In this document: positions 1 to 64,000 of the stretch, one piece after another
Layout: every line of letters starts with the position of its first letter
How positions within the stretch are numbered: the stretch's first letter is position 1
Source: Anabaenopsis elenkinii CCIBt3563
GTDB taxonomy: Bacteria; Cyanobacteriota; Cyanobacteriia; Cyanobacteriales; Nostocaceae
NCBI RefSeq assembly: GCF_015245355.1
Contig: NZ_CP063311.1
Coordinates: 2,639,217-2,703,216, forward strand
Length of the DNA: 64,000 nt
Reading direction: 5' to 3'
Program-made: the position numbers and the translations under genes
Notes under the pieces: generated by a model
The model's input: only the letters and a program-made list of their open reading frames with translations
What the model was told of the DNA's origin: nothing
Database searches by the model: none

Positions 1-347
1 TGGCAGTTTATGCCTTAATAAATGCGATCGCTGATGCCTATGGCTTGTCTTGGCAACCAGCAGAAGTAGTGGTAGGTACAACCCGTTGGGTAGCAGAAGA
101 TCCAACTGGTAAAACCGTTGACTTAGCCATGAGCTTAGGTCAAAATATCCCTCCTCTACTTGCTACTCAGTTAAGTTTTGCTAACTCTCGTTATCCCCAA
201 CTTCAAGCTTATGAGCAGGGCTTTGTCAAAGAAGGGATAGGCGCTGGAGGTGCTTGTATTGCTGCTCACCTCAAGCAAGATTGGCAGCAAAATCAACTTT
301 TAACTGCCATTGAAGCTCAACTAGATCGCTATATCTCTAATTGCTAA
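1..347 (+). CDS. CobT/UPF0284-like protein, 3' part (partial at left edge)
   Basis: The reading frame is open from base 3 to the stop at 345-347, so this is the C-terminal ~114 residues of a gene that starts outside the window. The TTG at 45 is an internal leucine rather than a start. The stretch YEQGFVKEGIGAGGACIAA resembles the C-terminal end of the archaeal/cyanobacterial nicotinate mononucleotide:dimethylbenzimidazole phosphoribosyltransferase-like family (CobT/UPF0284, TIGR00303), which has a glycine-rich FVKEGVGAGGA motif. The family is linked to the lower-ligand part of cobamide synthesis, although cyanobacteria make pseudocobalamin and its exact substrate there is uncertain. The family call rests on this one motif. 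Downstream the gene runs directly into group II intron and IS relics. Confidence 0.6.
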   Translation, partial: AVYALINAIADAYGLSWQPAEVVVGTTRWVAEDPTGKTVDLAMSLGQNIPPLLATQLSFANSRYPQLQAYEQGFVKEGIGAGGACIAAHLKQDWQQNQLLTAIEAQLDRYISNC

Positions 348-420
348 TGAACTAAGCCGGTCAGTCACCCGACCGACTCGTTTACAAAACCGTACGTGAG
401 ACTTTCACCTCATACGGATC
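348..420 (-). mobile_element. Group II intron 3'-end relic (domains V and VI)
   Basis: Read on the minus strand from 420 to 387 is a 34-nt hairpin of domain V type: stem CCGTATGAGG, tetraloop-side TGAAAGT, and returning CTCACGTACGG. It is followed by a domain VI-like hairpin whose arms CGGTC/GACCG lie near 359-377. Domain V normally begins GAGCCG with an AGC catalytic triad; here it begins GATCCG, so the triad reads AUC. No reverse-transcriptase frame or 5' intron half is present; the sequence above 450 is an IS630 element and then a TnpB relic. This is therefore the dead 3' tail of an intron ending next to the stop codon of the preceding gene. Confidence 0.6.
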
Positions 421-470
421 CTCAGTGATATGGTTCTTGTCATGAATAGTTATAGCAACCGCCAAGGAGG

Positions 471-953
471 TTAGGACGCAAAAAGCAAGACATCCTCAAT
501 GGCATCTCGTAAAGAATCAAACCGCTCAAGTTTTTTGCGGATTCGACTTTTTAACCAAGACCAACATTTTTCAATCTGATTCAGGTCTGGAGAATAAGGT
601 GGTAGGTACAGCACTTCACACCCTGCGTACTGAATCAGTTGTTGAATGCGCCCACCTTTATGAAATGTGGCATTATCCATCACCACAACCTGTCCTGGTT
701 TGAGTGTGGGAAGCAAACAAGCTTCAAGCCAAGTCTCAAATACTATTCGATTACACGCACCCTCAACAGTGAAAGGAGCTATCAGCTTATGGTTACACAG
801 CGCGGCAATTATGTTCACCCGACCTTCACGACGACCTGATTTAAGTGCATGGAAGCGCTGTCCTTTTGAGTTCCAACCGTAATCATACTGGTCTCGGTTG
901 TCCATTCCTGACTCATCGAGGTATACAATCTTCTCCACAGGTAACTCAGACAA
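471..953 (-). CDS. IS630-type transposase, DDE catalytic part (OrfB)
   Basis: This 160-residue frame encodes the RNase H-fold catalytic domain of a Tc1/mariner-like IS630 transposase. The first acidic residue is in VYLDESGMD, the second in VVVMDNATFHK, and the third is the glutamate of PPYSPDLNQIEKCWSWLK, giving the DD-(~35)-E pattern of the family. The frame stays open upstream of its first ATG past the slip site at 1009-1016 (encoding KTYGYRERDE...), so it is probably made as a fusion to OrfA by programmed frameshifting. Its stop lies within 20 bp of the left inverted repeat. All three catalytic residues are visible, so activity is plausible. Confidence 0.85.
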   Translation of the reverse strand: MSELPVEKIVYLDESGMDNRDQYDYGWNSKGQRFHALKSGRREGRVNIIAALCNHKLIAPFTVEGACNRIVFETWLEACLLPTLKPGQVVVMDNATFHKGGRIQQLIQYAGCEVLYLPPYSPDLNQIEKCWSWLKSRIRKKLERFDSLRDAIEDVLLFAS

Positions 954-958
954 CTGCG

Positions 959-1345
959 TTACGAAAGCCTGTCGTTTGACCTCATCGCGCTCACGGTAGC
1001 CATAAGTCTTTTTTTTCGCGTAAAACCAATTTTTTTCAAAGCTCTTGAGATTGTGCGATCGCTAATTTCTTCAGGCCAAAGTGAGGCCATCTCTACTTGG
1101 GTTTTATCGCCATGTACGGAAGCAAACTCACGAAATTTTTCCCAATCGGTAATTTTGTGACCATTCCCAGGACGCTGATTAGGCAAGGCTTGGAAGTCCC
1201 CCGTTTCGGTTTTTCGCTTCAACCATAGGGTGATGGTGTTGCGACTAATATTAAACATTTGACTGGCTTGAGTTTTCTTCAAGCCATCGAGTTCAATCGC
1301 TTGGATTACTTTTTGACGAAGGTCGTAACTGTACGGCTTGGGCAT
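959..1345 (-). CDS. IS630-type transposase, helix-turn-helix part (OrfA)
   Basis: This 128-residue frame is the DNA-binding N-terminal half of the IS630 transposase. It starts MPKPYSYDLRQKVIQAI, followed by the HTH signature QASQMFNISRNTITLWLKR (about residues 26-45) that recognises the terminal inverted repeats. Near the C-terminus, the codons for FTRKKR overlap a run of eight A on the coding strand (T8 at 1009-1016). Slippage there moves ribosomes into the OrfB frame; without it translation ends at 959. Such A-run frameshifting is known for cyanobacterial IS630 elements. The alternative is a simple inactivating frameshift. Confidence 0.85.
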   Translation of the reverse strand: MPKPYSYDLRQKVIQAIELDGLKKTQASQMFNISRNTITLWLKRKTETGDFQALPNQRPGNGHKITDWEKFREFASVHGDKTQVEMASLWPEEISDRTISRALKKIGFTRKKRLMATVSAMRSNDRLS

Positions 1346-1424
1346 ATACCTGTAGCAAGCGATCGCTTCACATGAAAAGGGACTACTTATAGTTTATGCT
1401 TAAATTACCTTGGCGGTTGCTATA

Positions 1425-1700
1425 CTAAAAATATAGTCAAATATTTTTAGCTTGGTAAGGTCTAAACCTGACTGGGCTAACTACAAGCCTCTCTACTGAG
1501 TTTCCATCAAAGATAGAGTCCCCAGCTACCTTTCTTAATATATTTAGGGAACCATTCAAGTCTGCTGAATATATTTTCCCAGACTTAGACCTAAATAAAC
1601 CTCTCTTGATTCTTTTACCTAAATACCTGTAAGACTTCCATCACTGGCTGTCTTTTTGTCGTGGCAATGTCTGTACATCCCAGAAGGTATTGTGGCATTA
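1425..1700 (-). pseudogene. TnpB (IS200/IS605-type) C-terminal relic with right end
   Basis: On the minus strand from 1626 to 1425 the DNA encodes YLGKRIKRGLFRSKSGKIYS, then ADLNGSLNILRKVAGDS and VERLVVSPVRFR. These are the C-terminal zinc-ribbon tail and the closing VNPVR-like motif of TnpB proteins of IS200/IS605-type elements. Further upstream (1627-1700) the TnpB-like frame is broken by stops and shifts. The 1425 end, CTAAAAATATAG..., is probably the element's right end because the second copy at 47160-47540 stops at the same sequence. The IS630 element abuts this end. No TnpA is visible. Confidence 0.7.
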
Positions 1701-1726
1701 TCTGAGACTTGTCATCTCATAATAAT

Positions 1727-1865
1727 TGACACTCCCCACGGCTAGAAGCCGGGGGATTCTTGCTTCACGGGGATTCCAATGAATTTACCCGCGCTAACGC
1801 GCCGCTCCGCTAACTGCAAGCATCTTGACCGTGTGCCCCACGGCTGCAAGTTTGCGGGTAAATGG
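1727..1865. repeat. IS200/IS605-type terminal hairpin sequence
   Basis: The stretch TTGACACTCCCCACGGCTAG followed by AAGCCGGGGG forms the imperfect hairpin typical of the ends of cyanobacterial IS200/IS605-type elements. A second hairpin-rich piece (GCGCTAACGCGCC and ACCGTGTGCCCCACGGCTGC) follows. A related sequence lies at the 3' end of birA (7545-7585). No ORF is present. Together with the TnpB relic this leaves the whole 1425-2013 interval free of intact genes. Confidence 0.5.
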
Positions 1866-2013
1866 TTGTTTTACTCGATTTCACCATTATATCACTGTGG
1901 CTAAAGCCAGTCAATCGTTCTAATGCGACTAAAGTCGCTAGCGCACTACACCCCCATAGTTAGAAACCAGGGGCACTGTGCGCGTTTTCTGGTAGGTAGT
2001 GCAACACCATCAC

Positions 2014-2388
2014 TCAGTGAATTCTAACTTTCATTAATTGTTCTTCTAAAGCAGCAATGCGATTGTATGCTGCGGTTAACTGTGCTGTTAGTCGTTGTAT
2101 TTGAATTTCTGGTGTTAAGTTCTTATCTGTACCTGTCCGATTTACGTCTAGAGATATACCATCTGTCAATACATCCTTGTGCTCAAGTTCTGGATGAAAA
2201 TTCATATCTACTTTTAACTGGGGGCGAACTACATCACTCTTCCCTACAGAATTATTCTCTGCTTGTGTATTTGCTAAAGAACATTCCGAGAAAGCTCGCG
2301 CAATTTTACTATCAAGTGTTTCAATCACCTGGTAGAGGGAATCAAGTTTATGACTCAAATTTATGATTTGCGTTTGCAATGTCTCCAT
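2014..2388 (-). CDS. Conserved cyanobacterial coiled-coil protein, unknown function
   Basis: A 124-residue acidic protein with no signal peptide or membrane segment. Residues ~5-35 (IINLSHKLDSLYQVIETLDS) and ~95-120 (IQRLTAQLTAAYNRIAALEE) show heptad spacing of Leu/Ile expected for two helices that could form an intra- or intermolecular coiled coil. The middle is polar and probably disordered. I do not recognise a named family. It stands alone, transcribed away from the solute-binding protein gene. No function can be assigned. Confidence 0.55.
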   Translation of the reverse strand: METLQTQIINLSHKLDSLYQVIETLDSKIARAFSECSLANTQAENNSVGKSDVVRPQLKVDMNFHPELEHKDVLTDGISLDVNRTGTDKNLTPEIQIQRLTAQLTAAYNRIAALEEQLMKVRIH

Positions 2389-2607
2389 TTAATACCCTAT
2401 TCCGTATATTTTCCTTATGTTATTCACTTTCTCAGTGATATTAACTATACTTTTGAATTATTTAATTTTTCCCACCGGGAATCGAGACTTATTCAGTTAG
2501 TATTTAATCCTCAATATAACTTAACGTTTTTTGATAGTATAATTGTTGAGGATAATAAAGTTATTACTATTTGTCATGGGGACAAACAGTTTAAAGTAAT
2601 TGAATGA
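2350..2607 (+). CDS. Possible small protein, unknown (doubtful)
   Basis: An 85-codon frame whose 5' end overlaps the divergent gene at 2014-2388 by 39 bp. Residues from about 20 on (FPYVIHFLSDINYTFELFNF) read like a beta-rich protein and end in DNKVITICHGDKQFKVIE. There is no convincing ribosome binding site and no recognised family. It could equally be chance ORF or the tail of a decayed gene. Confidence 0.25.
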   Translation: MTQIYDLRLQCLHLIPYSVYFPYVIHFLSDINYTFELFNFSHRESRLIQLVFNPQYNLTFFDSIIVEDNKVITICHGDKQFKVIE

Positions 2608-2722
2608 CTAAGGCTTACTAACGCTATCCTGACCATACATCAAAATTAGCACTTTGAGTATATTCTATATATTTATTTAATATATGTGTAGTCAACAATC
2701 CAAAATTCCCAATTCACAATTG

Positions 2723-3904
2723 ATGGATCGACGCTCTTTTTTATTAGGTGCGGGTGGACTAGCCATGTCGCAGATGCTGGTCGGTTGTGGTACCAGCCAT
2801 CAAACTGAACTCAAGATCCAGTTATTAAGAGGTTCAATACCCAGTCAGATAGTTCCTCAGTTCCGCCAAAGTTTACAGCAACAGGTAAAGTTGAATTTTT
2901 CCCCAGTTGAGCAGATAGAGGATTTATTCAAACAATTGCAAGCTTGGCAGGAGGATACATCAACACGCACTCATCAGGAATTTTGGAATCGCTTTATACC
3001 ATTTATGCGATCTGCTAGCAGCAGCGCTTCGCGATCGCAACCAGCAGTTGCATCTGACCTAGTCACATTAGGGGATTACTGGCTCAAAGCAGCTATTGAA
3101 CAGAAACTCATTCAACCACTAAAAGAAGTCCAACAGCTAAAACATTGGTCTGCTTTAGATCAAAGATGGCAGCAATTGGTAATGCGCGATGATCAAGGTA
3201 ACTTAGATCCTCAAGGAAATGTGTGGGCTGCTCCTTACCGTTGGGGAAACACAGTCATAATTTATCACCGTGAAAAGTTACAAAGTTTGGGTTGGACTCC
3301 CCAGGATTGGAGTGATTTATGGCGAGATGGATTACGCAAGCGGATCTCTTTACTTGATCAATCTAGAGAAGTCATCGGTCTGGTTTTAAAAAAGCTAGGA
3401 CAATCCTACAACACAGAAAATCTTGACACCATACCGGACTTAGAAAATGAACTCAGAGCATTAAATCAACAGGTAAAATTTTACAGTTCCCAGAGCTACC
3501 TAGAACCGCTGATTATTGGAGATACATGGCTAGCTGTTGGTTGGTCTAGTGACATAATACCGATTCTATCACGTTATCCTCAATTTGCCGTAGTTATCCC
3601 CAAATCAGGAACAGCAATCTGGGCTGACTTATGGGTATGCCCTACAAAAGTAAAAAAAGAGACTTTTTTATCACAGTGGATTGATTTTTGTTGGCAACCA
3701 GACATCGCAAAACAAATTTCTGTGCTAACTAGAAGTAATTCCCCAATTTCTCCTCATATTGACCAATCAAACTTACAAGAACCATTTAGGAGTATACTAC
3801 AGAGTAATCTTCAAGCTTTGGAGAACAGCGAGTTTCTAGGCTCCTTACCTCCATCAGCAATTCAGGAGTATGAGTCTTTGTTTGCCAAAATTAAACAAGG
3901 GTAA
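2723..3904 (+). CDS. Extracellular solute-binding lipoprotein (polyamine/PotD-like)
   Basis: Starting at the ATG at 2723 gives a 393-residue protein beginning MDRRSFLLGAGGLAMSQMLV, a twin-arginine-type signal, followed by GC in VGCG, a lipobox. The protein should therefore be exported and lipid-anchored. An in-frame ATG at 2684 would add 13 polar residues in front of the signal and is less likely. The body (LYRWGNTVIIYHREKL-like segment, AVGWSSDIIPILSRYP, AIWADLWVCPTK) matches the pattern of type 2 periplasmic binding proteins of spermidine/putrescine-type ABC importers. No permease or ATPase gene is adjacent, so the ligand is unknown. Confidence 0.75.
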   Translation: MDRRSFLLGAGGLAMSQMLVGCGTSHQTELKIQLLRGSIPSQIVPQFRQSLQQQVKLNFSPVEQIEDLFKQLQAWQEDTSTRTHQEFWNRFIPFMRSASSSASRSQPAVASDLVTLGDYWLKAAIEQKLIQPLKEVQQLKHWSALDQRWQQLVMRDDQGNLDPQGNVWAAPYRWGNTVIIYHREKLQSLGWTPQDWSDLWRDGLRKRISLLDQSREVIGLVLKKLGQSYNTENLDTIPDLENELRALNQQVKFYSSQSYLEPLIIGDTWLAVGWSSDIIPILSRYPQFAVVIPKSGTAIWADLWVCPTKVKKETFLSQWIDFCWQPDIAKQISVLTRSNSPISPHIDQSNLQEPFRSILQSNLQALENSEFLGSLPPSAIQEYESLFAKIKQG

Positions 3905-4189
3905 AATAAGTTTCCAGATTAGGTTACCAATACCCCAGTTAATAACATAAAAACACTGGGAATTAAGTCCCTTGAGTCGTATTTCCTCTCACATCTAAAG
4001 AGGGTGAGTTTCCAAAGATCCCAGGAGGTTCAATGATAATTTATATCTGTCAACCCACCACTAAATATTAATTTAGCAAAAACACAGGTGTGGCAAAGAT
4101 GAGTATGATGAACAGATTGATGTTGGTGCAATAGTTATTGTGATAGTAGCTATAAAACTCCCATACTGTCACACATTTCTTGGAGAACC
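3905..4189. other. Intergenic region without gene
   Basis: About 285 bp between the solute-binding protein gene and the next small gene. No ORF, tRNA or clear hairpin terminator is seen. A short AGGAGG at 4023-4028 is followed by ATG at 4033, but that frame closes quickly. The last bases (TTGGAGAACC before 4190) give a weak ribosome binding site to the next gene. Confidence 0.4.
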
Positions 4190-4399
4190 ATGACACCTCA
4201 AGAATTTTTAAACAATTTGGCAACAGCTTCAACAGACCCGGAAAAACTCATGGTTGTTGCTCAATACCTAGAAACAACAGCCATGGACAATGCAACCACA
4301 CCAAAATGGCGGCGCATTGCTTACAGTTCTGAGATTGAAATGGCGCTGACTAATTTGGCTTTTCATCTAGAAGCACTTGCCCAGATCCCTGGACAGTGA
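4190..4399 (+). CDS. Small conserved cyanobacterial protein, unknown function
   Basis: A 69-residue protein starting MTPQEFLNNLATASTDPEKL, preceded by GGAGA seven bases upstream of the ATG. It is predicted to be mostly helical and soluble, with no cysteine pair, signal peptide or membrane segment. The composition and codon use resemble the neighbouring genes, so it is likely a real gene. It is convergent with the following minus-strand gene and only 12 bp separate the two stop codons. I do not recognise a family. Confidence 0.6.
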   Translation: MTPQEFLNNLATASTDPEKLMVVAQYLETTAMDNATTPKWRRIAYSSEIEMALTNLAFHLEALAQIPGQ

Positions 4400-4411
4400 T
4401 CCCTCCCTACC

Positions 4412-4702
4412 TCAATTACCTTTTCTTATCCACTCTCTGGCGGCTTTCTCCGCTGCTTCCAGGCTGTAGTAAATCTTACCCTCACCAAACACTGCACCAC
4501 CAGGAGTAATCAAGCGGAACTGCCAGTAATCATCTTCTTCAGTATAAAATACTGTTAGGGTAACGTTATGAATGCCAACAACTAAATGAATTTTGGTGGT
4601 CCTCATTAGTGGTATCTCAACGTCTACCCCTTTTTTATCATTTTTTAGTTTCACAATTAGCATTTTTTCCGGCGAATAAACCAGATAAAACTTGAGATTC
4701 AA
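4412..4702 (-). CDS. Conserved hypothetical protein, 96 aa
   Basis: A small protein with an N-terminal beta-rich part (KFYLVYSPEKMLIVKLKN; TKIHLVVGIHNVTLTVFYTE), a WQFRLITPGG segment and a C-terminal helix YYSLEAAEKAAREWIRKG. This last helix resembles the end of small DUF-type domains that bind nothing known. It lies 18 bp downstream of the aldo/keto reductase gene on the same strand? In fact it is transcribed after that gene (reductase stop at 4721, this start at 4702), so co-transcription is likely. No function can be assigned. Confidence 0.6.
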   Translation of the reverse strand: MNLKFYLVYSPEKMLIVKLKNDKKGVDVEIPLMRTTKIHLVVGIHNVTLTVFYTEEDDYWQFRLITPGGAVFGEGKIYYSLEAAEKAAREWIRKGN

Positions 4703-4720
4703 TTAATAATAAGTAATTAT

Positions 4721-5854
4721 TTACGACCACAATCTTCTCCCAGATTTGCCGCTTAATCTCTCGTGAGTATCTTCTAACAAATCAGGAATATTTAAGTTTT
4801 CTGGACAGCGAGGTAAACATTCACCGCATTCGGTGCAACGGTTAGCTTTCATTCCGGGAAACCAGTGACCGGCATTTTCAAACATACCGTAACGATATTT
4901 TCCATAGTTATTCATGTCATAGGCTACAGCCAGATTACGTAATCGCAACACTTCCGGAATATTGATATTTTCTGGACAAGGTAAACAAGCATAACACTGG
5001 CTACATTTATCAGTTTTTAAAGCAGATTTTTCATGTTCTTCTAACCTTTGGAAAGCTAAAGTTTCTAAGACTGTTAATGGATGAACACTATCAGCGACCT
5101 GTAAAGGTTTAATTAATTCATCTGAGGTGGCTGGCCCCAAACTCAAGGTAGTAACACGATGATCACTCAGTAAAAATCGATAGTTTAATTCTAAAGGTGA
5201 ATAAGGCTGACACAGGTCTGTTAATGTTTGGGGTGGCGTATAGAGGCGACCGCCTTTATCAGCCGGGGAAATTATAAAAATGCCCATGTCCTTATCAGCT
5301 GCTAGCTGAATTGCTGGTGCATTACGTTGGAAAAAATAGTAATAATGTAGATTGACAAATTCAAAGAAATCTGTGTTAATAGCTGCTAAAATAATATCTA
5401 ATGAACCGTGGGTGGAAAAACCAACATGGTGCACTCGACCATCATCAACAGCTTCCTGAACGGCTTTCATGCAGCCATTGTTGGCTTGTATCCACTGGAT
5501 ATGCTCCCAAGTATTTAAGCCATGAATTCCTAGACAATCTAGATAATTTAGATTTAATCTTTCTAGTGATTCATTGATATACCGACGCATACTATCTGCA
5601 TCAACTGTAGGCGGGATTTTGGTGGTGATGTAAACCTGGGAACGGGGTACTGTCAATCCCCCTTTGACAGATGCACCAAGATATTCCTCACTTTTACCAT
5701 AACCTCTAGCTGTTTCCACATGATTGACTCCCAGGGCTAAGGCTGCAAAAATGGTTTCCTGTGCATTTTTGACATCAGCCAAATACCGCATTGTTCCCAA
5801 GGAAAAGACCGAGAGGTGTAGATTTGTTTTGCCAAAGCGTCGGTATTGCATCAA
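4721..5854 (-). CDS. Aldo/keto reductase with C-terminal 4Fe-4S ferredoxin domain
   Basis: A 377-residue two-domain oxidoreductase. Residues 1-~270 form the NADPH-dependent aldo/keto reductase TIM barrel: MQYRRFGKTNLHLSVFSLGT at the start, GYGKSEEYLG (the conserved Tyr region) near 52-61, and ITTKIPP. The C-terminal ~100 residues carry two cysteine sets, CSQCYACLPCPENINIP and CTECGECLPRCPENLNIP, each of CxxCxxCxxxCP type for [4Fe-4S] clusters. This architecture is known in bacteria and archaea as ferredoxin-domain aldo/keto reductases; substrates are mostly unknown. The protein lacks a signal peptide and should be cytosolic. It is followed 18 bp later by a small co-oriented gene. Confidence 0.85.
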   Translation of the reverse strand: MMQYRRFGKTNLHLSVFSLGTMRYLADVKNAQETIFAALALGVNHVETARGYGKSEEYLGASVKGGLTVPRSQVYITTKIPPTVDADSMRRYINESLERLNLNYLDCLGIHGLNTWEHIQWIQANNGCMKAVQEAVDDGRVHHVGFSTHGSLDIILAAINTDFFEFVNLHYYYFFQRNAPAIQLAADKDMGIFIISPADKGGRLYTPPQTLTDLCQPYSPLELNYRFLLSDHRVTTLSLGPATSDELIKPLQVADSVHPLTVLETLAFQRLEEHEKSALKTDKCSQCYACLPCPENINIPEVLRLRNLAVAYDMNNYGKYRYGMFENAGHWFPGMKANRCTECGECLPRCPENLNIPDLLEDTHERLSGKSGRRLWS

Positions 5855-5920
5855 AAGTTAGGAGAAAGGGGGGTAGGGAGCGCAGTGATCACAGACGCGA
5901 CTAGTCACGTCTCTACTCAT

Positions 5921-6418
5921 TTAGCTGTTTCCATTACCAAAGCGCTTGATCAAATCTTCCGGACGGAGATTTGAGATAAACTCACGGAAGGCTTGCTGTT
6001 CTGCTTCATCTGCATCCCGGTCAACAGGGATAGACGCATCGGAAACCACTTCTTCCATCACCCAGATTGGGGAGTTAGTGCGCAGCGCGATGGCGATCGC
6101 ATCGCTAGGACGCGCATCAATTTCTTTTTTGGTTTCGCCTTGTTGGATAATTAAGGCAGCATAAAATGTGTCCTTTTGTAAAGAGTGAATAATCACCTTT
6201 TCCAGAATCATCGAACATGACTCTAAAAGATTCACAATTAAGTCGTGGGTCAAAGGCCTGGGAGGCTTTTGATTTTCTAGTGCCCCCATAATTGCCCTAG
6301 CTTGTTCCTGTCCAATATAAATTGGTAAAGCACGGCGATCTGAGGCATCTTTCAAAAGTACGATCGGACTGCGGGTTATGGCATCTAATGCTATGCCAGC
6401 GACTCTCATTTCAATCAT
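5921..6418 (-). CDS. Bifunctional nuclease family protein (DUF151/BFN)
   Basis: A 165-residue protein of the DUF151 family, whose plant members have DNase and RNase activity. The start MIEMRVAGIALDAITRSPIV, the LPIYIGQEQARAI motif, RPLTHDL and ARPSDAIAIALR are the standard landmarks. The family is common and single-copy in cyanobacteria, with unclear physiological role. The C-terminal tail (DEAEQQAFREFISNLRPEDL) is the usual acidic-helical end. It is divergent from riboflavin synthase, with about 340 bp between the two starts. Confidence 0.85.
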   Translation of the reverse strand: MIEMRVAGIALDAITRSPIVLLKDASDRRALPIYIGQEQARAIMGALENQKPPRPLTHDLIVNLLESCSMILEKVIIHSLQKDTFYAALIIQQGETKKEIDARPSDAIAIALRTNSPIWVMEEVVSDASIPVDRDADEAEQQAFREFISNLRPEDLIKRFGNGNS

Positions 6419-6608
6419 TGCCTAAGCCTCTACAATACTGTGAATGATTGGACACTCTGTGATAAATAATACCTTTGATTTGGGTAAGTTGGGCGGAAAA
6501 ATAAACATAAGCATTGTTCTCTATAATTGCTTCTATTAAACTCCGAACTTGTTGTGAACACCAGAGTAATTCAAAGTCATCTAAGCAGATAATAACCTCC
6601 TTAACCAA
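6411..6608 (-). CDS. Possible 65-aa protein upstream of DUF151 gene (doubtful)
   Basis: A 65-codon TTG-started frame whose stop overlaps the DUF151 start by 8 bp, an arrangement that can allow translational coupling. Only an internal AAGGAGG at the very start of the frame is available as ribosome binding site, which does not suit the TTG. No family is recognised. It may be leader sequence rather than a gene. Confidence 0.2.
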   Translation of the reverse strand: MVKEVIICLDDFELLWCSQQVRSLIEAIIENNAYVYFSAQLTQIKGIIYHRVSNHSQYCRGLGND

Positions 6609-6756
6609 GTATGCCTTGAGAATGATGTGAATGTGTTAATAAATTTATAATATAAACCGTCTGAAATTATACTTAAAATATTGGTGATTCATGTCAGAAT
6701 TACAGTGAATTTTGGGCAAAATTAGGCAATAAATACAATTAGTTTGAGAAAAAGCC

Positions 6757-7419
6757 GTGTTTACAGGATTAATCCAAGCTTTAGGAACCATAAAACCCGT
6801 AGGGGGAGACTCTTGGCAAATTACCTTTGTCCGTCAGTCTTCTGTTGTGATTATGGAGGATTTGGCTTATGGCGACAGCGTTGCGGTAGATGGGGTTTGT
6901 TTAACAGTAGAAAAAATTTTCCACAATGGCTTTATCGCCACTGCTTCGCCGGAGACTCTCCGCCGCACTACCCTGGGAAATGAGCAAACACAACAGAAAT
7001 ACGTCAACTTAGAAGCGTCGCTGCGGGTGGGTGGTAAAGTCGGGGGTCACTTTGTTATGGGTCATGTAGATGGTATAGGTCAATTAGTAGAGGCCCAGCA
7101 AACGGCTAGTTCTTGGGAAATGACCTTTGCAGCACCCGAAGCGATCGCGCGGTATATTGTCCCCAAGGGTAGCATTGCTGTGAATGGTATCAGCCTGACA
7201 GTAGCTCTATATGATCCCGAATTATATCAGTTCACAGTGGCAGTCATTCCCCTCACCTATGAGGAGACCAATCTCCGCTATCTTTTCCCTGGCAGTTGGG
7301 TAAATTTAGAGGGGGACATTCTCGGCAAATACGTAGAAAAATTTGTTTCTCCTGGCAAAACACACAGTAAAAACGATATAGTGACACCTGATTTTTTAGC
7401 AGAACATGGCTATTTGTGA
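6757..7419 (+). CDS. ribE: Riboflavin synthase, alpha chain
   Basis: A 220-residue lumazine-dismutating enzyme that makes riboflavin from two 6,7-dimethyl-8-ribityllumazine molecules. It starts at a GTG, giving the canonical MFTGLIQALG, and has two homologous beta-barrel halves: VAVDGVCLTV with LRRTTLG in the first, and IAVNGISLTVA with the closing segment NLEGDILGKYVEK in the second. GGHFVMGHVDGIG marks the second barrel start. The catalytic Cys in the DGVCLT loop is present. Length and ends are normal. It stands alone on the plus strand; other rib genes are not in the window. Confidence 0.93.
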   Translation: MFTGLIQALGTIKPVGGDSWQITFVRQSSVVIMEDLAYGDSVAVDGVCLTVEKIFHNGFIATASPETLRRTTLGNEQTQQKYVNLEASLRVGGKVGGHFVMGHVDGIGQLVEAQQTASSWEMTFAAPEAIARYIVPKGSIAVNGISLTVALYDPELYQFTVAVIPLTYEETNLRYLFPGSWVNLEGDILGKYVEKFVSPGKTHSKNDIVTPDFLAEHGYL

Positions 7420-7544
7420 GTAGGTAGAGAGACGATTCATTATGTAATTTTAAAAACCACTGTGGGCTAGAGGAGATTTAAAGCTTGTGCACAGAACACC
7501 TCTGTTTGGGTGGGAAAACTCCTCTAAATAAGTTGGCTGGATGA

Positions 7545-7585
7545 ATCAATAATCCCACGCGCTTATAGCCGTGGGAGTGTCAAGG
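7545..7585 (-). repeat. IS200/IS605-type end hairpin fused to birA 3' end
   Basis: On the minus strand this reads TTGACACTCCCACGGCTATA then AGCGCGTGGGATTATTG, nearly the same as the sequence at 1729-1765 (TTGACACTCCCCACGGCTAG...). Both can fold by pairing CCCACG with CGTGGG. The birA stop codon lies inside it. No other part of the element is visible nearby. Confidence 0.55.
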
Positions 7586-8400
7586 TAACCCAAACTGATG
7601 GTACCCGGTTCGAGGTAAATTTCTGGTGTTGTTATCTCATTTGGCTCATTTATGTCAAAACAAACGTGGAGATTTCCCTGGGTTGTTACGCCCACTACAG
7701 TGCCTACAAGATTATTGATGTATACCTGCTCACCAATATTTGTCAATAAATCTAAATATCGAGATAAGAGTACACTTATTCCTTCTTGACACAGACAGTC
7801 TATACCGGATTGTATTCCTAGTAAAACTGTTTTCGTGAGCATTTCCAGAGAAGAAATAGCCTGATGAGGCTGGGAAGCCTGCCAGGATTGGAGATTCATC
7901 CCCGTATCTGGTACTGGGTTAGCCCAGTTAATACCGACGCCAATTACTGCTTGTGTGATCTGTCCGTTATGGACTTTTGTTTCTGTCAAAATTCCGCCGA
8001 GTTTTCGACCCTGCAGGACTAAGTCATTGGGCCATTTAATCCCCACACTGATGCTGCACTGACGCAACAGAGCAGCAATTCCCCAAGCACTAGCCAAAGT
8101 CAGCTGATAACTATCAGCAGCCGCTAGTTGAGGAACAATACCCACCGAAAGATATAGTCCCCCCCTAGGAGAAATCCACGTACGACCCCATTGTCCTCTA
8201 CCAGAAGTTTGCTCAGTTGCAATTACTATAGAGTTTTTATCAGCCCCATCCTTGAGCAAGTCCCACAGGGTCTGATTAGTTGAAGGAACACTTTCAAAAA
8301 TATGTAGGGAAGATGGCACACAAGTATAATTAAGTTCTGATTTGTGCCTAGTTTCTAAGAGTTGCCGAATGGCTTGGTCACGCGAGCTATCAAATCCCAC
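7546..8400 (-). CDS. birA: Biotin--[acetyl-CoA-carboxylase] ligase (BirA catalytic type)
   Basis: A 284-residue biotin protein ligase that charges the biotin carboxyl carrier protein AccB. The biotinyl-AMP loop SGRGQWGRTW (G67-W75) and KWPNDLVLQGRKLGGILTE are present, and there is no N-terminal winged helix, so it should not act as a repressor. Only the C-terminal beta-barrel cap follows the catalytic domain. The last twelve residues (LDTPTAISAWDY) are encoded by DNA matching the end hairpin of IS200/IS605-type elements, so the natural C-terminus appears to have been replaced. BioU, which makes a biotin precursor, is encoded at 62273. Confidence 0.92.
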   Translation of the reverse strand: MGFDSSRDQAIRQLLETRHKSELNYTCVPSSLHIFESVPSTNQTLWDLLKDGADKNSIVIATEQTSGRGQWGRTWISPRGGLYLSVGIVPQLAAADSYQLTLASAWGIAALLRQCSISVGIKWPNDLVLQGRKLGGILTETKVHNGQITQAVIGVGINWANPVPDTGMNLQSWQASQPHQAISSLEMLTKTVLLGIQSGIDCLCQEGISVLLSRYLDLLTNIGEQVYINNLVGTVVGVTTQGNLHVCFDINEPNEITTPEIYLEPGTISLGYLDTPTAISAWDY

Positions 8401-8476
8401 AGCAGTTAACCCAAATCACGTTCTTCAAGTTAGCATTAATTGACTGATGTTGATTTTTGTTTAGGTTTGGTTCAAG

Positions 8477-9268
8477 ATGCACACTTGGCATTGGCACAAT
8501 TGGCAAGGATTACCCTATCTTACTTGTAGTGTTCTGAAAGATTGGCATCACGGCTTTTTTACTCAGCAGTTTTGGCCGCGCTCACCTGAAGATTTGACAA
8601 CAGTTCTGCACCCAAAAGCATTAGCTTATCGCCTCAAACAGGTACATGGCAATATTGTTCTCACCCCAGAAGACATTGAGAGGAGGACGGGGGAGGATGA
8701 TTCTGGTCTAGTTTTGGGGGATGGTGTGATCAGCCAACAGCCACTACAAGCTGTTTGGGTAGCTAGCGCCGATTGTACACCTATATTGATTGGTGATGTT
8801 AAAACTCGACAAGTAGCCGCACTACACGCAGGTTGGCGGGGAACAGCTGCGAAGATTCTTCCCGTGGCTATTACCCGATTACAAGAACAAGGTAGCAAAC
8901 TGGATGACTTACGCATTGCCATGGGACCTGCGATCGCAGGTGAGGTTTATCAAGTTTCTTTGGATGTGGCTGCCCAAATTGGTGCTAGCATTATACCCTA
9001 TGCACAGCCACAGCAGATTATAGAGGCTTTGCATGAGTTACCACATTCACCCTTATTGGTAGACCCAGAGCCGGGAAAGGTGAGGTTGGACGTGCGGCGA
9101 GTCAATGTTTTACAACTGGAAAGCTTGGGTATGAGCGCTGAACAAATAGCGATCGCTCCTTACTGTACTTACCAAACTCCAGAATACTTCTTTTCTTATC
9201 GTCGGGAGCGACAGAAAAAAATTCAATGGTCGGGAATTGTCAGCGCCATAGACCCAGATATATTGTGA
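8477..9268 (+). CDS. pgeF: Laccase-domain (YfiH/PgeF) purine nucleoside phosphorylase-type protein
   Basis: A 263-residue member of the multicopper polyphenol oxidase/YfiH family. Characterised members phosphorolyse or deaminate purine nucleosides, and the E. coli protein has also been tied to peptidoglycan editing. Landmarks are the Zn/Cu-binding residues in KQVHGN, VASADCTPILIGD and AALHAGWRGT, and the C-terminal PYCTYQTPEYFFSYRRE. The enzyme is cytosolic. It is followed after 46 bp by the co-oriented metallophosphoesterase gene. Confidence 0.88.
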   Translation: MHTWHWHNWQGLPYLTCSVLKDWHHGFFTQQFWPRSPEDLTTVLHPKALAYRLKQVHGNIVLTPEDIERRTGEDDSGLVLGDGVISQQPLQAVWVASADCTPILIGDVKTRQVAALHAGWRGTAAKILPVAITRLQEQGSKLDDLRIAMGPAIAGEVYQVSLDVAAQIGASIIPYAQPQQIIEALHELPHSPLLVDPEPGKVRLDVRRVNVLQLESLGMSAEQIAIAPYCTYQTPEYFFSYRRERQKKIQWSGIVSAIDPDIL

Positions 9269-9314
9269 TCTTTGATAAGCTGTAAGCACTGGTACGAGGA
9301 GTCTCTGTTGTACT

Positions 9315-10148
9315 ATGAACTGGTTGTTTACGGGACGTTTAAGAGTAGATGAAGTAACGGTTAAGATTGCGGATTTGCCAAAATCTTTACAGGGTATAAA
9401 ACTGGTACAGTTGACAGATTTTCACTATGATGGTGTGAGAATTTCTGAAAAACTGTTAGCACAAGCGATCGCCGCTAGTAACAAGGCTGAACCCGATATA
9501 ATTTTATTAACTGGTGACTATGTAACCGACGATCCCACACCCATTCACCAACTAGCCTTACGACTTAAAGATTTACAAAGTCGCTCTGGTATTTATGCCG
9601 TACTCGGTAATCATGATATACATTACCAGCACTCAAAAACAGAAATAACATCTGCCCTGAATAACATAGGGGTTAATGTCCTGTGGAATGAAATCGCCTA
9701 TCCTTTAGGACAAGAGTTACCAATTGTAGGACTAGCTGATTATTGGTCACGGGAATTTAACCCTGCACTAGTTATGAACCAACTCAACCCTAGTACACCC
9801 CGCATTGTTTTATCCCATAACCCGGATACTGCTAAAGTTTTGTCACAGTGGCGAGTAGACTTACAACTATCTGGACATACCCACGGAGGTCATATTGTCC
9901 TACCAGGAGTTGGTCCGGTGATTTTCCATTATCAAAAGCTGCTAAAACAACTTCCTCAAAAAGTGCGCCAATGGGAACCAATTTTCCTAGCAAACTGCTC
10001 AAAAGTAGTCCGATATTGGGAGTGGGCAAAAGGTTTTCATCAAGTGTTGGACAATCAATTATATGTCAGCCGTGGCTTAGGAACTTATAGTCCAGGACGT
10101 TTATTTTGTCCACCTGAAGTCACTGTAATTACCTTAATTGGCGACTAG
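9315..10148 (+). CDS. Metallophosphoesterase (YaeI-like)
   Basis: A 277-residue calcineurin-like phosphoesterase. The metal ligands appear in order: VQLTDFHYDG (D-x-H), LLTGDYV (GD), YAVLGNHDIHY (GNH), VLSHNPD and LQLSGHTHGGH (GHTH). This is the arrangement of the YaeI/YkuE subgroup, whose members act on membrane lipid head groups such as UDP-linked intermediates or phospholipids. No signal peptide or clear membrane helix is visible, although an N-terminal hydrophobic WLFTG is short. It follows the laccase-domain gene closely and could be co-transcribed. Confidence 0.88.
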   Translation: MNWLFTGRLRVDEVTVKIADLPKSLQGIKLVQLTDFHYDGVRISEKLLAQAIAASNKAEPDIILLTGDYVTDDPTPIHQLALRLKDLQSRSGIYAVLGNHDIHYQHSKTEITSALNNIGVNVLWNEIAYPLGQELPIVGLADYWSREFNPALVMNQLNPSTPRIVLSHNPDTAKVLSQWRVDLQLSGHTHGGHIVLPGVGPVIFHYQKLLKQLPQKVRQWEPIFLANCSKVVRYWEWAKGFHQVLDNQLYVSRGLGTYSPGRLFCPPEVTVITLIGD

Positions 10149-10629
10149 TTATTTATTATTTAATCATAAACCGCCACAAGTTACGATGGAAAAGTATCAG
10201 TAACCCATGGCGGCTTATTAGATATCTAGTGTTTAGATGAAATTTCAAAAACAGGGTGAATTAACTCAAATAAAGTGGACAATTTTCGCAACCATTGATA
10301 TGACAATTGCTCATCCTTAATTACTATCAACAGGCATATCTAGCTGGAACTTCCAAAACCTCCAAAAACAACGTCAATTAACTTAACTCAAGGTGTAAAA
10401 CTTTGACGACAGGATGTCACAACTGAGTTCTGATTGCGAGTTCATTAGAGCGGGAGGTACAGGCTCCAATTTATAGGTTTTTTAATTAACTTTTAATTCC
10501 TTTGTACCTTATTTGTAATTTAGCACCCTCTATTCAATTTGTGTAAGATATTTACCAAACTTGAACAGCATTAACTTTCTGTCATATTTTTGTAAATTAT
10601 CTTAATATTTCCCTGACTATGGGCTGAAA
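10149..10629. other. Intergenic region between convergent genes
   Basis: About 480 bp with no credible ORF. CCGCCA at 10171-10176 and TGGCGG at 10208-10213 can pair across a 31-nt loop just after the phosphoesterase stop and may help termination. The remainder is AT-rich and nothing else is recognised. Confidence 0.4.
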
Positions 10630-11241
10630 TCATCGCCAACGCCTGTTTACCCTCAGTAGTTTTTTGATTTGGTAACAGCATCTTGATAACAGGGATTGAC
10701 GCTGGAATATGAGTCTGGATGACCTTGAGTATGTGGAATCAGGGGATCGGCTGACATTCCGTTCTAAGGATGCAGCTTTATTTAAATCGGAAGTAGCTCT
10801 ATATTCAAACCCGAGTTGAGAACAAACAAACCCCCGATACTTGTAGGCTTCAATATAGCGGGGATTGAGGCTAATAGCTTGGGTAAAATTTGCGATCGCC
10901 TCCTCATATTGTCCTCTACTGGCATTCTCCACTCCCCAATTATAAAAAGTTTCAGCATCCCAGCGCTGAATAGATATATTTACCTGATGAATTGAAAGAT
11001 TTGTAGGCGAAGCAGAAGGCACACTGGTAGTGTTTAGATGTTCAGACTTGAGTTTCTTGTAAGCTAGATTGATTTCTTTGATTTTTGACTCTGCTTCTTG
11101 TTTATCCTCATGGTTAAAAAAGCGATCAGGATGCCAAATCTTCACCAACTGACGGTAAGCTTGCTTCACCTGTTCCTGTGACGCACCCGGATTCAGTCCT
11201 AAAACTTCATAAGCATGATTAATATCAAGGTAATCGCTCAT
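10630..11241 (-). CDS. DnaJ-domain protein with TPR repeats
   Basis: Starting at the ATG at 11241 ([16 protein letters not shown]) gives 203 residues. Residues ~5-65 are a J domain with the Hsp70-stimulating HPD motif in IWHPDRFF. After a Ser/Thr-rich linker comes a tetratricopeptide pair beginning [20 protein letters not shown] and continuing [16 protein letters not shown]. The C-terminus is basic ([18 protein letters not shown] type). It is probably an Hsp70 co-chaperone that brings a client via the TPR part. An ATG 18 bp upstream is also in frame but places six extra residues ahead of the conserved start. The gene is divergent from tocopherol cyclase with only about 30 bp between starts. 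Confidence 0.83.
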
Positions 11242-11246
11242 ACTGA

Positions 11247-12368
<1,122 letters not shown>

Positions 12369-12407
12369 AAAAACTGCTATCATGGTAAGTGCTTGCACCT
12401 TGTATTT

Positions 12408-12481
12408 GGGGCTGTAGCTCAGATGGATAGAGCGAGCGCCTCCTAAGCGCTAGGTCGCCGGTTCGAGCCTGGCCAGTCCCG
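12408..12481 (+). tRNA. tRNA-Arg (anticodon CCU)
   Basis: A full cloverleaf can be drawn: acceptor GGGGCUG with CAGUCCC, D arm GCUC...GAGC, anticodon stem AGCGC/GCGCU with loop CUCCUAA giving anticodon CCU, and T arm with GGUUCGAGCC. The 3' CCA is not encoded. It decodes AGG. A hairpin follows at 12511-12539. Confidence 0.95.
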
Positions 12482-12510
12482 TCATGACAAGATGATTGAA
12501 TCAATAAGAA

Positions 12511-12539
12511 AGTCGGAAATGGTATTTCATCTTCCGACT
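12511..12539 (+). terminator. Hairpin downstream of tRNA-Arg
   Basis: AGTCGGAA at 12511-12518 pairs perfectly with TTCCGACT at 12532-12539 across a 13-nt loop, 30 bp beyond the tRNA end. No long T run follows, so it is a processing stop or weak terminator at best. Confidence 0.4.
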
Positions 12540-12876
12540 CACTTAATTATATGGTATCAACTGCCATATGTCCTGTTAATCCACCTTTGGCTGTGTATTA
12601 TCTAAAAACATCGGCGTTGCATCACAGTATGAATGATCTTTCAGGCATCAATCAGCCCAGCTTATACCCGTAGATTCCCGCGGAATCTAGCAGGAAGCGC
12701 GTTACAACCAAAGGTAAGAGTGTTCAGAACTCACCGATGGGGATTTCATAACTGAATTTAGGAACGCAAAAAAAATCACTCGATATTTGGGTAAATTTTT
12801 CTCAAATTAGCCTACATAATTATTTATCTTTTTTTTCAGGTAAAATTTTCGACTCAACAGACTAAAGTATAGAGCC
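12540..12876. other. Intergenic region without gene
   Basis: About 340 bp between the tRNA hairpin and the YdcF-like gene. AGATTCC...GGAATCT near 12671-12690 forms a small hairpin. No ORF or promoter can be argued with confidence; the 3' part is very AT-rich and probably holds the promoter of the next gene. Confidence 0.35.
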
Positions 12877-13446
12877 TTGAAGAATCATCTATTATTTTCA
12901 GGTCATTCACTTCGGTTTATGGTTTTCGCCCTACCTCTATTAATGTGGTTGGGATACCTGGAATCCCAAACTAAAAATTTACCGCCCCAAGCAGTATTAG
13001 TTTTAGGTGGTTCTACCTCACATTTAGAACGAGAAAAGTTTACAGCCAATTTTGTCCGTGACCATCCAAGTTTACCAATTTGGATTTCTGGTGGTAGTCC
13101 ACCTAGGTCAACTCAGAATGTGTTTGCTCAAGCTGGAGTTGATCCCAAACGATTACACTTGGATTATCAAGCTGTAGATACTGTAACAAATTTTACTACA
13201 CTAGTAGATGAGTTGCAAGCTAAAGGTATTAAGAGTGTTTATTTAATTACTTCAGAATTTCATATGCGCCGCGCCCGTGTGGTTGGGGAGATAGTTTTGG
13301 GAAGTCGTGGTATTCAATTCAAACCTGTACCAGTACCTTCAAAAAAGGTCAATGAACCCTGGGATAAATCTATCCGTGATGGGATGAGGGCTTTAGTTTG
13401 GTTGGCTACAGGTTACACGGGAGCAGAACATATGAGAAAGCAATGA
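12877..13446 (+). CDS. YdcF/ElyC-like DUF218 envelope protein
   Basis: A 189-residue protein with an N-terminal hydrophobic segment (FMVFALPLLMWLGYL, about residues 14-28) that should anchor it to the plasma membrane, followed by a DUF218 domain: AVLVLGGSTSHLEREK, PIWISGGSP, VDTVTNFTTLVDELQAKG and YLITSEFHMRRARVVG. Relatives (SanA, ElyC) influence peptidoglycan or polysaccharide carriers, but no reaction is firmly assigned. The frame opens with TTG at 12877; the ATG at residue 15 would remove part of the polar N-terminal segment but keep the anchor. Confidence 0.8.
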   Translation: MKNHLLFSGHSLRFMVFALPLLMWLGYLESQTKNLPPQAVLVLGGSTSHLEREKFTANFVRDHPSLPIWISGGSPPRSTQNVFAQAGVDPKRLHLDYQAVDTVTNFTTLVDELQAKGIKSVYLITSEFHMRRARVVGEIVLGSRGIQFKPVPVPSKKVNEPWDKSIRDGMRALVWLATGYTGAEHMRKQ

Positions 13447-13489
13447 ATTAGAGGTGAGGGACTGGAAAAAAATTTCTTTCTCAGTCTGA

Positions 13490-13783
13490 TTATACTGACA
13501 TTTCTTGTATTAGAACATAGGGCTGAACAATCAGAGTCTGAAATCTTTTGGTGCGATCGCTATTCCAATTCCCCATTTGTGTATTTGAAGGTTTAGCTAT
13601 TAATTCCCCATCAATCCATGCTTGCACTGATGAAACCTGATCACTAGCGATCGCCACTCCCACATCAAGCAAGTCTAAATATTGTGTGACTAAAATCACT
13701 GCATCCCTTTGTACATGAGGAATTAACCAATCCCACTCAGCCTCATCCAGATTTTCTGTTAGTTGTGTTCTTAAATCGGACAT
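13490..13783 (-). CDS. DUF2288 family protein
   Basis: Starting at the ATG at 13783 gives 97 residues with the typical DUF2288 opening MSDLRTQLTENLDEAEWDWL, then HVQRDAVILV and VAIASDQVSSVQAWIDGELI. The family is small, soluble and of unknown function, found in cyanobacteria and proteobacteria. The frame extends 28 codons upstream, but that part overlaps the region just after plsC and is not family-like. It is the last gene of the plsX-fabH-fabD-plsC cluster, which suggests co-transcription but says little about its role. Confidence 0.78.
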   Translation of the reverse strand: MSDLRTQLTENLDEAEWDWLIPHVQRDAVILVTQYLDLLDVGVAIASDQVSSVQAWIDGELIAKPSNTQMGNWNSDRTKRFQTLIVQPYVLIQEMSV

Positions 13784-13872
13784 AATTCCCCATTTAGATA
13801 TTTCTGCGGCCGATTGTACCCTAATTTTTGCCCTGAGATTTTGTTGCCATCTTGAGTCGGTTAGCATATTTT

Positions 13873-14508
13873 TCAGCGTCCCAAATCATGCAACTGATTA
13901 ATTACCGTAGCACACTGATCTGTCACAGCTTGTAATTCCTCTTTATTGGTAGAGCTGGGTGCATCAATTAATTTGCCAATCCGAATAGTTAAGGGAACTG
14001 GACGAGGTATGGAGCCTGTTTGTAATATCTTCTCAGAACCCCATAAACTCACCGGTAAAAATGGTGCTTTAGCCTTGGCCGCCAAGAGAGCCGCCCCTCG
14101 TTTAGGATCTGTGATCTTCCCATCGGGAGTGCGAGTACCTTGCAAAAAAACACCTACAGCCCAGCCATTATCAAGGTACTCTAGGGCTGAACGAATAGAA
14201 TTGCGGTCAGCGCTACCGCGACTCACCGGGTAAGCACCATACAATTTAATTGCTTGTGCTAAAACAGGGACTTGAAACAACTCTTCCTTAGCCATGTAAG
14301 CCACTGGACGACGTACACAATTAGAGACAATGGGGGGATCAAAGTAACTAGCATGATTACTGACTACCACCAGTGGCCCTGACTTAGGGACATTTTCCAC
14401 CCCATAAATTCTCCCCCGAAAGTAAGCATGAAGCATAGGGCTGACAATAGACCACTTAAAAGCGTGGTAAAGTGCCAAACTGATCAAAGGTTCGCGGGTT
14501 CGAGACAT
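13873..14508 (-). CDS. plsC: 1-acyl-sn-glycerol-3-phosphate acyltransferase
   Basis: A 211-residue PlsC-type acyltransferase that adds the second acyl chain to lysophosphatidic acid, forming phosphatidic acid at the membrane. The catalytic motif is NHASYFD (N51-D57, with H52 and D57 as the HX4D pair). The glycerolphosphate-binding motif, usually EGTR, is present as FLQGTRT, with Gln replacing Glu. PVSLWG is the later conserved block. The protein sits immediately downstream of fabD and completes a phospholipid synthesis cluster that begins with plsX. Confidence 0.9.
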   Translation of the reverse strand: MSRTREPLISLALYHAFKWSIVSPMLHAYFRGRIYGVENVPKSGPLVVVSNHASYFDPPIVSNCVRRPVAYMAKEELFQVPVLAQAIKLYGAYPVSRGSADRNSIRSALEYLDNGWAVGVFLQGTRTPDGKITDPKRGAALLAAKAKAPFLPVSLWGSEKILQTGSIPRPVPLTIRIGKLIDAPSSTNKEELQAVTDQCATVINQLHDLGR

Positions 14509-14619
14509 AGAGAAATGGGATATAGGGTATTGGGGAATGGGGAATGGGGATAGGGTATGGAAAATCTCAATCTTGCCCAGCAGCCTAGACTCCGCAATCT
14601 ACGTGGGCTTTACTATCCC

Positions 14620-15501
14620 CTATTCTGGCAACTCTGCTGCATTACGGACATTTCTGAGGATTAAATCCGGTGTAGTGCGTTTAATCAAGTTAGTTAGCAC
14701 ATTACCGGGGCCAATTTCCACCACTTCCTCAATACCCTGTGTTGCTAATTCCAAAGAAATTTCTCGCCAGCGTACTGAACCGGTCATTTGTTGGCTGAGG
14801 CGCTGCTTGATTATTTTCGCATCAGTGGATGGAATCGGATTTACGTTAGACAGTACGGGTATAACAGCCGGCTGAAATTCTACTAATTCTAGAATGTCTT
14901 GGAACTCTGCGGCCGCAGCTGCCATCAAGGGTGAGTGAAATGCTCCAGAGGTTTTTAAGGGTATAGCACGTTTGGCTTTAACTTGGGAAATTACTGTTTT
15001 GACAGCCTCTGGATTACCAGAGATTACTACCTGAGCCGGACTGTTATCATTAGCCAAAACTGCATCTGGTGTCTGAGCAAGAACTAATTCTAACTGTTCA
15101 CGGTCAAAGTTCATCACAGCAGCCATCATTCCACCAGCGGCACTATCCATGAGTTCAGCACGACGCTTGACCAGGTGTAAGCCAGCGGACCACTCAAACA
15201 CACCGGCAATGTAAAGGGCGATATATTCACCTAAACTGTGACCAGCAACTATATCTGGTTTATGTCCCCGTTCTCGAAGGATATCAGCCAGGATAGTTTC
15301 CACCACATAAAGACTTGGTTGTGTGTAGAGAGTCCGTGATAACTTTTCTTCTTCGTTCTGACATAATTCTATGACAGACCAGCCCAAAATTGCTTCAGCT
15401 TCGGCAAATTTATCTTTAGCGGTAGGTATATCTAATAAGTCCATTCCCATTCCCAGGGCTTGAGAACCTTGTCCGGGAAACACCCATGCAGTTTTAGTCA
15501 T
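14620..15501 (-). CDS. fabD: Malonyl CoA-acyl carrier protein transacylase
   Basis: A 293-residue enzyme that transfers malonyl groups from CoA to ACP at the start of fatty acid elongation. The GQGSQ motif is at residues 10-14, the nucleophile Ser89 is in GHSLGEY, the malonyl-binding Arg and the catalytic His in SGAFHSPLM are present, and QMTGSVRW and VVEIGPGNVLTNL follow. Length is normal. It follows fabH after 71 bp that contain short CATT-type tandem repeats (15502-15540). Confidence 0.94.
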   Translation of the reverse strand: MTKTAWVFPGQGSQALGMGMDLLDIPTAKDKFAEAEAILGWSVIELCQNEEEKLSRTLYTQPSLYVVETILADILRERGHKPDIVAGHSLGEYIALYIAGVFEWSAGLHLVKRRAELMDSAAGGMMAAVMNFDREQLELVLAQTPDAVLANDNSPAQVVISGNPEAVKTVISQVKAKRAIPLKTSGAFHSPLMAAAAAEFQDILELVEFQPAVIPVLSNVNPIPSTDAKIIKQRLSQQMTGSVRWREISLELATQGIEEVVEIGPGNVLTNLIKRTTPDLILRNVRNAAELPE

Positions 15502-15572
15502 TAGTCGTTAGTCATTGCTCATTGGTCATTGTTTATTGGGGTGAGTCTAGTTTTTTCACTTTTGAGTTTTAA

Positions 15573-16565
15573 CTATCTTCCCCACTGAAATATGGCTGCG
15601 CCCCAAGTGAGTCCGGCACCAAAGCCAGATGTTGCAATGATGTCATGAGTTTTGATTTTGCCTTGGCGCACGGCTTCATCTAGGGCTAGGGGGATAGAGG
15701 CCGCAGAGGTATTGCCATAATTAGCCAGATTGCTAATTACCTTGTTTTCTGGAATATTTAGGCGTTGGGCAACGGCATTAAGAATGCGTTGATTGGCTTG
15801 ATGCAAGATCAGCCAGTCTATTTGCTCAATAGTCAGATGAGCTTTAAATAAAGCTTTATCAATAATTTCCGGTACTTTTTGCACAGCAAAGCGGTATACT
15901 TCTTTGCCATTCATGGTTATGGGCTGGTAAGTACCTTGAGTGATATTTACATTGGGCAGCAGTTCTAGGGCGGAGGGGGTATAAGCAAGATTGAGGTAGC
16001 GGTTTTGAGTACCATCGCTTTTGAGGGAAAATCCTAATAGGCGATCGCTGTTATTAGCTTGCAGTACCACCGCTCCTGCACCATCACCGAACAGTACACA
16101 AGTCCTGCGGTCTTGCCAATCCACCCAGCGAGAGAGGATATCGGCGCCAATTAGGAGTACGTTTTGATAAACGCCTGTTCTGATATATTGGGCTGCTGTG
16201 ACTAGCCCAAAGACAAATCCAGAGCAAGCAGCCGTTAAGTCAAAGGCGACTGCTTTGGTTGCTCCTAATGCGGCCTGAATTTGACAAGCACTGCCAAATA
16301 AATCATCAGGGGTGGATGTGGCCAGCAGAATTAAATCTAGGTCTGTTGCCTTTATGCCCGCTGCTGCGATCGCTTGACTACCCGCATCAGCCGCGAGGGT
16401 GCTCACGGATTCCGATGGCAATGCTAAACACCGTTGACTAATTCCGGTTCTTGTGGTAATCCACTCGTCCGAAGTTTCCACCAGTTCAGTCAGATCCTGG
16501 TTACTGAGGTGATTTTTTGGTACTGCCGAGCCGCTACCTGTAATTGCTATGCCTAACTTTTCCAC
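15573..16565 (-). CDS. fabH: 3-oxoacyl-ACP synthase III
   Basis: A 330-residue KASIII that condenses acetyl-CoA with malonyl-ACP to begin fatty acid synthesis. The nucleophile Cys114 is in DLTAACSGF, the catalytic His in LILHQANQRI and Asn in NYGNTSAASIP. The N-terminal GSGSAVP and the C-terminal SGFGAGLTWGAAIFQW are typical. It lies 85 bp downstream of plsX on the same strand, so the two probably share a transcript. Confidence 0.95.
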   Translation of the reverse strand: MEKLGIAITGSGSAVPKNHLSNQDLTELVETSDEWITTRTGISQRCLALPSESVSTLAADAGSQAIAAAGIKATDLDLILLATSTPDDLFGSACQIQAALGATKAVAFDLTAACSGFVFGLVTAAQYIRTGVYQNVLLIGADILSRWVDWQDRRTCVLFGDGAGAVVLQANNSDRLLGFSLKSDGTQNRYLNLAYTPSALELLPNVNITQGTYQPITMNGKEVYRFAVQKVPEIIDKALFKAHLTIEQIDWLILHQANQRILNAVAQRLNIPENKVISNLANYGNTSAASIPLALDEAVRQGKIKTHDIIATSGFGAGLTWGAAIFQWGR

Positions 16566-16650
16566 TCCTAGTCTCCCAAGCTATAAGAATTTTAGTCATG
16601 AAAATTTTTATTTTTTTCCAGCTATTAATCGCTAGTTTTCTGACTAATTT

Positions 16651-17676
16651 CTAATTGGTTTCCTGCTGTAGGATTTCATATTGGGACTGAAGTCTTTGCA
16701 GCACCCGATTATCTACAGCTTCTTTTGCCATGCGAATGGCGTTAAAAATAGAAGGAGCTTGAGAGCTACCGTGGCCAATAAAACAGACTCCAGCTACGCC
16801 TAACAGCAAAGCACCGCCATGTTCTGCATGATCCATGCGCTGTTTAACTCGCTTCAGATTGGGTTTTAAAATTGCCGTACCAATTTGACCATGCAATCCT
16901 TGGGGCAATTCTTCCCGCAGGATTTGCAGAATCACTTCCCCCACGGCTTCGGCAAATTTCAACAACACATTACCCACAAAGCCATCGCAGACAATTACAT
17001 CAAAGTTACCAGAAAGTACATCACGCCCTTCAGCATTACCAATAAAATTAATTTGGGAATTTTCCCTTAATAATTGATGGGCGCGCAGGGCGACCTCATT
17101 ACCCTTAGTGTCTTCTTCGCCGATATTCAACAAACCTACCTGGGGATTGGTAATACCTAACACATACTGGCTATAAGTTGACCCCATGACAGCAAACTGC
17201 TCTAAAAACTTAGGGCGGCAGTCTACATTGGCGCCAACATCAAGTATGAGTACTGGTTTACCGGCTTTGATTGTGGGGAAAACCGTACCAATGGCTGGGC
17301 GGTCAATTCCCGGCAATCGTCCCAGGCGGAGCAAAGCTGCTGCCATAGCTGCCCCTGAGTGTCCCGCAGAAAACACGGCATCTGCCTGCTGCTGCTTGAC
17401 TAAATCCATCGCCACATTAATAGAAGCTTTGCGTTTGCGTCTCACCGCATTCAAAGGCTCCTCATCCATTGCGATCGCTTCCTGTGCAGGAACGATCTCT
17501 ACCTGCTCCAAATTAGTGTTTGGGGGCAGGGCGGCTGCAATTTGTTGGGGATCACCAACTAATAATACTTTTACACCCAATTCGTCACTTGCCCGCAGCG
17601 CGCCAGTAACGATTTCTCCGGGTGCATGATCCCCTCCCATTGCGTCAATTGCTATCCGTACGGCAGTCAATCCCAT
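16651..17676 (-). CDS. plsX: Phosphate acyltransferase PlsX
   Basis: A 341-residue enzyme that makes acyl-phosphate from acyl-ACP and phosphate, feeding glycerolipid synthesis. Conserved blocks are RIAIDAMGGDHAP near the N-terminus, SAGHSGAAMAAALLRLGRLPGI, LLNIGEEDTKGNE, NFIGNAEGRD and VVCDGFVGNVLLK-like DVIVCDGFVGNVLLK. It is the first gene of the lipid cluster plsX-fabH-fabD-plsC. The gap in front (17677-17872) contains no gene. Confidence 0.95.
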   Translation of the reverse strand: MGLTAVRIAIDAMGGDHAPGEIVTGALRASDELGVKVLLVGDPQQIAAALPPNTNLEQVEIVPAQEAIAMDEEPLNAVRRKRKASINVAMDLVKQQQADAVFSAGHSGAAMAAALLRLGRLPGIDRPAIGTVFPTIKAGKPVLILDVGANVDCRPKFLEQFAVMGSTYSQYVLGITNPQVGLLNIGEEDTKGNEVALRAHQLLRENSQINFIGNAEGRDVLSGNFDVIVCDGFVGNVLLKFAEAVGEVILQILREELPQGLHGQIGTAILKPNLKRVKQRMDHAEHGGALLLGVAGVCFIGHGSSQAPSIFNAIRMAKEAVDNRVLQRLQSQYEILQQETN

Positions 17677-17872
17677 TGCTTAGAGCTACTAGAAACCTTA
17701 CAAATTTTACCAGATGGCTTTGCTGAAAAACCGAGAGTTTCTCACTGCCATATTCTTCCTGTTAATATTGCAACATATTTTAGTAGCTAAGTGGCAACTT
17801 TTCAGGGATTGGGGCGCACCGATTAAGAAGTCAAAAATTTCCCCTCACAGCCTATGCCCTGCTCCTGGTTCC

Positions 17873-19348
17873 CTACTGGGCTAATACCCAATTAACTAGG
17901 GTGCGGACGCCATAGCCCGTAGCCCCTGAGCTATTGTAGCCGTTTTCCTTATCTGTCCACACTGGGCCAGCAATGTCTAAGTGGGCCCAAGGGGTATCTT
18001 TAATGAACTGTTTGAGGAAAAGGGCTGCAGTAATGGAACCCCCAGGACGCGGACCGGTATTTTTCATGTCCGCAATCCCGGATTTCAACCCTTCAAAATA
18101 TTTTTCTTCCATTGGCATTCGCCACAGTTTTTCCCCTGCGGTTTCAGCAGCTTGTTCGAGTTGGGAAGCTACAGCATCATCGGGGGTATATAAGCCGGCA
18201 ATGTCATCACCCAAGGCAATCACACAAGCACCGGTGAGGGTGGCTAAATCAACCATGGCATCTACTCCCAATTTATCTGCATACACCAAGGCATCGGCTA
18301 AGGTCAAACGCCCTTCAGCGTCGGTGTTGTTCACTTCTATGGTTTTGCCGTTAGATGCTCTGAGGATGTCCCCTGGGTGCATGGCGTGACCGCTAATCAT
18401 GTTTTCTGTGGCGGCTGAAATGAAGTGAACTTCTACATCTGGCTTGATTTGGGCGATCGCCTTGGCAGCACCCAAGGTCGCACCAGCACCACCCATATCA
18501 ATTTTCATAGTTTCGATACCGCTACCAGCACCTTTAATATTTAGTCCGCCGGAATCAAAGGTTAAACCTTTACCAATAATTGCTAGTTTCCGTTTCGGTG
18601 TACCTTGGGGTTTGTAGGTGAGGTGAATAAATTTTGGTGGTAAGTCTGAAGCTTGGGCAACTCCTAAAAAGGCACCCATACCTAACTTTTCGCAGTCTTC
18701 CCGTTCCAGAATTGTTACCTCTATGCCGTGTTCAGTCGCGATCGCCCGGGCTGTTTCTGCTAGGGTAATTGGTGTTACCTCATTGGCTGGTGCTGCCACC
18801 AATTGCCTAGCTAAGATTACCCCGGAGACGATATGATTAGCGAGGGTAATGGCTGCTTCTTGTCCACCCAGTCCCAGTAAATCTACTGTCTCAATTTTTG
18901 CTCCTTTATCTTCTGGCTCAGATTTAAAGCGAATGTCCTGATAAAGGGCTAGTTGCGTACCTTCAGTTATAGCTTGAGCAGTTGCTGCTGGCTGATTATT
19001 CCACAGGGGAAAACTCAAGGCGAGAGTTTTGCTTTTTTGCTTTTTTGCCACCCTGGCCACAGCAGCAGCCGCACGTCGCAGGGTTTCTAATTTCAGGGCT
19101 TCTGGTTTCCCCAAACCCACTAAAATTACTTTACGGATAGAGCTACCAGCACTAACACGGGTGAAAATGGTGCTGTAGGGTTTGGCGGTAAATTCTTCTT
19201 CGGCAATTAGTTCTTTTAACACCCCGGCAAACTGCTCATCTAATTTTGCCAGGTCTCCAGTTAACTCAACTGCATCTTCAAATAGTCCAATTGCCAAACT
19301 ATCGCCTGCCCAATCTAGCAAAGGCTTGTCACTAGGTTGAATTTTCAT
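17873..19348 (-). CDS. pepA: Cytosol (leucyl) aminopeptidase
   Basis: A 491-residue M17 family aminopeptidase that removes N-terminal residues using two metal ions; members form hexamers in the cytosol. The metal and catalytic residues are found in [14 protein letters not shown] and [17 protein letters not shown], the signature of the family. The N-terminal domain (about 1-160) is the usual regulatory part. It is the last core gene before the BREX island on this side, and is transcribed away from it. Confidence 0.94.
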
Positions 19349-19429
19349 TTTGTGATTTTATCTAGGTTTTCCTGCTTGTACCAGTATTACCTAAAATTCT
19401 ATTTTCGCTTGGGTGGAAAATACCAAACA

Positions 19430-19791
19430 GTGAAGCTAATAGTTTCAGGGAACAGGGAACAGGGAACAGGGAATAGGGAACAGGGAATAGGCAATTGATG
19501 TGTACTTCATTAGCCTAAAAAAGGCTTTAATGTATAATTTTTTTATAGGAGACTGTATAAAACTGTCAATAACTCACTAAACCAAAGTAGTGAAGCTGAC
19601 TGTCAAGTAAGTAAAGCTAATAGTTTCAGGGAACAGGGAACAGGGAACAGGGAACAGGGAATAGGGAATAGGCAATTGATGTGTACTTCATTAGCCTAAA
19701 AAAGGCTTTAATGTATAATTTTTTTATAGGAGACTGTATAAAACTGTCAATAACTCACTAAACCAAAGTAGTGAAGCTGACTGTCAAGTAG
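19430..19791. repeat. 181-bp tandem duplication with GGGAACA heptamers
   Basis: Two copies, about 19430-19610 and 19611-19791, lie head to tail with a spacing of 181 bp. Each holds a run of GGGAACA/GGGAATA heptamers, then GGCAATTGATGTGTACTTCA, the hairpin AGCCT...AGGCT, and ends in CTGACTGTCAAGTA. They differ in heptamer number. A partial third copy is at 58079-58150. The heptamers resemble the short tandemly repeated repetitive sequences of heterocystous cyanobacteria. The repeats fill the space where brxA would be expected before brxB. Confidence 0.85.
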
Positions 19792-19846
19792 TTGTGATGT
19801 TTCTTAATAATATCTCAGATGCTTGCTGCCTGTATTGGTTAAACTC

Positions 19847-20443
19847 ATGCCTACCTTAACAATCCACCAACGCCTTGATGCACTATTACCGAAGTTACAA
19901 GATACGCGGCTCCTGAGTAACCGTGGTATTGGTAACGAGATTGGTTTTTATATCTTTGATTACGATGCTGAATATGAACCACTGGTACATGAGTATATTG
20001 AGGGTTTAAAGTCGCAATTGATCAATCCACCCAGTGGGGTTATTTTCCTGGAAGTTAATCTCTATCGGACCATTCTGGAGATATTGCAAGAAAGAAAGTT
20101 GCTTGGAAGGGCTTTTGAGTTGGAGGCCAATAAGGGGAATGCAGCTTTAGCTAAAACTATTGCACCACTTGTTAGACCTGAGCAAGTTATTACCCATATC
20201 CAGAAGCAGTTACAGGGTGATGAACAGTTGGTGTTAATGACGGGAGTTGGTGCAAGTTGGCCCCTTGTGAGGTCACATACGATTCTGAATAACCTACATC
20301 CTATCCTGGATAAAATCCCCCTGGTGATGTTTTTTCCTGGTTCCTATGATGGCCATGAGCTACGCCTGTTTAACACTTTTAAAGATGACAATTACTATCG
20401 TGCTTTTCCTTTAATTCCTCACAATTACGTTTATGAATATTAG
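19847..20443 (+). CDS. brxB: BrxB (DUF1788), BREX protein
   Basis: Starting at the ATG at 19847 gives 198 residues of the DUF1788 family (BrxB). The frame extends 24 bp upstream to a TTG, but MPTLTIHQRLDALLPKL fits the family start. Recognisable stretches are EIGFYIFDYDAEYEPLV, GVIFLEVNLYRTI, LMTGVGASWPLVRSHTILN and VMFFPGSYDGHELRLFN. BrxB is a small core protein of BREX phage-defence systems of unknown enzymatic role, thought to act with BrxC and PglX/PglZ. It is normally preceded by brxA, which is absent here. Its stop overlaps the brxC start by 11 bp. Confidence 0.88.
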   Translation: MPTLTIHQRLDALLPKLQDTRLLSNRGIGNEIGFYIFDYDAEYEPLVHEYIEGLKSQLINPPSGVIFLEVNLYRTILEILQERKLLGRAFELEANKGNAALAKTIAPLVRPEQVITHIQKQLQGDEQLVLMTGVGASWPLVRSHTILNNLHPILDKIPLVMFFPGSYDGHELRLFNTFKDDNYYRAFPLIPHNYVYEY

Positions 20444-23400
20444 TGAACTATTTCAAAAAGATATTAACCGTAACATTAATGGTGTTATCAAAGTAGGACA
20501 GCAGGATGACCAGAATATCCGTCAGGAGTTGGAGGAGTATGTTGTTACTCGTGAACTAGATAAACACTTCCGAACTTTTTTTGACCGCTTTACTGATGCC
20601 CTGAGTAATCCTACTGATAAAATGGGGGTGTGGATTTCTGGTTTTTTTGGGTCGGGTAAATCGCACTTTTTGAAGATTCTTTCTTACCTGTTAGAAAATC
20701 GCGATTTGGGTAGTAGTTGTGCTTTAGACTATTTCAACGCTGAACGTATTCCTGACCCGTTATTACTGGCAAAAATTACCCAAGCTGCACAAAGTTCTTG
20801 TGATGTAATTCTTTTCAATATTGATTCTAAGGCGGATGCTAATAATAAAAACCATAAGGAAAGTATTACTAAAGTTTTTCAAAAAGTCTTTGACGAGCAT
20901 TTAGGTTATTTTGGTACAATACCTGCAATTGCTGAATTTGAACGCCAGTTAGATAAACAAGGTAAATATCAAGATTTTAAAGATGCCTTTCAAGCTGAAA
21001 GTGGCTTGGTATGGTCAGAAAATCGCGATGCTTGGGGGTTTTATCAGGATGCGATCGCCGCTGCTTTACAAGTGAGTACGGGGATGAGTGCAGATGCAGC
21101 TAACCGCCTCTTAGATTTCAATGAACAAAATTATAGTTTAAGCCCGGAGAAATTCGCCCAAATAGTTAAGCAATATTTAGATGGTAAAAGTCCCCAACAC
21201 CGGTTAATTTTTATGGTGGATGAGGTGGGACAGTATATAGGTGAAGACAGTAAGCTGATGTTAAATCTTCAGACGGTAGTAGAAGATTTGGGTACACACT
21301 GTCAGGGTAAAGCTTGGGTAGTGGTAACATCCCAAGAAGCAATGGATGAGATTACCAAAAACAAGATTAAAGGTGAGGATTTTTCTAAAATTATCGGGCG
21401 TTTTTACCGTCCTCTGAGTTTGTCATCTGCGAACACAGACGAAGTAATTAAATTGCGGTTACTGGGTAAAACTGATGCAGCACAAACAGGACTAGAGGCT
21501 TTATATAACCAAAAAGTTGCCATCCTGAAAAACCAAATTACCTTTACTCAAGATAGTGCTGATATGCCAAGATATAGCAGTATAAAAGATTTTACTGCGG
21601 CTTATCCCTTTGTTCCCTACCAGTTTACCTTATTGCAGAAAGTGTTTACCCAAATTCGCCTCATGGGTTCTGCGGGTAAACATTTAGCATCGGGAGAACG
21701 TTCTTTACTTGATGCTTTTCAGGTCGCTTCCCAAGCAGTAGCAGGAAAGCCTCTAGGTGTACTAGTTCCCTTCTACACCTTTTATATGGCAATTGAAGGA
21801 TTTTTAGATACTGCTATCAGCCAAGTTATTAATCAGGCTACAGGTAACCCACAATTACAGACTTTTGATATTGACTTGTTAAAAACATTATTCATGGTCA
21901 AGTATATCAAAGAAATCAGGGCAAACTTGGATAACTTGACCACTTTAAGTTTAGGTCACATTGACGAGGATAAAATATTACTCAGACAGCAAGTAGAAGC
22001 TGCATTAGGACGTTTAGAAAGACAGACTTTAATTCAGCGCAATGGTGATGAATATATTTTCCTCACCCATGAAGAACAAGACATTGGTAGAGAAATTAAA
22101 AATATCCAAGCTGATGCTGGTAAAGTGAGCAAAGAGATGCAAACATTGGTTTGGGAATCAATTTTTACTGACAAAGAATTAAAATATGGTCGTCATAGAT
22201 ATCCATTTAGTCGCCAGCTAGATGAACAGACCTCTGGACAGCAAACAAATGACTTGACTTTGCATATTGTCACCCCCTATGCAGAAAAGTACGCCGCTAT
22301 GCAAGAGGATGATTTTTGTCTAGGTATTACGGGAGGAGGTTTTGAGGTATTAGTAAGATTACAAGATGACCAACGCTTGCTTGATGACCTGAATACCTTA
22401 GTGAAAACAGATGAATACTTGCGTCTAAAAAATAGTAGTAGTTTGACTCCCAACATCCAAAGAATTTTAATGGCGCGGGGGGATGAAAATAATCAGCGGC
22501 GCGAAAATATCAAAAACACCTTAGAAGATTTAATTGCGGGTGCAGATGTATTTGCTTATGGAACTAAAGTAGAAATTCGTGACCGGGATGCAAAAAACCT
22601 ATTAATAGAAGGACTAACCTATTTAGTCAAGAACGTTTATCAAAAATTAGGTTATGTTGCTAGTGGGTTTGAAACCGAAGAACAAGTTACTAATGCATTG
22701 ACTCGTGATAGCGAAGAAAAAAACACTGCTGAACAACCAGTTAATGCAGCTGCTCATATTGAAATGCGTACTTGGTTACAGGACGAATCTCGCGCCTATC
22801 GCCAAGTTACAATTAAAGGATTAATCAATAAATTTGCTGTTCGTCCTTACGGGTGGTCACAACTGGATACCCTAGGAGTGATGGCGGAGTTGGTTAATCA
22901 AGGTGTAGTACAACTGCGATACGCACAAGGTAATGTCAATCTGCGAGAAAAAGGTTTAGTTAAAACATTACGTTCTCGTCAAGGTTTAGATACATATATA
23001 GTGCGACTAGCTGATGTTATTGACCCAACAAGTTTAAGAATAGCCAAAGATTTGGCTGGTGACTTACTAAATGGGAATATACCCAGTGACCCTCAACTAC
23101 TATTTGAAAGTTACAAAAAAGCTTTATCAGCACGAAGTAAACAACTGGAAGAATGGTTAGTTGAGGTGCAGAAGCATAGTTTACCTTTTAGGCAATTATT
23201 GCAGACAAATTTAGATTTGTTGGGAGAGCTATTAACTAAAGATGGTGCGCCGGATTTGTTCCGCAGTATTCGTACTAAACAGGATGAAATAGAAGAATAT
23301 ATTGAGGATGTGGAGAAGCTGCAAAATTTCTTTACTGGACAGATTAAATTATTTCAACAAGTGCGACAGGATTTGCAGGATTTAGAACTAGAACTGCGCC

Positions 23401-23990
23401 ATGTTACAGAGCCGGAATTACTCAAGCGGGTAGAGTCTGTTAAACAGATTTTAGCAATGCCTGACCCTACGGACAAGATTCCTGAGTTGGCGATGTTGCT
23501 TAAACCTGTGAAAGACAAAGTACAGGGAGTTTTGAGTAAACGAATTTATCAAGTGGAGACTAAGAGTAAAGAATTGCGGGAAAAGGTAAATGAGTATATT
23601 ACCTCTGCACATCCAGAGGTTGCTGAGAAGTTAGATTTTAGCAGTATTACACAACAAATTGAGCAGGTTGTTAGTTCCAGTTCTCAGGTAACGAGTATTG
23701 ATTCTGCGATCGCCCGTGAAGCAGAGTTACAAGGAATGTTACCATCATTGCTGACTAAAATAGACCAGCAAGCAGAGCAAATTATTCAAGTTATTCAAAC
23801 TCAGGTACAAAGTCCAGGTGATAAGTCCACACCAGCAGTCAAAACTAAACCCATTGTGGCGGTACAGGTGGTAAAAGTTACCACTAAATTAGTATTAGAG
23901 ACTCCCGAGGACGTTGATAATTATGTAGAAGCTTTGCGTCAGGAGTTGTTACATCAAATTCAGCAGAATAACAAGGTGAGACTGGAATAA
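20433..23990 (+). CDS. brxC: BrxC, BREX AAA+ ATPase
   Basis: A 1,185-residue protein, the usual BrxC size. The Walker A motif GFFGSGKS is at residues 70-77 and Walker B LIFMVDE at 258-264. The N-terminal phrase FQKDINRNINGVIKVGQ is a family mark. The second half is helical and coiled-coil rich (around residues 950-1100). BrxC is an essential BREX component whose ATPase activity supports host methylation and phage exclusion, probably in a complex with BrxB, PglX and PglZ. Translation is likely coupled to brxB because the genes overlap. It is followed by 434 bp of tandem repeats rather than directly by pglX. Confidence 0.93.
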   Translation: MNISELFQKDINRNINGVIKVGQQDDQNIRQELEEYVVTRELDKHFRTFFDRFTDALSNPTDKMGVWISGFFGSGKSHFLKILSYLLENRDLGSSCALDYFNAERIPDPLLLAKITQAAQSSCDVILFNIDSKADANNKNHKESITKVFQKVFDEHLGYFGTIPAIAEFERQLDKQGKYQDFKDAFQAESGLVWSENRDAWGFYQDAIAAALQVSTGMSADAANRLLDFNEQNYSLSPEKFAQIVKQYLDGKSPQHRLIFMVDEVGQYIGEDSKLMLNLQTVVEDLGTHCQGKAWVVVTSQEAMDEITKNKIKGEDFSKIIGRFYRPLSLSSANTDEVIKLRLLGKTDAAQTGLEALYNQKVAILKNQITFTQDSADMPRYSSIKDFTAAYPFVPYQFTLLQKVFTQIRLMGSAGKHLASGERSLLDAFQVASQAVAGKPLGVLVPFYTFYMAIEGFLDTAISQVINQATGNPQLQTFDIDLLKTLFMVKYIKEIRANLDNLTTLSLGHIDEDKILLRQQVEAALGRLERQTLIQRNGDEYIFLTHEEQDIGREIKNIQADAGKVSKEMQTLVWESIFTDKELKYGRHRYPFSRQLDEQTSGQQTNDLTLHIVTPYAEKYAAMQEDDFCLGITGGGFEVLVRLQDDQRLLDDLNTLVKTDEYLRLKNSSSLTPNIQRILMARGDENNQRRENIKNTLEDLIAGADVFAYGTKVEIRDRDAKNLLIEGLTYLVKNVYQKLGYVASGFETEEQVTNALTRDSEEKNTAEQPVNAAAHIEMRTWLQDESRAYRQVTIKGLINKFAVRPYGWSQLDTLGVMAELVNQGVVQLRYAQGNVNLREKGLVKTLRSRQGLDTYIVRLADVIDPTSLRIAKDLAGDLLNGNIPSDPQLLFESYKKALSARSKQLEEWLVEVQKHSLPFRQLLQTNLDLLGELLTKDGAPDLFRSIRTKQDEIEEYIEDVEKLQNFFTGQIKLFQQVRQDLQDLELELRHVTEPELLKRVESVKQILAMPDPTDKIPELAMLLKPVKDKVQGVLSKRIYQVETKSKELREKVNEYITSAHPEVAEKLDFSSITQQIEQVVSSSSQVTSIDSAIAREAELQGMLPSLLTKIDQQAEQIIQVIQTQVQSPGDKSTPAVKTKPIVAVQVVKVTTKLVLETPEDVDNYVEALRQELLHQIQQNNKVRLE

Positions 23991-24009
23991 TTTAACTATT
24001 TGCTACTTG

Positions 24010-24296
24010 TTGCTACTTCCAAGGCTAAATGTAACCATTGATTCCGGTGGTTGAGCGAAGTCGAAACCATGATCGCCCGAATTTGCTACTTCCAAGGCTA
24101 AATGTAAACATTGATTCCGGTGGTTGAGCGAAGTCGAAACCATGATCGCCCGAATTTGCTACTTCCAAGGCTAAATGTAAACATTGATTCCGGTGGTTGA
24201 GCGAAGTCGAAACCATGATCGCCCGAATTTGCTACTTCCAAGGCTAAATGTAAACATTGATTCCGGTGGTTGAGCGAAGTCGAAACCATGATCGCC
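24010..24296. repeat. Four tandem 73-bp repeats between brxC and pglX
   Basis: Copies begin at 24010, 24083, 24156 and 24229, each reading TTGCTACTTCCAAGGCTAAA then TGTAAACATTGATTCCGG and GGTTGAGCGAAGTCGAAACC, ending GATCGCCC. They are nearly identical (first copy ACC instead of AAC; last ends early). The core GAGCGAAGTCGAA occurs again in reverse orientation in the palindrome at 24354-24381. There are no unique spacers, so this is a satellite-type repeat, not CRISPR. Confidence 0.92.
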
Positions 24297-24353
24297 CCAA
24301 TAATCTCTAAAATCTCTTGGGGTTATCTTGACCTCACTTCCTCCCCCTGATAT

Positions 24354-24381
24354 TGTTCCCTTCGACTTCGCTCAGGGAACA
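24354..24381. repeat. 28-bp palindrome in front of pglX
   Basis: TGTTCCC at 24354-24360 and GGGAACA at 24375-24381 flank TTCGACTTCGCTCA, the reverse complement of the core of the 73-bp repeats. It is 44 bp upstream of the chosen pglX start. It could be an RNA hairpin in the leader, a protein site or simply a widespread cyanobacterial repeat. Confidence 0.75.
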
Positions 24382-24424
24382 TATTGATTTCAGCACTATC
24401 TCAGGATTTAAAACTTTAACTGTC

Positions 24425-27400
24425 ATGAATCGCACTACTGTTAAAAACTTTGCAAATTGGGCCCGTGGTTACTTAAAGCAACAAATAGCAGCGCGTGCTG
24501 CTCAATTCGGTGTCACTCGGAAAACAATTATAGAACCGCAATTTGTTTCTGGTGGTTTATTGGTAGCTGGACAAATCCTTAACACTGCAGAAGCTAACCA
24601 ATATCAACAGTTAAAATTACGTTTAGATGAATTATCCCAACAGCAGGAGAACGCTAAAACTCCAGGAGAGAAATTAGCTAAAGCTGTAGAATTATTAATT
24701 GATGAAATTGCTTACACCTGGTTTAACCGGTTAGCAGCCTTGCGGTTTATGGAGGTAAATAATTATATTGGGCGGGTGTTGAGTAGTAGTGACCCGAATT
24801 TAGTAGACCCTGATATTTTGCGGGATGCTTACTCTATTGCGGAGATGGAAGAGTTACCAGGATTAAACCTGGAAACACTCACCCAGTGGCGTAAGTTTGC
24901 TAGTCGAGAACCTAACCCCGATGGGTATATTTATCGTCGGATGTTGTTAGCTCAGTGTGAAGCTTTATCAGCAAGTATTCCCACCTTATTTGACAAAAAG
25001 AAAAATTATCAAGGTCTATTTTTACCGATAAATCTGCTTAATCAAGATTCAATTATACGGCGATTTGTTAAAGATATTGCTGAGGAGGATTGGCAAGATA
25101 TCGAAATAGTAGGTTGGCTATATCAGTTTTATATTTCTGATCGTAAAGATGAAATTATTGGGGCGAAATCTAAAATTGAGGCTCAGGATATCCCCGCCGC
25201 CACCCAATTATTTACTCCTCGGTGGATTGTCCAGTACATGGTAGAAAATAGCCTAGGGCGGTTGTGGTTGGAGTCTCACCCAGAGTCAAAGTTACGGGAG
25301 AAAATGCCCTATTTTTTAGAGGGTGGGAAACTGGGCGATGTTGGTCGTGAGTCATCGGTGATTAATTCTGTGGAGACAGTAGGGGAAACAAAAGAACCTT
25401 TACTTGAACTTCTTGATCAAGCTGAAAAAACCTCTTTACCTTTGCACTCCCGCAATACCTCCCCTAGTCTTCCCCAGACTCCCCAAGAATTAACAGTAAT
25501 TGACCCTGCTTGTGGTAGCGGACATATTTTAGTATATGCCTTTGATTTGTTGTTAGAAATTTATAAGGAACAGGGTTATTTAGAAAGGGATATTCCCGCA
25601 CTGATTTTAACTCATAACTTATATGGTTTAGATATTGATGAACGGGCGGTACAATTGGCTAGTTTTGCAGTTGTGATGAAAGCACGGGCGGTTAATTCGC
25701 GGATTTTGCGGAAACCTCCGGCTTTGAATATTATGACTGTGGGATCTACCCGTAGTCAGGTTTTACCTCCAGTACCTGAATTAAATCCTGAAGATTGGGA
25801 ACCTTTACTAGATGCTTTTGAGGATGCGGATAGTTTAGGTAGTTTGATAACGCCACCAGATTTTGATGGTGATAAGTTGCGTAAGCAATTAGATGATCTC
25901 CAGGGGAGTAATCCTATTTTTAAGGAAAGTGTTATTCCCCTATATAATTTGATTTCTCAAGCTGAATTGTTGACGAAACAGTATTGGGTTGTGGTGGCTA
26001 ATCCACCTTATATGGGGAATAAGAGTTTAAATGAAGTTTTAAAGAAATTTGCTAGTAAAAATTATCCTGATTCTAAGTCAGATACTTTCTCTATGTTTGT
26101 TGAACGTTTTTTGAGCATGATTTTAGAAAACGGATTTATTGGTGTAATGACACCTTTTACATGGATGTTTTTAAGTTCTTATGAAAAACTACGTAAAACC
26201 ATATTAAATAATACTACAATAACAAGTCTGGTTAGACCAGAATATCATGCTTTTTTCGATTCTGCTTATGTACCAATATGTACTTTTACCCTTTTAAATA
26301 GAGCTTTACCACAATATCAAGGAACTTTTATTGATCTTAATCAATTTTATGGAACAGATTTACAACCAGTTAAGGTTTTAGAAGCTATTAAAAATCCTGA
26401 TTGTGGGTATCTTTATTATGCCAAGTCTGCTGATTTTGCGAAGATTCCGGGGTATCCTATTATTTATAATCTTTTAGATCAGTTTAGAAATTCTTTCCAA
26501 AATAATAAATTATTATCTGATTTTGGAGGGTTTAAGAGAGGAACGTCTACATCAAATAATGAAAGATTTTTAAGATATTGGCATGAAGTTAAATTATTGG
26601 TTAAAACCGAGCCACCATCAAATAAATGGTTTCCGTATAATAAAGGTGGTGAGAAACGGCGATGGTATGGAAATTTAGACTACTTAATAAACTGGGAAAA
26701 CAATGGGGAGGAAATAGCTAACCATAAAAAATCCTACCTCAGAAATGTTGAATACAATTTTTTACCTTCTATAAGTTATACTTCACTGACTTCGGGTGAA
26801 CCATCATTTAGATTTTACAGAAATAATGCCCATGATCAGGCAGGAAACTTTTTTCCATTAAACGATATTGAAACCCTAGAATGTTTATTATCATGCCTTA
26901 ATTCAAAGCCAATCTTACAAATAATTAGCTTGCTAAATCCAACATTAAATATTCTAATAGAAGAATTAAATAAAATTCCAGTAATACTTACTGGGTCTAA
27001 ATTAGATATATCACAGCACTGTATATCTATATCAAAACAAGACTGGGACAACTTCGAGACCTCCTGGGACTTCCAAACCCACCCATTATTACGCCACAAG
27101 ACCAAACACCTGAGTGAAGCCTTTGACATTTGGCAAAACCAAGCAGAAACAGCCTTCCGAGAACTGCAACACCTAGAAGAAGAAAATAACCGCTACTGGA
27201 TAGAAGCCTACGGACTGCAAGAAGAACTCACCCCAGAAGTACCCGACGACCAAATTACCATCCGCAGAGCCGACCTAAACAGAGATATCCGTTCCCTCAT
27301 CTCCTACGCCGTCGGCTGTATGATGGGACGCTATAGCCTAGATCACCCCGGACTCATCCACGCTGGTCAACCCTTTGACCCCGGACTACACCAAACATTT

Positions 27401-28060
27401 ACCCCCAGCAGTAATCCCATCATACCCATCACAGACCAAGCATACTTTGATAAAGATATTGTTACCCAGTTTATGGAATTTATGCGAGTTGCATACAGTC
27501 CTGACACCCTCATGGAAAACCTCAACTTTATCGCCAACGCCCTCACCCAGAGAAATGATGAAACCCCAATAGACCGCATCCGGCGCTACTTCCTGCAAGA
27601 GTTCATCTCTGACCACATCCGAACCTACAAAAAACGCCCCATTTACTGGTTATTCACCAGTGGTAAAAAACAAGCCTTTGGCGCATTAGTCTACCTCCAC
27701 CGCTACAACCAAGACACCCTCGCCCGTCTGCGGATGGATTACGTATTAGAATTACAAGTGAAATTAGATGGGGAAATGTCCAGAGCGCAACAACAATTAG
27801 ACAGCGCCATAGCCACCACCACCAAGAAAGCAGCCAGTAAACGCCTTAAAGAACTACAAGAACAACAATTAGAACTAAGGGAATACCAAGCCAAACTCCA
27901 ACACTTAGCAGATACACGCATTAAAATTGACCTTGATGATGGAGTGGCGTATAACTACACCCTGTTTAAGGGGTTAGTTTATGAAGGTACAGATTTAAAA
28001 ATGGCAGATTTAGAAAAAGCATCAAAATGGAAACGGGAGTTGTTAAAGCAAGATAGTTAG
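24425..28060 (+). CDS. pglX: PglX, BREX adenine-specific DNA methyltransferase
   Basis: The ATG at 24425 gives MNRTTVKNFANWARGYLKQQ, the expected start of PglX; the frame continues 24 codons upstream but through a palindromic repeat, so that part is probably untranslated. The protein has 1,211 residues. S-adenosylmethionine motif I is DPACGSG at residues 360-366, and the N6-adenine catalytic motif NPPY is at 526-529. The target-recognition part follows and the C-terminus is helical. PglX methylates one strand of the host recognition site, marking self DNA. A low-complexity Ser/Pro-rich insert lies before motif I (about residues 310-350). The next gene, a helicase, begins 69 bp downstream. Confidence 0.93.
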   Translation: MNRTTVKNFANWARGYLKQQIAARAAQFGVTRKTIIEPQFVSGGLLVAGQILNTAEANQYQQLKLRLDELSQQQENAKTPGEKLAKAVELLIDEIAYTWFNRLAALRFMEVNNYIGRVLSSSDPNLVDPDILRDAYSIAEMEELPGLNLETLTQWRKFASREPNPDGYIYRRMLLAQCEALSASIPTLFDKKKNYQGLFLPINLLNQDSIIRRFVKDIAEEDWQDIEIVGWLYQFYISDRKDEIIGAKSKIEAQDIPAATQLFTPRWIVQYMVENSLGRLWLESHPESKLREKMPYFLEGGKLGDVGRESSVINSVETVGETKEPLLELLDQAEKTSLPLHSRNTSPSLPQTPQELTVIDPACGSGHILVYAFDLLLEIYKEQGYLERDIPALILTHNLYGLDIDERAVQLASFAVVMKARAVNSRILRKPPALNIMTVGSTRSQVLPPVPELNPEDWEPLLDAFEDADSLGSLITPPDFDGDKLRKQLDDLQGSNPIFKESVIPLYNLISQAELLTKQYWVVVANPPYMGNKSLNEVLKKFASKNYPDSKSDTFSMFVERFLSMILENGFIGVMTPFTWMFLSSYEKLRKTILNNTTITSLVRPEYHAFFDSAYVPICTFTLLNRALPQYQGTFIDLNQFYGTDLQPVKVLEAIKNPDCGYLYYAKSADFAKIPGYPIIYNLLDQFRNSFQNNKLLSDFGGFKRGTSTSNNERFLRYWHEVKLLVKTEPPSNKWFPYNKGGEKRRWYGNLDYLINWENNGEEIANHKKSYLRNVEYNFLPSISYTSLTSGEPSFRFYRNNAHDQAGNFFPLNDIETLECLLSCLNSKPILQIISLLNPTLNILIEELNKIPVILTGSKLDISQHCISISKQDWDNFETSWDFQTHPLLRHKTKHLSEAFDIWQNQAETAFRELQHLEEENNRYWIEAYGLQEELTPEVPDDQITIRRADLNRDIRSLISYAVGCMMGRYSLDHPGLIHAGQPFDPGLHQTFTPSSNPIIPITDQAYFDKDIVTQFMEFMRVAYSPDTLMENLNFIANALTQRNDETPIDRIRRYFLQEFISDHIRTYKKRPIYWLFTSGKKQAFGALVYLHRYNQDTLARLRMDYVLELQVKLDGEMSRAQQQLDSAIATTTKKAASKRLKELQEQQLELREYQAKLQHLADTRIKIDLDDGVAYNYTLFKGLVYEGTDLKMADLEKASKWKRELLKQDS

Positions 28061-28129
28061 TTTAACTAGCTTTGGTCAAAAAAATTCAATCAAATTGATT
28101 ATTTATGATTTTTTAGGTGAGGAGATAGC

Positions 28130-31100
28130 ATGGAATTTGAAACTTGGGGTTATCAGTATATAAGGGGAGCAAGCGACCAATTTATCTGTCGTATTGAAGG
28201 AGCAAATGCACTGAATATTTATCCTGAATATAGACAGCGACACGCTCGTGCTGATGAACTGATATCTTTGATTTTAGGTTCAGAACCTTGTGTTTTTTAT
28301 ATTCGTAGAGAGAGACTAGGACGAAATCCAGAATATGAAATTTGGGAATTTATAGTAGCTACAGATAGGGATGATTTTTCATTACCTATAGGCTTAGAAG
28401 AACGTCAAAAAACTTTACAAATTTGGGCAAGTGTTCCGCGAGATGGTAGAGGATATTTAGGTTTAATCAAAATTAATTTAGTCAACTTAGAACAAGGTCA
28501 CGATAACGCTTTTTCTTCACTACGACTGATTCTCCTACAACGTGACCGTCTAAATAATATTGGTATCCCAGAAACAGCATTTGCAGAAATAGTTGCTATG
28601 CCTATTTCTACCTCTTATGTCCCGACAAAAGACCATATTCAAGGATGGAGCAATTACTTAAAAATCCAAAAAAGCATTGCAGAAAAAAGTCAGTTTTATG
28701 TTCCTACTGTTTCCTTCAGATACTCTCCATCTAAAAATTCCATAGATTTTACGATTAAACCGGACTTAGCAACAAGTAATGGCTTTGTTTCTATCACACC
28801 AGAGGGATTTTGGAAACGCGCTAAAAAAGCTATAAATAAACCTTTAAAATATCTTGCCCATGCTGAGGAAATACACTATAGATATGCGGATCAGGAATTA
28901 GGGAATATTCACCAAGTTAGACCTGATATTAACCAAATTGAAGTGAAATTAGAACCTGATATAGCCGAATCTTTTACAGAAGAAGATTTTACTCTACCTG
29001 AAATATTGTTTTTTAAAGATAATGGTAGCTTGGCTCAAATTCGTTGGCAAGAAGATGCTTTGAGAAACTTAAGGGATGGCCATACCCATAATTTTAATTT
29101 AAGTACCTTTTTCTTTGAAGCTTCTCAGGCTAAACCATTAGTAGAAACTGTTCAAATAGCTAAACAAGATTTATTTCTAGATAAAGCTAATGATAGCCAA
29201 TTAGCAGCAGTGGAAGCAGTCTTAGCTGCGGAAGACTTAATTTTATTACAAGGTCCTCCTGGTACGGGTAAAACAACCGTTATTACCGAAATTTGTTATC
29301 AAATAGCAATTAGAGGTGGACGTACTCTAATTGCTTCTCAAGCCAACTTAGCAGTAGACAATGCTTTAAGTCGCTTACCTCACCATCCCGCATTGCGTCC
29401 TGTGCGAGATGGTAATAGTGGCAGCGTTAGCCGAGAAGGAGAAAGTTTTTTAAGTGCAAATGTTGTCAAGAAATGGCTAAATGATACATCTGCTGAATGT
29501 GAAAATCGCTTATCAAAGCACCAAAAAGTTGTTAAAGGTTTACGTCCATTATTGACATCGTTAGACCGATTTCAAGATTATTTACAATTTGAAGATAATT
29601 TTCCTCAACAGCGACAAGAATTACTCAATACTAAACGTATTCGAGATTTGGAATGTCAAGAAAAAAGAGAAATTTATAATAAATTACGAGAGGAACAAGA
29701 AAAAAATCAATTAATGCAATCTGAGTTACAACAACTCATAGCATCTAATCAGGTTTTTTGTACTCAGCAACAAATAAAAATTGCAGAGCTAAATATTCGT
29801 AAAAATGAGTTGATTTTAGCAATCAATGAGCTTGAAGAATGGCAAAAAACAGCTAATTCTCAAATTTATATAATACTAAAGCGATGCTTGCAACAACGTG
29901 ATAGCTTTACAGAAGCTTTGATTCCATTGCCATCACAGTTACAAATTATTGCACAAGAAGTATGCCAGCAACCTTGGAAACAATATTTTGATGAATGCCA
30001 AGTCGAAATAAATAACTTCATTTTTCAATTAAATGAATATGATGAGGTGTATAAAATTGGTAATCAAATATATTGGTTGTTTTTGCAGAAACAACAAACA
30101 TCCGTAAATTTAGAAACATCCAATTCCCAAGTTTCTCAATTTAAAGAGTTCCTTGCAGGTAAATTACAAGGCAACCGACCTTTAGCAGCAATCAATAAAT
30201 TACATCATTATTGTCAAATTGCCATTAGAGAAATAAATCAATTGACTGAGACTAGAAGTCTGGAAATTACAACTATTAAATTAGAAGCTATCAAGCAACA
30301 ATATGAAGAGTTAATAAAAAATCTTCAATCAGTAAATTGGGAATTTAAATTATATCAACTTACAGCTATAATTAGCAAATCGATTACTGTAAGTGCTAAA
30401 AATCTTCTGAATCAATTACTAAGAGATACTGAGGAAAAGCTTTTGCAAATTTCTGAATATCAAAATAATTTGCAGGCTGAATTAGAAAATTTAAAAATAC
30501 TGGAAACTATTAATAATTATATAGAGTGTCAAGTTGAAAACATGATAACTATTACTAACAGAGCTTTGAATGAATTAACAGAAACAGAAAATATAGTTCA
30601 AGAGGTTCAAAACCAAATAGAAGAATTAGAATCGAATTTAGAAAAATATAGAAATTGGTGGGTAAGTATTTACAAGGAAATACCAGACTGGCTCAAACCA
30701 GATATTCACGACCAGGATTTATTTAATACCGAAATTCTGAGAACAAAAATTCTAATTAAGTTTGATTTATGGGAACAAGAACTTGAGAAATCAGAAGCTT
30801 ACCTTAACCAGTGGGAACGAACTATTCAAAAATGGATTGACAAATTACGTCAACCATCTGACATAGAGTATGAAGCTTTACGAAAAACATATTTGGATAA
30901 CGCTAATGTTATCGGTGTTACCTGCATGAAAGCAGCAAAATGTAATTACTTACAAAAATCTAGCCACTTTGATGTAGTCATTGTTGATGAAGTAAGTAAA
31001 AGCACTCCGCCAGAATTACTTATACCAACATTGAAAGGTAAAAAAGTTGTGATGATTGGTGATTATCGTCAGTTACCAGCCATTTTAGATGAAGAAAATT

Positions 31101-31864
31101 TAGATGAACTTGCTGAAGAACTTTCTATCCCTAAAGATAACCTGCAATTTTTAGAGCAGTCTTGGTTTGGTCTGCAATTTCAAGCAGCACGAACTAGCCA
31201 ACCAAGTATAGCTAAAAGACTAAATGTTCAGTATAGAATGCACCCACAAATTATGGAAGCAATCAACCAATTTTATGATGAAGGTGATGGTGGACTTACC
31301 TGTGGGCTTACTAGGCCTGATATTGAACGCGCACACAATTTAGCAGGTTCAGTCATCAAAGAAAATAATCATATTATGTGGGTTCCAATACCTCTAGACA
31401 GAAAGTTCGGGGAAAAGCAAGATGGCACTTCATATTATAACGAGGTAGAAATTAGTAAAATTCAAATTTTATGTGAACAGATGGAACAGTCTTGGGCAAA
31501 TAAAGTTGCTCATGGTGCGCCTAAAAAAGAAATAGGAATTATCACTTTTTATGGTTCTCAATTAAAACGAATTGAAACGACATTTCCTCGAAACAGATTT
31601 CCTTCCCTTGATATTCATACTGGAACAGTTGACAGATTTCAAGGTATGGAAAAACCCGTCATCATTGTCAGTATGGTCAGGAATAACCCGCATAGTAAAT
31701 TTGGGTTTGCTCAAACGCCCGAAAGAGTTAATGTTGCTTTTTCTCGCGCTAAAGAATTACTCATAATTGTAGGTTGCCATGATTTATTTACGCAACTTCC
31801 CATATACCAAAAAGTTTCACAAGTTGTACATAAATACGGAGGTTTTATAGATTTATTTAAGTAA
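28130..31864 (+). CDS. SF1 (Upf1/Dna2-like) helicase with long coiled-coil insert
   Basis: A 1,244-residue protein starting MEFETWGYQYIRGASDQFIC after a GAGGAGA ribosome binding site. Residues 1-~360 are an unrecognised N-terminal domain. The helicase motifs are: Walker A GPPGTGKTT (375-383), DEVS (953-956) in motif II, GDYRQLPAI (motif III), QYRMHP (from 1034), VDRFQGME (from 1167) and VAFSRAKE (about 1202-1209, motif VI). About 560 residues between motif Ia and II are dominated by coiled coil. COG1112-type helicases of this kind occur in phage-defence systems such as Mokosh. It lies between pglX and pglZ, outside the canonical BREX set, and is likely an accessory defence gene. Confidence 0.85.
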   Translation: MEFETWGYQYIRGASDQFICRIEGANALNIYPEYRQRHARADELISLILGSEPCVFYIRRERLGRNPEYEIWEFIVATDRDDFSLPIGLEERQKTLQIWASVPRDGRGYLGLIKINLVNLEQGHDNAFSSLRLILLQRDRLNNIGIPETAFAEIVAMPISTSYVPTKDHIQGWSNYLKIQKSIAEKSQFYVPTVSFRYSPSKNSIDFTIKPDLATSNGFVSITPEGFWKRAKKAINKPLKYLAHAEEIHYRYADQELGNIHQVRPDINQIEVKLEPDIAESFTEEDFTLPEILFFKDNGSLAQIRWQEDALRNLRDGHTHNFNLSTFFFEASQAKPLVETVQIAKQDLFLDKANDSQLAAVEAVLAAEDLILLQGPPGTGKTTVITEICYQIAIRGGRTLIASQANLAVDNALSRLPHHPALRPVRDGNSGSVSREGESFLSANVVKKWLNDTSAECENRLSKHQKVVKGLRPLLTSLDRFQDYLQFEDNFPQQRQELLNTKRIRDLECQEKREIYNKLREEQEKNQLMQSELQQLIASNQVFCTQQQIKIAELNIRKNELILAINELEEWQKTANSQIYIILKRCLQQRDSFTEALIPLPSQLQIIAQEVCQQPWKQYFDECQVEINNFIFQLNEYDEVYKIGNQIYWLFLQKQQTSVNLETSNSQVSQFKEFLAGKLQGNRPLAAINKLHHYCQIAIREINQLTETRSLEITTIKLEAIKQQYEELIKNLQSVNWEFKLYQLTAIISKSITVSAKNLLNQLLRDTEEKLLQISEYQNNLQAELENLKILETINNYIECQVENMITITNRALNELTETENIVQEVQNQIEELESNLEKYRNWWVSIYKEIPDWLKPDIHDQDLFNTEILRTKILIKFDLWEQELEKSEAYLNQWERTIQKWIDKLRQPSDIEYEALRKTYLDNANVIGVTCMKAAKCNYLQKSSHFDVVIVDEVSKSTPPELLIPTLKGKKVVMIGDYRQLPAILDEENLDELAEELSIPKDNLQFLEQSWFGLQFQAARTSQPSIAKRLNVQYRMHPQIMEAINQFYDEGDGGLTCGLTRPDIERAHNLAGSVIKENNHIMWVPIPLDRKFGEKQDGTSYYNEVEISKIQILCEQMEQSWANKVAHGAPKKEIGIITFYGSQLKRIETTFPRNRFPSLDIHTGTVDRFQGMEKPVIIVSMVRNNPHSKFGFAQTPERVNVAFSRAKELLIIVGCHDLFTQLPIYQKVSQVVHKYGGFIDLFK

Positions 31865-31967
31865 ATCTGCATAGAAAAATAAGTACACAACAAAATATAA
31901 AATCTCTATAATTCTCTTTTATCTTTATTCTGGCATGGAAATAAAGATATTTTTTTACACCAAACTA

Positions 31968-32202
31968 CTGACGGGGTGACAAAAACCTTTGAATTAAATA
32001 CGCAGCAAGGGTTTTGAAGGTTTGCGCCTTGAAAAAGTAAACATCATTTTCTGGCTTTATTGATTCTATTATCAATAACTAAACCCCACAAGTCTGATTT
32101 TTATGTTGGAATAGGTTTCCAATTTGTTTTAATCTTTTCAAGGCTGACTCTTTCATAATCCTTATTCGATAAGGGTTTGAGCCTAAGTTGTCACCCCTTC
32201 AG
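31968..32202. mobile_element. 235-bp MITE with 9-bp target duplication
   Basis: The ends are inverted repeats CTGACGGGGTGACAA (31968-31982) and TTGTCACCCCTTCAG (32188-32202), with one mismatch. They are flanked by perfect direct repeats ACCAAACTA at 31959-31967 and 32203-32211. A second, internal inverted pair is GCCTTGAAAAAG/CTTTTCAAGGC. There is no ORF. A CTGA-type end and 9-bp target duplications are features of IS4-family elements such as IS10 and IS50, so this may be a non-autonomous relative. It ends 22 bp before the darT-like start and probably supplies or separates that gene's promoter. Confidence 0.88.
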
Positions 32203-32224
32203 ACCAAACTAATTAGTCTTTAAT

Positions 32225-33832
32225 ATGAATAAAATTGACCCTCGTTTAAGCAAAATAGTAGAAAAAATTGAATCCCAAGGATATAAAGTTATGTCCGGAC
32301 GTTATGTTCGCTATAACGTTCAACAAAAGCTAATTAAAGTGACTATTAGCGAACTACGAGAAGTAGATATATTTGAGGAGTTTATATTAGATACAGCAAT
32401 CAATATTATTCCATCAGTAACTACAGAAGATTTAGCAAATGCTCTGGGTATAGATTATAGCCTATTAAAAAGCGTAACAGCAAATCTTCAATCGTTAAAA
32501 TCTTTGGAATTAACTTCAGATTCAACCTTAAAAATTACAGATTTTGGCAAAAAAATCTTTCAGGAATATAATTCTGTATTAGAACCTTCTTATGGTCAAA
32601 ATATTTATGCTATTGCTGACCCATTAACACAAGAAATTAGTATTAATAATACCCGGTTGCGAAATGTACCTTTAGATGTAAAAAATTTATGCCAATTTAT
32701 TAAATTCGATGAATATCCTCAACTTTCTAATTTAACAATTGAAGATATACATAACCTTGCTATCAACTCTGAGGCAGTTTTTCTAGATAGAGAAAGAAAC
32801 CAAGAAATTAGTGATTATCAAGAGTTGTCTAGTATTTCGATTATCAGAAAGAAAGTAGCAATTTTTCGCGTTGTAGATTCAGAAGAAAAATATAGTATCA
32901 AAATATTTAGTGAGGAAGAAGATGACCCAGAAGAGTTAGAAAGAGCATCAAGTTATTTAAGTGATATTTTCAATTCTGAATATGGAGAACAAGTAGCTTG
33001 GGAAGAATTATTTCAAATATCTGATACGGGAATAATACAACCTAATTTTACACCGAGTATTGAGTATAATATTTACCTACCAGATGGAAATTTAGCAAAT
33101 ATATCTTTTGGTGCTGATGCTTTTCTGTTAGATGAAAGAACGGAATTAACTGGTTCAGTAGAAAATCAAATTCTACCAGCATCTTCACGACAAAATGCAA
33201 TTGAAGCTGAGAATATACAATCTTTTGTTTCACAAAGAAGAATTGAAAGAATTGTACATTTAACAAGATTGGAGAATTTAATAAATATTTGTAGTTCAGG
33301 TGGTATACTGTCTTTACAGCAATTAATAACTAGAAACATCAATACTAATGCTTTTGATGGTACAAAACCCGAAGGACAGAGGTACAAAAATCATGTCAAT
33401 TGTAGTTTGACTTATTATAACTTTTTTATGCTCTATGGACTTGTACATAAATCTGTAGAACCTGTAGTTTTGTTATATATCAAACCAGATTATTTATGGA
33501 AACAAGGAACAGAATTTTGTAAATTCAATGCAGCTACAGGTCGAGGCCGTCATATAGCAGCCGGTTATCAAACACTAAAAAGTTTATTTGAGGATACAGT
33601 AAGAGATAGGAAGGGTTTACAAGACCGGGATAATAAACCAATCAACTTACCTACTTGTATTCAAGCTGAAGTTTTGATAAAAGATGGTATTCCCTTAGAA
33701 GACATAATGGAGATCGTAATTCGTTTTCCACGCGATGAGCAAAATGTAAAGCAAGCAGGATGGAGAGGTAAAATCCGAGTATCACCCCGCGATTTTGACT
33801 GGCATTCTGAGTGGATTGTTAGAGATAGTTAA
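32225..33832 (+). CDS. DarT-like ADP-ribosyltransferase with large N-terminal extension
   Basis: A 535-residue protein. The C-terminal ~200 residues resemble DarT (DUF4433), the toxin that uses NAD+ to ADP-ribosylate bases of single-stranded DNA: RRIERIVHLTRLENLINI (H345, N351) matches the family opening IYHITHxxNL, and TCIQAEVLIKDGIPLEDI (E482) matches the QAEFLV...LIEEI segment with the catalytic glutamate. The first ~330 residues are not seen in classical DarT; residues ~55-115 look like a winged helix (DLANALGIDYSLLKSVTANL) and the middle is unrecognised. The MITE just upstream isolates it from the helicase gene. The next gene, after 28 bp, is an ADP-ribosylhydrolase, suggesting a toxin-antitoxin pair. 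Base or target specificity is unknown. Confidence 0.7.
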   Translation: MNKIDPRLSKIVEKIESQGYKVMSGRYVRYNVQQKLIKVTISELREVDIFEEFILDTAINIIPSVTTEDLANALGIDYSLLKSVTANLQSLKSLELTSDSTLKITDFGKKIFQEYNSVLEPSYGQNIYAIADPLTQEISINNTRLRNVPLDVKNLCQFIKFDEYPQLSNLTIEDIHNLAINSEAVFLDRERNQEISDYQELSSISIIRKKVAIFRVVDSEEKYSIKIFSEEEDDPEELERASSYLSDIFNSEYGEQVAWEELFQISDTGIIQPNFTPSIEYNIYLPDGNLANISFGADAFLLDERTELTGSVENQILPASSRQNAIEAENIQSFVSQRRIERIVHLTRLENLINICSSGGILSLQQLITRNINTNAFDGTKPEGQRYKNHVNCSLTYYNFFMLYGLVHKSVEPVVLLYIKPDYLWKQGTEFCKFNAATGRGRHIAAGYQTLKSLFEDTVRDRKGLQDRDNKPINLPTCIQAEVLIKDGIPLEDIMEIVIRFPRDEQNVKQAGWRGKIRVSPRDFDWHSEWIVRDS

Positions 33833-33860
33833 AAGCAGCTTTTTGATTAATTAGTTAACT

Positions 33861-35261
33861 ATGCAAGAAAAAAATCAATCATTGTCAATTGACTCACTTG
33901 TTGATCGCTGTGCTGGTTCGATTACTGCTGCTGCTGCTGGCGACGCACTGGGTTGGATGACGGAATTTATTCGCTCTCATGATGACCTCAAACGCAAAAT
34001 GGGTGTAGACCAAGTTACTGAATATCAATCATGGAGTAAGCGTGTTGGCGGTCGCTTCCAAGGTTATGAGGATTATATTATTGCTGGTGAATACTCAGAT
34101 GATACCCAACTAACTATATGCTCTGCTGCTTGCATATCCTCAAATGGATGCTTTGACTATCATACATTTTGCAAGTTTGAGTATCCGATGTGGTTAGAAT
34201 ATGCTCGCGGTGCAGGTGGTACTGTTAAAGAAGCAGCTGATAAAATACAGCGTAAGTCGGCTGATTGGAATAGTAACTTTTTCAGCCGGAAGATAAAAGA
34301 CAGAACGATAGACTACCGCGATGGCGCAGCCAATGGTGCAGCTATGCGGATATCACCTCATGTCTTAGCTAATGGTGGACGTTGGGAACAAGCTGAAGCT
34401 GATATTTGGCGTAATTCGATTATCAGTCATGGTCATCCTAGAGCTATTATTGGTGCAATTCTCTATGGATATGCACTGTATACTGTATTACAATTATCAG
34501 AATGTATTGTAGGTCAGCAATTAATTGAAATACTTGGCCATTGGGTAAAACAGTTGGCAATCCCAAAAATAGCTGCTTTAAAAACATGGGAAGCAGAATG
34601 GAATAAAGGAAGGGTAGAATCCTTTGAGGCAGTATTTGAGCAAACTAAACAAGAAGCTGTGGAGAAGTTGCGCCTAGTTTGGTTAGGATTGCGTAACGAT
34701 GAATTACCCCAAAGCATACTTAAGCAATTAGGTTGTTTTGAGCAAGCTACTAAAGGGTCTGGGTTGGCAACTGCGATCGCTGGTATATACCTGTTTGCCC
34801 GTCATCCAGAACAAACCCAACAAAATATTATTACCGCAGCTAATATGATAGGCAGTGATACTGATTCCATTGCTGCTTTTGTGGGTGGCTTAGGTGGTGC
34901 TGCTTTTGGATTGAAAGCTATTCCGGAAAAATGGCGATCGCAAATTCAAGATGCACCATTTTTGATCTGCATAGGTGAATATTTAGCCAAAATCTCTGCT
35001 GGTGAACATGACAAGATGAAAATTCGTCCAGGTCATAACGGTATTAAACTGGGTAAAGCCTTGTCCCGTCAGGAAGTACATAGTGATATGCGAGTTGTAC
35101 ACCATCGGTTAGGTGCAGGCACAATTACAGAAGTGGATAAACAATCCCTACTGACTCAAGGGCGAACAGTAACAATTGTACGTATCAATTTTGATATTGG
35201 TCAAAGCTGCAAGTTAGCCTTTCGTGGCGATACTCCCAGTGAAACATTGTTTATTCTTTAA
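33861..35261 (+). CDS. DraG/ARH-family ADP-ribosylglycohydrolase with C-terminal extension
   Basis: A 466-residue enzyme of the dinitrogenase-reductase-activating/ARH fold, which removes ADP-ribose with two metal ions. Metal ligands are seen in YSDDTQL (S79-D80-D81-T82) and GSDTDSIAAF (G331-S336), and SITAAAAGDALGWMTEF and ISHGHPRAIIGAILYGYAL are family blocks. The C-terminal ~75 residues (MRVVHHRLGAGTITEVD, VRINFDIGQSCKLAF) form a small barrel-like module like the nucleic-acid-binding tails of some helicases, unusual for the family. The adjacent darT-like gene suggests it acts as its antitoxin. A standard role on dinitrogenase reductase cannot be excluded, but no nif genes are near. Confidence 0.85.
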   Translation: MQEKNQSLSIDSLVDRCAGSITAAAAGDALGWMTEFIRSHDDLKRKMGVDQVTEYQSWSKRVGGRFQGYEDYIIAGEYSDDTQLTICSAACISSNGCFDYHTFCKFEYPMWLEYARGAGGTVKEAADKIQRKSADWNSNFFSRKIKDRTIDYRDGAANGAAMRISPHVLANGGRWEQAEADIWRNSIISHGHPRAIIGAILYGYALYTVLQLSECIVGQQLIEILGHWVKQLAIPKIAALKTWEAEWNKGRVESFEAVFEQTKQEAVEKLRLVWLGLRNDELPQSILKQLGCFEQATKGSGLATAIAGIYLFARHPEQTQQNIITAANMIGSDTDSIAAFVGGLGGAAFGLKAIPEKWRSQIQDAPFLICIGEYLAKISAGEHDKMKIRPGHNGIKLGKALSRQEVHSDMRVVHHRLGAGTITEVDKQSLLTQGRTVTIVRINFDIGQSCKLAFRGDTPSETLFIL

Positions 35262-35370
35262 CGCTTGTTTTGGTTCTACATCGGCTTCCAAGTAAGTAAT
35301 GACAAAAAATTGGCACAAGATTATGAGTCAATATATCCCTTATAATCAATTCTCTCTCTCCCCATCCTCC

Positions 35371-35724
35371 TCATGCGGTAGCAAATTCTGTCAAACCCCG
35401 TTGATTGGGATGATGAAAGCCTAAAACAATATCACTTTGGGGTATTCCGGCTGATAATAAGTCGTCAACAACACATAAATTTGTTGCGTCTTCTTCTACC
35501 CAAATTTTACCATTTTTAATGCACAGATACATGATGATATGCTGGACTAGCTTTTTATCATCCCAGCCAAACCGAAACCACAGATATTGGTCTCTTACTT
35601 CATCAAAAGCCAAGCGATCGCTTGCTTCAATTTCTCGATTTTCTCTATCTTGATTCTTGGTCATTTCATAATATTGAGTCAATATTTTCTGAATCGCCTC
35701 ACGGTATTTTTCTAGCTTATCCAT
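35371..35724 (-). CDS. xisI: XisI-family protein (fdxN element excision factor-like)
   Basis: Starting at MDKLEKYREAIQKILTQYYE (35724) gives 117 residues of the XisI family. Landmarks are the long N-terminal helix, DRLAFDEVRDQYLWFRFGWD, IIMYLCIKNGKIWVEED and the conserved GIPQSDIVLGFHHP tail. XisI is the partner of XisH, first described for excision of the fdxN element in Anabaena heterocysts; the pair is widespread in cyanobacteria, often away from excision elements. No xisH is next to it. It is antisense to its neighbours, with the divergent pglZ start 49 bp away. The frame is open 29 codons upstream of the chosen start, into the pglZ leader. Confidence 0.85.
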   Translation of the reverse strand: MDKLEKYREAIQKILTQYYEMTKNQDRENREIEASDRLAFDEVRDQYLWFRFGWDDKKLVQHIIMYLCIKNGKIWVEEDATNLCVVDDLLSAGIPQSDIVLGFHHPNQRGLTEFATA

Positions 35725-35773
35725 AGTAAACTCCCGCGCGCTCTCTCCCCTGCTCCCTCTTTCCCAGCTATAA

Positions 35774-38362
35774 ATGAACACCAACCGTATCCAAAGCCAA
35801 CTAGAAAACATCTTCCAAGATTCCGCCCGTTGGTATCACTCACAAAGGCGGATAGTATTTTGGTACGACCCCGACCAGCAATTTACCAGCATCTTCAACG
35901 AACTGCAAATAGAAGAAGTGGAAAAACTCCAACTTGCTGATACTCCGTTCACCGTCAAATATCGCTTACTGATTGAATACCCCAATCAAAACTTTCTGCT
36001 GTATGCTCCCTTCCTGGAACCAGAACCCCAAGAAAATTGGCTTTTAGATATCCAAAAAAGCGGTTTCACCTTTTCCGCTGACCCAGCAGCCTTAATTTAT
36101 GCTGATTTAGGACTACATCAGCGACGTTTAGAAAAAACCATTCGTCAACACTCAAAATTCTTCAGCCGTAAAAACCGGGCTGAAGACCTCCAAGCAATGG
36201 CTATTTCTCCTGATAGCGATGAACGGGGATTACTTTTAGCCATGTTATCTGTTCTCGCAAATTTAAAAGTCCCTGATCCTAGTGGCTTAATTCGCCAGGT
36301 ACTATTGCAAGGATTATTAGAAACTGATAATACCCTATGGTCTGAGATTGTAGAACTTGTTTCCCCACAAACCTTCTGGGATATTGTTCAAGAACACACA
36401 GGTTTTGCTTCCCCCAACCCCAGCTTAAACAAATTATGTATACATTTACTCATTACCCATTTCGCCAAATCCTTACATGGTGAGCTTCCCGGACAGTTAG
36501 CAGACAAAGTTATCACCCCAGGACAAAGAGCCTATGCTTTTATTGACCAATGGATGCGAGATCAACAAGATTCCCCTGGGTGGCAAAATTTAAGTGGTGA
36601 AATAGCAGAGCAGCTGCATATTTTTGAGGTCATTGAAAATGAATCACCAGCAATTTTATATGAAGCATCTAGTTTTGAAGCTGTAGATCTGGTGTTAATT
36701 CGCGCTTGTGTGAAAACCCTGCAAACTGGTTTTACTCAAATCTCCACTCCCGGAACAGAAACACCAACAGTGGAAGTAACCCCTTGGAAAGACTGGTTAA
36801 AAGCCCGTGATACTTTGATTTGGTTTCCTCGGTATGAGAAAATTTACCAAGCCTTAGAAGCTGCGATCGCACTTTGGGAGTTACGACAGCGGTATTTAGG
36901 TGGATTTCGCCAACCTGCGCCAGCTTTATTCAAAGCTTACGCCAGTGATTTACACAAATTTGACCAAGCATATCGCCATTTTATCTTTGCTAGCGATCAA
37001 GCTCAAGGGGATATTCTCAAAGGATTAATTGAAGATATAGAAAACTTTTACACCCAATGGTTTTTAGATAAACTAGGTTCAGCTTGGTCAGATGCTCTGG
37101 GTAACAGTTGGGAACTAACAGATATTCCGCCACAGCGGGGATTCTTTCGTAGATATGTATCACCAATTTTAGACCGGAGCGACAGAGAAAAAGCCTTTGT
37201 AATTATTTCTGATGCTTTGCGCTACGAAGTAGCCAGGGAACTAGCCGCAGTCATTAAAACAGAAGTCCGGGGTGAAACCAGCCTAGAACCGGTTTTAGGT
37301 ATTTTACCCAGTGTTACCCGCTGGGGGATGGCAGCACTTTTACCAGGGTCAAAGTTAGAACTAACACCAGATAATGATGATGTATTGCGGGATGGTATGA
37401 GTACTAAAGGCACAGCAGCCAGACAAAAGGTACTCAGCCAAAATAGCCGTGTAGCAGTAACAGTACTCAATGCTAAAGACTTGCTAGATATGAACACTGA
37501 CGCGGGAAGGGCAGCAGTGCAATCTTATCGCCTAATCTACATCTATCATAATATCATTGATGCCATTGGAGATCAAGCATCTAGTGAACGCCAAGTATTT
37601 TCTGCTTGTCAAGATGCCATAAAACAGTTATTGAGATTAGTGAAAAGAATTTGTAACTCCCTGAATGGTACAAATGTGATTATCACTGCTGACCACGGCT
37701 TTTTATATCAACGTCGTCCCATTCAAGAAGCAGATAAACGACCCATCCCCAGTGATGAAGCTGTATTAGAAAGTAAACGTCGCTACTTATTAGCAACCAA
37801 ACCGGTAAGTGATACTACGTTACTGCATTTCCAACTACCCAACACAACAGAAAATCTTTTTGCCATAGTCCCCCGTGGGTCATTACGCTTTGCTGTTCAA
37901 GGTGCAGGGTCACAATTTGTACATGGTGGTGCATCTCTACAAGAAATTTGTGTACCTGTAATTACTTACCATCACCAACGAGCAGTTAAAAAAAATGAGG
38001 GACAACCCAGAAAGGTGGGGGTACAGGTAAATGCTACAGTCCGCAGGGTGACAAATAATCGATTTAAATTAATATTAGTACAAACTGAAGCTGTAGAGGG
38101 CAGATGGCGATCGCGTCAAATTACAGTTGGTTTCTATGACCCGCAAACCGACACCCCCATTACAGATGTACTTGGAGTGAATTTAACCAGCACAAGTCCT
38201 AATCTGAGCGATCGAGGAATTAACTTAAGATTGACTGTCAATACCGCCAGTCCTCCCACTAAGGCTGATTTAATTGTCAAAGATGCAGATGACCAAAGCG
38301 AATTGCTGCGAGAAACATGGATAATTAGTTTAGGTATTGCCAATGACTTTGGTGATTTTTGA
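35774..38362 (+). CDS. pglZ: PglZ, BREX phosphatase-fold protein
   Basis: An 862-residue protein with the PglZ alkaline-phosphatase-like domain in its centre: ISDALRYEVARELA (D480) and TADHGFLYQRR (D640-H641) supply metal ligands, and FVHGGASLQEICVPVI follows. The N-terminal part (ARWYHSQRRIVFWYDP) is typical of BREX type 1 PglZ. PglZ is essential for BREX methylation and exclusion; in the Streptomyces Pgl ancestor it is toxic without PglX neutralisation. Here it is separated from pglX by ~7.7 kb of accessory genes and is followed by the four-helix gene and brxL. The start codon is 49 bp from the antisense xisI start. Confidence 0.93.
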   Translation: MNTNRIQSQLENIFQDSARWYHSQRRIVFWYDPDQQFTSIFNELQIEEVEKLQLADTPFTVKYRLLIEYPNQNFLLYAPFLEPEPQENWLLDIQKSGFTFSADPAALIYADLGLHQRRLEKTIRQHSKFFSRKNRAEDLQAMAISPDSDERGLLLAMLSVLANLKVPDPSGLIRQVLLQGLLETDNTLWSEIVELVSPQTFWDIVQEHTGFASPNPSLNKLCIHLLITHFAKSLHGELPGQLADKVITPGQRAYAFIDQWMRDQQDSPGWQNLSGEIAEQLHIFEVIENESPAILYEASSFEAVDLVLIRACVKTLQTGFTQISTPGTETPTVEVTPWKDWLKARDTLIWFPRYEKIYQALEAAIALWELRQRYLGGFRQPAPALFKAYASDLHKFDQAYRHFIFASDQAQGDILKGLIEDIENFYTQWFLDKLGSAWSDALGNSWELTDIPPQRGFFRRYVSPILDRSDREKAFVIISDALRYEVARELAAVIKTEVRGETSLEPVLGILPSVTRWGMAALLPGSKLELTPDNDDVLRDGMSTKGTAARQKVLSQNSRVAVTVLNAKDLLDMNTDAGRAAVQSYRLIYIYHNIIDAIGDQASSERQVFSACQDAIKQLLRLVKRICNSLNGTNVIITADHGFLYQRRPIQEADKRPIPSDEAVLESKRRYLLATKPVSDTTLLHFQLPNTTENLFAIVPRGSLRFAVQGAGSQFVHGGASLQEICVPVITYHHQRAVKKNEGQPRKVGVQVNATVRRVTNNRFKLILVQTEAVEGRWRSRQITVGFYDPQTDTPITDVLGVNLTSTSPNLSDRGINLRLTVNTASPPTKADLIVKDADDQSELLRETWIISLGIANDFGDF

Positions 38363-38415
38363 TAGCTGAATATCTAAGCTATGGCGATCGCAAACCCCTC
38401 TCCCCTTCCTCACAG

Positions 38416-39043
38416 GGGTAGGTTTTTTACATAGAGATTTATAATGGAGAAAGACAAGGTAGACAAGGAAGGATGGACAAAGAAGAAGAACAAAGAAGAA
38501 TTAAAACCCATGAAGATTTAGTAATATATCAAAAAGCGTTTAATGCAGCGATGATAATTTTTGAGTTATCAAAACAGTTTCCTGCGGAAGAAAGATATTC
38601 TCTGACTGACCAAATACGTCGTTCTTCTCGTTCAGTATGTGCGAATTTTGCAGAGGCATGGAGAAAAAGAAGGTATCAAGCATCATTTATAGCTAAATTA
38701 AATGATTGTGAATCGGAAGCAGCAGAAACCCAAGTGTGGCTAAAATTTGCAGTGAAATGTCAATATATTTCCGTAGAGGAAGGAAGAGATTTATATAGTA
38801 CATACAATCAAGTTTTAAGCGGATTAGTAAAAATGATTAATCATCCAGAAAGTTGGTTAATGGGTAACAATTAAGTATTGTTCTCAATGGGGAATGTAGA
38901 ACAATGTTGAAGAATAATACTCAATCAATTGCTTTTAATAGTTCTTAAAGGGGTATTTTTTCACGCCTTGGCATAACTTCCTTGTCTACTTTCCTTCCTT
39001 GTCTTCCAAGTCTTGCCCTCACGACAATGTAAAAAACCTACCC
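38416..39043. repeat. Inverted-repeat-bounded unit carrying the four-helix gene
   Basis: A perfect 17-bp inverted repeat GGGTAGGTTTTTTACAT lies at 38416-38432, with its complement at 39027-39043. A second pair GTAGACAAGGAAG lies inside, at 38459-38471 and 38977-38989. Together they bracket the gene at 38473-38874, which occupies the space between pglZ and brxL. No duplication of the target can be made out. The layout suggests a small unit inserted into the BREX operon. Confidence 0.65.
38473..38874 (+). CDS. Four-helix bundle protein (23S rRNA intervening-sequence protein family)
   Basis: A 133-residue helical protein of the TIGR02436/S23 family, with the signature RIKTHEDLVIYQKAFN, then YSLTDQIRRSSRSVCANFAEAW and KLNDCESEAAETQVWLKFA. 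Relatives are encoded in intervening sequences of spirochaete 23S rRNA, and free-standing copies are common in cyanobacteria and in diversity-generating retroelements (Avd). They bind nucleic acid, but the role of free copies is unknown. It is preceded by GGAAGG directly before ATG. Inverted repeats surround the gene, which is not a BREX component, and it interrupts the pglZ-brxL spacing. Confidence 0.82.
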   Translation: MDKEEEQRRIKTHEDLVIYQKAFNAAMIIFELSKQFPAEERYSLTDQIRRSSRSVCANFAEAWRKRRYQASFIAKLNDCESEAAETQVWLKFAVKCQYISVEEGRDLYSTYNQVLSGLVKMINHPESWLMGNN

Positions 39044-39065
39044 TTGTAAGCTCCCCCTTCTCCCC

Positions 39066-41084
39066 ATGGACGACCTCAACCAAAAACTAAACAACATTTA
39101 TCCTGGTAAGGTAGTACGCAAAGACCTGACAAAGCGCATCAAAGAAGGTGCAAATGTACCCGTTTATGTGCTGGAGTATCTATTGGGTATGTACTGTGCC
39201 ACGGATGAAGAAACTACTATTGCAGAAGGCGTTACCCGTGTCAAAAATATCCTAGCTCAAAATTATGTTCGTCCTGATGAAGCAGAGCTAGTCAAATCCA
39301 AAATTAGAGAATTAGGACGTTTTACAATCATTGACCAAGTAAACGTCACACTCAACGAAAAAGATGATATTTACCAAGGTACCTTAACCAATCTCGGTAT
39401 TAAAGGTGTAGTAATTGACCCAGAAACTGTGAAACTAAATTCTAAACTCCTAGGAAGTGGAATTTGGTGTATTTTACAAATGGAGTACGAAGGAGGGACA
39501 AAACCTAGTCCTTTTATTGTCGCCAGTCTCAAACCCATTCAAATGCCTCATGTAGATATGGATGAACTGTTTGCAGGTCGTCCAGCTTTTACCCGCAATG
39601 AATGGATTGACCTGTTAATTAGGTCAACCGGACTAGAACCAACCATTGTTAGCGACGAAGTAAAATGGCATTTACTCGCTCGTTTAATACCTCTTTGCGA
39701 GAATAATTATAACTCTTGTGAACTTGGCCCCCGTTCCACAGGTAAATCCCACGTTTATAAAGAAGTTTCTCCCAACAGCATCCTTGTTTCTGGCGGTAAA
39801 ACCACAGTAGCCAATCTTTTTTATAATATGTCCACCCGGCGCGTGGGATTGGTCGGTTTATATGATGTAGTTGCTTTTGATGAAGTCGCCGGTATCAGCT
39901 TTCATGACAACGATGGTGTACAAATCATGAAAGACTACATGGCTTCAGGTTCCTTTGCACGGGGTAAGGCAGAAATTACCGCTAATGCTTCTATGGTTTT
40001 TGTGGGTAATATTGATCAAAGCGTAGAATCTTTGGTAAAAACCTCTCATTTGTTGGCGCCATTTCCTGAAGCCATGATTGATACTGCCTTTTTTGACCGC
40101 TTTCACGCCTACATTCCCGGTTGGGAAATTCCCAAATTCAGCCCAGAGAATTTTACCAATCAATATGGTTTTATTGTTGATTATTTAGCAGAGTGGTTGC
40201 GGGAAATGCGGAAACGCAGTTTTGCAGATGCGATTGACCGCTACTTTCGCTTGGGTAATAACCTCAAACAACGGGACGTGCAAGCAGTACGTAAAACTGT
40301 ATCAGGATTACTAAAATTACTTTTCCCCAATGGTTCATTTAGTAAACAAGATGTACATGATGCTCTAGTATATGCACTGCGAGTGCGGCGACGGGTGAAG
40401 GAACAGTTAAAGAAAATTGGCGGTATGGAATTTTATGATGTCCATTTCAGTTACATTGACCTGGAAACAATGGATGAGCATTTTGTTTCCGTACCAGAAC
40501 AGGGAGGATCTACCCTCATTAGCCAAGATATTCTTACCCCTGGTCATTTGCACTTAATCAGCACTGGAGATAGTAGTATTATCGGCGTTTTCAAACTCGA
40601 ACTGCAAGCAGTACCAGGTAATGGCAAGCTGACCCGGACAGGGGTGTCTAATGCTACTAAAATCAAAGACAGTTTGAACATTGCTATGAATTACTTTAAA
40701 GCTAACGCTCAACGGGTGAGCAGCAGCATTCACCCAGGTAATTGGGATTTTTTACTACAGTTATTAGATTTACAAGGTACTGGTATCCCCCAAGAAAGCG
40801 GACTCGCACTATTCATATCTTTGTGTTCTGCTACCCTGAAACGCAGTGTACAAATACAATTAGCTATCTTTGGGGAGATGACCCTGGGTGGTACAATAAC
40901 TCCCGTCACTAACTTAGCTGGTAGCCTACAAGTAGCATTTGATGCCGGTGCTAAACGTATTCTTTTACCAATGGGTAGTGCTGTAGATATTGCTAGTGTT
41001 CCCCCTGAATTGTTTGCTAAATTTCAAACCTCTTTCTACACTGACCCAGTAGATGCAGTATTTAAAGCCTTAGCAGTTGACTAA
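39066..41084 (+). CDS. brxL: BrxL, Lon-like AAA+ protein of type 1 BREX
   Basis: A 672-residue protein with the type 1 BREX order: N-terminal domain, AAA+ core with Walker A GPRSTGKS (221-228) and DVVAFDEVAG as Walker B, and a C-terminal Lon-like domain. In that domain QESGLALF (S578) aligns with the Lon nucleophile region, but the Lys that pairs with it in Lon (GGLKEK) aligns with TNLAGS (A618), so a Ser-Lys protease seems unlikely. BrxL forms hexamers or dodecamers that bind DNA and is needed for phage exclusion in type 1 systems. It ends the BREX operon; the next gene is convergent. Confidence 0.93.
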   Translation: MDDLNQKLNNIYPGKVVRKDLTKRIKEGANVPVYVLEYLLGMYCATDEETTIAEGVTRVKNILAQNYVRPDEAELVKSKIRELGRFTIIDQVNVTLNEKDDIYQGTLTNLGIKGVVIDPETVKLNSKLLGSGIWCILQMEYEGGTKPSPFIVASLKPIQMPHVDMDELFAGRPAFTRNEWIDLLIRSTGLEPTIVSDEVKWHLLARLIPLCENNYNSCELGPRSTGKSHVYKEVSPNSILVSGGKTTVANLFYNMSTRRVGLVGLYDVVAFDEVAGISFHDNDGVQIMKDYMASGSFARGKAEITANASMVFVGNIDQSVESLVKTSHLLAPFPEAMIDTAFFDRFHAYIPGWEIPKFSPENFTNQYGFIVDYLAEWLREMRKRSFADAIDRYFRLGNNLKQRDVQAVRKTVSGLLKLLFPNGSFSKQDVHDALVYALRVRRRVKEQLKKIGGMEFYDVHFSYIDLETMDEHFVSVPEQGGSTLISQDILTPGHLHLISTGDSSIIGVFKLELQAVPGNGKLTRTGVSNATKIKDSLNIAMNYFKANAQRVSSSIHPGNWDFLLQLLDLQGTGIPQESGLALFISLCSATLKRSVQIQLAIFGEMTLGGTITPVTNLAGSLQVAFDAGAKRILLPMGSAVDIASVPPELFAKFQTSFYTDPVDAVFKALAVD

Positions 41085-41123
41085 ATAGAATTGAAATACA
41101 ATTGAGGGGGTACCTAGCCGCAG

Positions 41124-41975
41124 TTAATGGGGTGTGGGTAATTGATTTTGTATTTCCTGACAGGCTGGAATGTGGTGTTCTACAAAATTCTGATCCCGCA
41201 AGATTTTATAGAGATTAACATTGTGTTCTAGTAAACAGGCGTGTCCACTGTCAGGTAACACAGCTAACTGGGTGTTAGGTAAAATATTTACTAAGCGTTC
41301 GGCTTCCTGTACAGATGGTAAAAGGCGATCGCCAGCACCAGCAATCAGCAAAACTGCTTGAGTTAGTTGGCGTAACTCAGCTTGAGTGACGTTAAATTCC
41401 TTGAGTAAAGACAATCGCCAAGTAACTGTGGCTGGGGGTACAGACCGCATGGTTTTGAGTAGTTCGTGGCGCAAATGGCGGGGAATGCGTGGTAAGGATG
41501 CTAAAAATGGTAATAACCCTAGCGTACCAACATCATAAAAGGATTCTGGAACTAAGTAAGTTAGTTGGGATGTCCAAGTTAACCAAGGGCGCAGTTGAAA
41601 GGCTGATGCTGGGTTAATTAAGATAATCCGTTTAAATAATTGTGGTGCTTGGGTTGCTACTTTCATGGCCAAGCAACCCCCAAATGACTCGCCACACAGA
41701 TAAACTGGTCTTTGTGAGCTTTTTGCTAATTCGGTATTAATTAAGTCCAAGACGTTGTTGCTTAACTCATCCCAGGTGGTGAGGTCTTGTCTGGGGATCG
41801 CTAAACACCGGACATCAAAGCCAACTTCTAAGCCAGCCGTTTGCGATCGCAATAGTTCACCAGTTCCATCCAGTCCTGGTAAATACACAAATAACGGATA
41901 CTCTAGTTGGACTCGGTTAGGAGTGAGGAAACACGGATTTAGCTCAACTTTTGGCATTGTAAAATTTAAATTCAA
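41124..41975 (-). CDS. Alpha/beta hydrolase
   Basis: A 283-residue serine hydrolase of the alpha/beta fold. The oxyanion strand is FVYLPGLDGTGELL, the nucleophile Ser lies in YLCGESFGGCLAMKVA, the acidic residue in LIAGAGDRLLP and the His in DSGHACLLEH. Together with the LYKILRDQNF tail this resembles the acyltransferase-like hydrolases common in cyanobacteria. No signal peptide is evident. The substrate is unknown. The start used is the first ATG; a second ATG six codons in is equally possible. It is convergent with brxL, 39 bp away. Confidence 0.85.
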   Translation of the reverse strand: MNLNFTMPKVELNPCFLTPNRVQLEYPLFVYLPGLDGTGELLRSQTAGLEVGFDVRCLAIPRQDLTTWDELSNNVLDLINTELAKSSQRPVYLCGESFGGCLAMKVATQAPQLFKRIILINPASAFQLRPWLTWTSQLTYLVPESFYDVGTLGLLPFLASLPRIPRHLRHELLKTMRSVPPATVTWRLSLLKEFNVTQAELRQLTQAVLLIAGAGDRLLPSVQEAERLVNILPNTQLAVLPDSGHACLLEHNVNLYKILRDQNFVEHHIPACQEIQNQLPTPH

Positions 41976-42353
41976 CTTTTTGTCTTGATAGAATTACCCG
42001 GGTAAACACCCCACCTGTTCAGGATGGGATCACACTAACCCTAAAGTACAATACTGATATTACAATTATGATAAAATGATAACGGGGCTATTAAAAACCA
42101 CATTGAATATGAATTAAAGAATTAATATGAACTAAATTTATCAAAAAGTATTGCATTTTTGAGTTCGTTACAGATAGACAGGTAAAATTAAGAGTAAAAA
42201 AGGGGTTCACACCTTTGATATGTAAGCATATATTGTGTTTACAGTCGGAAATGACCATTGTAAACATTATTAAATTTTGAGTCGTGAATTTTGCATTTTG
42301 AATCTATCAACCTCAGTTTCCCTGATTTGTCAATAATAACCCCTATCTAATCT

Positions 42354-42990
42354 CTAATAACAACCTTGAACTAGTAAACTGGTAATTTCATTTTGGCAAT
42401 CCTCTGTTAGTTCATTCACAACATTTTTGGCTGGGTTGCCGTGATATTTTTGTTGATGTTGTGGTGTAAACCAATAAGTGGGGGGTAATCAACACAGCTA
42501 CCCGATTATGGATAACCAAGGTATGAGTATTGAGTTTTTCTTGGGAAGCGAACTGACCAGATACTGGAAAGTAAACCGTAATCCTAAATGGACAAACCCT
42601 CTGTGAAATTCTCCTACCTGATTAGGGCGGGTAGATACCACCATTGGACAAGTTCATTCACGAAAAACACTCATTATCTGCTTTGACTGCAAAATTATCT
42701 TTGATTGCTTCAAAAAGATGTGCTAGCCCTTCGGCTGGTCTTCTAAGGTAAAGCATCCCAATTATATTGTGACAATCTCGCACATAATGGGTACTTTTCC
42801 CATATAGCGATCCCAGCAAAGCGAATGGGACTGGATAGGTCCGACATTAAAATTATTGACCCATAAAGATACGGTGATTAATGACAACTAAAACACTCGT
42901 ATCCCTGGGAATGGGATTTTCATTATAGGAAACATGTGTGTTGATAACGCCGCCAGGAAATAGCGATCAAGATACAAGGTATTGTTGGGA
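42354..42990 (-). pseudogene. Decayed gene of unknown family
   Basis: Reading the minus strand, fragments of one protein can be joined across frameshifts: THYVRDCHNIIGMLYLRRPA with FEAIKDNFAVKADNECF, then STRPNQVGEFHRGFVHLG, FPVSGQFASQEKLNTHTLVI and HNRVAVLIT, and finally PTYWFTPQHQQKYHGNPAKN continuing to LLVQGCY and a stop at 42354-42356. The last shift lies at a run of six G (42480-42485). I do not recognise the family. This accounts for part of the 1.4-kb gap between the hydrolase and metS; the rest is AT-rich without features. Confidence 0.5.
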
Positions 42991-43385
42991 ACCATAAATA
43001 ATTAATAAAATTAATAAATATTTTTTTATAAAAAAGGACAGGTGACCTTGAGTTAATCTTTACATTTATGTTTTTATATTAATTAAGACAGTCTTCAGGT
43101 AGATAAATCTTCTGGAGCAAGGTAGTTACGTTTTTGGAGTTTAGATGTATGTAGTGACAGTTACAATAAATCTGCTAGTAAAATATACAAAATATTATCA
43201 TTAGCTAGATGAAATTTTACAATTTCAATACAATAGATTTATACAAATGAATGAATGATGATTAGCATTGTGAACTTGCTAATAGTAATTTACCGTTTGT
43301 CAAACAAGTAGTAATATTATATGATGGCTGAGATTGGCCAGTAAAAGTAAGATAGAAAAGGTTAATAATTTCTTTTTTATTCTGT
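42991..43385. other. AT-rich intergenic region before metS
   Basis: About 395 bp without a gene or clear relic, likewise 41976-42353 on the other side of the decayed gene. The metS promoter is presumably here but no convincing -10/-35 pair is claimed. Confidence 0.35.
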
Positions 43386-44987
43386 ATGAATTTAGTAGAG
43401 AAAACAGAAAAAACATTTGCATTGACTACGCCCCTATATTATGTGAATGATGTTCCTCACGTGGGAAGTGCCTATACAACAATAGCAGCGGACGCAGTAG
43501 CCCGATTTCACAGGCTCCTGGGGCATAGGGTGCTGCTAATTACAGGTACAGATGAACACGGACAGAAAATTGAGCGTTCAGCAGAAAGTTTAGGAAAAGC
43601 GCCACAAGAATTTTGCGATCAAATTGTGCCTAGCTTTATCAGCTTATGGGAGTTATTAAATATTCAATATGATCGCTTCAGTCGGACGACAGCTTCTAGC
43701 CATGAAGCCATAGTCAAAGAGTTTTTCGAGCGTGTCTGGGAAAAAGGGGATATCTACCAAGGACAACAGAAAGGTTGGTACTGTGTATCTTGTGAAGAAT
43801 TTAAGGAAGAACGGGAACTATTAGAAGGACACCGCTGCCCTATTCATACTAACAAGGAAGTGGAGTGGCGGGACGAGCAAAATTACTTTTTCCGCCTATC
43901 TAAGTATCAAAGGCAACTAGAGGAATTTTACCAGTCTCGACCAGATTTTATTCAACCAGGGAGTCGTCGTAATGAAGTCTTGAGCTTTGTTAGCCAGGGT
44001 TTACAAGACTTTTCCATTTCGCGAGTCAATCTGGAATGGGGTATTCCTGTACCAGTTGATCCCAAGCATACCCTTTATGTTTGGTTTGACGCATTGCTAG
44101 CTTATGTCACGGCATTACTAGAACCAAATTCAGAAGCAACTTTAGCTAATGCTTTAGAAACCTGGTGGCCAATCAATTTGCACTTAATTGGTAAAGATAT
44201 CCTCCGATTCCATGCAGTTTATTGGCCAGCCATGCTGATGTCAGCTGATTTACCCTTGCCAGAAAAGGTGTTTGGGCATGGTTTTTTAACCAAAGATGGC
44301 CAAAAAATGGGCAAGTCTCAGGGTAACACCCTTGATCCGGTAAGGCTAGTCAAAAGCTATGGTAGTGATGCCGTTCGTTATTACTTCCTTAAGGAAATCG
44401 AATTTGGCAAAGATGGCGATTTTAATGAAGTTAGATTCATTAATGTTTTGAATGCAGATTTGGCCAATGACTTAGGTAATTTGCTGAATCGCACGTTAAA
44501 CATGGTGAAGAAATACTGTACTGGCGATGGAGTGCCAATTGCAAATGAAGCCATTAATGACGAAAATCCTTTGAAAGCGATTGGTTTAAGTCTAGGACAA
44601 GAGGTAAAACAAGCCTATGAGGCGCTAGCTTTCAACCAAGCCTGTGAAGCTATCCTGATGCTGGTTCGTACCAGTAACAAGTTTATTGATGAACAAGCCC
44701 CTTGGTCACTATATAAACTAGGAAAGCAGCAGGAAGTGGAAACGGTACTGTACGCAGTTCTAGAATCTGTTAGACTAGCAGCCTATCTCCTGTCCCCAAT
44801 TATTCCGAATATCAGTAGCGCCATTTATCAGCAGCTGGGCTTTGGAATCGACTTTAATGATCAAATAAAAACTTCAATGCTTGCCGGTTTTGCTAGCCAT
44901 GCAACATGGGGTGTACTAACCAGCACACAATCCCTGGGTAAACCCCAGCCGGTCTTTAAGCGTATAGAAACTTCAAAAAACCATTAG
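43386..44987 (+). CDS. metS: Methionyl-tRNA synthetase
   Basis: A 533-residue class I synthetase that charges initiator and elongator tRNA-Met. The HIGH motif appears as HVGSAYTT with the following TGTDEHGQKI; the zinc-knuckle insert has WYCVSCEEFK and HRCPIHTN; the KMSKS loop is KMGKSQGNTLDP. The anticodon-binding helical domain follows and there is no C-terminal EMAP/Trbp domain, the usual short cyanobacterial form. It is monocistronic-looking, with a 160-bp gap to the next gene. Confidence 0.95.
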   Translation: MNLVEKTEKTFALTTPLYYVNDVPHVGSAYTTIAADAVARFHRLLGHRVLLITGTDEHGQKIERSAESLGKAPQEFCDQIVPSFISLWELLNIQYDRFSRTTASSHEAIVKEFFERVWEKGDIYQGQQKGWYCVSCEEFKEERELLEGHRCPIHTNKEVEWRDEQNYFFRLSKYQRQLEEFYQSRPDFIQPGSRRNEVLSFVSQGLQDFSISRVNLEWGIPVPVDPKHTLYVWFDALLAYVTALLEPNSEATLANALETWWPINLHLIGKDILRFHAVYWPAMLMSADLPLPEKVFGHGFLTKDGQKMGKSQGNTLDPVRLVKSYGSDAVRYYFLKEIEFGKDGDFNEVRFINVLNADLANDLGNLLNRTLNMVKKYCTGDGVPIANEAINDENPLKAIGLSLGQEVKQAYEALAFNQACEAILMLVRTSNKFIDEQAPWSLYKLGKQQEVETVLYAVLESVRLAAYLLSPIIPNISSAIYQQLGFGIDFNDQIKTSMLAGFASHATWGVLTSTQSLGKPQPVFKRIETSKNH

Positions 44988-45147
44988 TCCTTTTCATTTT
45001 TCGGTTTTGTTCAAGTTCTTAAATTTTGTCAAAAAACTAATCGGGGCTTAACTCATTAGCTCCGAAAGCTGATCATAAGCTATTCTAGCATATCACCGTG
45101 GTTAATAGTATCAAATATAACAAAAATAATAATGAGGTATCAAAACA

Positions 45148-45777
45148 ATGTTGAATAATCTAGAAAGTGACTCAATATTTACACCGGAACAAGTCTTAGA
45201 AAATCGAGGTCGTGTAGCTATCTTTATTGATGGTTCTAATCTCTTCTATGCTGCGTTACAACTAGGGATCGAAATCGACTACACGAAGCTACTGTGTAGG
45301 TTAACTGGTGGGTCTAGACTATTGCGTGCTTTCTTCTATACTGGAGTTGACAGGACAAACGAAAAGCAACAAGGGTTCTTGTTGTGGATGCGTCGCAATG
45401 GCTATCGAGTTATTGCTAAGGATTTAGTACAGTTGCCGGACGGATCAAAAAAAGCTAACCTGGATGTAGAAATTGCCGTAGATATGATGGCTTTAGTCGA
45501 TTCCTATGATACCGCTGTATTAGTCAGTGGGGATGGGGACTTGGCATACGCGGTTAACTCAGTTAGCTATCGTGGTGTGCGCGTCGAGGTTGTCAGCTTG
45601 CGCTCAATGACCAGTGATAGTTTAATCAATGTCAGCGATCGCTATATAGATCTAGAAGCTATCAAAGAAGATATCCAAAAAAATCCGCGACAAAGTTATC
45701 CATATCGACCTCTATCCAGTATGGGTTTTCTAGAAGATATCAGGGAAACTGATCAACACTTAGAAATCCAAGATTAA
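45148..45777 (+). CDS. LabA-like NYN domain protein
   Basis: A 209-residue protein with the NYN/PIN-type nuclease domain (DUF88): VAIFIDGSNLFYAALQLG (metal Asp), FYTGVDRTNEKQQGFLLWMR, KANLDVEIAVDMM and AVLVSGDGDLAYAVNSV. In Synechococcus elongatus LabA shapes circadian output through KaiC-dependent repression of kaiBC. Paralogues are widespread, so this may be LabA or a homologue without clock function. Three conserved aspartates are present, so RNase activity is plausible. The next gene, lptC, starts 29 bp downstream. Confidence 0.85.
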   Translation: MLNNLESDSIFTPEQVLENRGRVAIFIDGSNLFYAALQLGIEIDYTKLLCRLTGGSRLLRAFFYTGVDRTNEKQQGFLLWMRRNGYRVIAKDLVQLPDGSKKANLDVEIAVDMMALVDSYDTAVLVSGDGDLAYAVNSVSYRGVRVEVVSLRSMTSDSLINVSDRYIDLEAIKEDIQKNPRQSYPYRPLSSMGFLEDIRETDQHLEIQD

Positions 45778-45806
45778 TAAATTATGGAAAAGGCAGGCAG
45801 AAAAAG

Positions 45807-47036
45807 GTGGTAAATTGTCCTAAAAGAAGGCAAAATAATCAAAATTTACTTTCCTTATTTTTATCAGCAAACCTCAATTTGTTCAACCTAAAAGCTTACC
45901 TTTTTTACCTGCCTTTAACTTTTTCATTGTTAATTGGTTTAGTTGGTTGTGCAGGTGGATACAGAATAGCTGAACAAGCTAAAGATTCTGATTCATCTCC
46001 CCAAGAAAGTCATTTGAAATTTTTCGATGTCACCTTAGAGCAAGCAGACGAAGTGGGAAACCGGCTTTGGAAAGTGAGAGCTCAAAAAGCGACATACACT
46101 CAAGAAAGACAAATTGGTGAGGCAGAAAATCCCATTGGTGAACTATACCAAGATGGCAAACCGGTTTACGAAATACAAGCAGAAAGAGCAGATATTGAAC
46201 AGGATGGTCAGCGGCTATTGCTCAAGGGAAAAATAGTGGCTACAGATCCTAAAAACGGTATTGTCTTGCAAGGTAATGAGTTAGAATGGTTACCTCAAGA
46301 AGATTTATTAATTGTCCGTAACCAAATTAATGGCACTCATAAACAACTAAAAGCAGTTGCTCAAGAAGCACGAGTTAAAACTCGCGAACAACGTATCGAA
46401 TTCTCTGGTAGCGTAGTAGCTAAATCCGTTGATCCCAAAATGGAAATGCGAACGGAAAATTTAATTTGGCAGATTTCAGAAGAAATATTAATGAGTGAGC
46501 ACGCCATACAAATTGACCGTTACAAAAACAATCAAATTACTGATCGTGGAAAGGGCGATGCTGCTCAGATCAACTTAAAAACCCAAATTGCCACTATCAA
46601 AAAAAATGCCCAGTTAAATTTATTAGAACCACCGACAGAAATAGCTAGTAACTCTATGACATGGGATATGAAAACAGAAATAGTGAAGACACATTCCCCT
46701 GTTAGTGTTGTCCAGCGTGCCGAGAATGTGACTGTAAACGCCAATAGAGGCGAAATGAAAATACCGCAGAGAATTGTCAACTTAACAGGAAATGTCAAGG
46801 CTATAGGGCAGCGTCGTCAAACTCTTAAATCTAATCAGTTAAGTTGGTATCTCGACCAGAAATTATTAGTAGCTCAGGGGAATGTTGTTTATCGTCAAGT
46901 TGACCCACCAATAAATTTTACGGGTGAAACAGCCATTGGTAACCTGCAAACAGAGGACATTGTAGTTAAAAGCGGGAACTCTGGTAGCAGAGTAGTAACA
47001 GAAATTATTCCTCAAGATGTTGGCATTAGCAATTAG
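45807..47036 (+). CDS. lptC: LptC-type lipopolysaccharide export protein
   Basis: A 409-residue membrane-anchored periplasmic protein. The N-terminal region contains the hydrophobic segment YLPLTFSLLIGLVGCAGG, which ends in a lipobox-like GC. The body has LptC/LptA (OstA-like) beta-jellyroll units: VTLEQADEVGNRLWKVRAQK, NPIGELYQDGKP, QRIEFSGSVVAKS and RGEMKIPQRIVNLTGNVKAI. Long cyanobacterial LptC proteins of this kind carry an extra LptA-like part. It bridges LptB2FG and the outer membrane in LPS transport. The frame opens with GTG at 45807; the labA-like gene is immediately upstream. Confidence 0.85.
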   Translation: MVNCPKRRQNNQNLLSLFLSANLNLFNLKAYLFYLPLTFSLLIGLVGCAGGYRIAEQAKDSDSSPQESHLKFFDVTLEQADEVGNRLWKVRAQKATYTQERQIGEAENPIGELYQDGKPVYEIQAERADIEQDGQRLLLKGKIVATDPKNGIVLQGNELEWLPQEDLLIVRNQINGTHKQLKAVAQEARVKTREQRIEFSGSVVAKSVDPKMEMRTENLIWQISEEILMSEHAIQIDRYKNNQITDRGKGDAAQINLKTQIATIKKNAQLNLLEPPTEIASNSMTWDMKTEIVKTHSPVSVVQRAENVTVNANRGEMKIPQRIVNLTGNVKAIGQRRQTLKSNQLSWYLDQKLLVAQGNVVYRQVDPPINFTGETAIGNLQTEDIVVKSGNSGSRVVTEIIPQDVGISN

Positions 47037-47159
47037 GGAGCCGGGAAAAATCAATTAAGAATTCAAAACATCTGGGTGAATAGATAAATTTACCTCAAAA
47101 GGATTGACATCTGTATTCATCTGTGGTTGATTATTTGCTGGTATCTACCCAGTTAATTA

Positions 47160-47540
47160 GTATTTAGGTAAAAGAATCAAGAGAGGTTTATTTAGGTCTA
47201 AGTCTGGGAAAATATATTCAGCAGACTTGAATGGTTCCCTAAATATATTAAGAGGATGTTTGATAAGTCATGATTAGTGTATCAACTATTGTTTGACCCC
47301 ACCCTAACCCTCCCCTTGTAAGCGGATGGGACTGGATTTTATTGTTTTTTGTGTGTTCCCTAATCCTTCCCAATCCTTCCGGTGTTCCCTGTTCCCTAAT
47401 ATAAAAATTACCTGTTTAATACTTTCCAAACATCCTCTAAGAAAGGTAGCTGGGGACTCTATCTTTGATGGAAACTCAGTAGAGAGGCTTGTAGTTAGCC
47501 CAGTAAGGTTTAGACTAAAAATATTTGACTATATTTTTAG
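47160..47540 (+). pseudogene. TnpB (IS200/IS605-type) C-terminal relic, second copy
   Basis: This is nearly the same sequence as 1425-1626 in opposite orientation, and encodes YLGKRIKRGLFRSKSGKIYS, ADLNGSLNILR, then (after a MITE at 47252-47437) KVAGDSIFDGN and LVVSPVRFR. An 11-base piece and one substitution near the end distinguish the two copies. Its terminal TTTTTAG forms the stop codon of the convergent dacB gene. Only the last ~70 codons of tnpB survive. Confidence 0.75.
47252..47437. mobile_element. 186-bp MITE with TAA target duplication
   Basis: Terminal inverted repeats GAGGATGTTTG (47252-47262) and CAAACATCCTC (47427-47437), extending to 15 of 17 matches, are flanked by TAA at 47249-47251 and 47438-47440. 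Removing the element and one TAA restores the sequence of the uninterrupted copy (ATATATTAAGAAAGG at 1532-1546 complement), which proves the insertion. The TNA-type 3-bp duplication is known for some IS5-family groups. No ORF of its own. Confidence 0.9.
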
Positions 47541-48874
47541 TAACTATTATTGGCGGTGAATAAAATTTCATTACGACTAGCCGTACCCAATTTAGGTAAC
47601 GAGTCTTTAGGAGAGTTAGGAGTAATAGTAGAGGGAATATTGGGAGCTACTTCCAACTGTTTGGCCAGGGCTTGTAAAAAGCGATCTTGACTAGCTCGGA
47701 AAGCTGGGATTTGTGACCCATGGTTAATAATCGCAAACCAAACCAAACCGCGATCGCGTGTAGGTAAAACCCCAGCTAAAGCACTAACCTCCCGCAAGGT
47801 ACCAGTTTTCATCACAGTAGCATAAGGCATATTTCTAGCTTGCATTGTTCCTCGACGGTCAAATCCAGAGATAGGAAACAAGTCAGCTACATTAATATTG
47901 TGGGTGGCGGCTTCCCTTTGAATTGCCATTAACATAGCAGACGCAGCCCTGGGAGAAATACGATTGTCTACCCCCAGTCCTGAACCATTAATTAATTTAA
48001 TTTCTGCCTCCGGGACTCCAGCAAATTTGGCAGCCTGCGATCGCATTTTCGCTGTACCTCCTACAGATTCAGCCAACATCTCAGCCATGACATTGTTACT
48101 AAAAACGTTCATTTCCTTGATAAGTTGGTGCAAAGGTAAAGAACGGCGACGCATCAAGAGGGTTTCTTGGGGGTTTGGTTGGGATGCGGATTTGACCACA
48201 ATACCCGCAATCACAACTTGAGGTTTAGCGGTGCCCTTGGGCATGGTTGAATATATGTAATTTGCCTGACGAGTCCACCTTAAATGATTTAGGGCTTGTT
48301 TAACTATCTGACCGGCTAATATAGGATTTGGTTCAAAATTCATGGCGAAATTACCCCTGATTACCAAATTTCCCGTTACCTGTTTGATACCCATTTGATT
48401 GAGGGTATTACCCACAGCGATGGCTTCTTCCCAAACAAACATTGGATCACCACTACCAGTAATCACCAAATCACCTTGCAATAGACCGTTAACTATTGGC
48501 CCTGTAGCGCTGACCAAAGTTTCAAATTGATGGTCTGGCCCCCAAGTTTTCAAAGCCACAAGTGAAGTAGCAATCTTAGTTAAAGAAGCAGCGGGTAGAG
48601 GTGTTGTACCTTGATGGTTAGCCATCAAAATTGGTCCTGACTGTAACCAAATACCCTGACTCTGGGTCAAATTTTCCGGAACCAATTTCGTGATCATTAG
48701 TTCCTGTAAATATTCCTTGACTGTGGTAGACCCAGCTGGATGAGGATCAGGAGCTAGAACTAAACCACGGCTATTATGTAAAGCCAAAGTTTCCAAAGCC
48801 TCTGCGGGTTTAATTTGTACACCAGCCATTTCCAGCCAAAGAGAAATTAAACCCGAACCTAATAATTCCAGCAT
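47537..48874 (-). CDS. dacB: D-alanyl-D-alanine carboxypeptidase, PBP4/DacB type
   Basis: Starting at the ATG at 48874, which has an AGGGGA ribosome binding site, gives a 445-residue peptidase S13 protein. The active-site motifs are SLTK (S97-K100) in AASLTKIATSL, SNN in VFSNNVMAEML and KTG in TVMKTGTL. It trims or cleaves D-Ala cross-links of peptidoglycan in the periplasm. The first ~20 residues are hydrophobic (LLGSGLISLWLEMAGV) and may act as a signal. Frame continues 22 codons upstream without a family match. The stop codon falls in a TnpB relic's end, so the final residues (RNEILFTANNSY) may be newly acquired. Confidence 0.88.
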   Translation of the reverse strand: MLELLGSGLISLWLEMAGVQIKPAEALETLALHNSRGLVLAPDPHPAGSTTVKEYLQELMITKLVPENLTQSQGIWLQSGPILMANHQGTTPLPAASLTKIATSLVALKTWGPDHQFETLVSATGPIVNGLLQGDLVITGSGDPMFVWEEAIAVGNTLNQMGIKQVTGNLVIRGNFAMNFEPNPILAGQIVKQALNHLRWTRQANYIYSTMPKGTAKPQVVIAGIVVKSASQPNPQETLLMRRRSLPLHQLIKEMNVFSNNVMAEMLAESVGGTAKMRSQAAKFAGVPEAEIKLINGSGLGVDNRISPRAASAMLMAIQREAATHNINVADLFPISGFDRRGTMQARNMPYATVMKTGTLREVSALAGVLPTRDRGLVWFAIINHGSQIPAFRASQDRFLQALAKQLEVAPNIPSTITPNSPKDSLPKLGTASRNEILFTANNSY

Positions 48875-48963
48875 CTTGATTCCCCTATATATTTCCTGAG
48901 ATAATATACAAGTTTTGTGACCATCATCAGTATTGACCAAGAATAATATCTGTCAACCCGCCC

Positions 48964-50049
48964 CTACTTTCTTTCTGGATGAGGTTTTTCTGTCACAGAA
49001 GGTGTACCCATCTGGTTAATTACCGCAATCATTTGATAGAGGCGACCCAAATCACGTTGGTTAAAATAAAACACCAGCCTGGGTAATTCCTCTGTCTCAT
49101 CTTGGTTTTCTTGGGGTAAAGCCTGACTTTTGATGATTTTTCCTTTCACCAAAATGTCGCTAAAGTGAGCATTTAACTTTTCTACTGCAGCATCGGATAG
49201 ATCCGTCAATAGACGAATCACCAACTGTTCACCTACGTAACGGCTAGAGTGGTAAACTTGATAAAAATTGGTAATAGCATTACAAGCTACTTCCAGGTTA
49301 TCTGTGATCGTGTACAGGCTGGGGTCTTCAGGACTCACAAGACCCTTTTCCACAAGTTGTTTATCAATATATTCGCTCCAGGAGCGCCAATAATCCCCAC
49401 CTGGTTGATCAATTAAAACCACAGGAACAGGACCAAATTTACCGGTCTGGCTGAGGGTCATACACTCAAAAGCTTCATCTTGAGTACCAAAACCTCCAGG
49501 AAATAGGGCCACGGCATCACTTTCTTTGAGCAGAAACAATTTACGGGTGAAGAAATACTTAAAATGAATTAGCTTAGGATCCCCCTCAATAAATGGGTTA
49601 GCCTGTTGCTCAAATGGTAGCTGAATATTTAAGCCAAAGGAATTATTTCGCCCGGCGCCTTCGTTACCCGCCTGCATGATGCCGCCGCCACCGCCTGTCA
49701 TGACCATGAATCCTAACTGACAAACAGCGCGAGCAAATTCCAGGGCTATCTGATACTCAGGTGTTTCTGGGGATAGACGAGCAGAACCAAAGATAGTTAT
49801 TTTGCGGACGTGTCGGTAGTCGTAAAATAGCTCGAAACCTCGCTCCATATCGGCTAAAGCGGCCGATAAGATTTTCCAGTCCAGACGTTCAATCTCGCTG
49901 TCAGCTAAACGGACTATAGTAGCCAGTGCCTGCTGAATCAGTTGCCGATTTTTTAAGGTTGGTAAACGATCAAATAGTTCAGCGATGTCGGCCTGGAGAC
50001 TCTCTAATGTTTGAAACGACGCAGATGAGGTCATGAGAACTTTCGTCAC
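48964..50049 (-). CDS. LOG-family (TIGR00730-like) Rossmann-fold protein
   Basis: A 361-residue protein with the LOG/lysine-decarboxylase-like Rossmann domain in its centre: ITIFGSARLSP, MTGGGGGIMQAGNEGAG and the nucleotide-binding FPGGFGTQDEAFE (PGGxGTxxE). Members with this motif cleave nucleotide 5'-monophosphates (cytokinin-activating LOG type). The extra ~90-residue N-terminal helical part and a C-terminal extension are found in cyanobacterial long-form members. Two starts five codons apart (50049 and 50034) are possible. It lies 90 bp upstream of dacB on the same strand. Confidence 0.85.
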   Translation of the reverse strand: MTKVLMTSSASFQTLESLQADIAELFDRLPTLKNRQLIQQALATIVRLADSEIERLDWKILSAALADMERGFELFYDYRHVRKITIFGSARLSPETPEYQIALEFARAVCQLGFMVMTGGGGGIMQAGNEGAGRNNSFGLNIQLPFEQQANPFIEGDPKLIHFKYFFTRKLFLLKESDAVALFPGGFGTQDEAFECMTLSQTGKFGPVPVVLIDQPGGDYWRSWSEYIDKQLVEKGLVSPEDPSLYTITDNLEVACNAITNFYQVYHSSRYVGEQLVIRLLTDLSDAAVEKLNAHFSDILVKGKIIKSQALPQENQDETEELPRLVFYFNQRDLGRLYQMIAVINQMGTPSVTEKPHPERK

Positions 50050-50166
50050 AATGGCATTACATTTTACCTAATTTTGCAATGCAATCTACAACTGCCTTGG
50101 GCAGTCGTGTTTCATAAATTGGTGGTTGCTAAAGATTTGTAAAAGCAAATTTTTAGAAAAGACCTA

Positions 50167-50283
50167 TTATCCTAGCAGTGGTGTACGGATTGCTCTAAGT
50201 TTGCCTTCGTTTTCCCGTCTCCTGAGACTGGAGACATGGACACCAAGGATTCTAGCTGCTTCCTTGGGAGTGACATGTTGCAT
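50167..50283 (-). pseudogene. IS607-type TnpA N-terminal fragment
   Basis: The minus strand encodes 38 residues beginning MQHVTPKEAARILGVHVSSL, then RRRENEGKLRAIRTP, and a stop at 50167. This is the MerR-like helix-turn-helix that opens the serine recombinases of IS607-type elements. The catalytic domain is gone. Nothing else of the element is recognised, so this is a stub left after deletion. Confidence 0.7.
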
Positions 50284-50493
50284 CAAAACCTCATTGAATC
50301 AACTACTTTTAGTATAGGGTGAGTTAGTAATATTTACTCGGTTTAAGCAAATAATTTACAATTAGTTACAGGTCATCTCAAACTATTGACCACAAGAGAA
50401 ACTTTTTTCGAGACGCGAGTTTTCGCGCCTCGCATATTGACTTAAATCCAGAGCAAATGGAAAGCCCAAAAGGAGGTTGATCCCAATTGAGTT
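50284..50493. other. Intergenic region with palindrome downstream of trxA
   Basis: GAGACGCGAG...CGCGCCTCGC (about 50408-50433) can fold into a strong GC-rich hairpin just after trxA on the minus strand. The T-run lies on the 5' side for that direction, so its use as terminator for trxA is uncertain. No gene is visible in the interval. Confidence 0.45.
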
Positions 50494-50817
50494 TCAAAGA
50501 TATTTTTCCAAAGTGGTAACCAATGTAGTTTTAGGTACTGCGCCGACTACCATATCAACTTTCTCCCCATCTTTAAAAATCATTAACGTGGGGATACTGC
50601 GGATACCGTACTTAGTAGCAACGTTAGGATTTTCGTCAGTATTAACTTTCACAACTTTTATTTTGTCTTCAAACTGACTGGCTATGTCCTCGACTACAGG
50701 AGCTACCATGCGGCAAGGACCACACCAGGGTGCCCAGAAGTCAACTAAAACAGGTACATCGCTGTGAAGTACTTCTTGATCAAAACTAGAATCTGTAACT
50801 TGTGCGGCTGCTGACAT
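50494..50817 (-). CDS. trxA: Thioredoxin
   Basis: A 107-residue m-type thioredoxin with the redox motif WCGPC (31-35) in [12 protein letters not shown], the buried Asp in LVDFW, and the cis-proline in [15 protein letters not shown]. It reduces disulfides in Calvin-cycle and stress enzymes, getting electrons from ferredoxin- or NADPH-thioredoxin reductase. Length and motifs are standard. No reductase gene is adjacent. Confidence 0.95.
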
Positions 50818-50945
50818 GCCTAAAAACCTTTGCCAATTATATTTTTGAGTTTGGTGAAAATTCTACCATAGCAAAAGCAGCAGCTTAGAAGTCAAGAATG
50901 TACATTTGCAACGAAGTTAAAGAAATTATGGATAAATATAAGGAA

Positions 50946-50969
50946 CCGCCCGAACAGTAGTCCGGGCGG
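50946..50969 (-). terminator. GC-rich hairpin between guaB3 and trxA
   Basis: CCGCCCG (50946-50952) pairs with CGGGCGG (50963-50969) over a 10-nt loop. On the minus strand it is followed by TTCCTTATATTT, a moderately U-rich tail, so it may terminate guaB3 transcripts. The rest of 50818-51162 has no gene and probably contains the trxA promoter. Confidence 0.5.
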
Positions 50970-51162
50970 AGTGTGGTGTGAGGAGTGAACGGAAACATGC
51001 GTCTCCGCTATCTCTATTGTAGGCTACAGATCGGATTTTTCCAGGTTTTTTTTAGGAGTCTGGAAAAAATTTTCTGAAGATTTTGAGTTTGGGTATGGAG
51101 TATAGGCCATGGGAGAAAAATTATTTCTTATGACTGATTCTCTGGTGCCTATGGGGGATTTT

Positions 51163-52326
51163 TTATTTACCCATGCCTAATTGTTGGGCTTTTTGGTACA
51201 CTTTCCCCTCAGTTAGTAGGGAAGGAGCAATTACCACTTCTACTTGCTGCATTTCTTTGATGTTTTTGGCTCCTAATGTTCCCATGCTAGTTTTTAAGGC
51301 TCCCAAAAGATTATGAGTACCATCATCTAGTCCCGCAGGACCAATGAGTATTTGTTCTAGACTGCCGGTAGTACCAACGTTAATGCGCGTACCACGGGGT
51401 AATACTGGGCTAGGAGTTGCCATTCCCCAATGATAGCCCCGTCCAGGGGCTTCCGCTGCTCTGGCTAAGGGAGAACCAATCATGACACCATCAGCACCGC
51501 AGGCGATGCACTTGCAAATGTCGCCGCCAGTGATTAAACCGCCATCGGCGATGATGGGGATATAGTTACCAGTTTCCTGATAATAATCATCTCTGGCTGC
51601 AGCACAATCAGCGATCGCCGTTGCTTGTGGTATACCCACGCCTAACACTCCGCGAGAGGTACAAGCTGCACCGGGGCCAATTCCCACTAATACCCCAGCC
51701 GCACCGGCTTTTAATAGGTTCAAGGTGACTTCATAGGTAACGCAATTGCCCAAGACTACGGGAATGGGCATAGAATGGCAAAATTCTGCCAAATCAAGGG
51801 TAACTATCGACTCTGGGGATAAATGAGCTGTAGATACTACTGTAGCCTGTACAAAAAATAAATCGGCCCCCGCTTTTGCCACTACCTGACCATATTTACT
51901 GGCTGCGGCTGGGGTCGCACTCACTGCGGCTATACCACCTTGCTGTTTAACTTCCTGAATACGTTTTTCAATTAATTCCGGCTTTATTGTTTCGGCATAG
52001 AGTTCTTGCATTAGGGGGACAAATTCACTTTTCCCTACGGAGGTAATCCGATCTAAAATCGGTTCCGGGTCAGCATACCGAGTTTGGATACCTTCTAAAT
52101 TGATGACTCCTAATGCTCCTAACTGTGACAACCGTACAGCCATCTTCACATCTACTACGCCATCCATGGCACTGGCAATTATAGGGATTTCTCGTTCAAT
52201 ATTGCCGATAGTCCACTTAGTATCTGCCAGGCTTGGATCTAGTGTTCTGTTACCAGGAACTAGAGCGATTTCATCAATTCCATAAGCTCTACGAGCTTTT
52301 TTTACCCGGCCAAGTTGAATTTCCAC
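51163..52326 (-). CDS. guaB3: GuaB3-family IMP dehydrogenase-related protein
   Basis: A 387-residue TIM-barrel protein of the IMP dehydrogenase-related group (TIGR01304) found in cyanobacteria and actinobacteria. It lacks the CBS pair of normal GuaB. Landmarks are ARRAYGIDEIALVPGNRT, IPIIASAMDGVVD, GIGPGAACTSRGVLGVGIPQ (the catalytic-cysteine loop) and IIADGGLITGGDICKCIACGADGVMIGSPLA. Activity as an IMP dehydrogenase is plausible because the Cys in PGAACTSR is in place. It stands alone on the minus strand. Confidence 0.9.
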   Translation of the reverse strand: MEIQLGRVKKARRAYGIDEIALVPGNRTLDPSLADTKWTIGNIEREIPIIASAMDGVVDVKMAVRLSQLGALGVINLEGIQTRYADPEPILDRITSVGKSEFVPLMQELYAETIKPELIEKRIQEVKQQGGIAAVSATPAAASKYGQVVAKAGADLFFVQATVVSTAHLSPESIVTLDLAEFCHSMPIPVVLGNCVTYEVTLNLLKAGAAGVLVGIGPGAACTSRGVLGVGIPQATAIADCAAARDDYYQETGNYIPIIADGGLITGGDICKCIACGADGVMIGSPLARAAEAPGRGYHWGMATPSPVLPRGTRINVGTTGSLEQILIGPAGLDDGTHNLLGALKTSMGTLGAKNIKEMQQVEVVIAPSLLTEGKVYQKAQQLGMGK

Positions 52327-52514
52327 GCTTTCACTGTTCTCAAATCTGTTTAAGCTAGGGTATCAAATTGTGAGGATATTTGGAGCAGTTTTTTGCCAGT
52401 AATCACTTGGTGCCCTCATTGAGTGAGGACTAAAGTCCTGAGGATGAGCTAGAATTTGATGCCTGTTAGGTCTGACATTAAGTATTTTATACTACATAAT
52501 TCCCTAAACCATGG

Positions 52515-54452
52515 TTAACCAATTTCCTTGTTTGTTTGGCTGTGAGTTGGTGTGGGATTGTTAGCTATGTAAATATTACTGTCTGTGTCATCCATTACTT
52601 TATTCTCACTACGCACTAGTTGGCTAAATTGACCGATTAATTGGCCTAACTTCCCTTCTTCTAGGAGGGTATTGATCAAGGAAAGCCCACTGGTAGAGAG
52701 AAGTAATTTGTTAATATCTTGACTGCCATTTGTACCATTGGCACCCGGGAATGAGTAGATACGAGTATCTCCTAAAACTCCCGGTTGAGGTGCTAATGCG
52801 GTAATAATTTCGGGGAGTTTATCCGCTAATTCTGGCCAAATTGTGGTGATAATTTTGGCTGAAAGGTTAGCATTACTTATGGTATTTTCTGCAGCAATTT
52901 TTACTTTTAAGGCTTCTGCTTCCGCTAAAACTTTATCGCGGTTAGCGGCTGCGAGGATACGAATTGACTCAGCTTCTAATTGTGCGGCTTCCTGGGCAAT
53001 TTCTGCTTGGCGGCGACGGCGGAAAGCATCTATTTCTATGACGTTGCGATCACTAATACTCAGCTGTTGGGCAGCCTTTTCTGCTGCGATAGTTGACAAG
53101 CGTTTGTCACGTTCGGCTTTTTCAATTTCCCCGGCTGTATTTACTGATTCTTCGGCTTTGGCTTGTTCTGCTTGTGCTAGAAAGCTTTCACGTTTTTTTG
53201 CCGCAATGGCGATCGCAACGTCTTCTTGGGCAATGCGTGTTAATCTTTCTGACTCAACTATTTCTACTTGTGCTTTAAGTCTGCCTGATTCTACCTTTTG
53301 TTGACGGTGAATTTCGGCAATTTCTGCTTCTTGTTTTTGCAGGGCTTGGGTCACCTTTAACTGTTTGTTACGCTCTTCCAAGGCAATCTCAGCTTCGATT
53401 TGGGTTTGCTGTAAAGCTAATTTTTTGCGAATTTCTTCTTCTTCAACTAATTTATCCTGAATAATTTTACTTCTTTGTATAGCGGCGGCTTCCTTATCTT
53501 TTGATTCTTGAATTTCCCTTTCTCGTTGTGCCTTCAGTGCCTCTACTTGCAGTTTTTGGGATAGTTTGGCACTTTCTTTTTCCTGGGCAATTTGTAGCGA
53601 TCTCTTTTCAGCATCCAGTTCTTTTTGCTCAATTGCTACTTGGGTTGTTAACTCAACTTCCCGTTTTTGTTCAATCGAACGCTGAATAATTTCAGTTCTT
53701 AAACGCACACCTTGGGCATCAAAAAAGTTATCTGGGTCATAGGTCACACTTTCTAATATTTCGGAAATGGCAATATTATTCAGAGTTAAACCAACTTTTT
53801 TTAGATCAGGTCCTACTAAGTTCAATACTTCTTGAGCAAAACCCAATTTATCTGAATCTATTTCTGCAATATCCTTGGTTTTAGCTGCTGCTCTAATGGC
53901 ATCATCAGCACGTTTTTCTAGGGCGTTCTTTATATCTTCCCCAGTAATTTTGTTACCATTCTGAGATAATCTCGCAGCTGCTTTTAAGACATCTTCTTCA
54001 GATGCATTAATACACACATAAAAGGTTACTCTAATATCTGCTCTCAGATAGTCTTTAGTACGCACGGCTAGTTTTCCAGTACGTTCTACATCAATAGAAA
54101 TTTCTCGCAGGGGGACGCGAGTCAGTTGGTGGAATCCTGGTAAAACAATACAACCGCCATAAAGAATTACCGATTTCTTTTTTGTAAACAGTCCCCCAGT
54201 TCTGACGAAAGCCTCATTATTGGGTGTGACTACATAAACTCTTGTGTAAGCATACAAACTCAATAAAAGTAATAGAATGAAAGCCCCAATTACTCCTGGT
54301 AATACCAATGAACTATGGATTTGAGCGATAGTAGGTTGAGTTCTCACTGGGATGGTTTGAACGAGATATCCTGTTTGCTGCTGTTTTGGTTGTAAGGTTT
54401 GATGTGTGTTTACAGTTGGCAATGACTGGATAAAAGTTAACCAAAATAACAT
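52515..54452 (-). CDS. Flotillin-like SPFH-domain protein
   Basis: A 645-residue membrane protein with an N-terminal transmembrane segment (LVLPGVIGAFILLLLLSLYA, about residues 49-68), an SPFH/band 7 domain (FVRTGGLFTKKKSVILYGGC to LNNIAISEILE) and a long Ala/Glu/Lys-rich coiled coil (about residues 250-540) with repeated QKEAEIAEI-type heptads. The C-terminal tail is Gly/Asn rich. Flotillins form membrane microdomains. It is preceded 28 bp upstream by an NfeD-like gene, the standard partner, so the two are probably one operon. Confidence 0.88.
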   Translation of the reverse strand: MLFWLTFIQSLPTVNTHQTLQPKQQQTGYLVQTIPVRTQPTIAQIHSSLVLPGVIGAFILLLLLSLYAYTRVYVVTPNNEAFVRTGGLFTKKKSVILYGGCIVLPGFHQLTRVPLREISIDVERTGKLAVRTKDYLRADIRVTFYVCINASEEDVLKAAARLSQNGNKITGEDIKNALEKRADDAIRAAAKTKDIAEIDSDKLGFAQEVLNLVGPDLKKVGLTLNNIAISEILESVTYDPDNFFDAQGVRLRTEIIQRSIEQKREVELTTQVAIEQKELDAEKRSLQIAQEKESAKLSQKLQVEALKAQREREIQESKDKEAAAIQRSKIIQDKLVEEEEIRKKLALQQTQIEAEIALEERNKQLKVTQALQKQEAEIAEIHRQQKVESGRLKAQVEIVESERLTRIAQEDVAIAIAAKKRESFLAQAEQAKAEESVNTAGEIEKAERDKRLSTIAAEKAAQQLSISDRNVIEIDAFRRRRQAEIAQEAAQLEAESIRILAAANRDKVLAEAEALKVKIAAENTISNANLSAKIITTIWPELADKLPEIITALAPQPGVLGDTRIYSFPGANGTNGSQDINKLLLSTSGLSLINTLLEEGKLGQLIGQFSQLVRSENKVMDDTDSNIYIANNPTPTHSQTNKEIG

Positions 54453-54480
54453 AATTATGCTCCCTATTTGTTCTATTTGT

Positions 54481-55137
54481 TCAATTTTTATCTTGGTTGA
54501 TCGAGTTGGCTAGCCAAAGTTCTTCATCATGACTATTGTGGGCAATCACAACATAATTTTGCTGACTGATTTCAATGACAATTACTGTTTCTCCACGTTT
54601 GGGCGACACAGTTGCCCATTTTGGCAAAACAGCACTAATTGTGAGAAAATTTGATTTTCTATCTAATATATCTACTTGCCCGATTTTACCTTCCTGTTCA
54701 CTAGGAATATAAAATGAATTAACCGTACCCAGACAACCAATTAATCGCTCACGACTAGCATCTTCACTAAACTCGGCAAATATTTGACCAATTACTGCTG
54801 CTATTAATCTACCCATAAATAAGCTGATAATCAGGGAAATTAATAACACAGTCCCACTAATAAACCCACTTAAATTACCATTACTTAGGCTAATCGCCCA
54901 ACTACTTAATATCAGTCCTACAATACCCCACAAACTCAAATCTGTTGCGAGTAACAAGATGAGTGGGGCTTTACCAATGCCTGTCCATCCTAATAATTGC
55001 TCAAAGTTGAGGACATCGATATCGTCATCATATTCTACATCTCCATCTCCCCCAATGGAAATGATCAGAAATACAAACAGCAATACTCCCATGCCTAGGA
55101 ATATCCAATAGGGTACATTGGCAGGGTTAAATAGCAT
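54481..55137 (-). CDS. NfeD-like/YqiJ-type OB-fold membrane protein
   Basis: A 218-residue protein with three to four hydrophobic segments in its first half (WIFLGMGVLLFVFLIISIGG; LILLLATDLSLWGIVGLILS; FISGTVLLISLIISLFMGR) and a C-terminal OB-fold (RLIGCLGTVNSFYIPSEQEG to VVIAHNSHDEELWL). Genes of this kind occur next to flotillin genes and the products are thought to support flotillin assembly. It precedes the flotillin gene by 28 bp on the same strand. Confidence 0.82.
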   Translation of the reverse strand: MLFNPANVPYWIFLGMGVLLFVFLIISIGGDGDVEYDDDIDVLNFEQLLGWTGIGKAPLILLLATDLSLWGIVGLILSSWAISLSNGNLSGFISGTVLLISLIISLFMGRLIAAVIGQIFAEFSEDASRERLIGCLGTVNSFYIPSEQEGKIGQVDILDRKSNFLTISAVLPKWATVSPKRGETVIVIEISQQNYVVIAHNSHDEELWLANSINQDKN

Positions 55138-55560
55138 AAGATTTTGTCGATATACTATGCTGACTAGCTTCTGTGATACCTGTATACAGTTGGCATTAAT
55201 TGAAATTGATAGTTTTCACATCAGAATATTAGACTATGATTTTGGCTATTTTTTTTCTTTGCACACAAGAATATATTTTTTAATATTTTGTATGAAACTT
55301 CTTGAAACATTTAACTAATTTTAAAATCCTTTGCCCGAATAATATTGAGTTGGTTGGGAAGATTTGAGAAACTCTTGTATATGAACTACCCACAGTTGGC
55401 CCTGTTTCAGGCTAGAATTGAAGATTCATAGCATATATTTGTATAATAGTCAAGAGGAGGTAATACCGTGGTCTGATGACCCAGCAATTTTTTCTCCTTG
55501 AAGAGTGAGTCTTATAGCGGCCAGAATTGTTACAATTCTTTTAGATTAGATATTGAAGCC
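55138..55560. other. Intergenic region before mutS2 with strong SD and stop-early frame
   Basis: No gene. AGAGGAGG at about 55452-55459 is a strong Shine-Dalgarno followed by GTG-GTC-TGA at 55469-55477, a two-codon minimal frame some 90 bp in front of mutS2. It may be leader regulation or chance. Confidence 0.4.
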
Positions 55561-57951
55561 TTGATCCAGTCTGAAACCTTAGAACTACTCGAATGGCATC
55601 GCCTTTGTCAGCATCTTTCCACATTTGCGGCTACTAAACTAGGGGCGATCGCATCACTGCATCTCAAAATACCTGCATCTCAAGCAGAAAGTGAGCAATT
55701 ACTAGCTCAGACTAAAGAAGTTTACCAACTGGAGAGTCAAATGACAACAGGATTGTCATTTGAGGGGATTCAAGATATTGGTGATTCTTTAGAACGGGCG
55801 GAACTTAGCGGTATTTTAGCAGGGGATGAGCTACTAGCGATCGCTACGACTTTGGCAGGTGCGAGAAATTTACGCCGTGTAATTGATCATCAAGAGGATT
55901 TGACGGTACTAAGGGAGTTAGTCGCTGATTTACGGACTTATCCCGAACTAGAACAAGAAATACACCGATGTATTGATGAACGAGGCCAAGTAACCGACCG
56001 TGCTAGCCAAAAACTGGGGGAAATCCGTACAGAATTACGGAAAGTACGCGCTCAAATTCATCAAAAATTGCACAATATTTTACAGGTAAAATCCAGCGCT
56101 GTTCAAGAACAAATTATTACCCAAAGAGGCGATCGCTTTGTCATCCCAGTAAAAGCACCCCAAAAGGACGCCATACCGGGCATTGTACATGATACTTCTA
56201 CCAGTGGAGCTACTCTTTATATAGAACCTAATTCTATAGTTCCTTTGGGCAACCAACTGCGGCAGACTCTTAGAAGGGAGCAAGTGGAAGAAGAGGCGAT
56301 TCGTCGTTCAGTAACACAGCAAGTCGCAGCAGTCAAGGCAGATTTGGAAAGGTTGTTAGCAATTGTCACCACATTGGATTTAGCAACGGCCAGGGCTAGA
56401 TATAGTTTTTGGTTAGGAGCTAATCCTCCCAGATTTATTCACCGTGAGGACAATGAAATCATTACCCTACGCCAATTACGCCATCCTCTATTAGTCTGGC
56501 AACAGCAGCATGAACATGGTCAAGCTGTGGTTCCAGTGGATTTATTAATTAGTCCCCAGATTCGGGTAGTAACGATTACTGGACCAAATACTGGTGGTAA
56601 AACAGTCACTTTAAAAACCCTGGCCTTAGCAGCATTAATGGCTAAGGTAGGGTTATTTGTTCCCGCCCGGGAACCAGTAGAAATACCTTGGTTTCACCAG
56701 GTATTAGCTGATATTGGCGATGAACAATCTTTACAGCAAAGTTTATCGACATTTTCTGGACATATCCGCAGGATTAGTCGGATTTTGAACGCATTGACCC
56801 TGGGGGAACAGACAGATATCAATAGCCAATCCCTAGTCCTTCTGGATGAAGTGGGGGCGGGAACTGATCCGGCCGAAGGTAGTGCTTTAGCGATCGCTTT
56901 ACTACAATATTTAGCTAATCATGCCCACCTAACAATGGCCACAACTCACTTTGGTGAATTAAAAGCCCTCAAATATCAGGATCAGCGATTTGAAAATGCG
57001 TCTGTGGAATTTGATGAAAGCACACTTTCGCCTACCTATCGTTTATTGTGGGGGATTCCTGGACGTTCTAACGCTTTAGCAATTGCCCTGCGTTTAGGTT
57101 TAAAACCGGAGGTGGTAGAACAGGCAAAAACTCAAGTGGGAGGAGCTACGGACGAAGTTAATCAGGTGATTGCTGGGTTAGAGGCGCAACGCCGCCGCCA
57201 AGAAACTAAAGCTGCGGAAGCTCAAAGTTTGTTGCAGCAAGCGGAACGTTTATATCAAGAAGTGTCGGCAAAATCTCAGACGTTGCAGGAACGAGAAAAA
57301 GCTTTGCGGATTGATCAGGAAGTAGCAGTAAAGCAAGCCATAGCCCAGGCTAAAGGTGAAATTGCCCAAGTTATTCGTCGGTTGCAAAAAGGTACACCTA
57401 AAGCCCAAGATGCTCAACAAGCAACGGATGCATTAAATCAAATTGCTCAAAAATATCAACCAAAAGCAGCACCAAAACCAAAAGTCGGGTTTCAGCCCAA
57501 AGTAGGCGATCGCGTGCGTATTTCCCAGTTTGGGCAAACAGCTGAAGTTTTAACTGCTCCCGATGAGGATGGCGAGTTCAGTGTTCGTTTTGGCATAATG
57601 AAGATGACAGTTAAGCTCGAAGACATCGAATCTTTGGATGGTCAAAAAGCTGAACCAGTAGTCAAACAGAAGCCCGCCGTAATTCCTCAACCTGAACAAC
57701 CCGCCCCAGCTATCCGCACATCTCGAAATACAGTGGATTTGCTTGGTAAACGGGTAGCGGATGCAGAAATTATCTTAGATAAGGCAATTTCTGAAGCTAC
57801 AGGGCCAATGTGGATTATTCACGGACATGGTACCGGTAAGTTACGGAAAGGAGTTCACGCCTTTTTGCATCAGCACCCTAGAGTGAGCCACCATCAACCA
57901 GCAGAACAAGTAGATGGTGGTAGTGGTGTCACCATTGCTTATATTAAATGA
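55561..57951 (+). CDS. mutS2: MutS2, endonuclease/ribosome-rescue protein
   Basis: The TTG at 55561 gives MIQSETLELLEW, the usual family start; the frame extends 21 codons further up to a TTG at 55498 but that part is not conserved. The protein is 796 residues. Walker A GPNTGGKTVT starts at residue 341, with LLDEVGAGTDPAEG as Walker B, MATTHFGELKALKY, then coiled coil, a KOW-like beta part (VGDRVRISQFGQTAEVL) and a C-terminal Smr nuclease domain (VDLLGKRVADAEII, WIIHGHGTGKLRKG). It inhibits recombination or splits collided ribosomes, in contrast to mismatch-repair MutS. Confidence 0.92.
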   Translation: MIQSETLELLEWHRLCQHLSTFAATKLGAIASLHLKIPASQAESEQLLAQTKEVYQLESQMTTGLSFEGIQDIGDSLERAELSGILAGDELLAIATTLAGARNLRRVIDHQEDLTVLRELVADLRTYPELEQEIHRCIDERGQVTDRASQKLGEIRTELRKVRAQIHQKLHNILQVKSSAVQEQIITQRGDRFVIPVKAPQKDAIPGIVHDTSTSGATLYIEPNSIVPLGNQLRQTLRREQVEEEAIRRSVTQQVAAVKADLERLLAIVTTLDLATARARYSFWLGANPPRFIHREDNEIITLRQLRHPLLVWQQQHEHGQAVVPVDLLISPQIRVVTITGPNTGGKTVTLKTLALAALMAKVGLFVPAREPVEIPWFHQVLADIGDEQSLQQSLSTFSGHIRRISRILNALTLGEQTDINSQSLVLLDEVGAGTDPAEGSALAIALLQYLANHAHLTMATTHFGELKALKYQDQRFENASVEFDESTLSPTYRLLWGIPGRSNALAIALRLGLKPEVVEQAKTQVGGATDEVNQVIAGLEAQRRRQETKAAEAQSLLQQAERLYQEVSAKSQTLQEREKALRIDQEVAVKQAIAQAKGEIAQVIRRLQKGTPKAQDAQQATDALNQIAQKYQPKAAPKPKVGFQPKVGDRVRISQFGQTAEVLTAPDEDGEFSVRFGIMKMTVKLEDIESLDGQKAEPVVKQKPAVIPQPEQPAPAIRTSRNTVDLLGKRVADAEIILDKAISEATGPMWIIHGHGTGKLRKGVHAFLHQHPRVSHHQPAEQVDGGSGVTIAYIK

Positions 57952-58384
57952 TTTGGCAGTAAATATCACCAATGCAGTCTTTGTGAATTTCTAATATCTA
58001 GTTATTAATTACCTTGATATAACTTAGCAATTGGCAATTAGATATAGCATTTCCCATGCTCGTGAGGTACAAATTTGTTTAGTTTCAGGGAACAGGGAAC
58101 AGGGAATAGGCAATTGATGTGTACTTCATTAGCCTGCAAAAGGCTATATTAAATAAATTCAGGAATGTTTATTTATACATTAATCCTGACGGCAGGATTT
58201 TATTTATCAAAAACTTCATGATTTTTGTCGACTAAATTGGTGGAAAATAGATTTTCCTCTAGTAGAGTAAGACAAAGACTATTGCTGTTGACTAAATGAG
58301 CAAAGCGATGGGAAACCAACCTTAATATTTAAGAGTCTGGTTTCAAAATGGGTAACAGCAACAGACCCTACAGACTGATCACCT
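57952..58384. other. Intergenic region with dispersed repeat copy
   Basis: 58079-58150 is a partial copy of the 181-bp repeat in front of brxB: TTAGTTTCAGGGAACAGGGA, GGCAATTGATGTGTACTTCA and TAGCCTGCAAAAGGCTA hairpin, without the remaining half. No ORF is seen elsewhere in the gap. Confidence 0.7.
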
Positions 58385-59011
58385 ATGCTAAACGTTATGC
58401 ACTCGGCCGCCGATTCAGCCACACCAAATCCTCAGTGGGAGGATTTAATTCAGCTTCCAGCCCCAAAGACAATTCAATGGGAGAATATCAAGACCCAGTT
58501 AGACTTGGTGCTGTTAGCGCTAGAAGCTTTCACTGGTATTGGTTCTGAAGCCATGCTGTCTGCGGCAATTAACCTGAATTTAGAGTCAAGAGTGCCAGAC
58601 CGGGTAGCTTTATGGCGATTGCGTCAGTCTAATCCCCTACGCAAGGGACAAGGTGGACGAAAAAAGCTAGATGTAGAAGAAGCTCGAGCAATTGTTCTCA
58701 TTACCTGCTACCTCGCCAAGCAGCACCAGGAATTAATTCGCCGTGCTGTTGGTCTGCTAGAACAAATGGCGGAAAAGAAACGGGAACAGAGGCGCGCCCC
58801 CCTTCGCTATCATCAGGCTGCTTTACTTGGAGATTATATCGATGCCTTCTGCAATACCTACCAAGAACGGATGGAAGAAGACGACCAAATAACCACGGAT
58901 ATACTCACCAACTTAGCACTAAAACTGCTGGTAGATTTACTGTTTTACAGTGCACCTGGTGGACACCGCCGTCTCTGGTTAGCACTGATAGACAGTTCCA
59001 ATTTTAGATAA
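58385..59011 (+). CDS. DUF3038 family protein
   Basis: A 208-residue soluble helical protein of a cyanobacteria-specific family (DUF3038). The recognisable block is LDLVLLALEAFTGIGSEAML near residue 40, then WRLRQSNPLRKGQGGRKKLD, and a long helical part ending LLVDLLFYSAPGGHRRLWLAL. No catalytic motif is visible. The next gene (DUF4335) starts 23 bp downstream, and the two families are usually neighbours, so a shared function is likely but unknown. Confidence 0.8.
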   Translation: MLNVMHSAADSATPNPQWEDLIQLPAPKTIQWENIKTQLDLVLLALEAFTGIGSEAMLSAAINLNLESRVPDRVALWRLRQSNPLRKGQGGRKKLDVEEARAIVLITCYLAKQHQELIRRAVGLLEQMAEKKREQRRAPLRYHQAALLGDYIDAFCNTYQERMEEDDQITTDILTNLALKLLVDLLFYSAPGGHRRLWLALIDSSNFR

Positions 59012-59034
59012 TCGTCTCCTTCGTCGTTTCTGCT

Positions 59035-60474
59035 ATGCCACCATTTAATTCTGTCATTAGACGCTACGCACGACCTAACTGTACCCTAGAAATATGGGCG
59101 CAAAGTTCCCCTTTGTCCCATTTAATGGGAAAAACTGTGATCAAGCAGTTAACCTTTGAGCTATATTTTGAGGATGTCCAAAAGGCACCAGAAGGTAAAA
59201 TTGTCCTTAGGGGCGATCGCGATCAACTAGAAATCTTGTGTGATGTCGTCACCAATTATGTACAAAAATTTCTACAGCAACCCCCGAACAACTTTTGGCT
59301 GAGTCTTTGTGAACCACAGGATTCGAGTAAAGTATCTCATGATTCACAGTTCAAAGATTTTGAGCAAACTCCACTACCGAGCGCTAAAACTTCGGAATCT
59401 TTTATCTCCCAAACATCTCAGAGCAAAATCTACTTACAAACAGAGAATGATGTAACTCATCATCTATTTCTTGGTCCAATTTCTAACCGAACATCGGGTC
59501 CAGTAATTATACTGACTTTGCTGCAACTGTTCGATTTAGCAACTGCTTTAGATGAGTATTCTGCTGATGTTATGGCCTTGCCAAATTTAAATAACAATAA
59601 TAAAGTTTTGCGATTACCAGCTTGGTCTCCCATTGCTGCAGTCATGGTTTTAGGTATAGGAATGGTACCGGTGACTTGGCACTTTGTCAATAATAGGCAA
59701 AATCAAACACAGGTAGCGAAAACTGCTGTAAAACCCTCTGTGGATGTTCCCACACAGCCAACCGAAGTTACGCCGCCGGAGAATTTGACATCACCAGAAC
59801 CCTTAGCCTCGAACCCTCAAGTTCCTACTGCTACATTCCCGGAAGTTTCCCTAACACCATCCAATTCTGGCGTCCTGACTAATCCCTTTTCATCCCTACC
59901 ATCTGGGCAAGATCGAGTGTTTCTATCTCAGCCCTTCGCCCAGGATGGCCTGTCTTCTAGATATACATTACCCAGTATCTCATCATTTCCCTTGCCTGTT
60001 TCCACTAATCCCCAGGCAAATCAGAGTTCTTCGCCATCTTCATCTGTCAATCTACAGCCTAGGGAGAACACAATCAATCGCTCTGTAAATCTTGCTACTG
60101 AGCCAAATAATCATAATTCATTAGTCGGTAGGTCAACAAGTGAACGGTTAACTCCAAAATCCCAAACTTTGGCAGCCCGTAGGGATTTATTGGATATGCC
60201 TCAAGTGGCAGAAGCTAGAGAAATATTTACAAGGCGCTGGCAGCCACCTAGTGGATTTACACAAACACTAGAGTATAGTTTAATGGTTAATGATAATGGT
60301 AGTCTTGACAAGATTTATCCCATAAATCAGGCTGCAAGAATATTCATTGAGGATGCAGGGATGCCTGAAATTGGTAAACCCTTTGTTTCTGCCAATAAAA
60401 AGGGAGAAATTATCAGAATTCGAGTACTTTTGAGTCCTGATGGCAAAGTTGAAACATTTGCAGAAAATGAATAG
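59035..60474 (+). CDS. DUF4335 family membrane protein
   Basis: A 479-residue protein with an N-terminal cyanobacterial DUF4335 domain (SVIRRYARPNCTLEIWAQSS, VIKQLTFELYFEDVQKAPEG, LRGDRDQLEILCDVV), a transmembrane helix around residues 197-215 (SPIAAVMVLGIGMVPVTWHF), a long Pro/Ser/Thr-rich linker and a small C-terminal domain (REIFTRRWQPPSGFTQTLEY, IRVLLSPDGKVETF). The C-terminal part is probably outside the cytosol. It forms a pair with the DUF3038 gene upstream. Function is unknown. Confidence 0.8.
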   Translation: MPPFNSVIRRYARPNCTLEIWAQSSPLSHLMGKTVIKQLTFELYFEDVQKAPEGKIVLRGDRDQLEILCDVVTNYVQKFLQQPPNNFWLSLCEPQDSSKVSHDSQFKDFEQTPLPSAKTSESFISQTSQSKIYLQTENDVTHHLFLGPISNRTSGPVIILTLLQLFDLATALDEYSADVMALPNLNNNNKVLRLPAWSPIAAVMVLGIGMVPVTWHFVNNRQNQTQVAKTAVKPSVDVPTQPTEVTPPENLTSPEPLASNPQVPTATFPEVSLTPSNSGVLTNPFSSLPSGQDRVFLSQPFAQDGLSSRYTLPSISSFPLPVSTNPQANQSSSPSSSVNLQPRENTINRSVNLATEPNNHNSLVGRSTSERLTPKSQTLAARRDLLDMPQVAEAREIFTRRWQPPSGFTQTLEYSLMVNDNGSLDKIYPINQAARIFIEDAGMPEIGKPFVSANKKGEIIRIRVLLSPDGKVETFAENE

Positions 60475-60538
60475 TCAACCGCCCTAAACACAAGGGGATG
60501 GGGTTTTACGCGCGATCGATAAATAAATAAATAGATAT

Positions 60539-60561
60539 CCCGACTTCTTGAAGAAGTCGGG
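60539..60561. terminator. Bidirectional hairpin between DUF4335 and ferredoxin genes
   Basis: CCCGACTTCT and AGAAGTCGGG pair perfectly around a 3-nt loop. It lies between two convergent genes and can serve both directions, although no T run follows on either strand. Confidence 0.6.
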
Positions 60562-60592
60562 AGAGTCATAGGGGTTTTGTGATGACAAATTA

Positions 60593-61051
60593 TTAAGGGT
60601 TTTTTGGTTTTTTTAACTTTTGTTTTTTACGTCGGCGTTGACTAGTAGATACAGCCTGTTCCACTGGATAGCCGGCAATAGGTATTACCTGATATTTACG
60701 CTCTTCTTCTAACTTTTTCAGTTCAGTGTAATCAACCCAATGGATACAATCAACTGGACAAGTATCAATTGCCTCTTGAATTACTTCCTCTGAATCCGCA
60801 TCTTGACGAATGACACGCGATCGACCATAATCTGGTTCAATATAGAAGGTGTTACGCGCCACATGAGCGCAGTGTAAGCAGCCAATGCAGGTGATTTCGT
60901 CTACATAAACACCTTTTTGACGGTTAACACCTCCCAGTTCCGGCTCTAAACCAGAGCGTTCTGGGTCATCCCGTAATAAACCCCCTAACTCTGGTTCGGC
61001 ACCGGAACGGTTTTCCTCTTCTTCTGACCGCGACGGCAGAAAATCAGCCAT
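60593..61051 (-). CDS. Single-cluster [4Fe-4S] ferredoxin
   Basis: Starting at the ATG at 61051 (MADFLPSRSEEEENRSGAEP) gives 152 residues. The cluster ligands are C55, C58 and C61 in CIGCLHC and C98 in DTCPVDCIHW, which also has C102, so the domain holds one [4Fe-4S] cluster. The N-terminal part is acidic with two PELGG-type repeats, and the C-terminal tail is very basic (RRRKKQKLKKPKN). The ATG overlaps the stop of the Ycf35 gene (TAATG), so translation is coupled. The frame extends further upstream inside the ycf35 gene, which is not used. Confidence 0.88.
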   Translation of the reverse strand: MADFLPSRSEEEENRSGAEPELGGLLRDDPERSGLEPELGGVNRQKGVYVDEITCIGCLHCAHVARNTFYIEPDYGRSRVIRQDADSEEVIQEAIDTCPVDCIHWVDYTELKKLEEERKYQVIPIAGYPVEQAVSTSQRRRKKQKLKKPKNP

Positions 61052-61437
61052 TACGCACTCCAGCGTTGTACTACTAAGCGAATTGAGCCATCTGGATTTT
61101 TTTGCTGTTCTGCAACTTGAAAGCCTACACGAGCTGTTTCTTTCACCACTGTTTGGTAGGCATAGCTTTGGGTTACTTGGCGTAAGAAGCCTTCCACAGA
61201 CAAGCCTTGTTGCCAATATTGCAGGTCAGCAACCAATTCATATTCCTTGCCATTCCATCTAAAGCCGATGTCATAGCCATTTTCCTGCTCAATAGTTACT
61301 TCTGCAGGATGGGTTTGACCGCGATAGCCACGAACTTCACGCGGTCCGGGTTTCCAGTCTATGCCCAATTGAGTGAGAGCATCTTTCAAAGAGTCCAGGT
61401 TACGGATTTGAGTCTTAATTTGGCTAAAATGTGACAT
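61051..61437 (-). CDS. ycf35: Ycf35 (DUF1257) protein
   Basis: A 128-residue protein conserved in cyanobacteria and red algal plastids (DUF1257). Typical segments are MSHFSQIKTQIRNLDSLKDA, VRGYRGQTHPAEVTIEQENG, YDIGFRWNGKEYELVADL and ends RLVVQRW. The function is unknown. It lies between a DUF2997 gene upstream and a [4Fe-4S] ferredoxin gene downstream, an arrangement seen repeatedly in cyanobacteria, so the three presumably form one operon and one process. The stop overlaps the ferredoxin start. Confidence 0.88.
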   Translation of the reverse strand: MSHFSQIKTQIRNLDSLKDALTQLGIDWKPGPREVRGYRGQTHPAEVTIEQENGYDIGFRWNGKEYELVADLQYWQQGLSVEGFLRQVTQSYAYQTVVKETARVGFQVAEQQKNPDGSIRLVVQRWSA

Positions 61438-61477
61438 GGCAGTGATTAATAAATGAGACTAAATTGTGAGTAAAAAC

Positions 61478-61687
61478 TTACCAATCGCTGTATGTGGCCT
61501 GCGTATGAGCCACTGATGATTGTTGCACCTGAGTAGCAAAAAATTCTGAGGTTGGCTCATGACTAAGTACTTGTCCTAGCTGTGCTTCTATTGCGGCTGT
61601 AACCTCAGCGCACGAATTACCCACAATGCCAGTGACTTTTTCTTGTACCCGACCGTCTGGATAGATGATGAACTCTAATGTCTCCAT
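61478..61687 (-). CDS. DUF2997 family small protein
   Basis: Starting at METLEFIIYPDGRVQEKVTG (61687) gives 69 residues. The beta-strand pair followed by EVTAAIEAQLGQVLSHEPTS matches DUF2997, a small family next to ycf35 in cyanobacteria. Four more codons are in frame upstream (MAKS). It is the first gene of the three-gene ferredoxin-Ycf35 operon. Confidence 0.8.
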   Translation of the reverse strand: METLEFIIYPDGRVQEKVTGIVGNSCAEVTAAIEAQLGQVLSHEPTSEFFATQVQQSSVAHTQATYSDW

Positions 61688-61699
61688 ACTTTTGGCCAA

Positions 61700-62272
61700 C
61701 CATGATACTAGTTTTGAACTTGACTGTCCGAGCAGCCGGCTAAAAATATAGCCATGGTAACATTGTTACTTAAATACAAACCTGACATTTGTTAACTAAT
61801 GTTCCATCTCTCAAAATATATATCTCAGAATTTTTACAAAATTTATTATTATTATAAGCACATACATCAGTTATTAGTTAGTTTCTCTTAACCCCACTAA
61901 TTAGTCAAGCTGAAGATTGCCGTGAGAAAATCGGGTACAAAAACCCCAACAGCAAGCCATAGCAGTAGTATAGCCATTTCTTTGCTTCACAAAAATATAC
62001 TTTTTATTGAAAAACTTTATCATTACCATTGAAGAAATATTATTCTTGGCATAGATAAGTTCAATGTGTGTGGTTTTATCCAGTGGGATTATTTAAATAC
62101 TCTAGTTACTGCTTTCCAAGAAAGCTGATCATAAAAAATCTATATTTAGTGTTTTTTACCCAGGCTGAAATTAGCAAGAGATTCTGGCAAAAAACCATTA
62201 TTCAGCTAACGAAACCAGGATAATGGAGCATAATTAACCTTTATAGCCATCAGTTAACACTGTAAATTCACT
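61700..62272. other. Divergent intergenic region before bioU
   Basis: About 570 bp between the divergent ycf35 operon and bioU, AT-rich, with no ORF of interest, no tRNA and no riboswitch I can recognise. Promoters for both directions should be here; none is asserted. Confidence 0.35.
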
Positions 62273-63277
62273 ATGAATACACAACTAACCAACCAACCTA
62301 TACGCGTCGGAGTTCTGGGTTTTGGTGGACTGGGACAAGCAGCCGCAAAACTCCTCTCCAGTAAACGGGAAATGATCTTAGTCGCTGCAGCAGACCAAAA
62401 AGGCTACGCTTACTCTACAGAAGGTTTAAATACTCAACAATCCATTCAAACCTACCAATCTCAAGGTTCTGTGGGTTATTTAGAACCATTTGGTACATTA
62501 AGCAATAGCAGCATTCAAGAGTTAATTGCGACTGGTCAGCCTGTAGATGGTTACTTTCTGGCCTTACCAAACCTCCCCAACGACTTTATCCCCTCAGTAG
62601 CCCAAGAGTTTATCAAATCGGGTTGGCGAGGTGTACTAGTGGATGCTATTAAGCGCACCAGTGCAGTAGAACAACTTTTGTCGATGAAAGCAGAACTGGA
62701 AGCGGCGGGAATTACTTATATGTCTGGATGTGGTGCTACACCTGGACTATTAACAGCAGCAGCAGCTTTAGCCGCCCAAAGCTACGCCGAAATCCACAAG
62801 GTAGAAATTACCTTTGGTGTTGGTATTGCTAACTGGGAAGCTTACCGCGCTACAGTTCGGGAGGACATTGGCCATATGCCTGGTTATACTGTAGAAATGG
62901 CTAGGGCGTTGACAGATGCACAAGTAGAAGCCCTACTAGATAAAACCAATGGCGTGTTGGCTTTAGAGAATATGGAACACGCTGATGATGTGATGTTAGA
63001 ATTTGCCGGCATTTGTTCACGCGATCGCGTTACAGTTGGTGGTGTAGTGGATACTCGCAACCCTAAAAAACCTCTGAGCACCAACGTTAAAGTTACAGGA
63101 CGCACCTTTGAAGGTAAAATTTCCACCCATACCTTTACCTTAGGAGATGAAACCAGTATGGCGGCAAATGTTTGTGGTCCCGCCTTCGGTTATCTTAAAG
63201 CTGGTAGACAATTACACCAGCGCGGTATTTATGGAATTTTCACCGCTGCTGAAATTATGCCCCAATTTGTGAAATAA
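62273..63277 (+). CDS. bioU: BioU, (S)-8-amino-7-oxononanoate synthase (suicide enzyme)
   Basis: A 334-residue protein often labelled saccharopine dehydrogenase-like. The Rossmann motif [17 protein letters not shown] is at the N-terminus. BioU, characterised in Synechocystis, donates the side-chain amino group of one of its own lysines (Lys124) to make the biotin precursor; here K127 in [15 protein letters not shown] aligns with it. [18 protein letters not shown] and [19 protein letters not shown] are other conserved parts. It replaces BioA-type chemistry in cyanobacteria. birA lies at the other end of the window, so both ends of biotin metabolism are represented. Confidence 0.82.
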
Positions 63278-63318
63278 GCCGCTAGGGGCTAGTCTCTAGC
63301 CCCTCCCGATGTTTGTCC

Positions 63319-63993
63319 TCAGTTTGTGGGTGCAAATTCCAAGCGATAGCGATAAAGGGCGACTGGATGAGAACCAGCTCTAAAGTAATTTGGGTCTTGG
63401 GGTGAAAGATAAACAGCAGTTACTTGATCTGCGGCGATGGCAGGATATAATGTAGCCAGTTTATGGTAAGCTGTAGTTGATTCTACGGTATTGAAATAGG
63501 GACGGGAATCACCTTTAAATAGTTGTTGAAAAACTTCTGATGTGATAAAGTAGCCCTCTGACGTTGTTTCTGTAGCGCGGGCGCTAATGATAGAAACTAA
63601 TTGGCGATCGCAAGCTTTAGCCGTCAAGCATTCCCCACGTAAACGAGTAATTTGGCGATTAGGTGAGTCTGGGTCTATTTTGACTGATAAAACAGCTTCA
63701 TCGCCTAAATAAGCCTTGGCCAAATTTAAACTATTAAATTGTCTATCTGCTACTACCACTGATGATTGATTGGAAATTTTCCGAATCAATTTTAACCCAC
63801 TGCTAGGGGGTCTGTGTCTAATAAAACGTACTACAAAAGTCACGGGTTGATTGAGTTGTTGTTGATTGGATTCAAATCCCGGGGTGACTATATCCGGAGC
63901 TAAAGGTGCAACCAAGTCTACTAATGTACTTGTGACCTTCCATGAACCAGCCATCCAATCAGGATAAAGCAAATCTCCTTGAGCAGTTTGCAC
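63319..63993 (-). CDS. Conserved cyanobacterial protein (DUF6816-like), partial at right edge
   Basis: The frame is open through the right edge at 64000, so the N-terminus (probably a signal peptide) is missing; the GTG at 63993 is internal. Visible residues include LLYPDWMAGSWKVTSTLVDL, a lipocalin-like opening (DWxxGxW), TFVVRFIRHRPPS, and a C-terminal SHPVALYRYRLEFAPTN. This resembles a cyanobacterial/chloroplast lumenal family (DUF6816), but I am not certain. Function unknown. It is convergent with bioU. Confidence 0.65.
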   Translation of the reverse strand: MQTAQGDLLYPDWMAGSWKVTSTLVDLVAPLAPDIVTPGFESNQQQLNQPVTFVVRFIRHRPPSSGLKLIRKISNQSSVVVADRQFNSLNLAKAYLGDEAVLSVKIDPDSPNRQITRLRGECLTAKACDRQLVSIISARATETTSEGYFITSEVFQQLFKGDSRPYFNTVESTTAYHKLATLYPAIAADQVTAVYLSPQDPNYFRAGSHPVALYRYRLEFAPTN

Positions 63994-64000
63994 GGATGTG

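What the first reader, a model, noticed from the sequence alone, without database searches (positions are those of the whole stretch)
32225..35261. DarT-like ADP-ribosyltransferase paired with a DraG/ARH-type hydrolase inside BREX
Seen: adjacent genes, 28 bp apart, encode a protein with a DarT-type C-terminal domain (H345...E482) and a DraG-fold ADP-ribosylhydrolase with both metal-binding motifs. Known: DarT toxins are normally neutralised by DarG macrodomain proteins, or in one subgroup by NADAR proteins, and DarTG protects against phage. Inference: this is a DNA-ADP-ribosylation toxin-antitoxin pair with a different hydrolase fold, perhaps with new base or target specificity, and may back up BREX. 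The DarT-like protein also has ~330 extra N-terminal residues with a possible winged helix, and the hydrolase has an added nucleic-acid-binding-like tail.
Basis: partly seen in the sequence, partly recalled or inferred. Interest (0 to 1): 0.88.

Follow-up and report, generated by a model that had tools for sequence, protein, structure and literature searches.

The report
Helicase-linked DarT toxin with DraG-fold antidote
Inside a phage-defence gene cluster of a cyanobacterium sits a mobile cassette of a helicase, a predicted DNA-marking toxin and a predicted antidote enzyme of a fold not yet shown to undo marks on DNA bases, which could reveal a new way in which bacteria keep such a toxin safe.

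Summary
In detail: a 535-aa protein with a C-terminal DarT domain (residues 345-521) and a 466-aa DraG/ARH-type hydrolase, 28 bp apart, lie between pglX and pglZ of a BREX locus. (1) The pair is real: DarT followed by ARH at 19 loci in cyanobacteria, actinobacteria and proteobacteria. Twelve of the 13 ARH-linked DarTs in my tree form one supported clade nearest to most DarT1-NADAR toxins and apart from macrodomain-linked ones. The toxin's N-terminal part is an MkoB-like domain whose usual C-terminal partner is a PLD nuclease and which is encoded next to an MkoA-like SF1 helicase. Here DarT stands in the PLD's place. Helicase, toxin and hydrolase moved as one cassette relative to BREX: against a Nostoc plasmid, silent sites agree at 386 of 570, flanking BREX genes at 526 of 1195. 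The other ARH-linked group carries a UvrD-type helicase. Best model: a helicase-gated DarT1-like effector marks DNA, and the ARH erases marks on host DNA. No activity was tested. Against a strict antitoxin role, three genomes carry helicase-DarT without this ARH (one copy broken, one at a contig end). Both structure predictions failed.

The parts
28130..31864 (+). SF1 helicase, MkoA-like, 1244 aa; first gene of the cassette
   Evidence: Pfam AAA_11/AAA_12, PADLOC MkoA E 1.7e-105; same silent-site divergence as toxin and hydrolase; one clade with other DarT-linked helicases
31968..32203 (.). MITE-like insertion between helicase and toxin gene
   Evidence: second copy, 89% identical, elsewhere in the genome; GGGGTGACAA...TTGTCACCCC ends read by eye
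32225..33832 (+). fusion toxin gene, 535 aa: MkoB-like N-terminal domain plus DarT
32225..33214 (+). N-terminal domain, residues 1-330; many relatives carry a PLD nuclease in place of DarT
   Evidence: PADLOC MkoB residues 37-201, E 3.5e-6; widespread domain; PLD in relatives
33257..33787 (+). DarT domain, residues 345-521; H345, K381, E383, M402, N435, E482
   Evidence: Pfam E 1.2e-17; mapping on E. coli C7 DarT1
33861..35261 (+). ADP-ribosylhydrolase of the DraG/ARH family, 466 aa
   Evidence: Pfam ADP_ribosyl_GH E 1.1e-42; metal motifs conserved
34971..35258 (+). conserved C-terminal tail of the hydrolase, residues 371-466, family unknown
   Evidence: no convincing match in Pfam or PDB sequences
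24353..28060 (+). BREX pglX, left border of the slot
   Evidence: PADLOC PglX, E 0 as printed
35774..38362 (+). BREX pglZ, right border of the slot
   Evidence: Pfam PglZ E 1.3e-59

Best explanation
A three-gene defence cassette carried in the pglX-pglZ slot of BREX. Step 1 (inferred from the Mokosh-like arrangement and by analogy with Hachiman): the SF1 helicase with the MkoB-like N-terminal domain surveys nucleic acid and holds the effector in check until it meets abnormal or invading nucleic acid. Step 2 (inferred from the DarT1-like active site): the DarT domain then puts ADP-ribose from NAD+ on bases of exposed single-stranded DNA, probably guanine, and stops replication. Step 3 (inferred from the conserved gene pair): the DraG/ARH-fold hydrolase removes ADP-ribose from host DNA and so sets the threshold for self-harm. 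Shown here: the domains, the conserved residues, the recurrent DarT-ARH pair, the helicase link, and common divergence of the cassette. Not shown: any activity, substrate or phage protection.
For: DarT and ARH domains with conserved catalytic and metal residues. DarT followed by ARH at 19 loci seen. A helicase gene lies next upstream at 16 of these 19: MkoA-like at 4, UvrD-type at 12; the exceptions are L003 and L062 (cold-shock domain fused to DarT in L062), where no helicase match was seen, and L064 (aconitase gene upstream). Of 13 ARH-linked rows in a tree of 60 DarT domains, 12 lie in one clade of 14 rows (99/93), beside a group with 6 of the 8 NADAR-linked rows (84/74); both are split from all 25 macrodomain-linked rows (100/99). 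DarT-linked helicases form one clade (6 rows, SH-aLRT 100, quick tree) apart from 14 others. In 12 of 22 loci with the N-domain or its helicase the protein carries a PLD HxKxxxxD motif in place of DarT. Helicase, toxin and hydrolase share dS of about 0.6 with Nostoc C052; pglX, pglZ and brxL show 1.4-1.7, brxB and brxC could not be computed; four-fold sites 386 of 570 against 526 of 1195, p 7e-21. dN/dS of about 0.17 for DarT and 0.11-0.12 for ARH suggests both are kept functional. [quoted passage not shown]
Against: Helicase-DarT without adjacent ARH occurs in G093 (intact gene), G173 (contig ends after DarT) and G074 (broken); no close ARH was found elsewhere in these assemblies, so the hydrolase may be dispensable. 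The ARH-like SCO5809 and the human hydrolases tested did not reverse guanosine RNA ADP-ribosylation, S. coelicolor ARH-like proteins were inactive on uracil-linked ADP-ribose, and ARH3 is reported not to remove ADP-ribose from DNA in the DarT setting (PMC11833690, PMC13036486, PMC9967889, passages). In the window clade the DarT1 residues R52 and D54 are K381 and E383. Two of 8 NADAR-linked rows and one of 13 ARH-linked rows (L064) fall in the other half of the tree. Mokosh is described elsewhere as degrading viral transcripts (PMC11291487, passage), so the helicase may sense RNA. In the window a MITE-like insertion separates helicase and toxin genes, and in Nostoc mirabile the fusion gene is split in two ORFs. 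Both AlphaFold2 models were unusable (pLDDT 38 and 34).
Confidence: 0.55

Rival explanations
1. The DarT domain modifies a protein or RNA and the ARH reverses that mark (ARH family enzymes are best known for arginine or serine linkages). The unit is still a toxin-antidote pair but not a DNA-base system.
For: Known ARH activities are on proteins and on phosphate ends of nucleic acids, and an ARH-like enzyme was inactive on guanosine RNA ADP-ribosylation (PMC8883491 and PMC11833690, passages read).
Against: Characterised DarT1 and DarT2 act on DNA bases (PMC11543638, passages); the base-facing Asn and the catalytic Glu are present in 13 of 13 ARH-linked rows aligned, though a crude motif search missed the Asn in L120 and L122. 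Most front ends are nucleic-acid proteins (helicases, a cold-shock domain).
Confidence: 0.2
2. A plain DarT-type toxin-antitoxin pair that merely sits next to a helicase; the N-terminal domain is only a leftover anchor and the helicase does not control the toxin.
For: DarT and ARH also occur together without a helicase seen next to them (L003, L062, L064); in the window a MITE separates helicase and toxin genes.
Against: Helicase and toxin share divergence, their genes overlap by 17 bp in Nostoc C052, the helicase tree sorts by effector, and a helicase of another subfamily (UvrD-type) stands in the same place at 12 other loci.
Confidence: 0.15
3. The ARH is not an antidote but an accessory that clears free ADP-ribose derivatives or strips phage counter-modification; the helicase alone keeps the toxin safe.
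For: Three genomes have helicase-DarT without a close ARH found, although one of the three copies is broken and one lies at a contig end.
Against: The ARH is the most conserved part of the cassette (87% identity to Nostoc C052, dN/dS about 0.12) and stays next to DarT while everything upstream changes.
Confidence: 0.1

Closest known systems
DarTG1 (DarT1-NADAR)
   Same: Nearest DarT lineage in the tree; catalytic Glu and base-facing Asn; toxin gene followed by a hydrolase gene; one copy lies beside BREX (L054) and one inside a BREX-like locus (L084)
   Different: Hydrolase is DraG/ARH fold instead of NADAR; R52/D54 are K/E in the window clade; toxin fused to an MkoB-like domain and linked to a helicase
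DarTG2 (DarT2-DarG)
   Same: DarT domain with catalytic Glu, reversing enzyme next to it
   Different: Macrodomain partner absent; other half of the tree (100/99); the RxD motif is in 0 of 25 macrodomain-linked rows
Mokosh type I (MkoA-MkoB)
   Same: MkoA-like SF1 helicase next to a protein with an MkoB-like N-terminal domain
   Different: No PLD nuclease; DarT in its place; extra hydrolase gene; helicase shorter (1244 aa against 1397-1626 aa in 11 PLD-linked relatives, a fragment left out)
Hachiman (HamA-HamB)
   Same: Proposed logic only: sensor helicase restrains an effector
   Different: HamB is an SF2 helicase and HamA a nuclease; no homology claimed
BREX with accessory cargo (for example BrxU)
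   Same: Extra defence gene associated with a BREX locus
   Different: BrxU is a type IV restriction enzyme; here a whole helicase-effector-antidote cassette

Membership tests
DarT family (Pfam PF14487) | DarT domain above curated cut-off with catalytic Glu | tested here: met
   64.8 bits against 22.5; E482 aligned with E152
DarTG1 (DarT1-NADAR) | NADAR antitoxin gene next to the toxin | tested here: not met
   Next gene is ADP_ribosyl_GH
DarTG1 (DarT1-NADAR) | R52, D54, M71, N104, E152 of E. coli C7 DarT1 | tested here: inconclusive
   M402, N435, E482 kept; R52 to K381 and D54 to E383
DarTG1 (DarT1-NADAR) | Guanine-specific DNA ADP-ribosylation | not testable with these tools
   Biochemistry
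DarTG2 (DarT2-DarG) | Macrodomain antitoxin next to the toxin | tested here: not met
   Next gene is ADP_ribosyl_GH; tree split 100/99
DraG/ARH hydrolases (Pfam PF03747) | ARH domain with both metal-binding motifs | tested here: met
   E 1.1e-42; motifs in 6 of 6 aligned, window included
Mokosh type I | MkoA-like SF1 helicase beside an MkoB-like protein | tested here: met
   MkoA E 1.7e-105, MkoB N-terminal part E 3.5e-6
Mokosh type I | PLD nuclease domain in MkoB | tested here: not met
   DarT instead; PLD present in relatives
BREX core | Module present in all BREX loci of this lineage | tested here: not met
   Slot empty in L094 and L095; other cargo in L089, L090, L092

The most novel reading that the evidence does not exclude
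A third class of reversible DNA-base ADP-ribosylation defence: a helicase-gated DarT1-like effector, with a DraG/ARH-fold enzyme as the antidote that removes ADP-ribose from DNA bases. In cyanobacteria it was built by replacing the PLD nuclease of a Mokosh-like system with DarT.
Probability: 0.42. Interest if true: 0.86.

Novelty: new variant of a known kind. Interest (0 to 1): 0.73.

Why it matters
In the papers whose passages I read, DarT toxins have two kinds of antidote, macrodomain DarG and NADAR, and NADARs are reported as the only family that reverses guanosine RNA ADP-ribosylation. A conserved DarT-ARH pair in several phyla makes it directly testable whether ARH enzymes can clean DNA bases. 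The cassette also suggests that Mokosh-type helicases are a platform whose effector can be exchanged, and shows BREX carrying a whole second defence system in one slot. If true it gives a simple rule: helicase senses, effector varies, antidote follows the effector.

Tried and rejected
Asn at the base-facing position as proof of guanine specificity: rejected, because 16 of 25 macrodomain-linked DarTs also show Asn there in my alignment. ARH tail as a UvrD-type Tudor domain: looked so by eye, but no convincing match in PDB sequences (best E 0.82), none in Pfam, and a search of the own genome with PF21196 did not hit the tail. AlphaFold2 models of hydrolase and toxin: alignments of 3 and 4 rows, pLDDT 38 and 34, not used, and no fold search made. 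Viral origin: no relative of the hydrolase or the DarT domain confirmed in viral contigs by these patterns, none of the DarT domain in phage records. Module as a BREX core part: rejected. A unit at L064 with its upstream gene: rejected, that gene is aconitase. N-terminal part of L003: only a weak cold-shock hit and a DUF4838 hit near its cut-off, left open.

Not in print, with limits: 10 full-text searches showed no named DarT-ARH pair and no DarT-bearing Mokosh in the listings and passages seen. [quoted passage not shown] PMC11543638 says DarT genes are linked with different hydrolases and cites de Souza and Aravind 2012, which I did not see and which could already list ARH neighbours; PMC8883491 notes DarTG inserted in type I restriction operons of cyanobacteria. 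The 2015 review by Aravind and others and the 2021 CSBJ review were not held.
Full report
Observation. The two ORFs lie where stated, 28 bp apart. The first carries Pfam DarT at residues 345-521 (E 1.2e-17), the second Pfam ADP_ribosyl_GH at 19-356 (E 1.1e-42). They lie between pglX and pglZ of a BREX locus with brxB, brxC and brxL. In PDB sequences the only distinct match to the DarT part at E 0.1 or better is E. coli C7 DarT1 (8baq, E 5.1e-9). Mapping on that alignment gives E152 to E482, N104 to N435, M71 to M402, R52 to K381 and D54 to E383. The hydrolase matches 17 PDB sequences at E 0.001, best MJ1187 and DraG, keeps both metal motifs, and is 74-87% identical to five relatives, some of which sit beside very different toxin front ends.

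The N-terminal domain. Residues 37-201 match PADLOC MkoB and the upstream helicase matches MkoA. In a sample of 192 genomes of the same family, 119 had a match to the full protein at E 0.001 or better, most of them to the N-terminal part only. In 22 loci inspected, chosen from these hits and plasmids, the helicase lies at the side of the N-domain in 19 by tblastn (in L047 only a fragment of it). L041 has the helicase and, the N-domain; L052 and L079 have the N-domain without a helicase seen. Twelve of the 22 proteins carry a PLD HxKxxxxD motif. Two were scanned with PLD signals in Pfam (E 8.6e-4, below its cut-off, and 3.1e-6), while a third (L040) gave no Pfam hit; the PADLOC MkoB model covers N-domain plus PLD region in all three. 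So the common form is helicase plus N-domain-PLD, and the form here is helicase plus N-domain-DarT. Helicases next to DarT form one clade of 6 rows (SH-aLRT 100) apart from 14 others, on an unrooted quick tree; L047 was dropped as too short and the broken L038 was not included.

The DarT-ARH pair elsewhere. DarT followed by ARH was seen at 19 loci: window, L002, L034, L003, L061, L062, L064; L053, L055, L057, L058, L059, L060; and plasmids of Shinella (L083), Rhodococcus (L087), Streptomyces (L119, L120), Salmonella (L121) and Cereibacter (L122). Hit H17 was not inspected. A UvrD-type helicase gene lies directly upstream at the 12 loci of the second and third groups; an MkoA-like helicase at window, L002, L034 and L061.

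Survey. Of 386 genomes of the phylum, 43 held 49 DarT places. I examined the window and the other 48. Downstream partner: ARH 6 (window included), NADAR 5, one linked cluster of 25 taken as macrodomain, the remaining 13 unclassified. Pfam confirmed Macro in five of the 25 and NADAR in two of the five; the rest were assigned by BLAST linkage.

Tree. 60 DarT domains: 46 of the 48 places (two short ones dropped) plus 14 others. The ARH-linked rows L059, L083 and L119-L122 were not put in. Twelve of 13 ARH-linked rows plus L037 and L039, which have no ARH seen, form one clade (99/93), next to a group of nine rows (84/74) that holds 6 of the 8 NADAR-linked rows and three of unknown partner. Both are split from the 25 macrodomain-linked rows (100/99). 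The other two NADAR-linked rows (L071, L076) and the ARH-linked L064, a very long branch, lie in that other half. The RxD motif of DarT1 is in 8 of 13 ARH-linked rows, 6 of 8 NADAR-linked and 0 of 25 macrodomain-linked; the window and its three nearest rows have KPE instead, L064 has NPR.

The cassette moves. Against the Nostoc sp. C052 plasmid, which has the same gene order, helicase, toxin and hydrolase show dS 0.60-0.66 while pglX, pglZ and brxL show 1.4-1.7 and brxB and brxC could not be computed; against a BREX without the module (L092) the BREX genes show 1.3-2.4. Four-fold sites agree at 386 of 570 in the cassette and 526 of 1195 in BREX (Fisher p 6.8e-21), with the change near the pglX-helicase and hydrolase-pglZ borders; one stretch near the end of pglX was also high (0.67). 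In other BREX relatives the slot is empty (L094, L095), holds an AAA_15 gene (L090, L092) or a Uma2 gene (L089); in L091 pglX is broken, L093 ends before the slot, and L096 is in pieces.

Results against. G093, G173 and G074 carry helicase-DarT without this ARH nearby, and no close ARH was found elsewhere in these assemblies; the G074 copy is broken and the G173 contig ends after DarT. In Nostoc mirabile the fusion gene is split. In the window a MITE-like element lies between helicase and toxin. [quoted passage not shown] On the other side, human ARH3 had low but detectable activity on synthetic uracil-linked ADP-ribose, while S. coelicolor ARH-like proteins had none (PMC13036486, passages).

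Mechanism. DarT1 chemistry and its key residues are from PMC11543638 (passages). A helicase that restrains its effector until it meets damaged DNA is known for Hachiman (starts of the abstracts of PMC10925250 and PMC12278908 in the listing; passages of PMC10925250, which also place MkoA among SF1 Upf1 helicases). Mokosh itself is described as degrading viral transcripts (PMC11291487, passage), so the trigger here could be RNA. PLD in Mokosh types I and II, and BrxU beside BREX, are from PMC10952713 (passages). I infer the gating logic by analogy, not homology. Papers were seen only as listings, abstracts or passages as named.

Noticed in passing
window 24010-24301: 73-bp tandem repeat units between brxC and pglX.
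   Followed up: no
window 19429-19790: Two adjacent 181-bp direct repeats, 98% identical, just upstream of brxB.
   Followed up: no
window 38473-38874: 23S-rRNA-intervening-sequence/bAvd-like small protein gene between pglZ and brxL; a 132-aa ORF lies at the same place in L093, not compared.
   Followed up: no
L069, L070, L118: DarT domains inside reading frames of about 1940-1970 aa, followed by a short gene: Macro by Pfam in L069, by BLAST linkage in the other two.
   Followed up: partly
L054 7089-8177; L084 3078-5618: DarT1-like toxins with NADAR beside or inside BREX loci, one with an N-terminal cold-shock domain: BREX and DarT1-like toxins meet more than once.
   Followed up: partly
L073, L106-L110, L116: A clade of DarT proteins (six of seven about 390-400 aa) with Tyr in place of the first His in those six; no hydrolase in the downstream gene of the four scanned (L106, L107, L109, L110).
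   Followed up: no
L053, L087: The UvrD-linked ARH carries a C-terminal glyoxalase/bleomycin-resistance-like domain in these two; the Salmonella one (L121) shows none.
   Followed up: no
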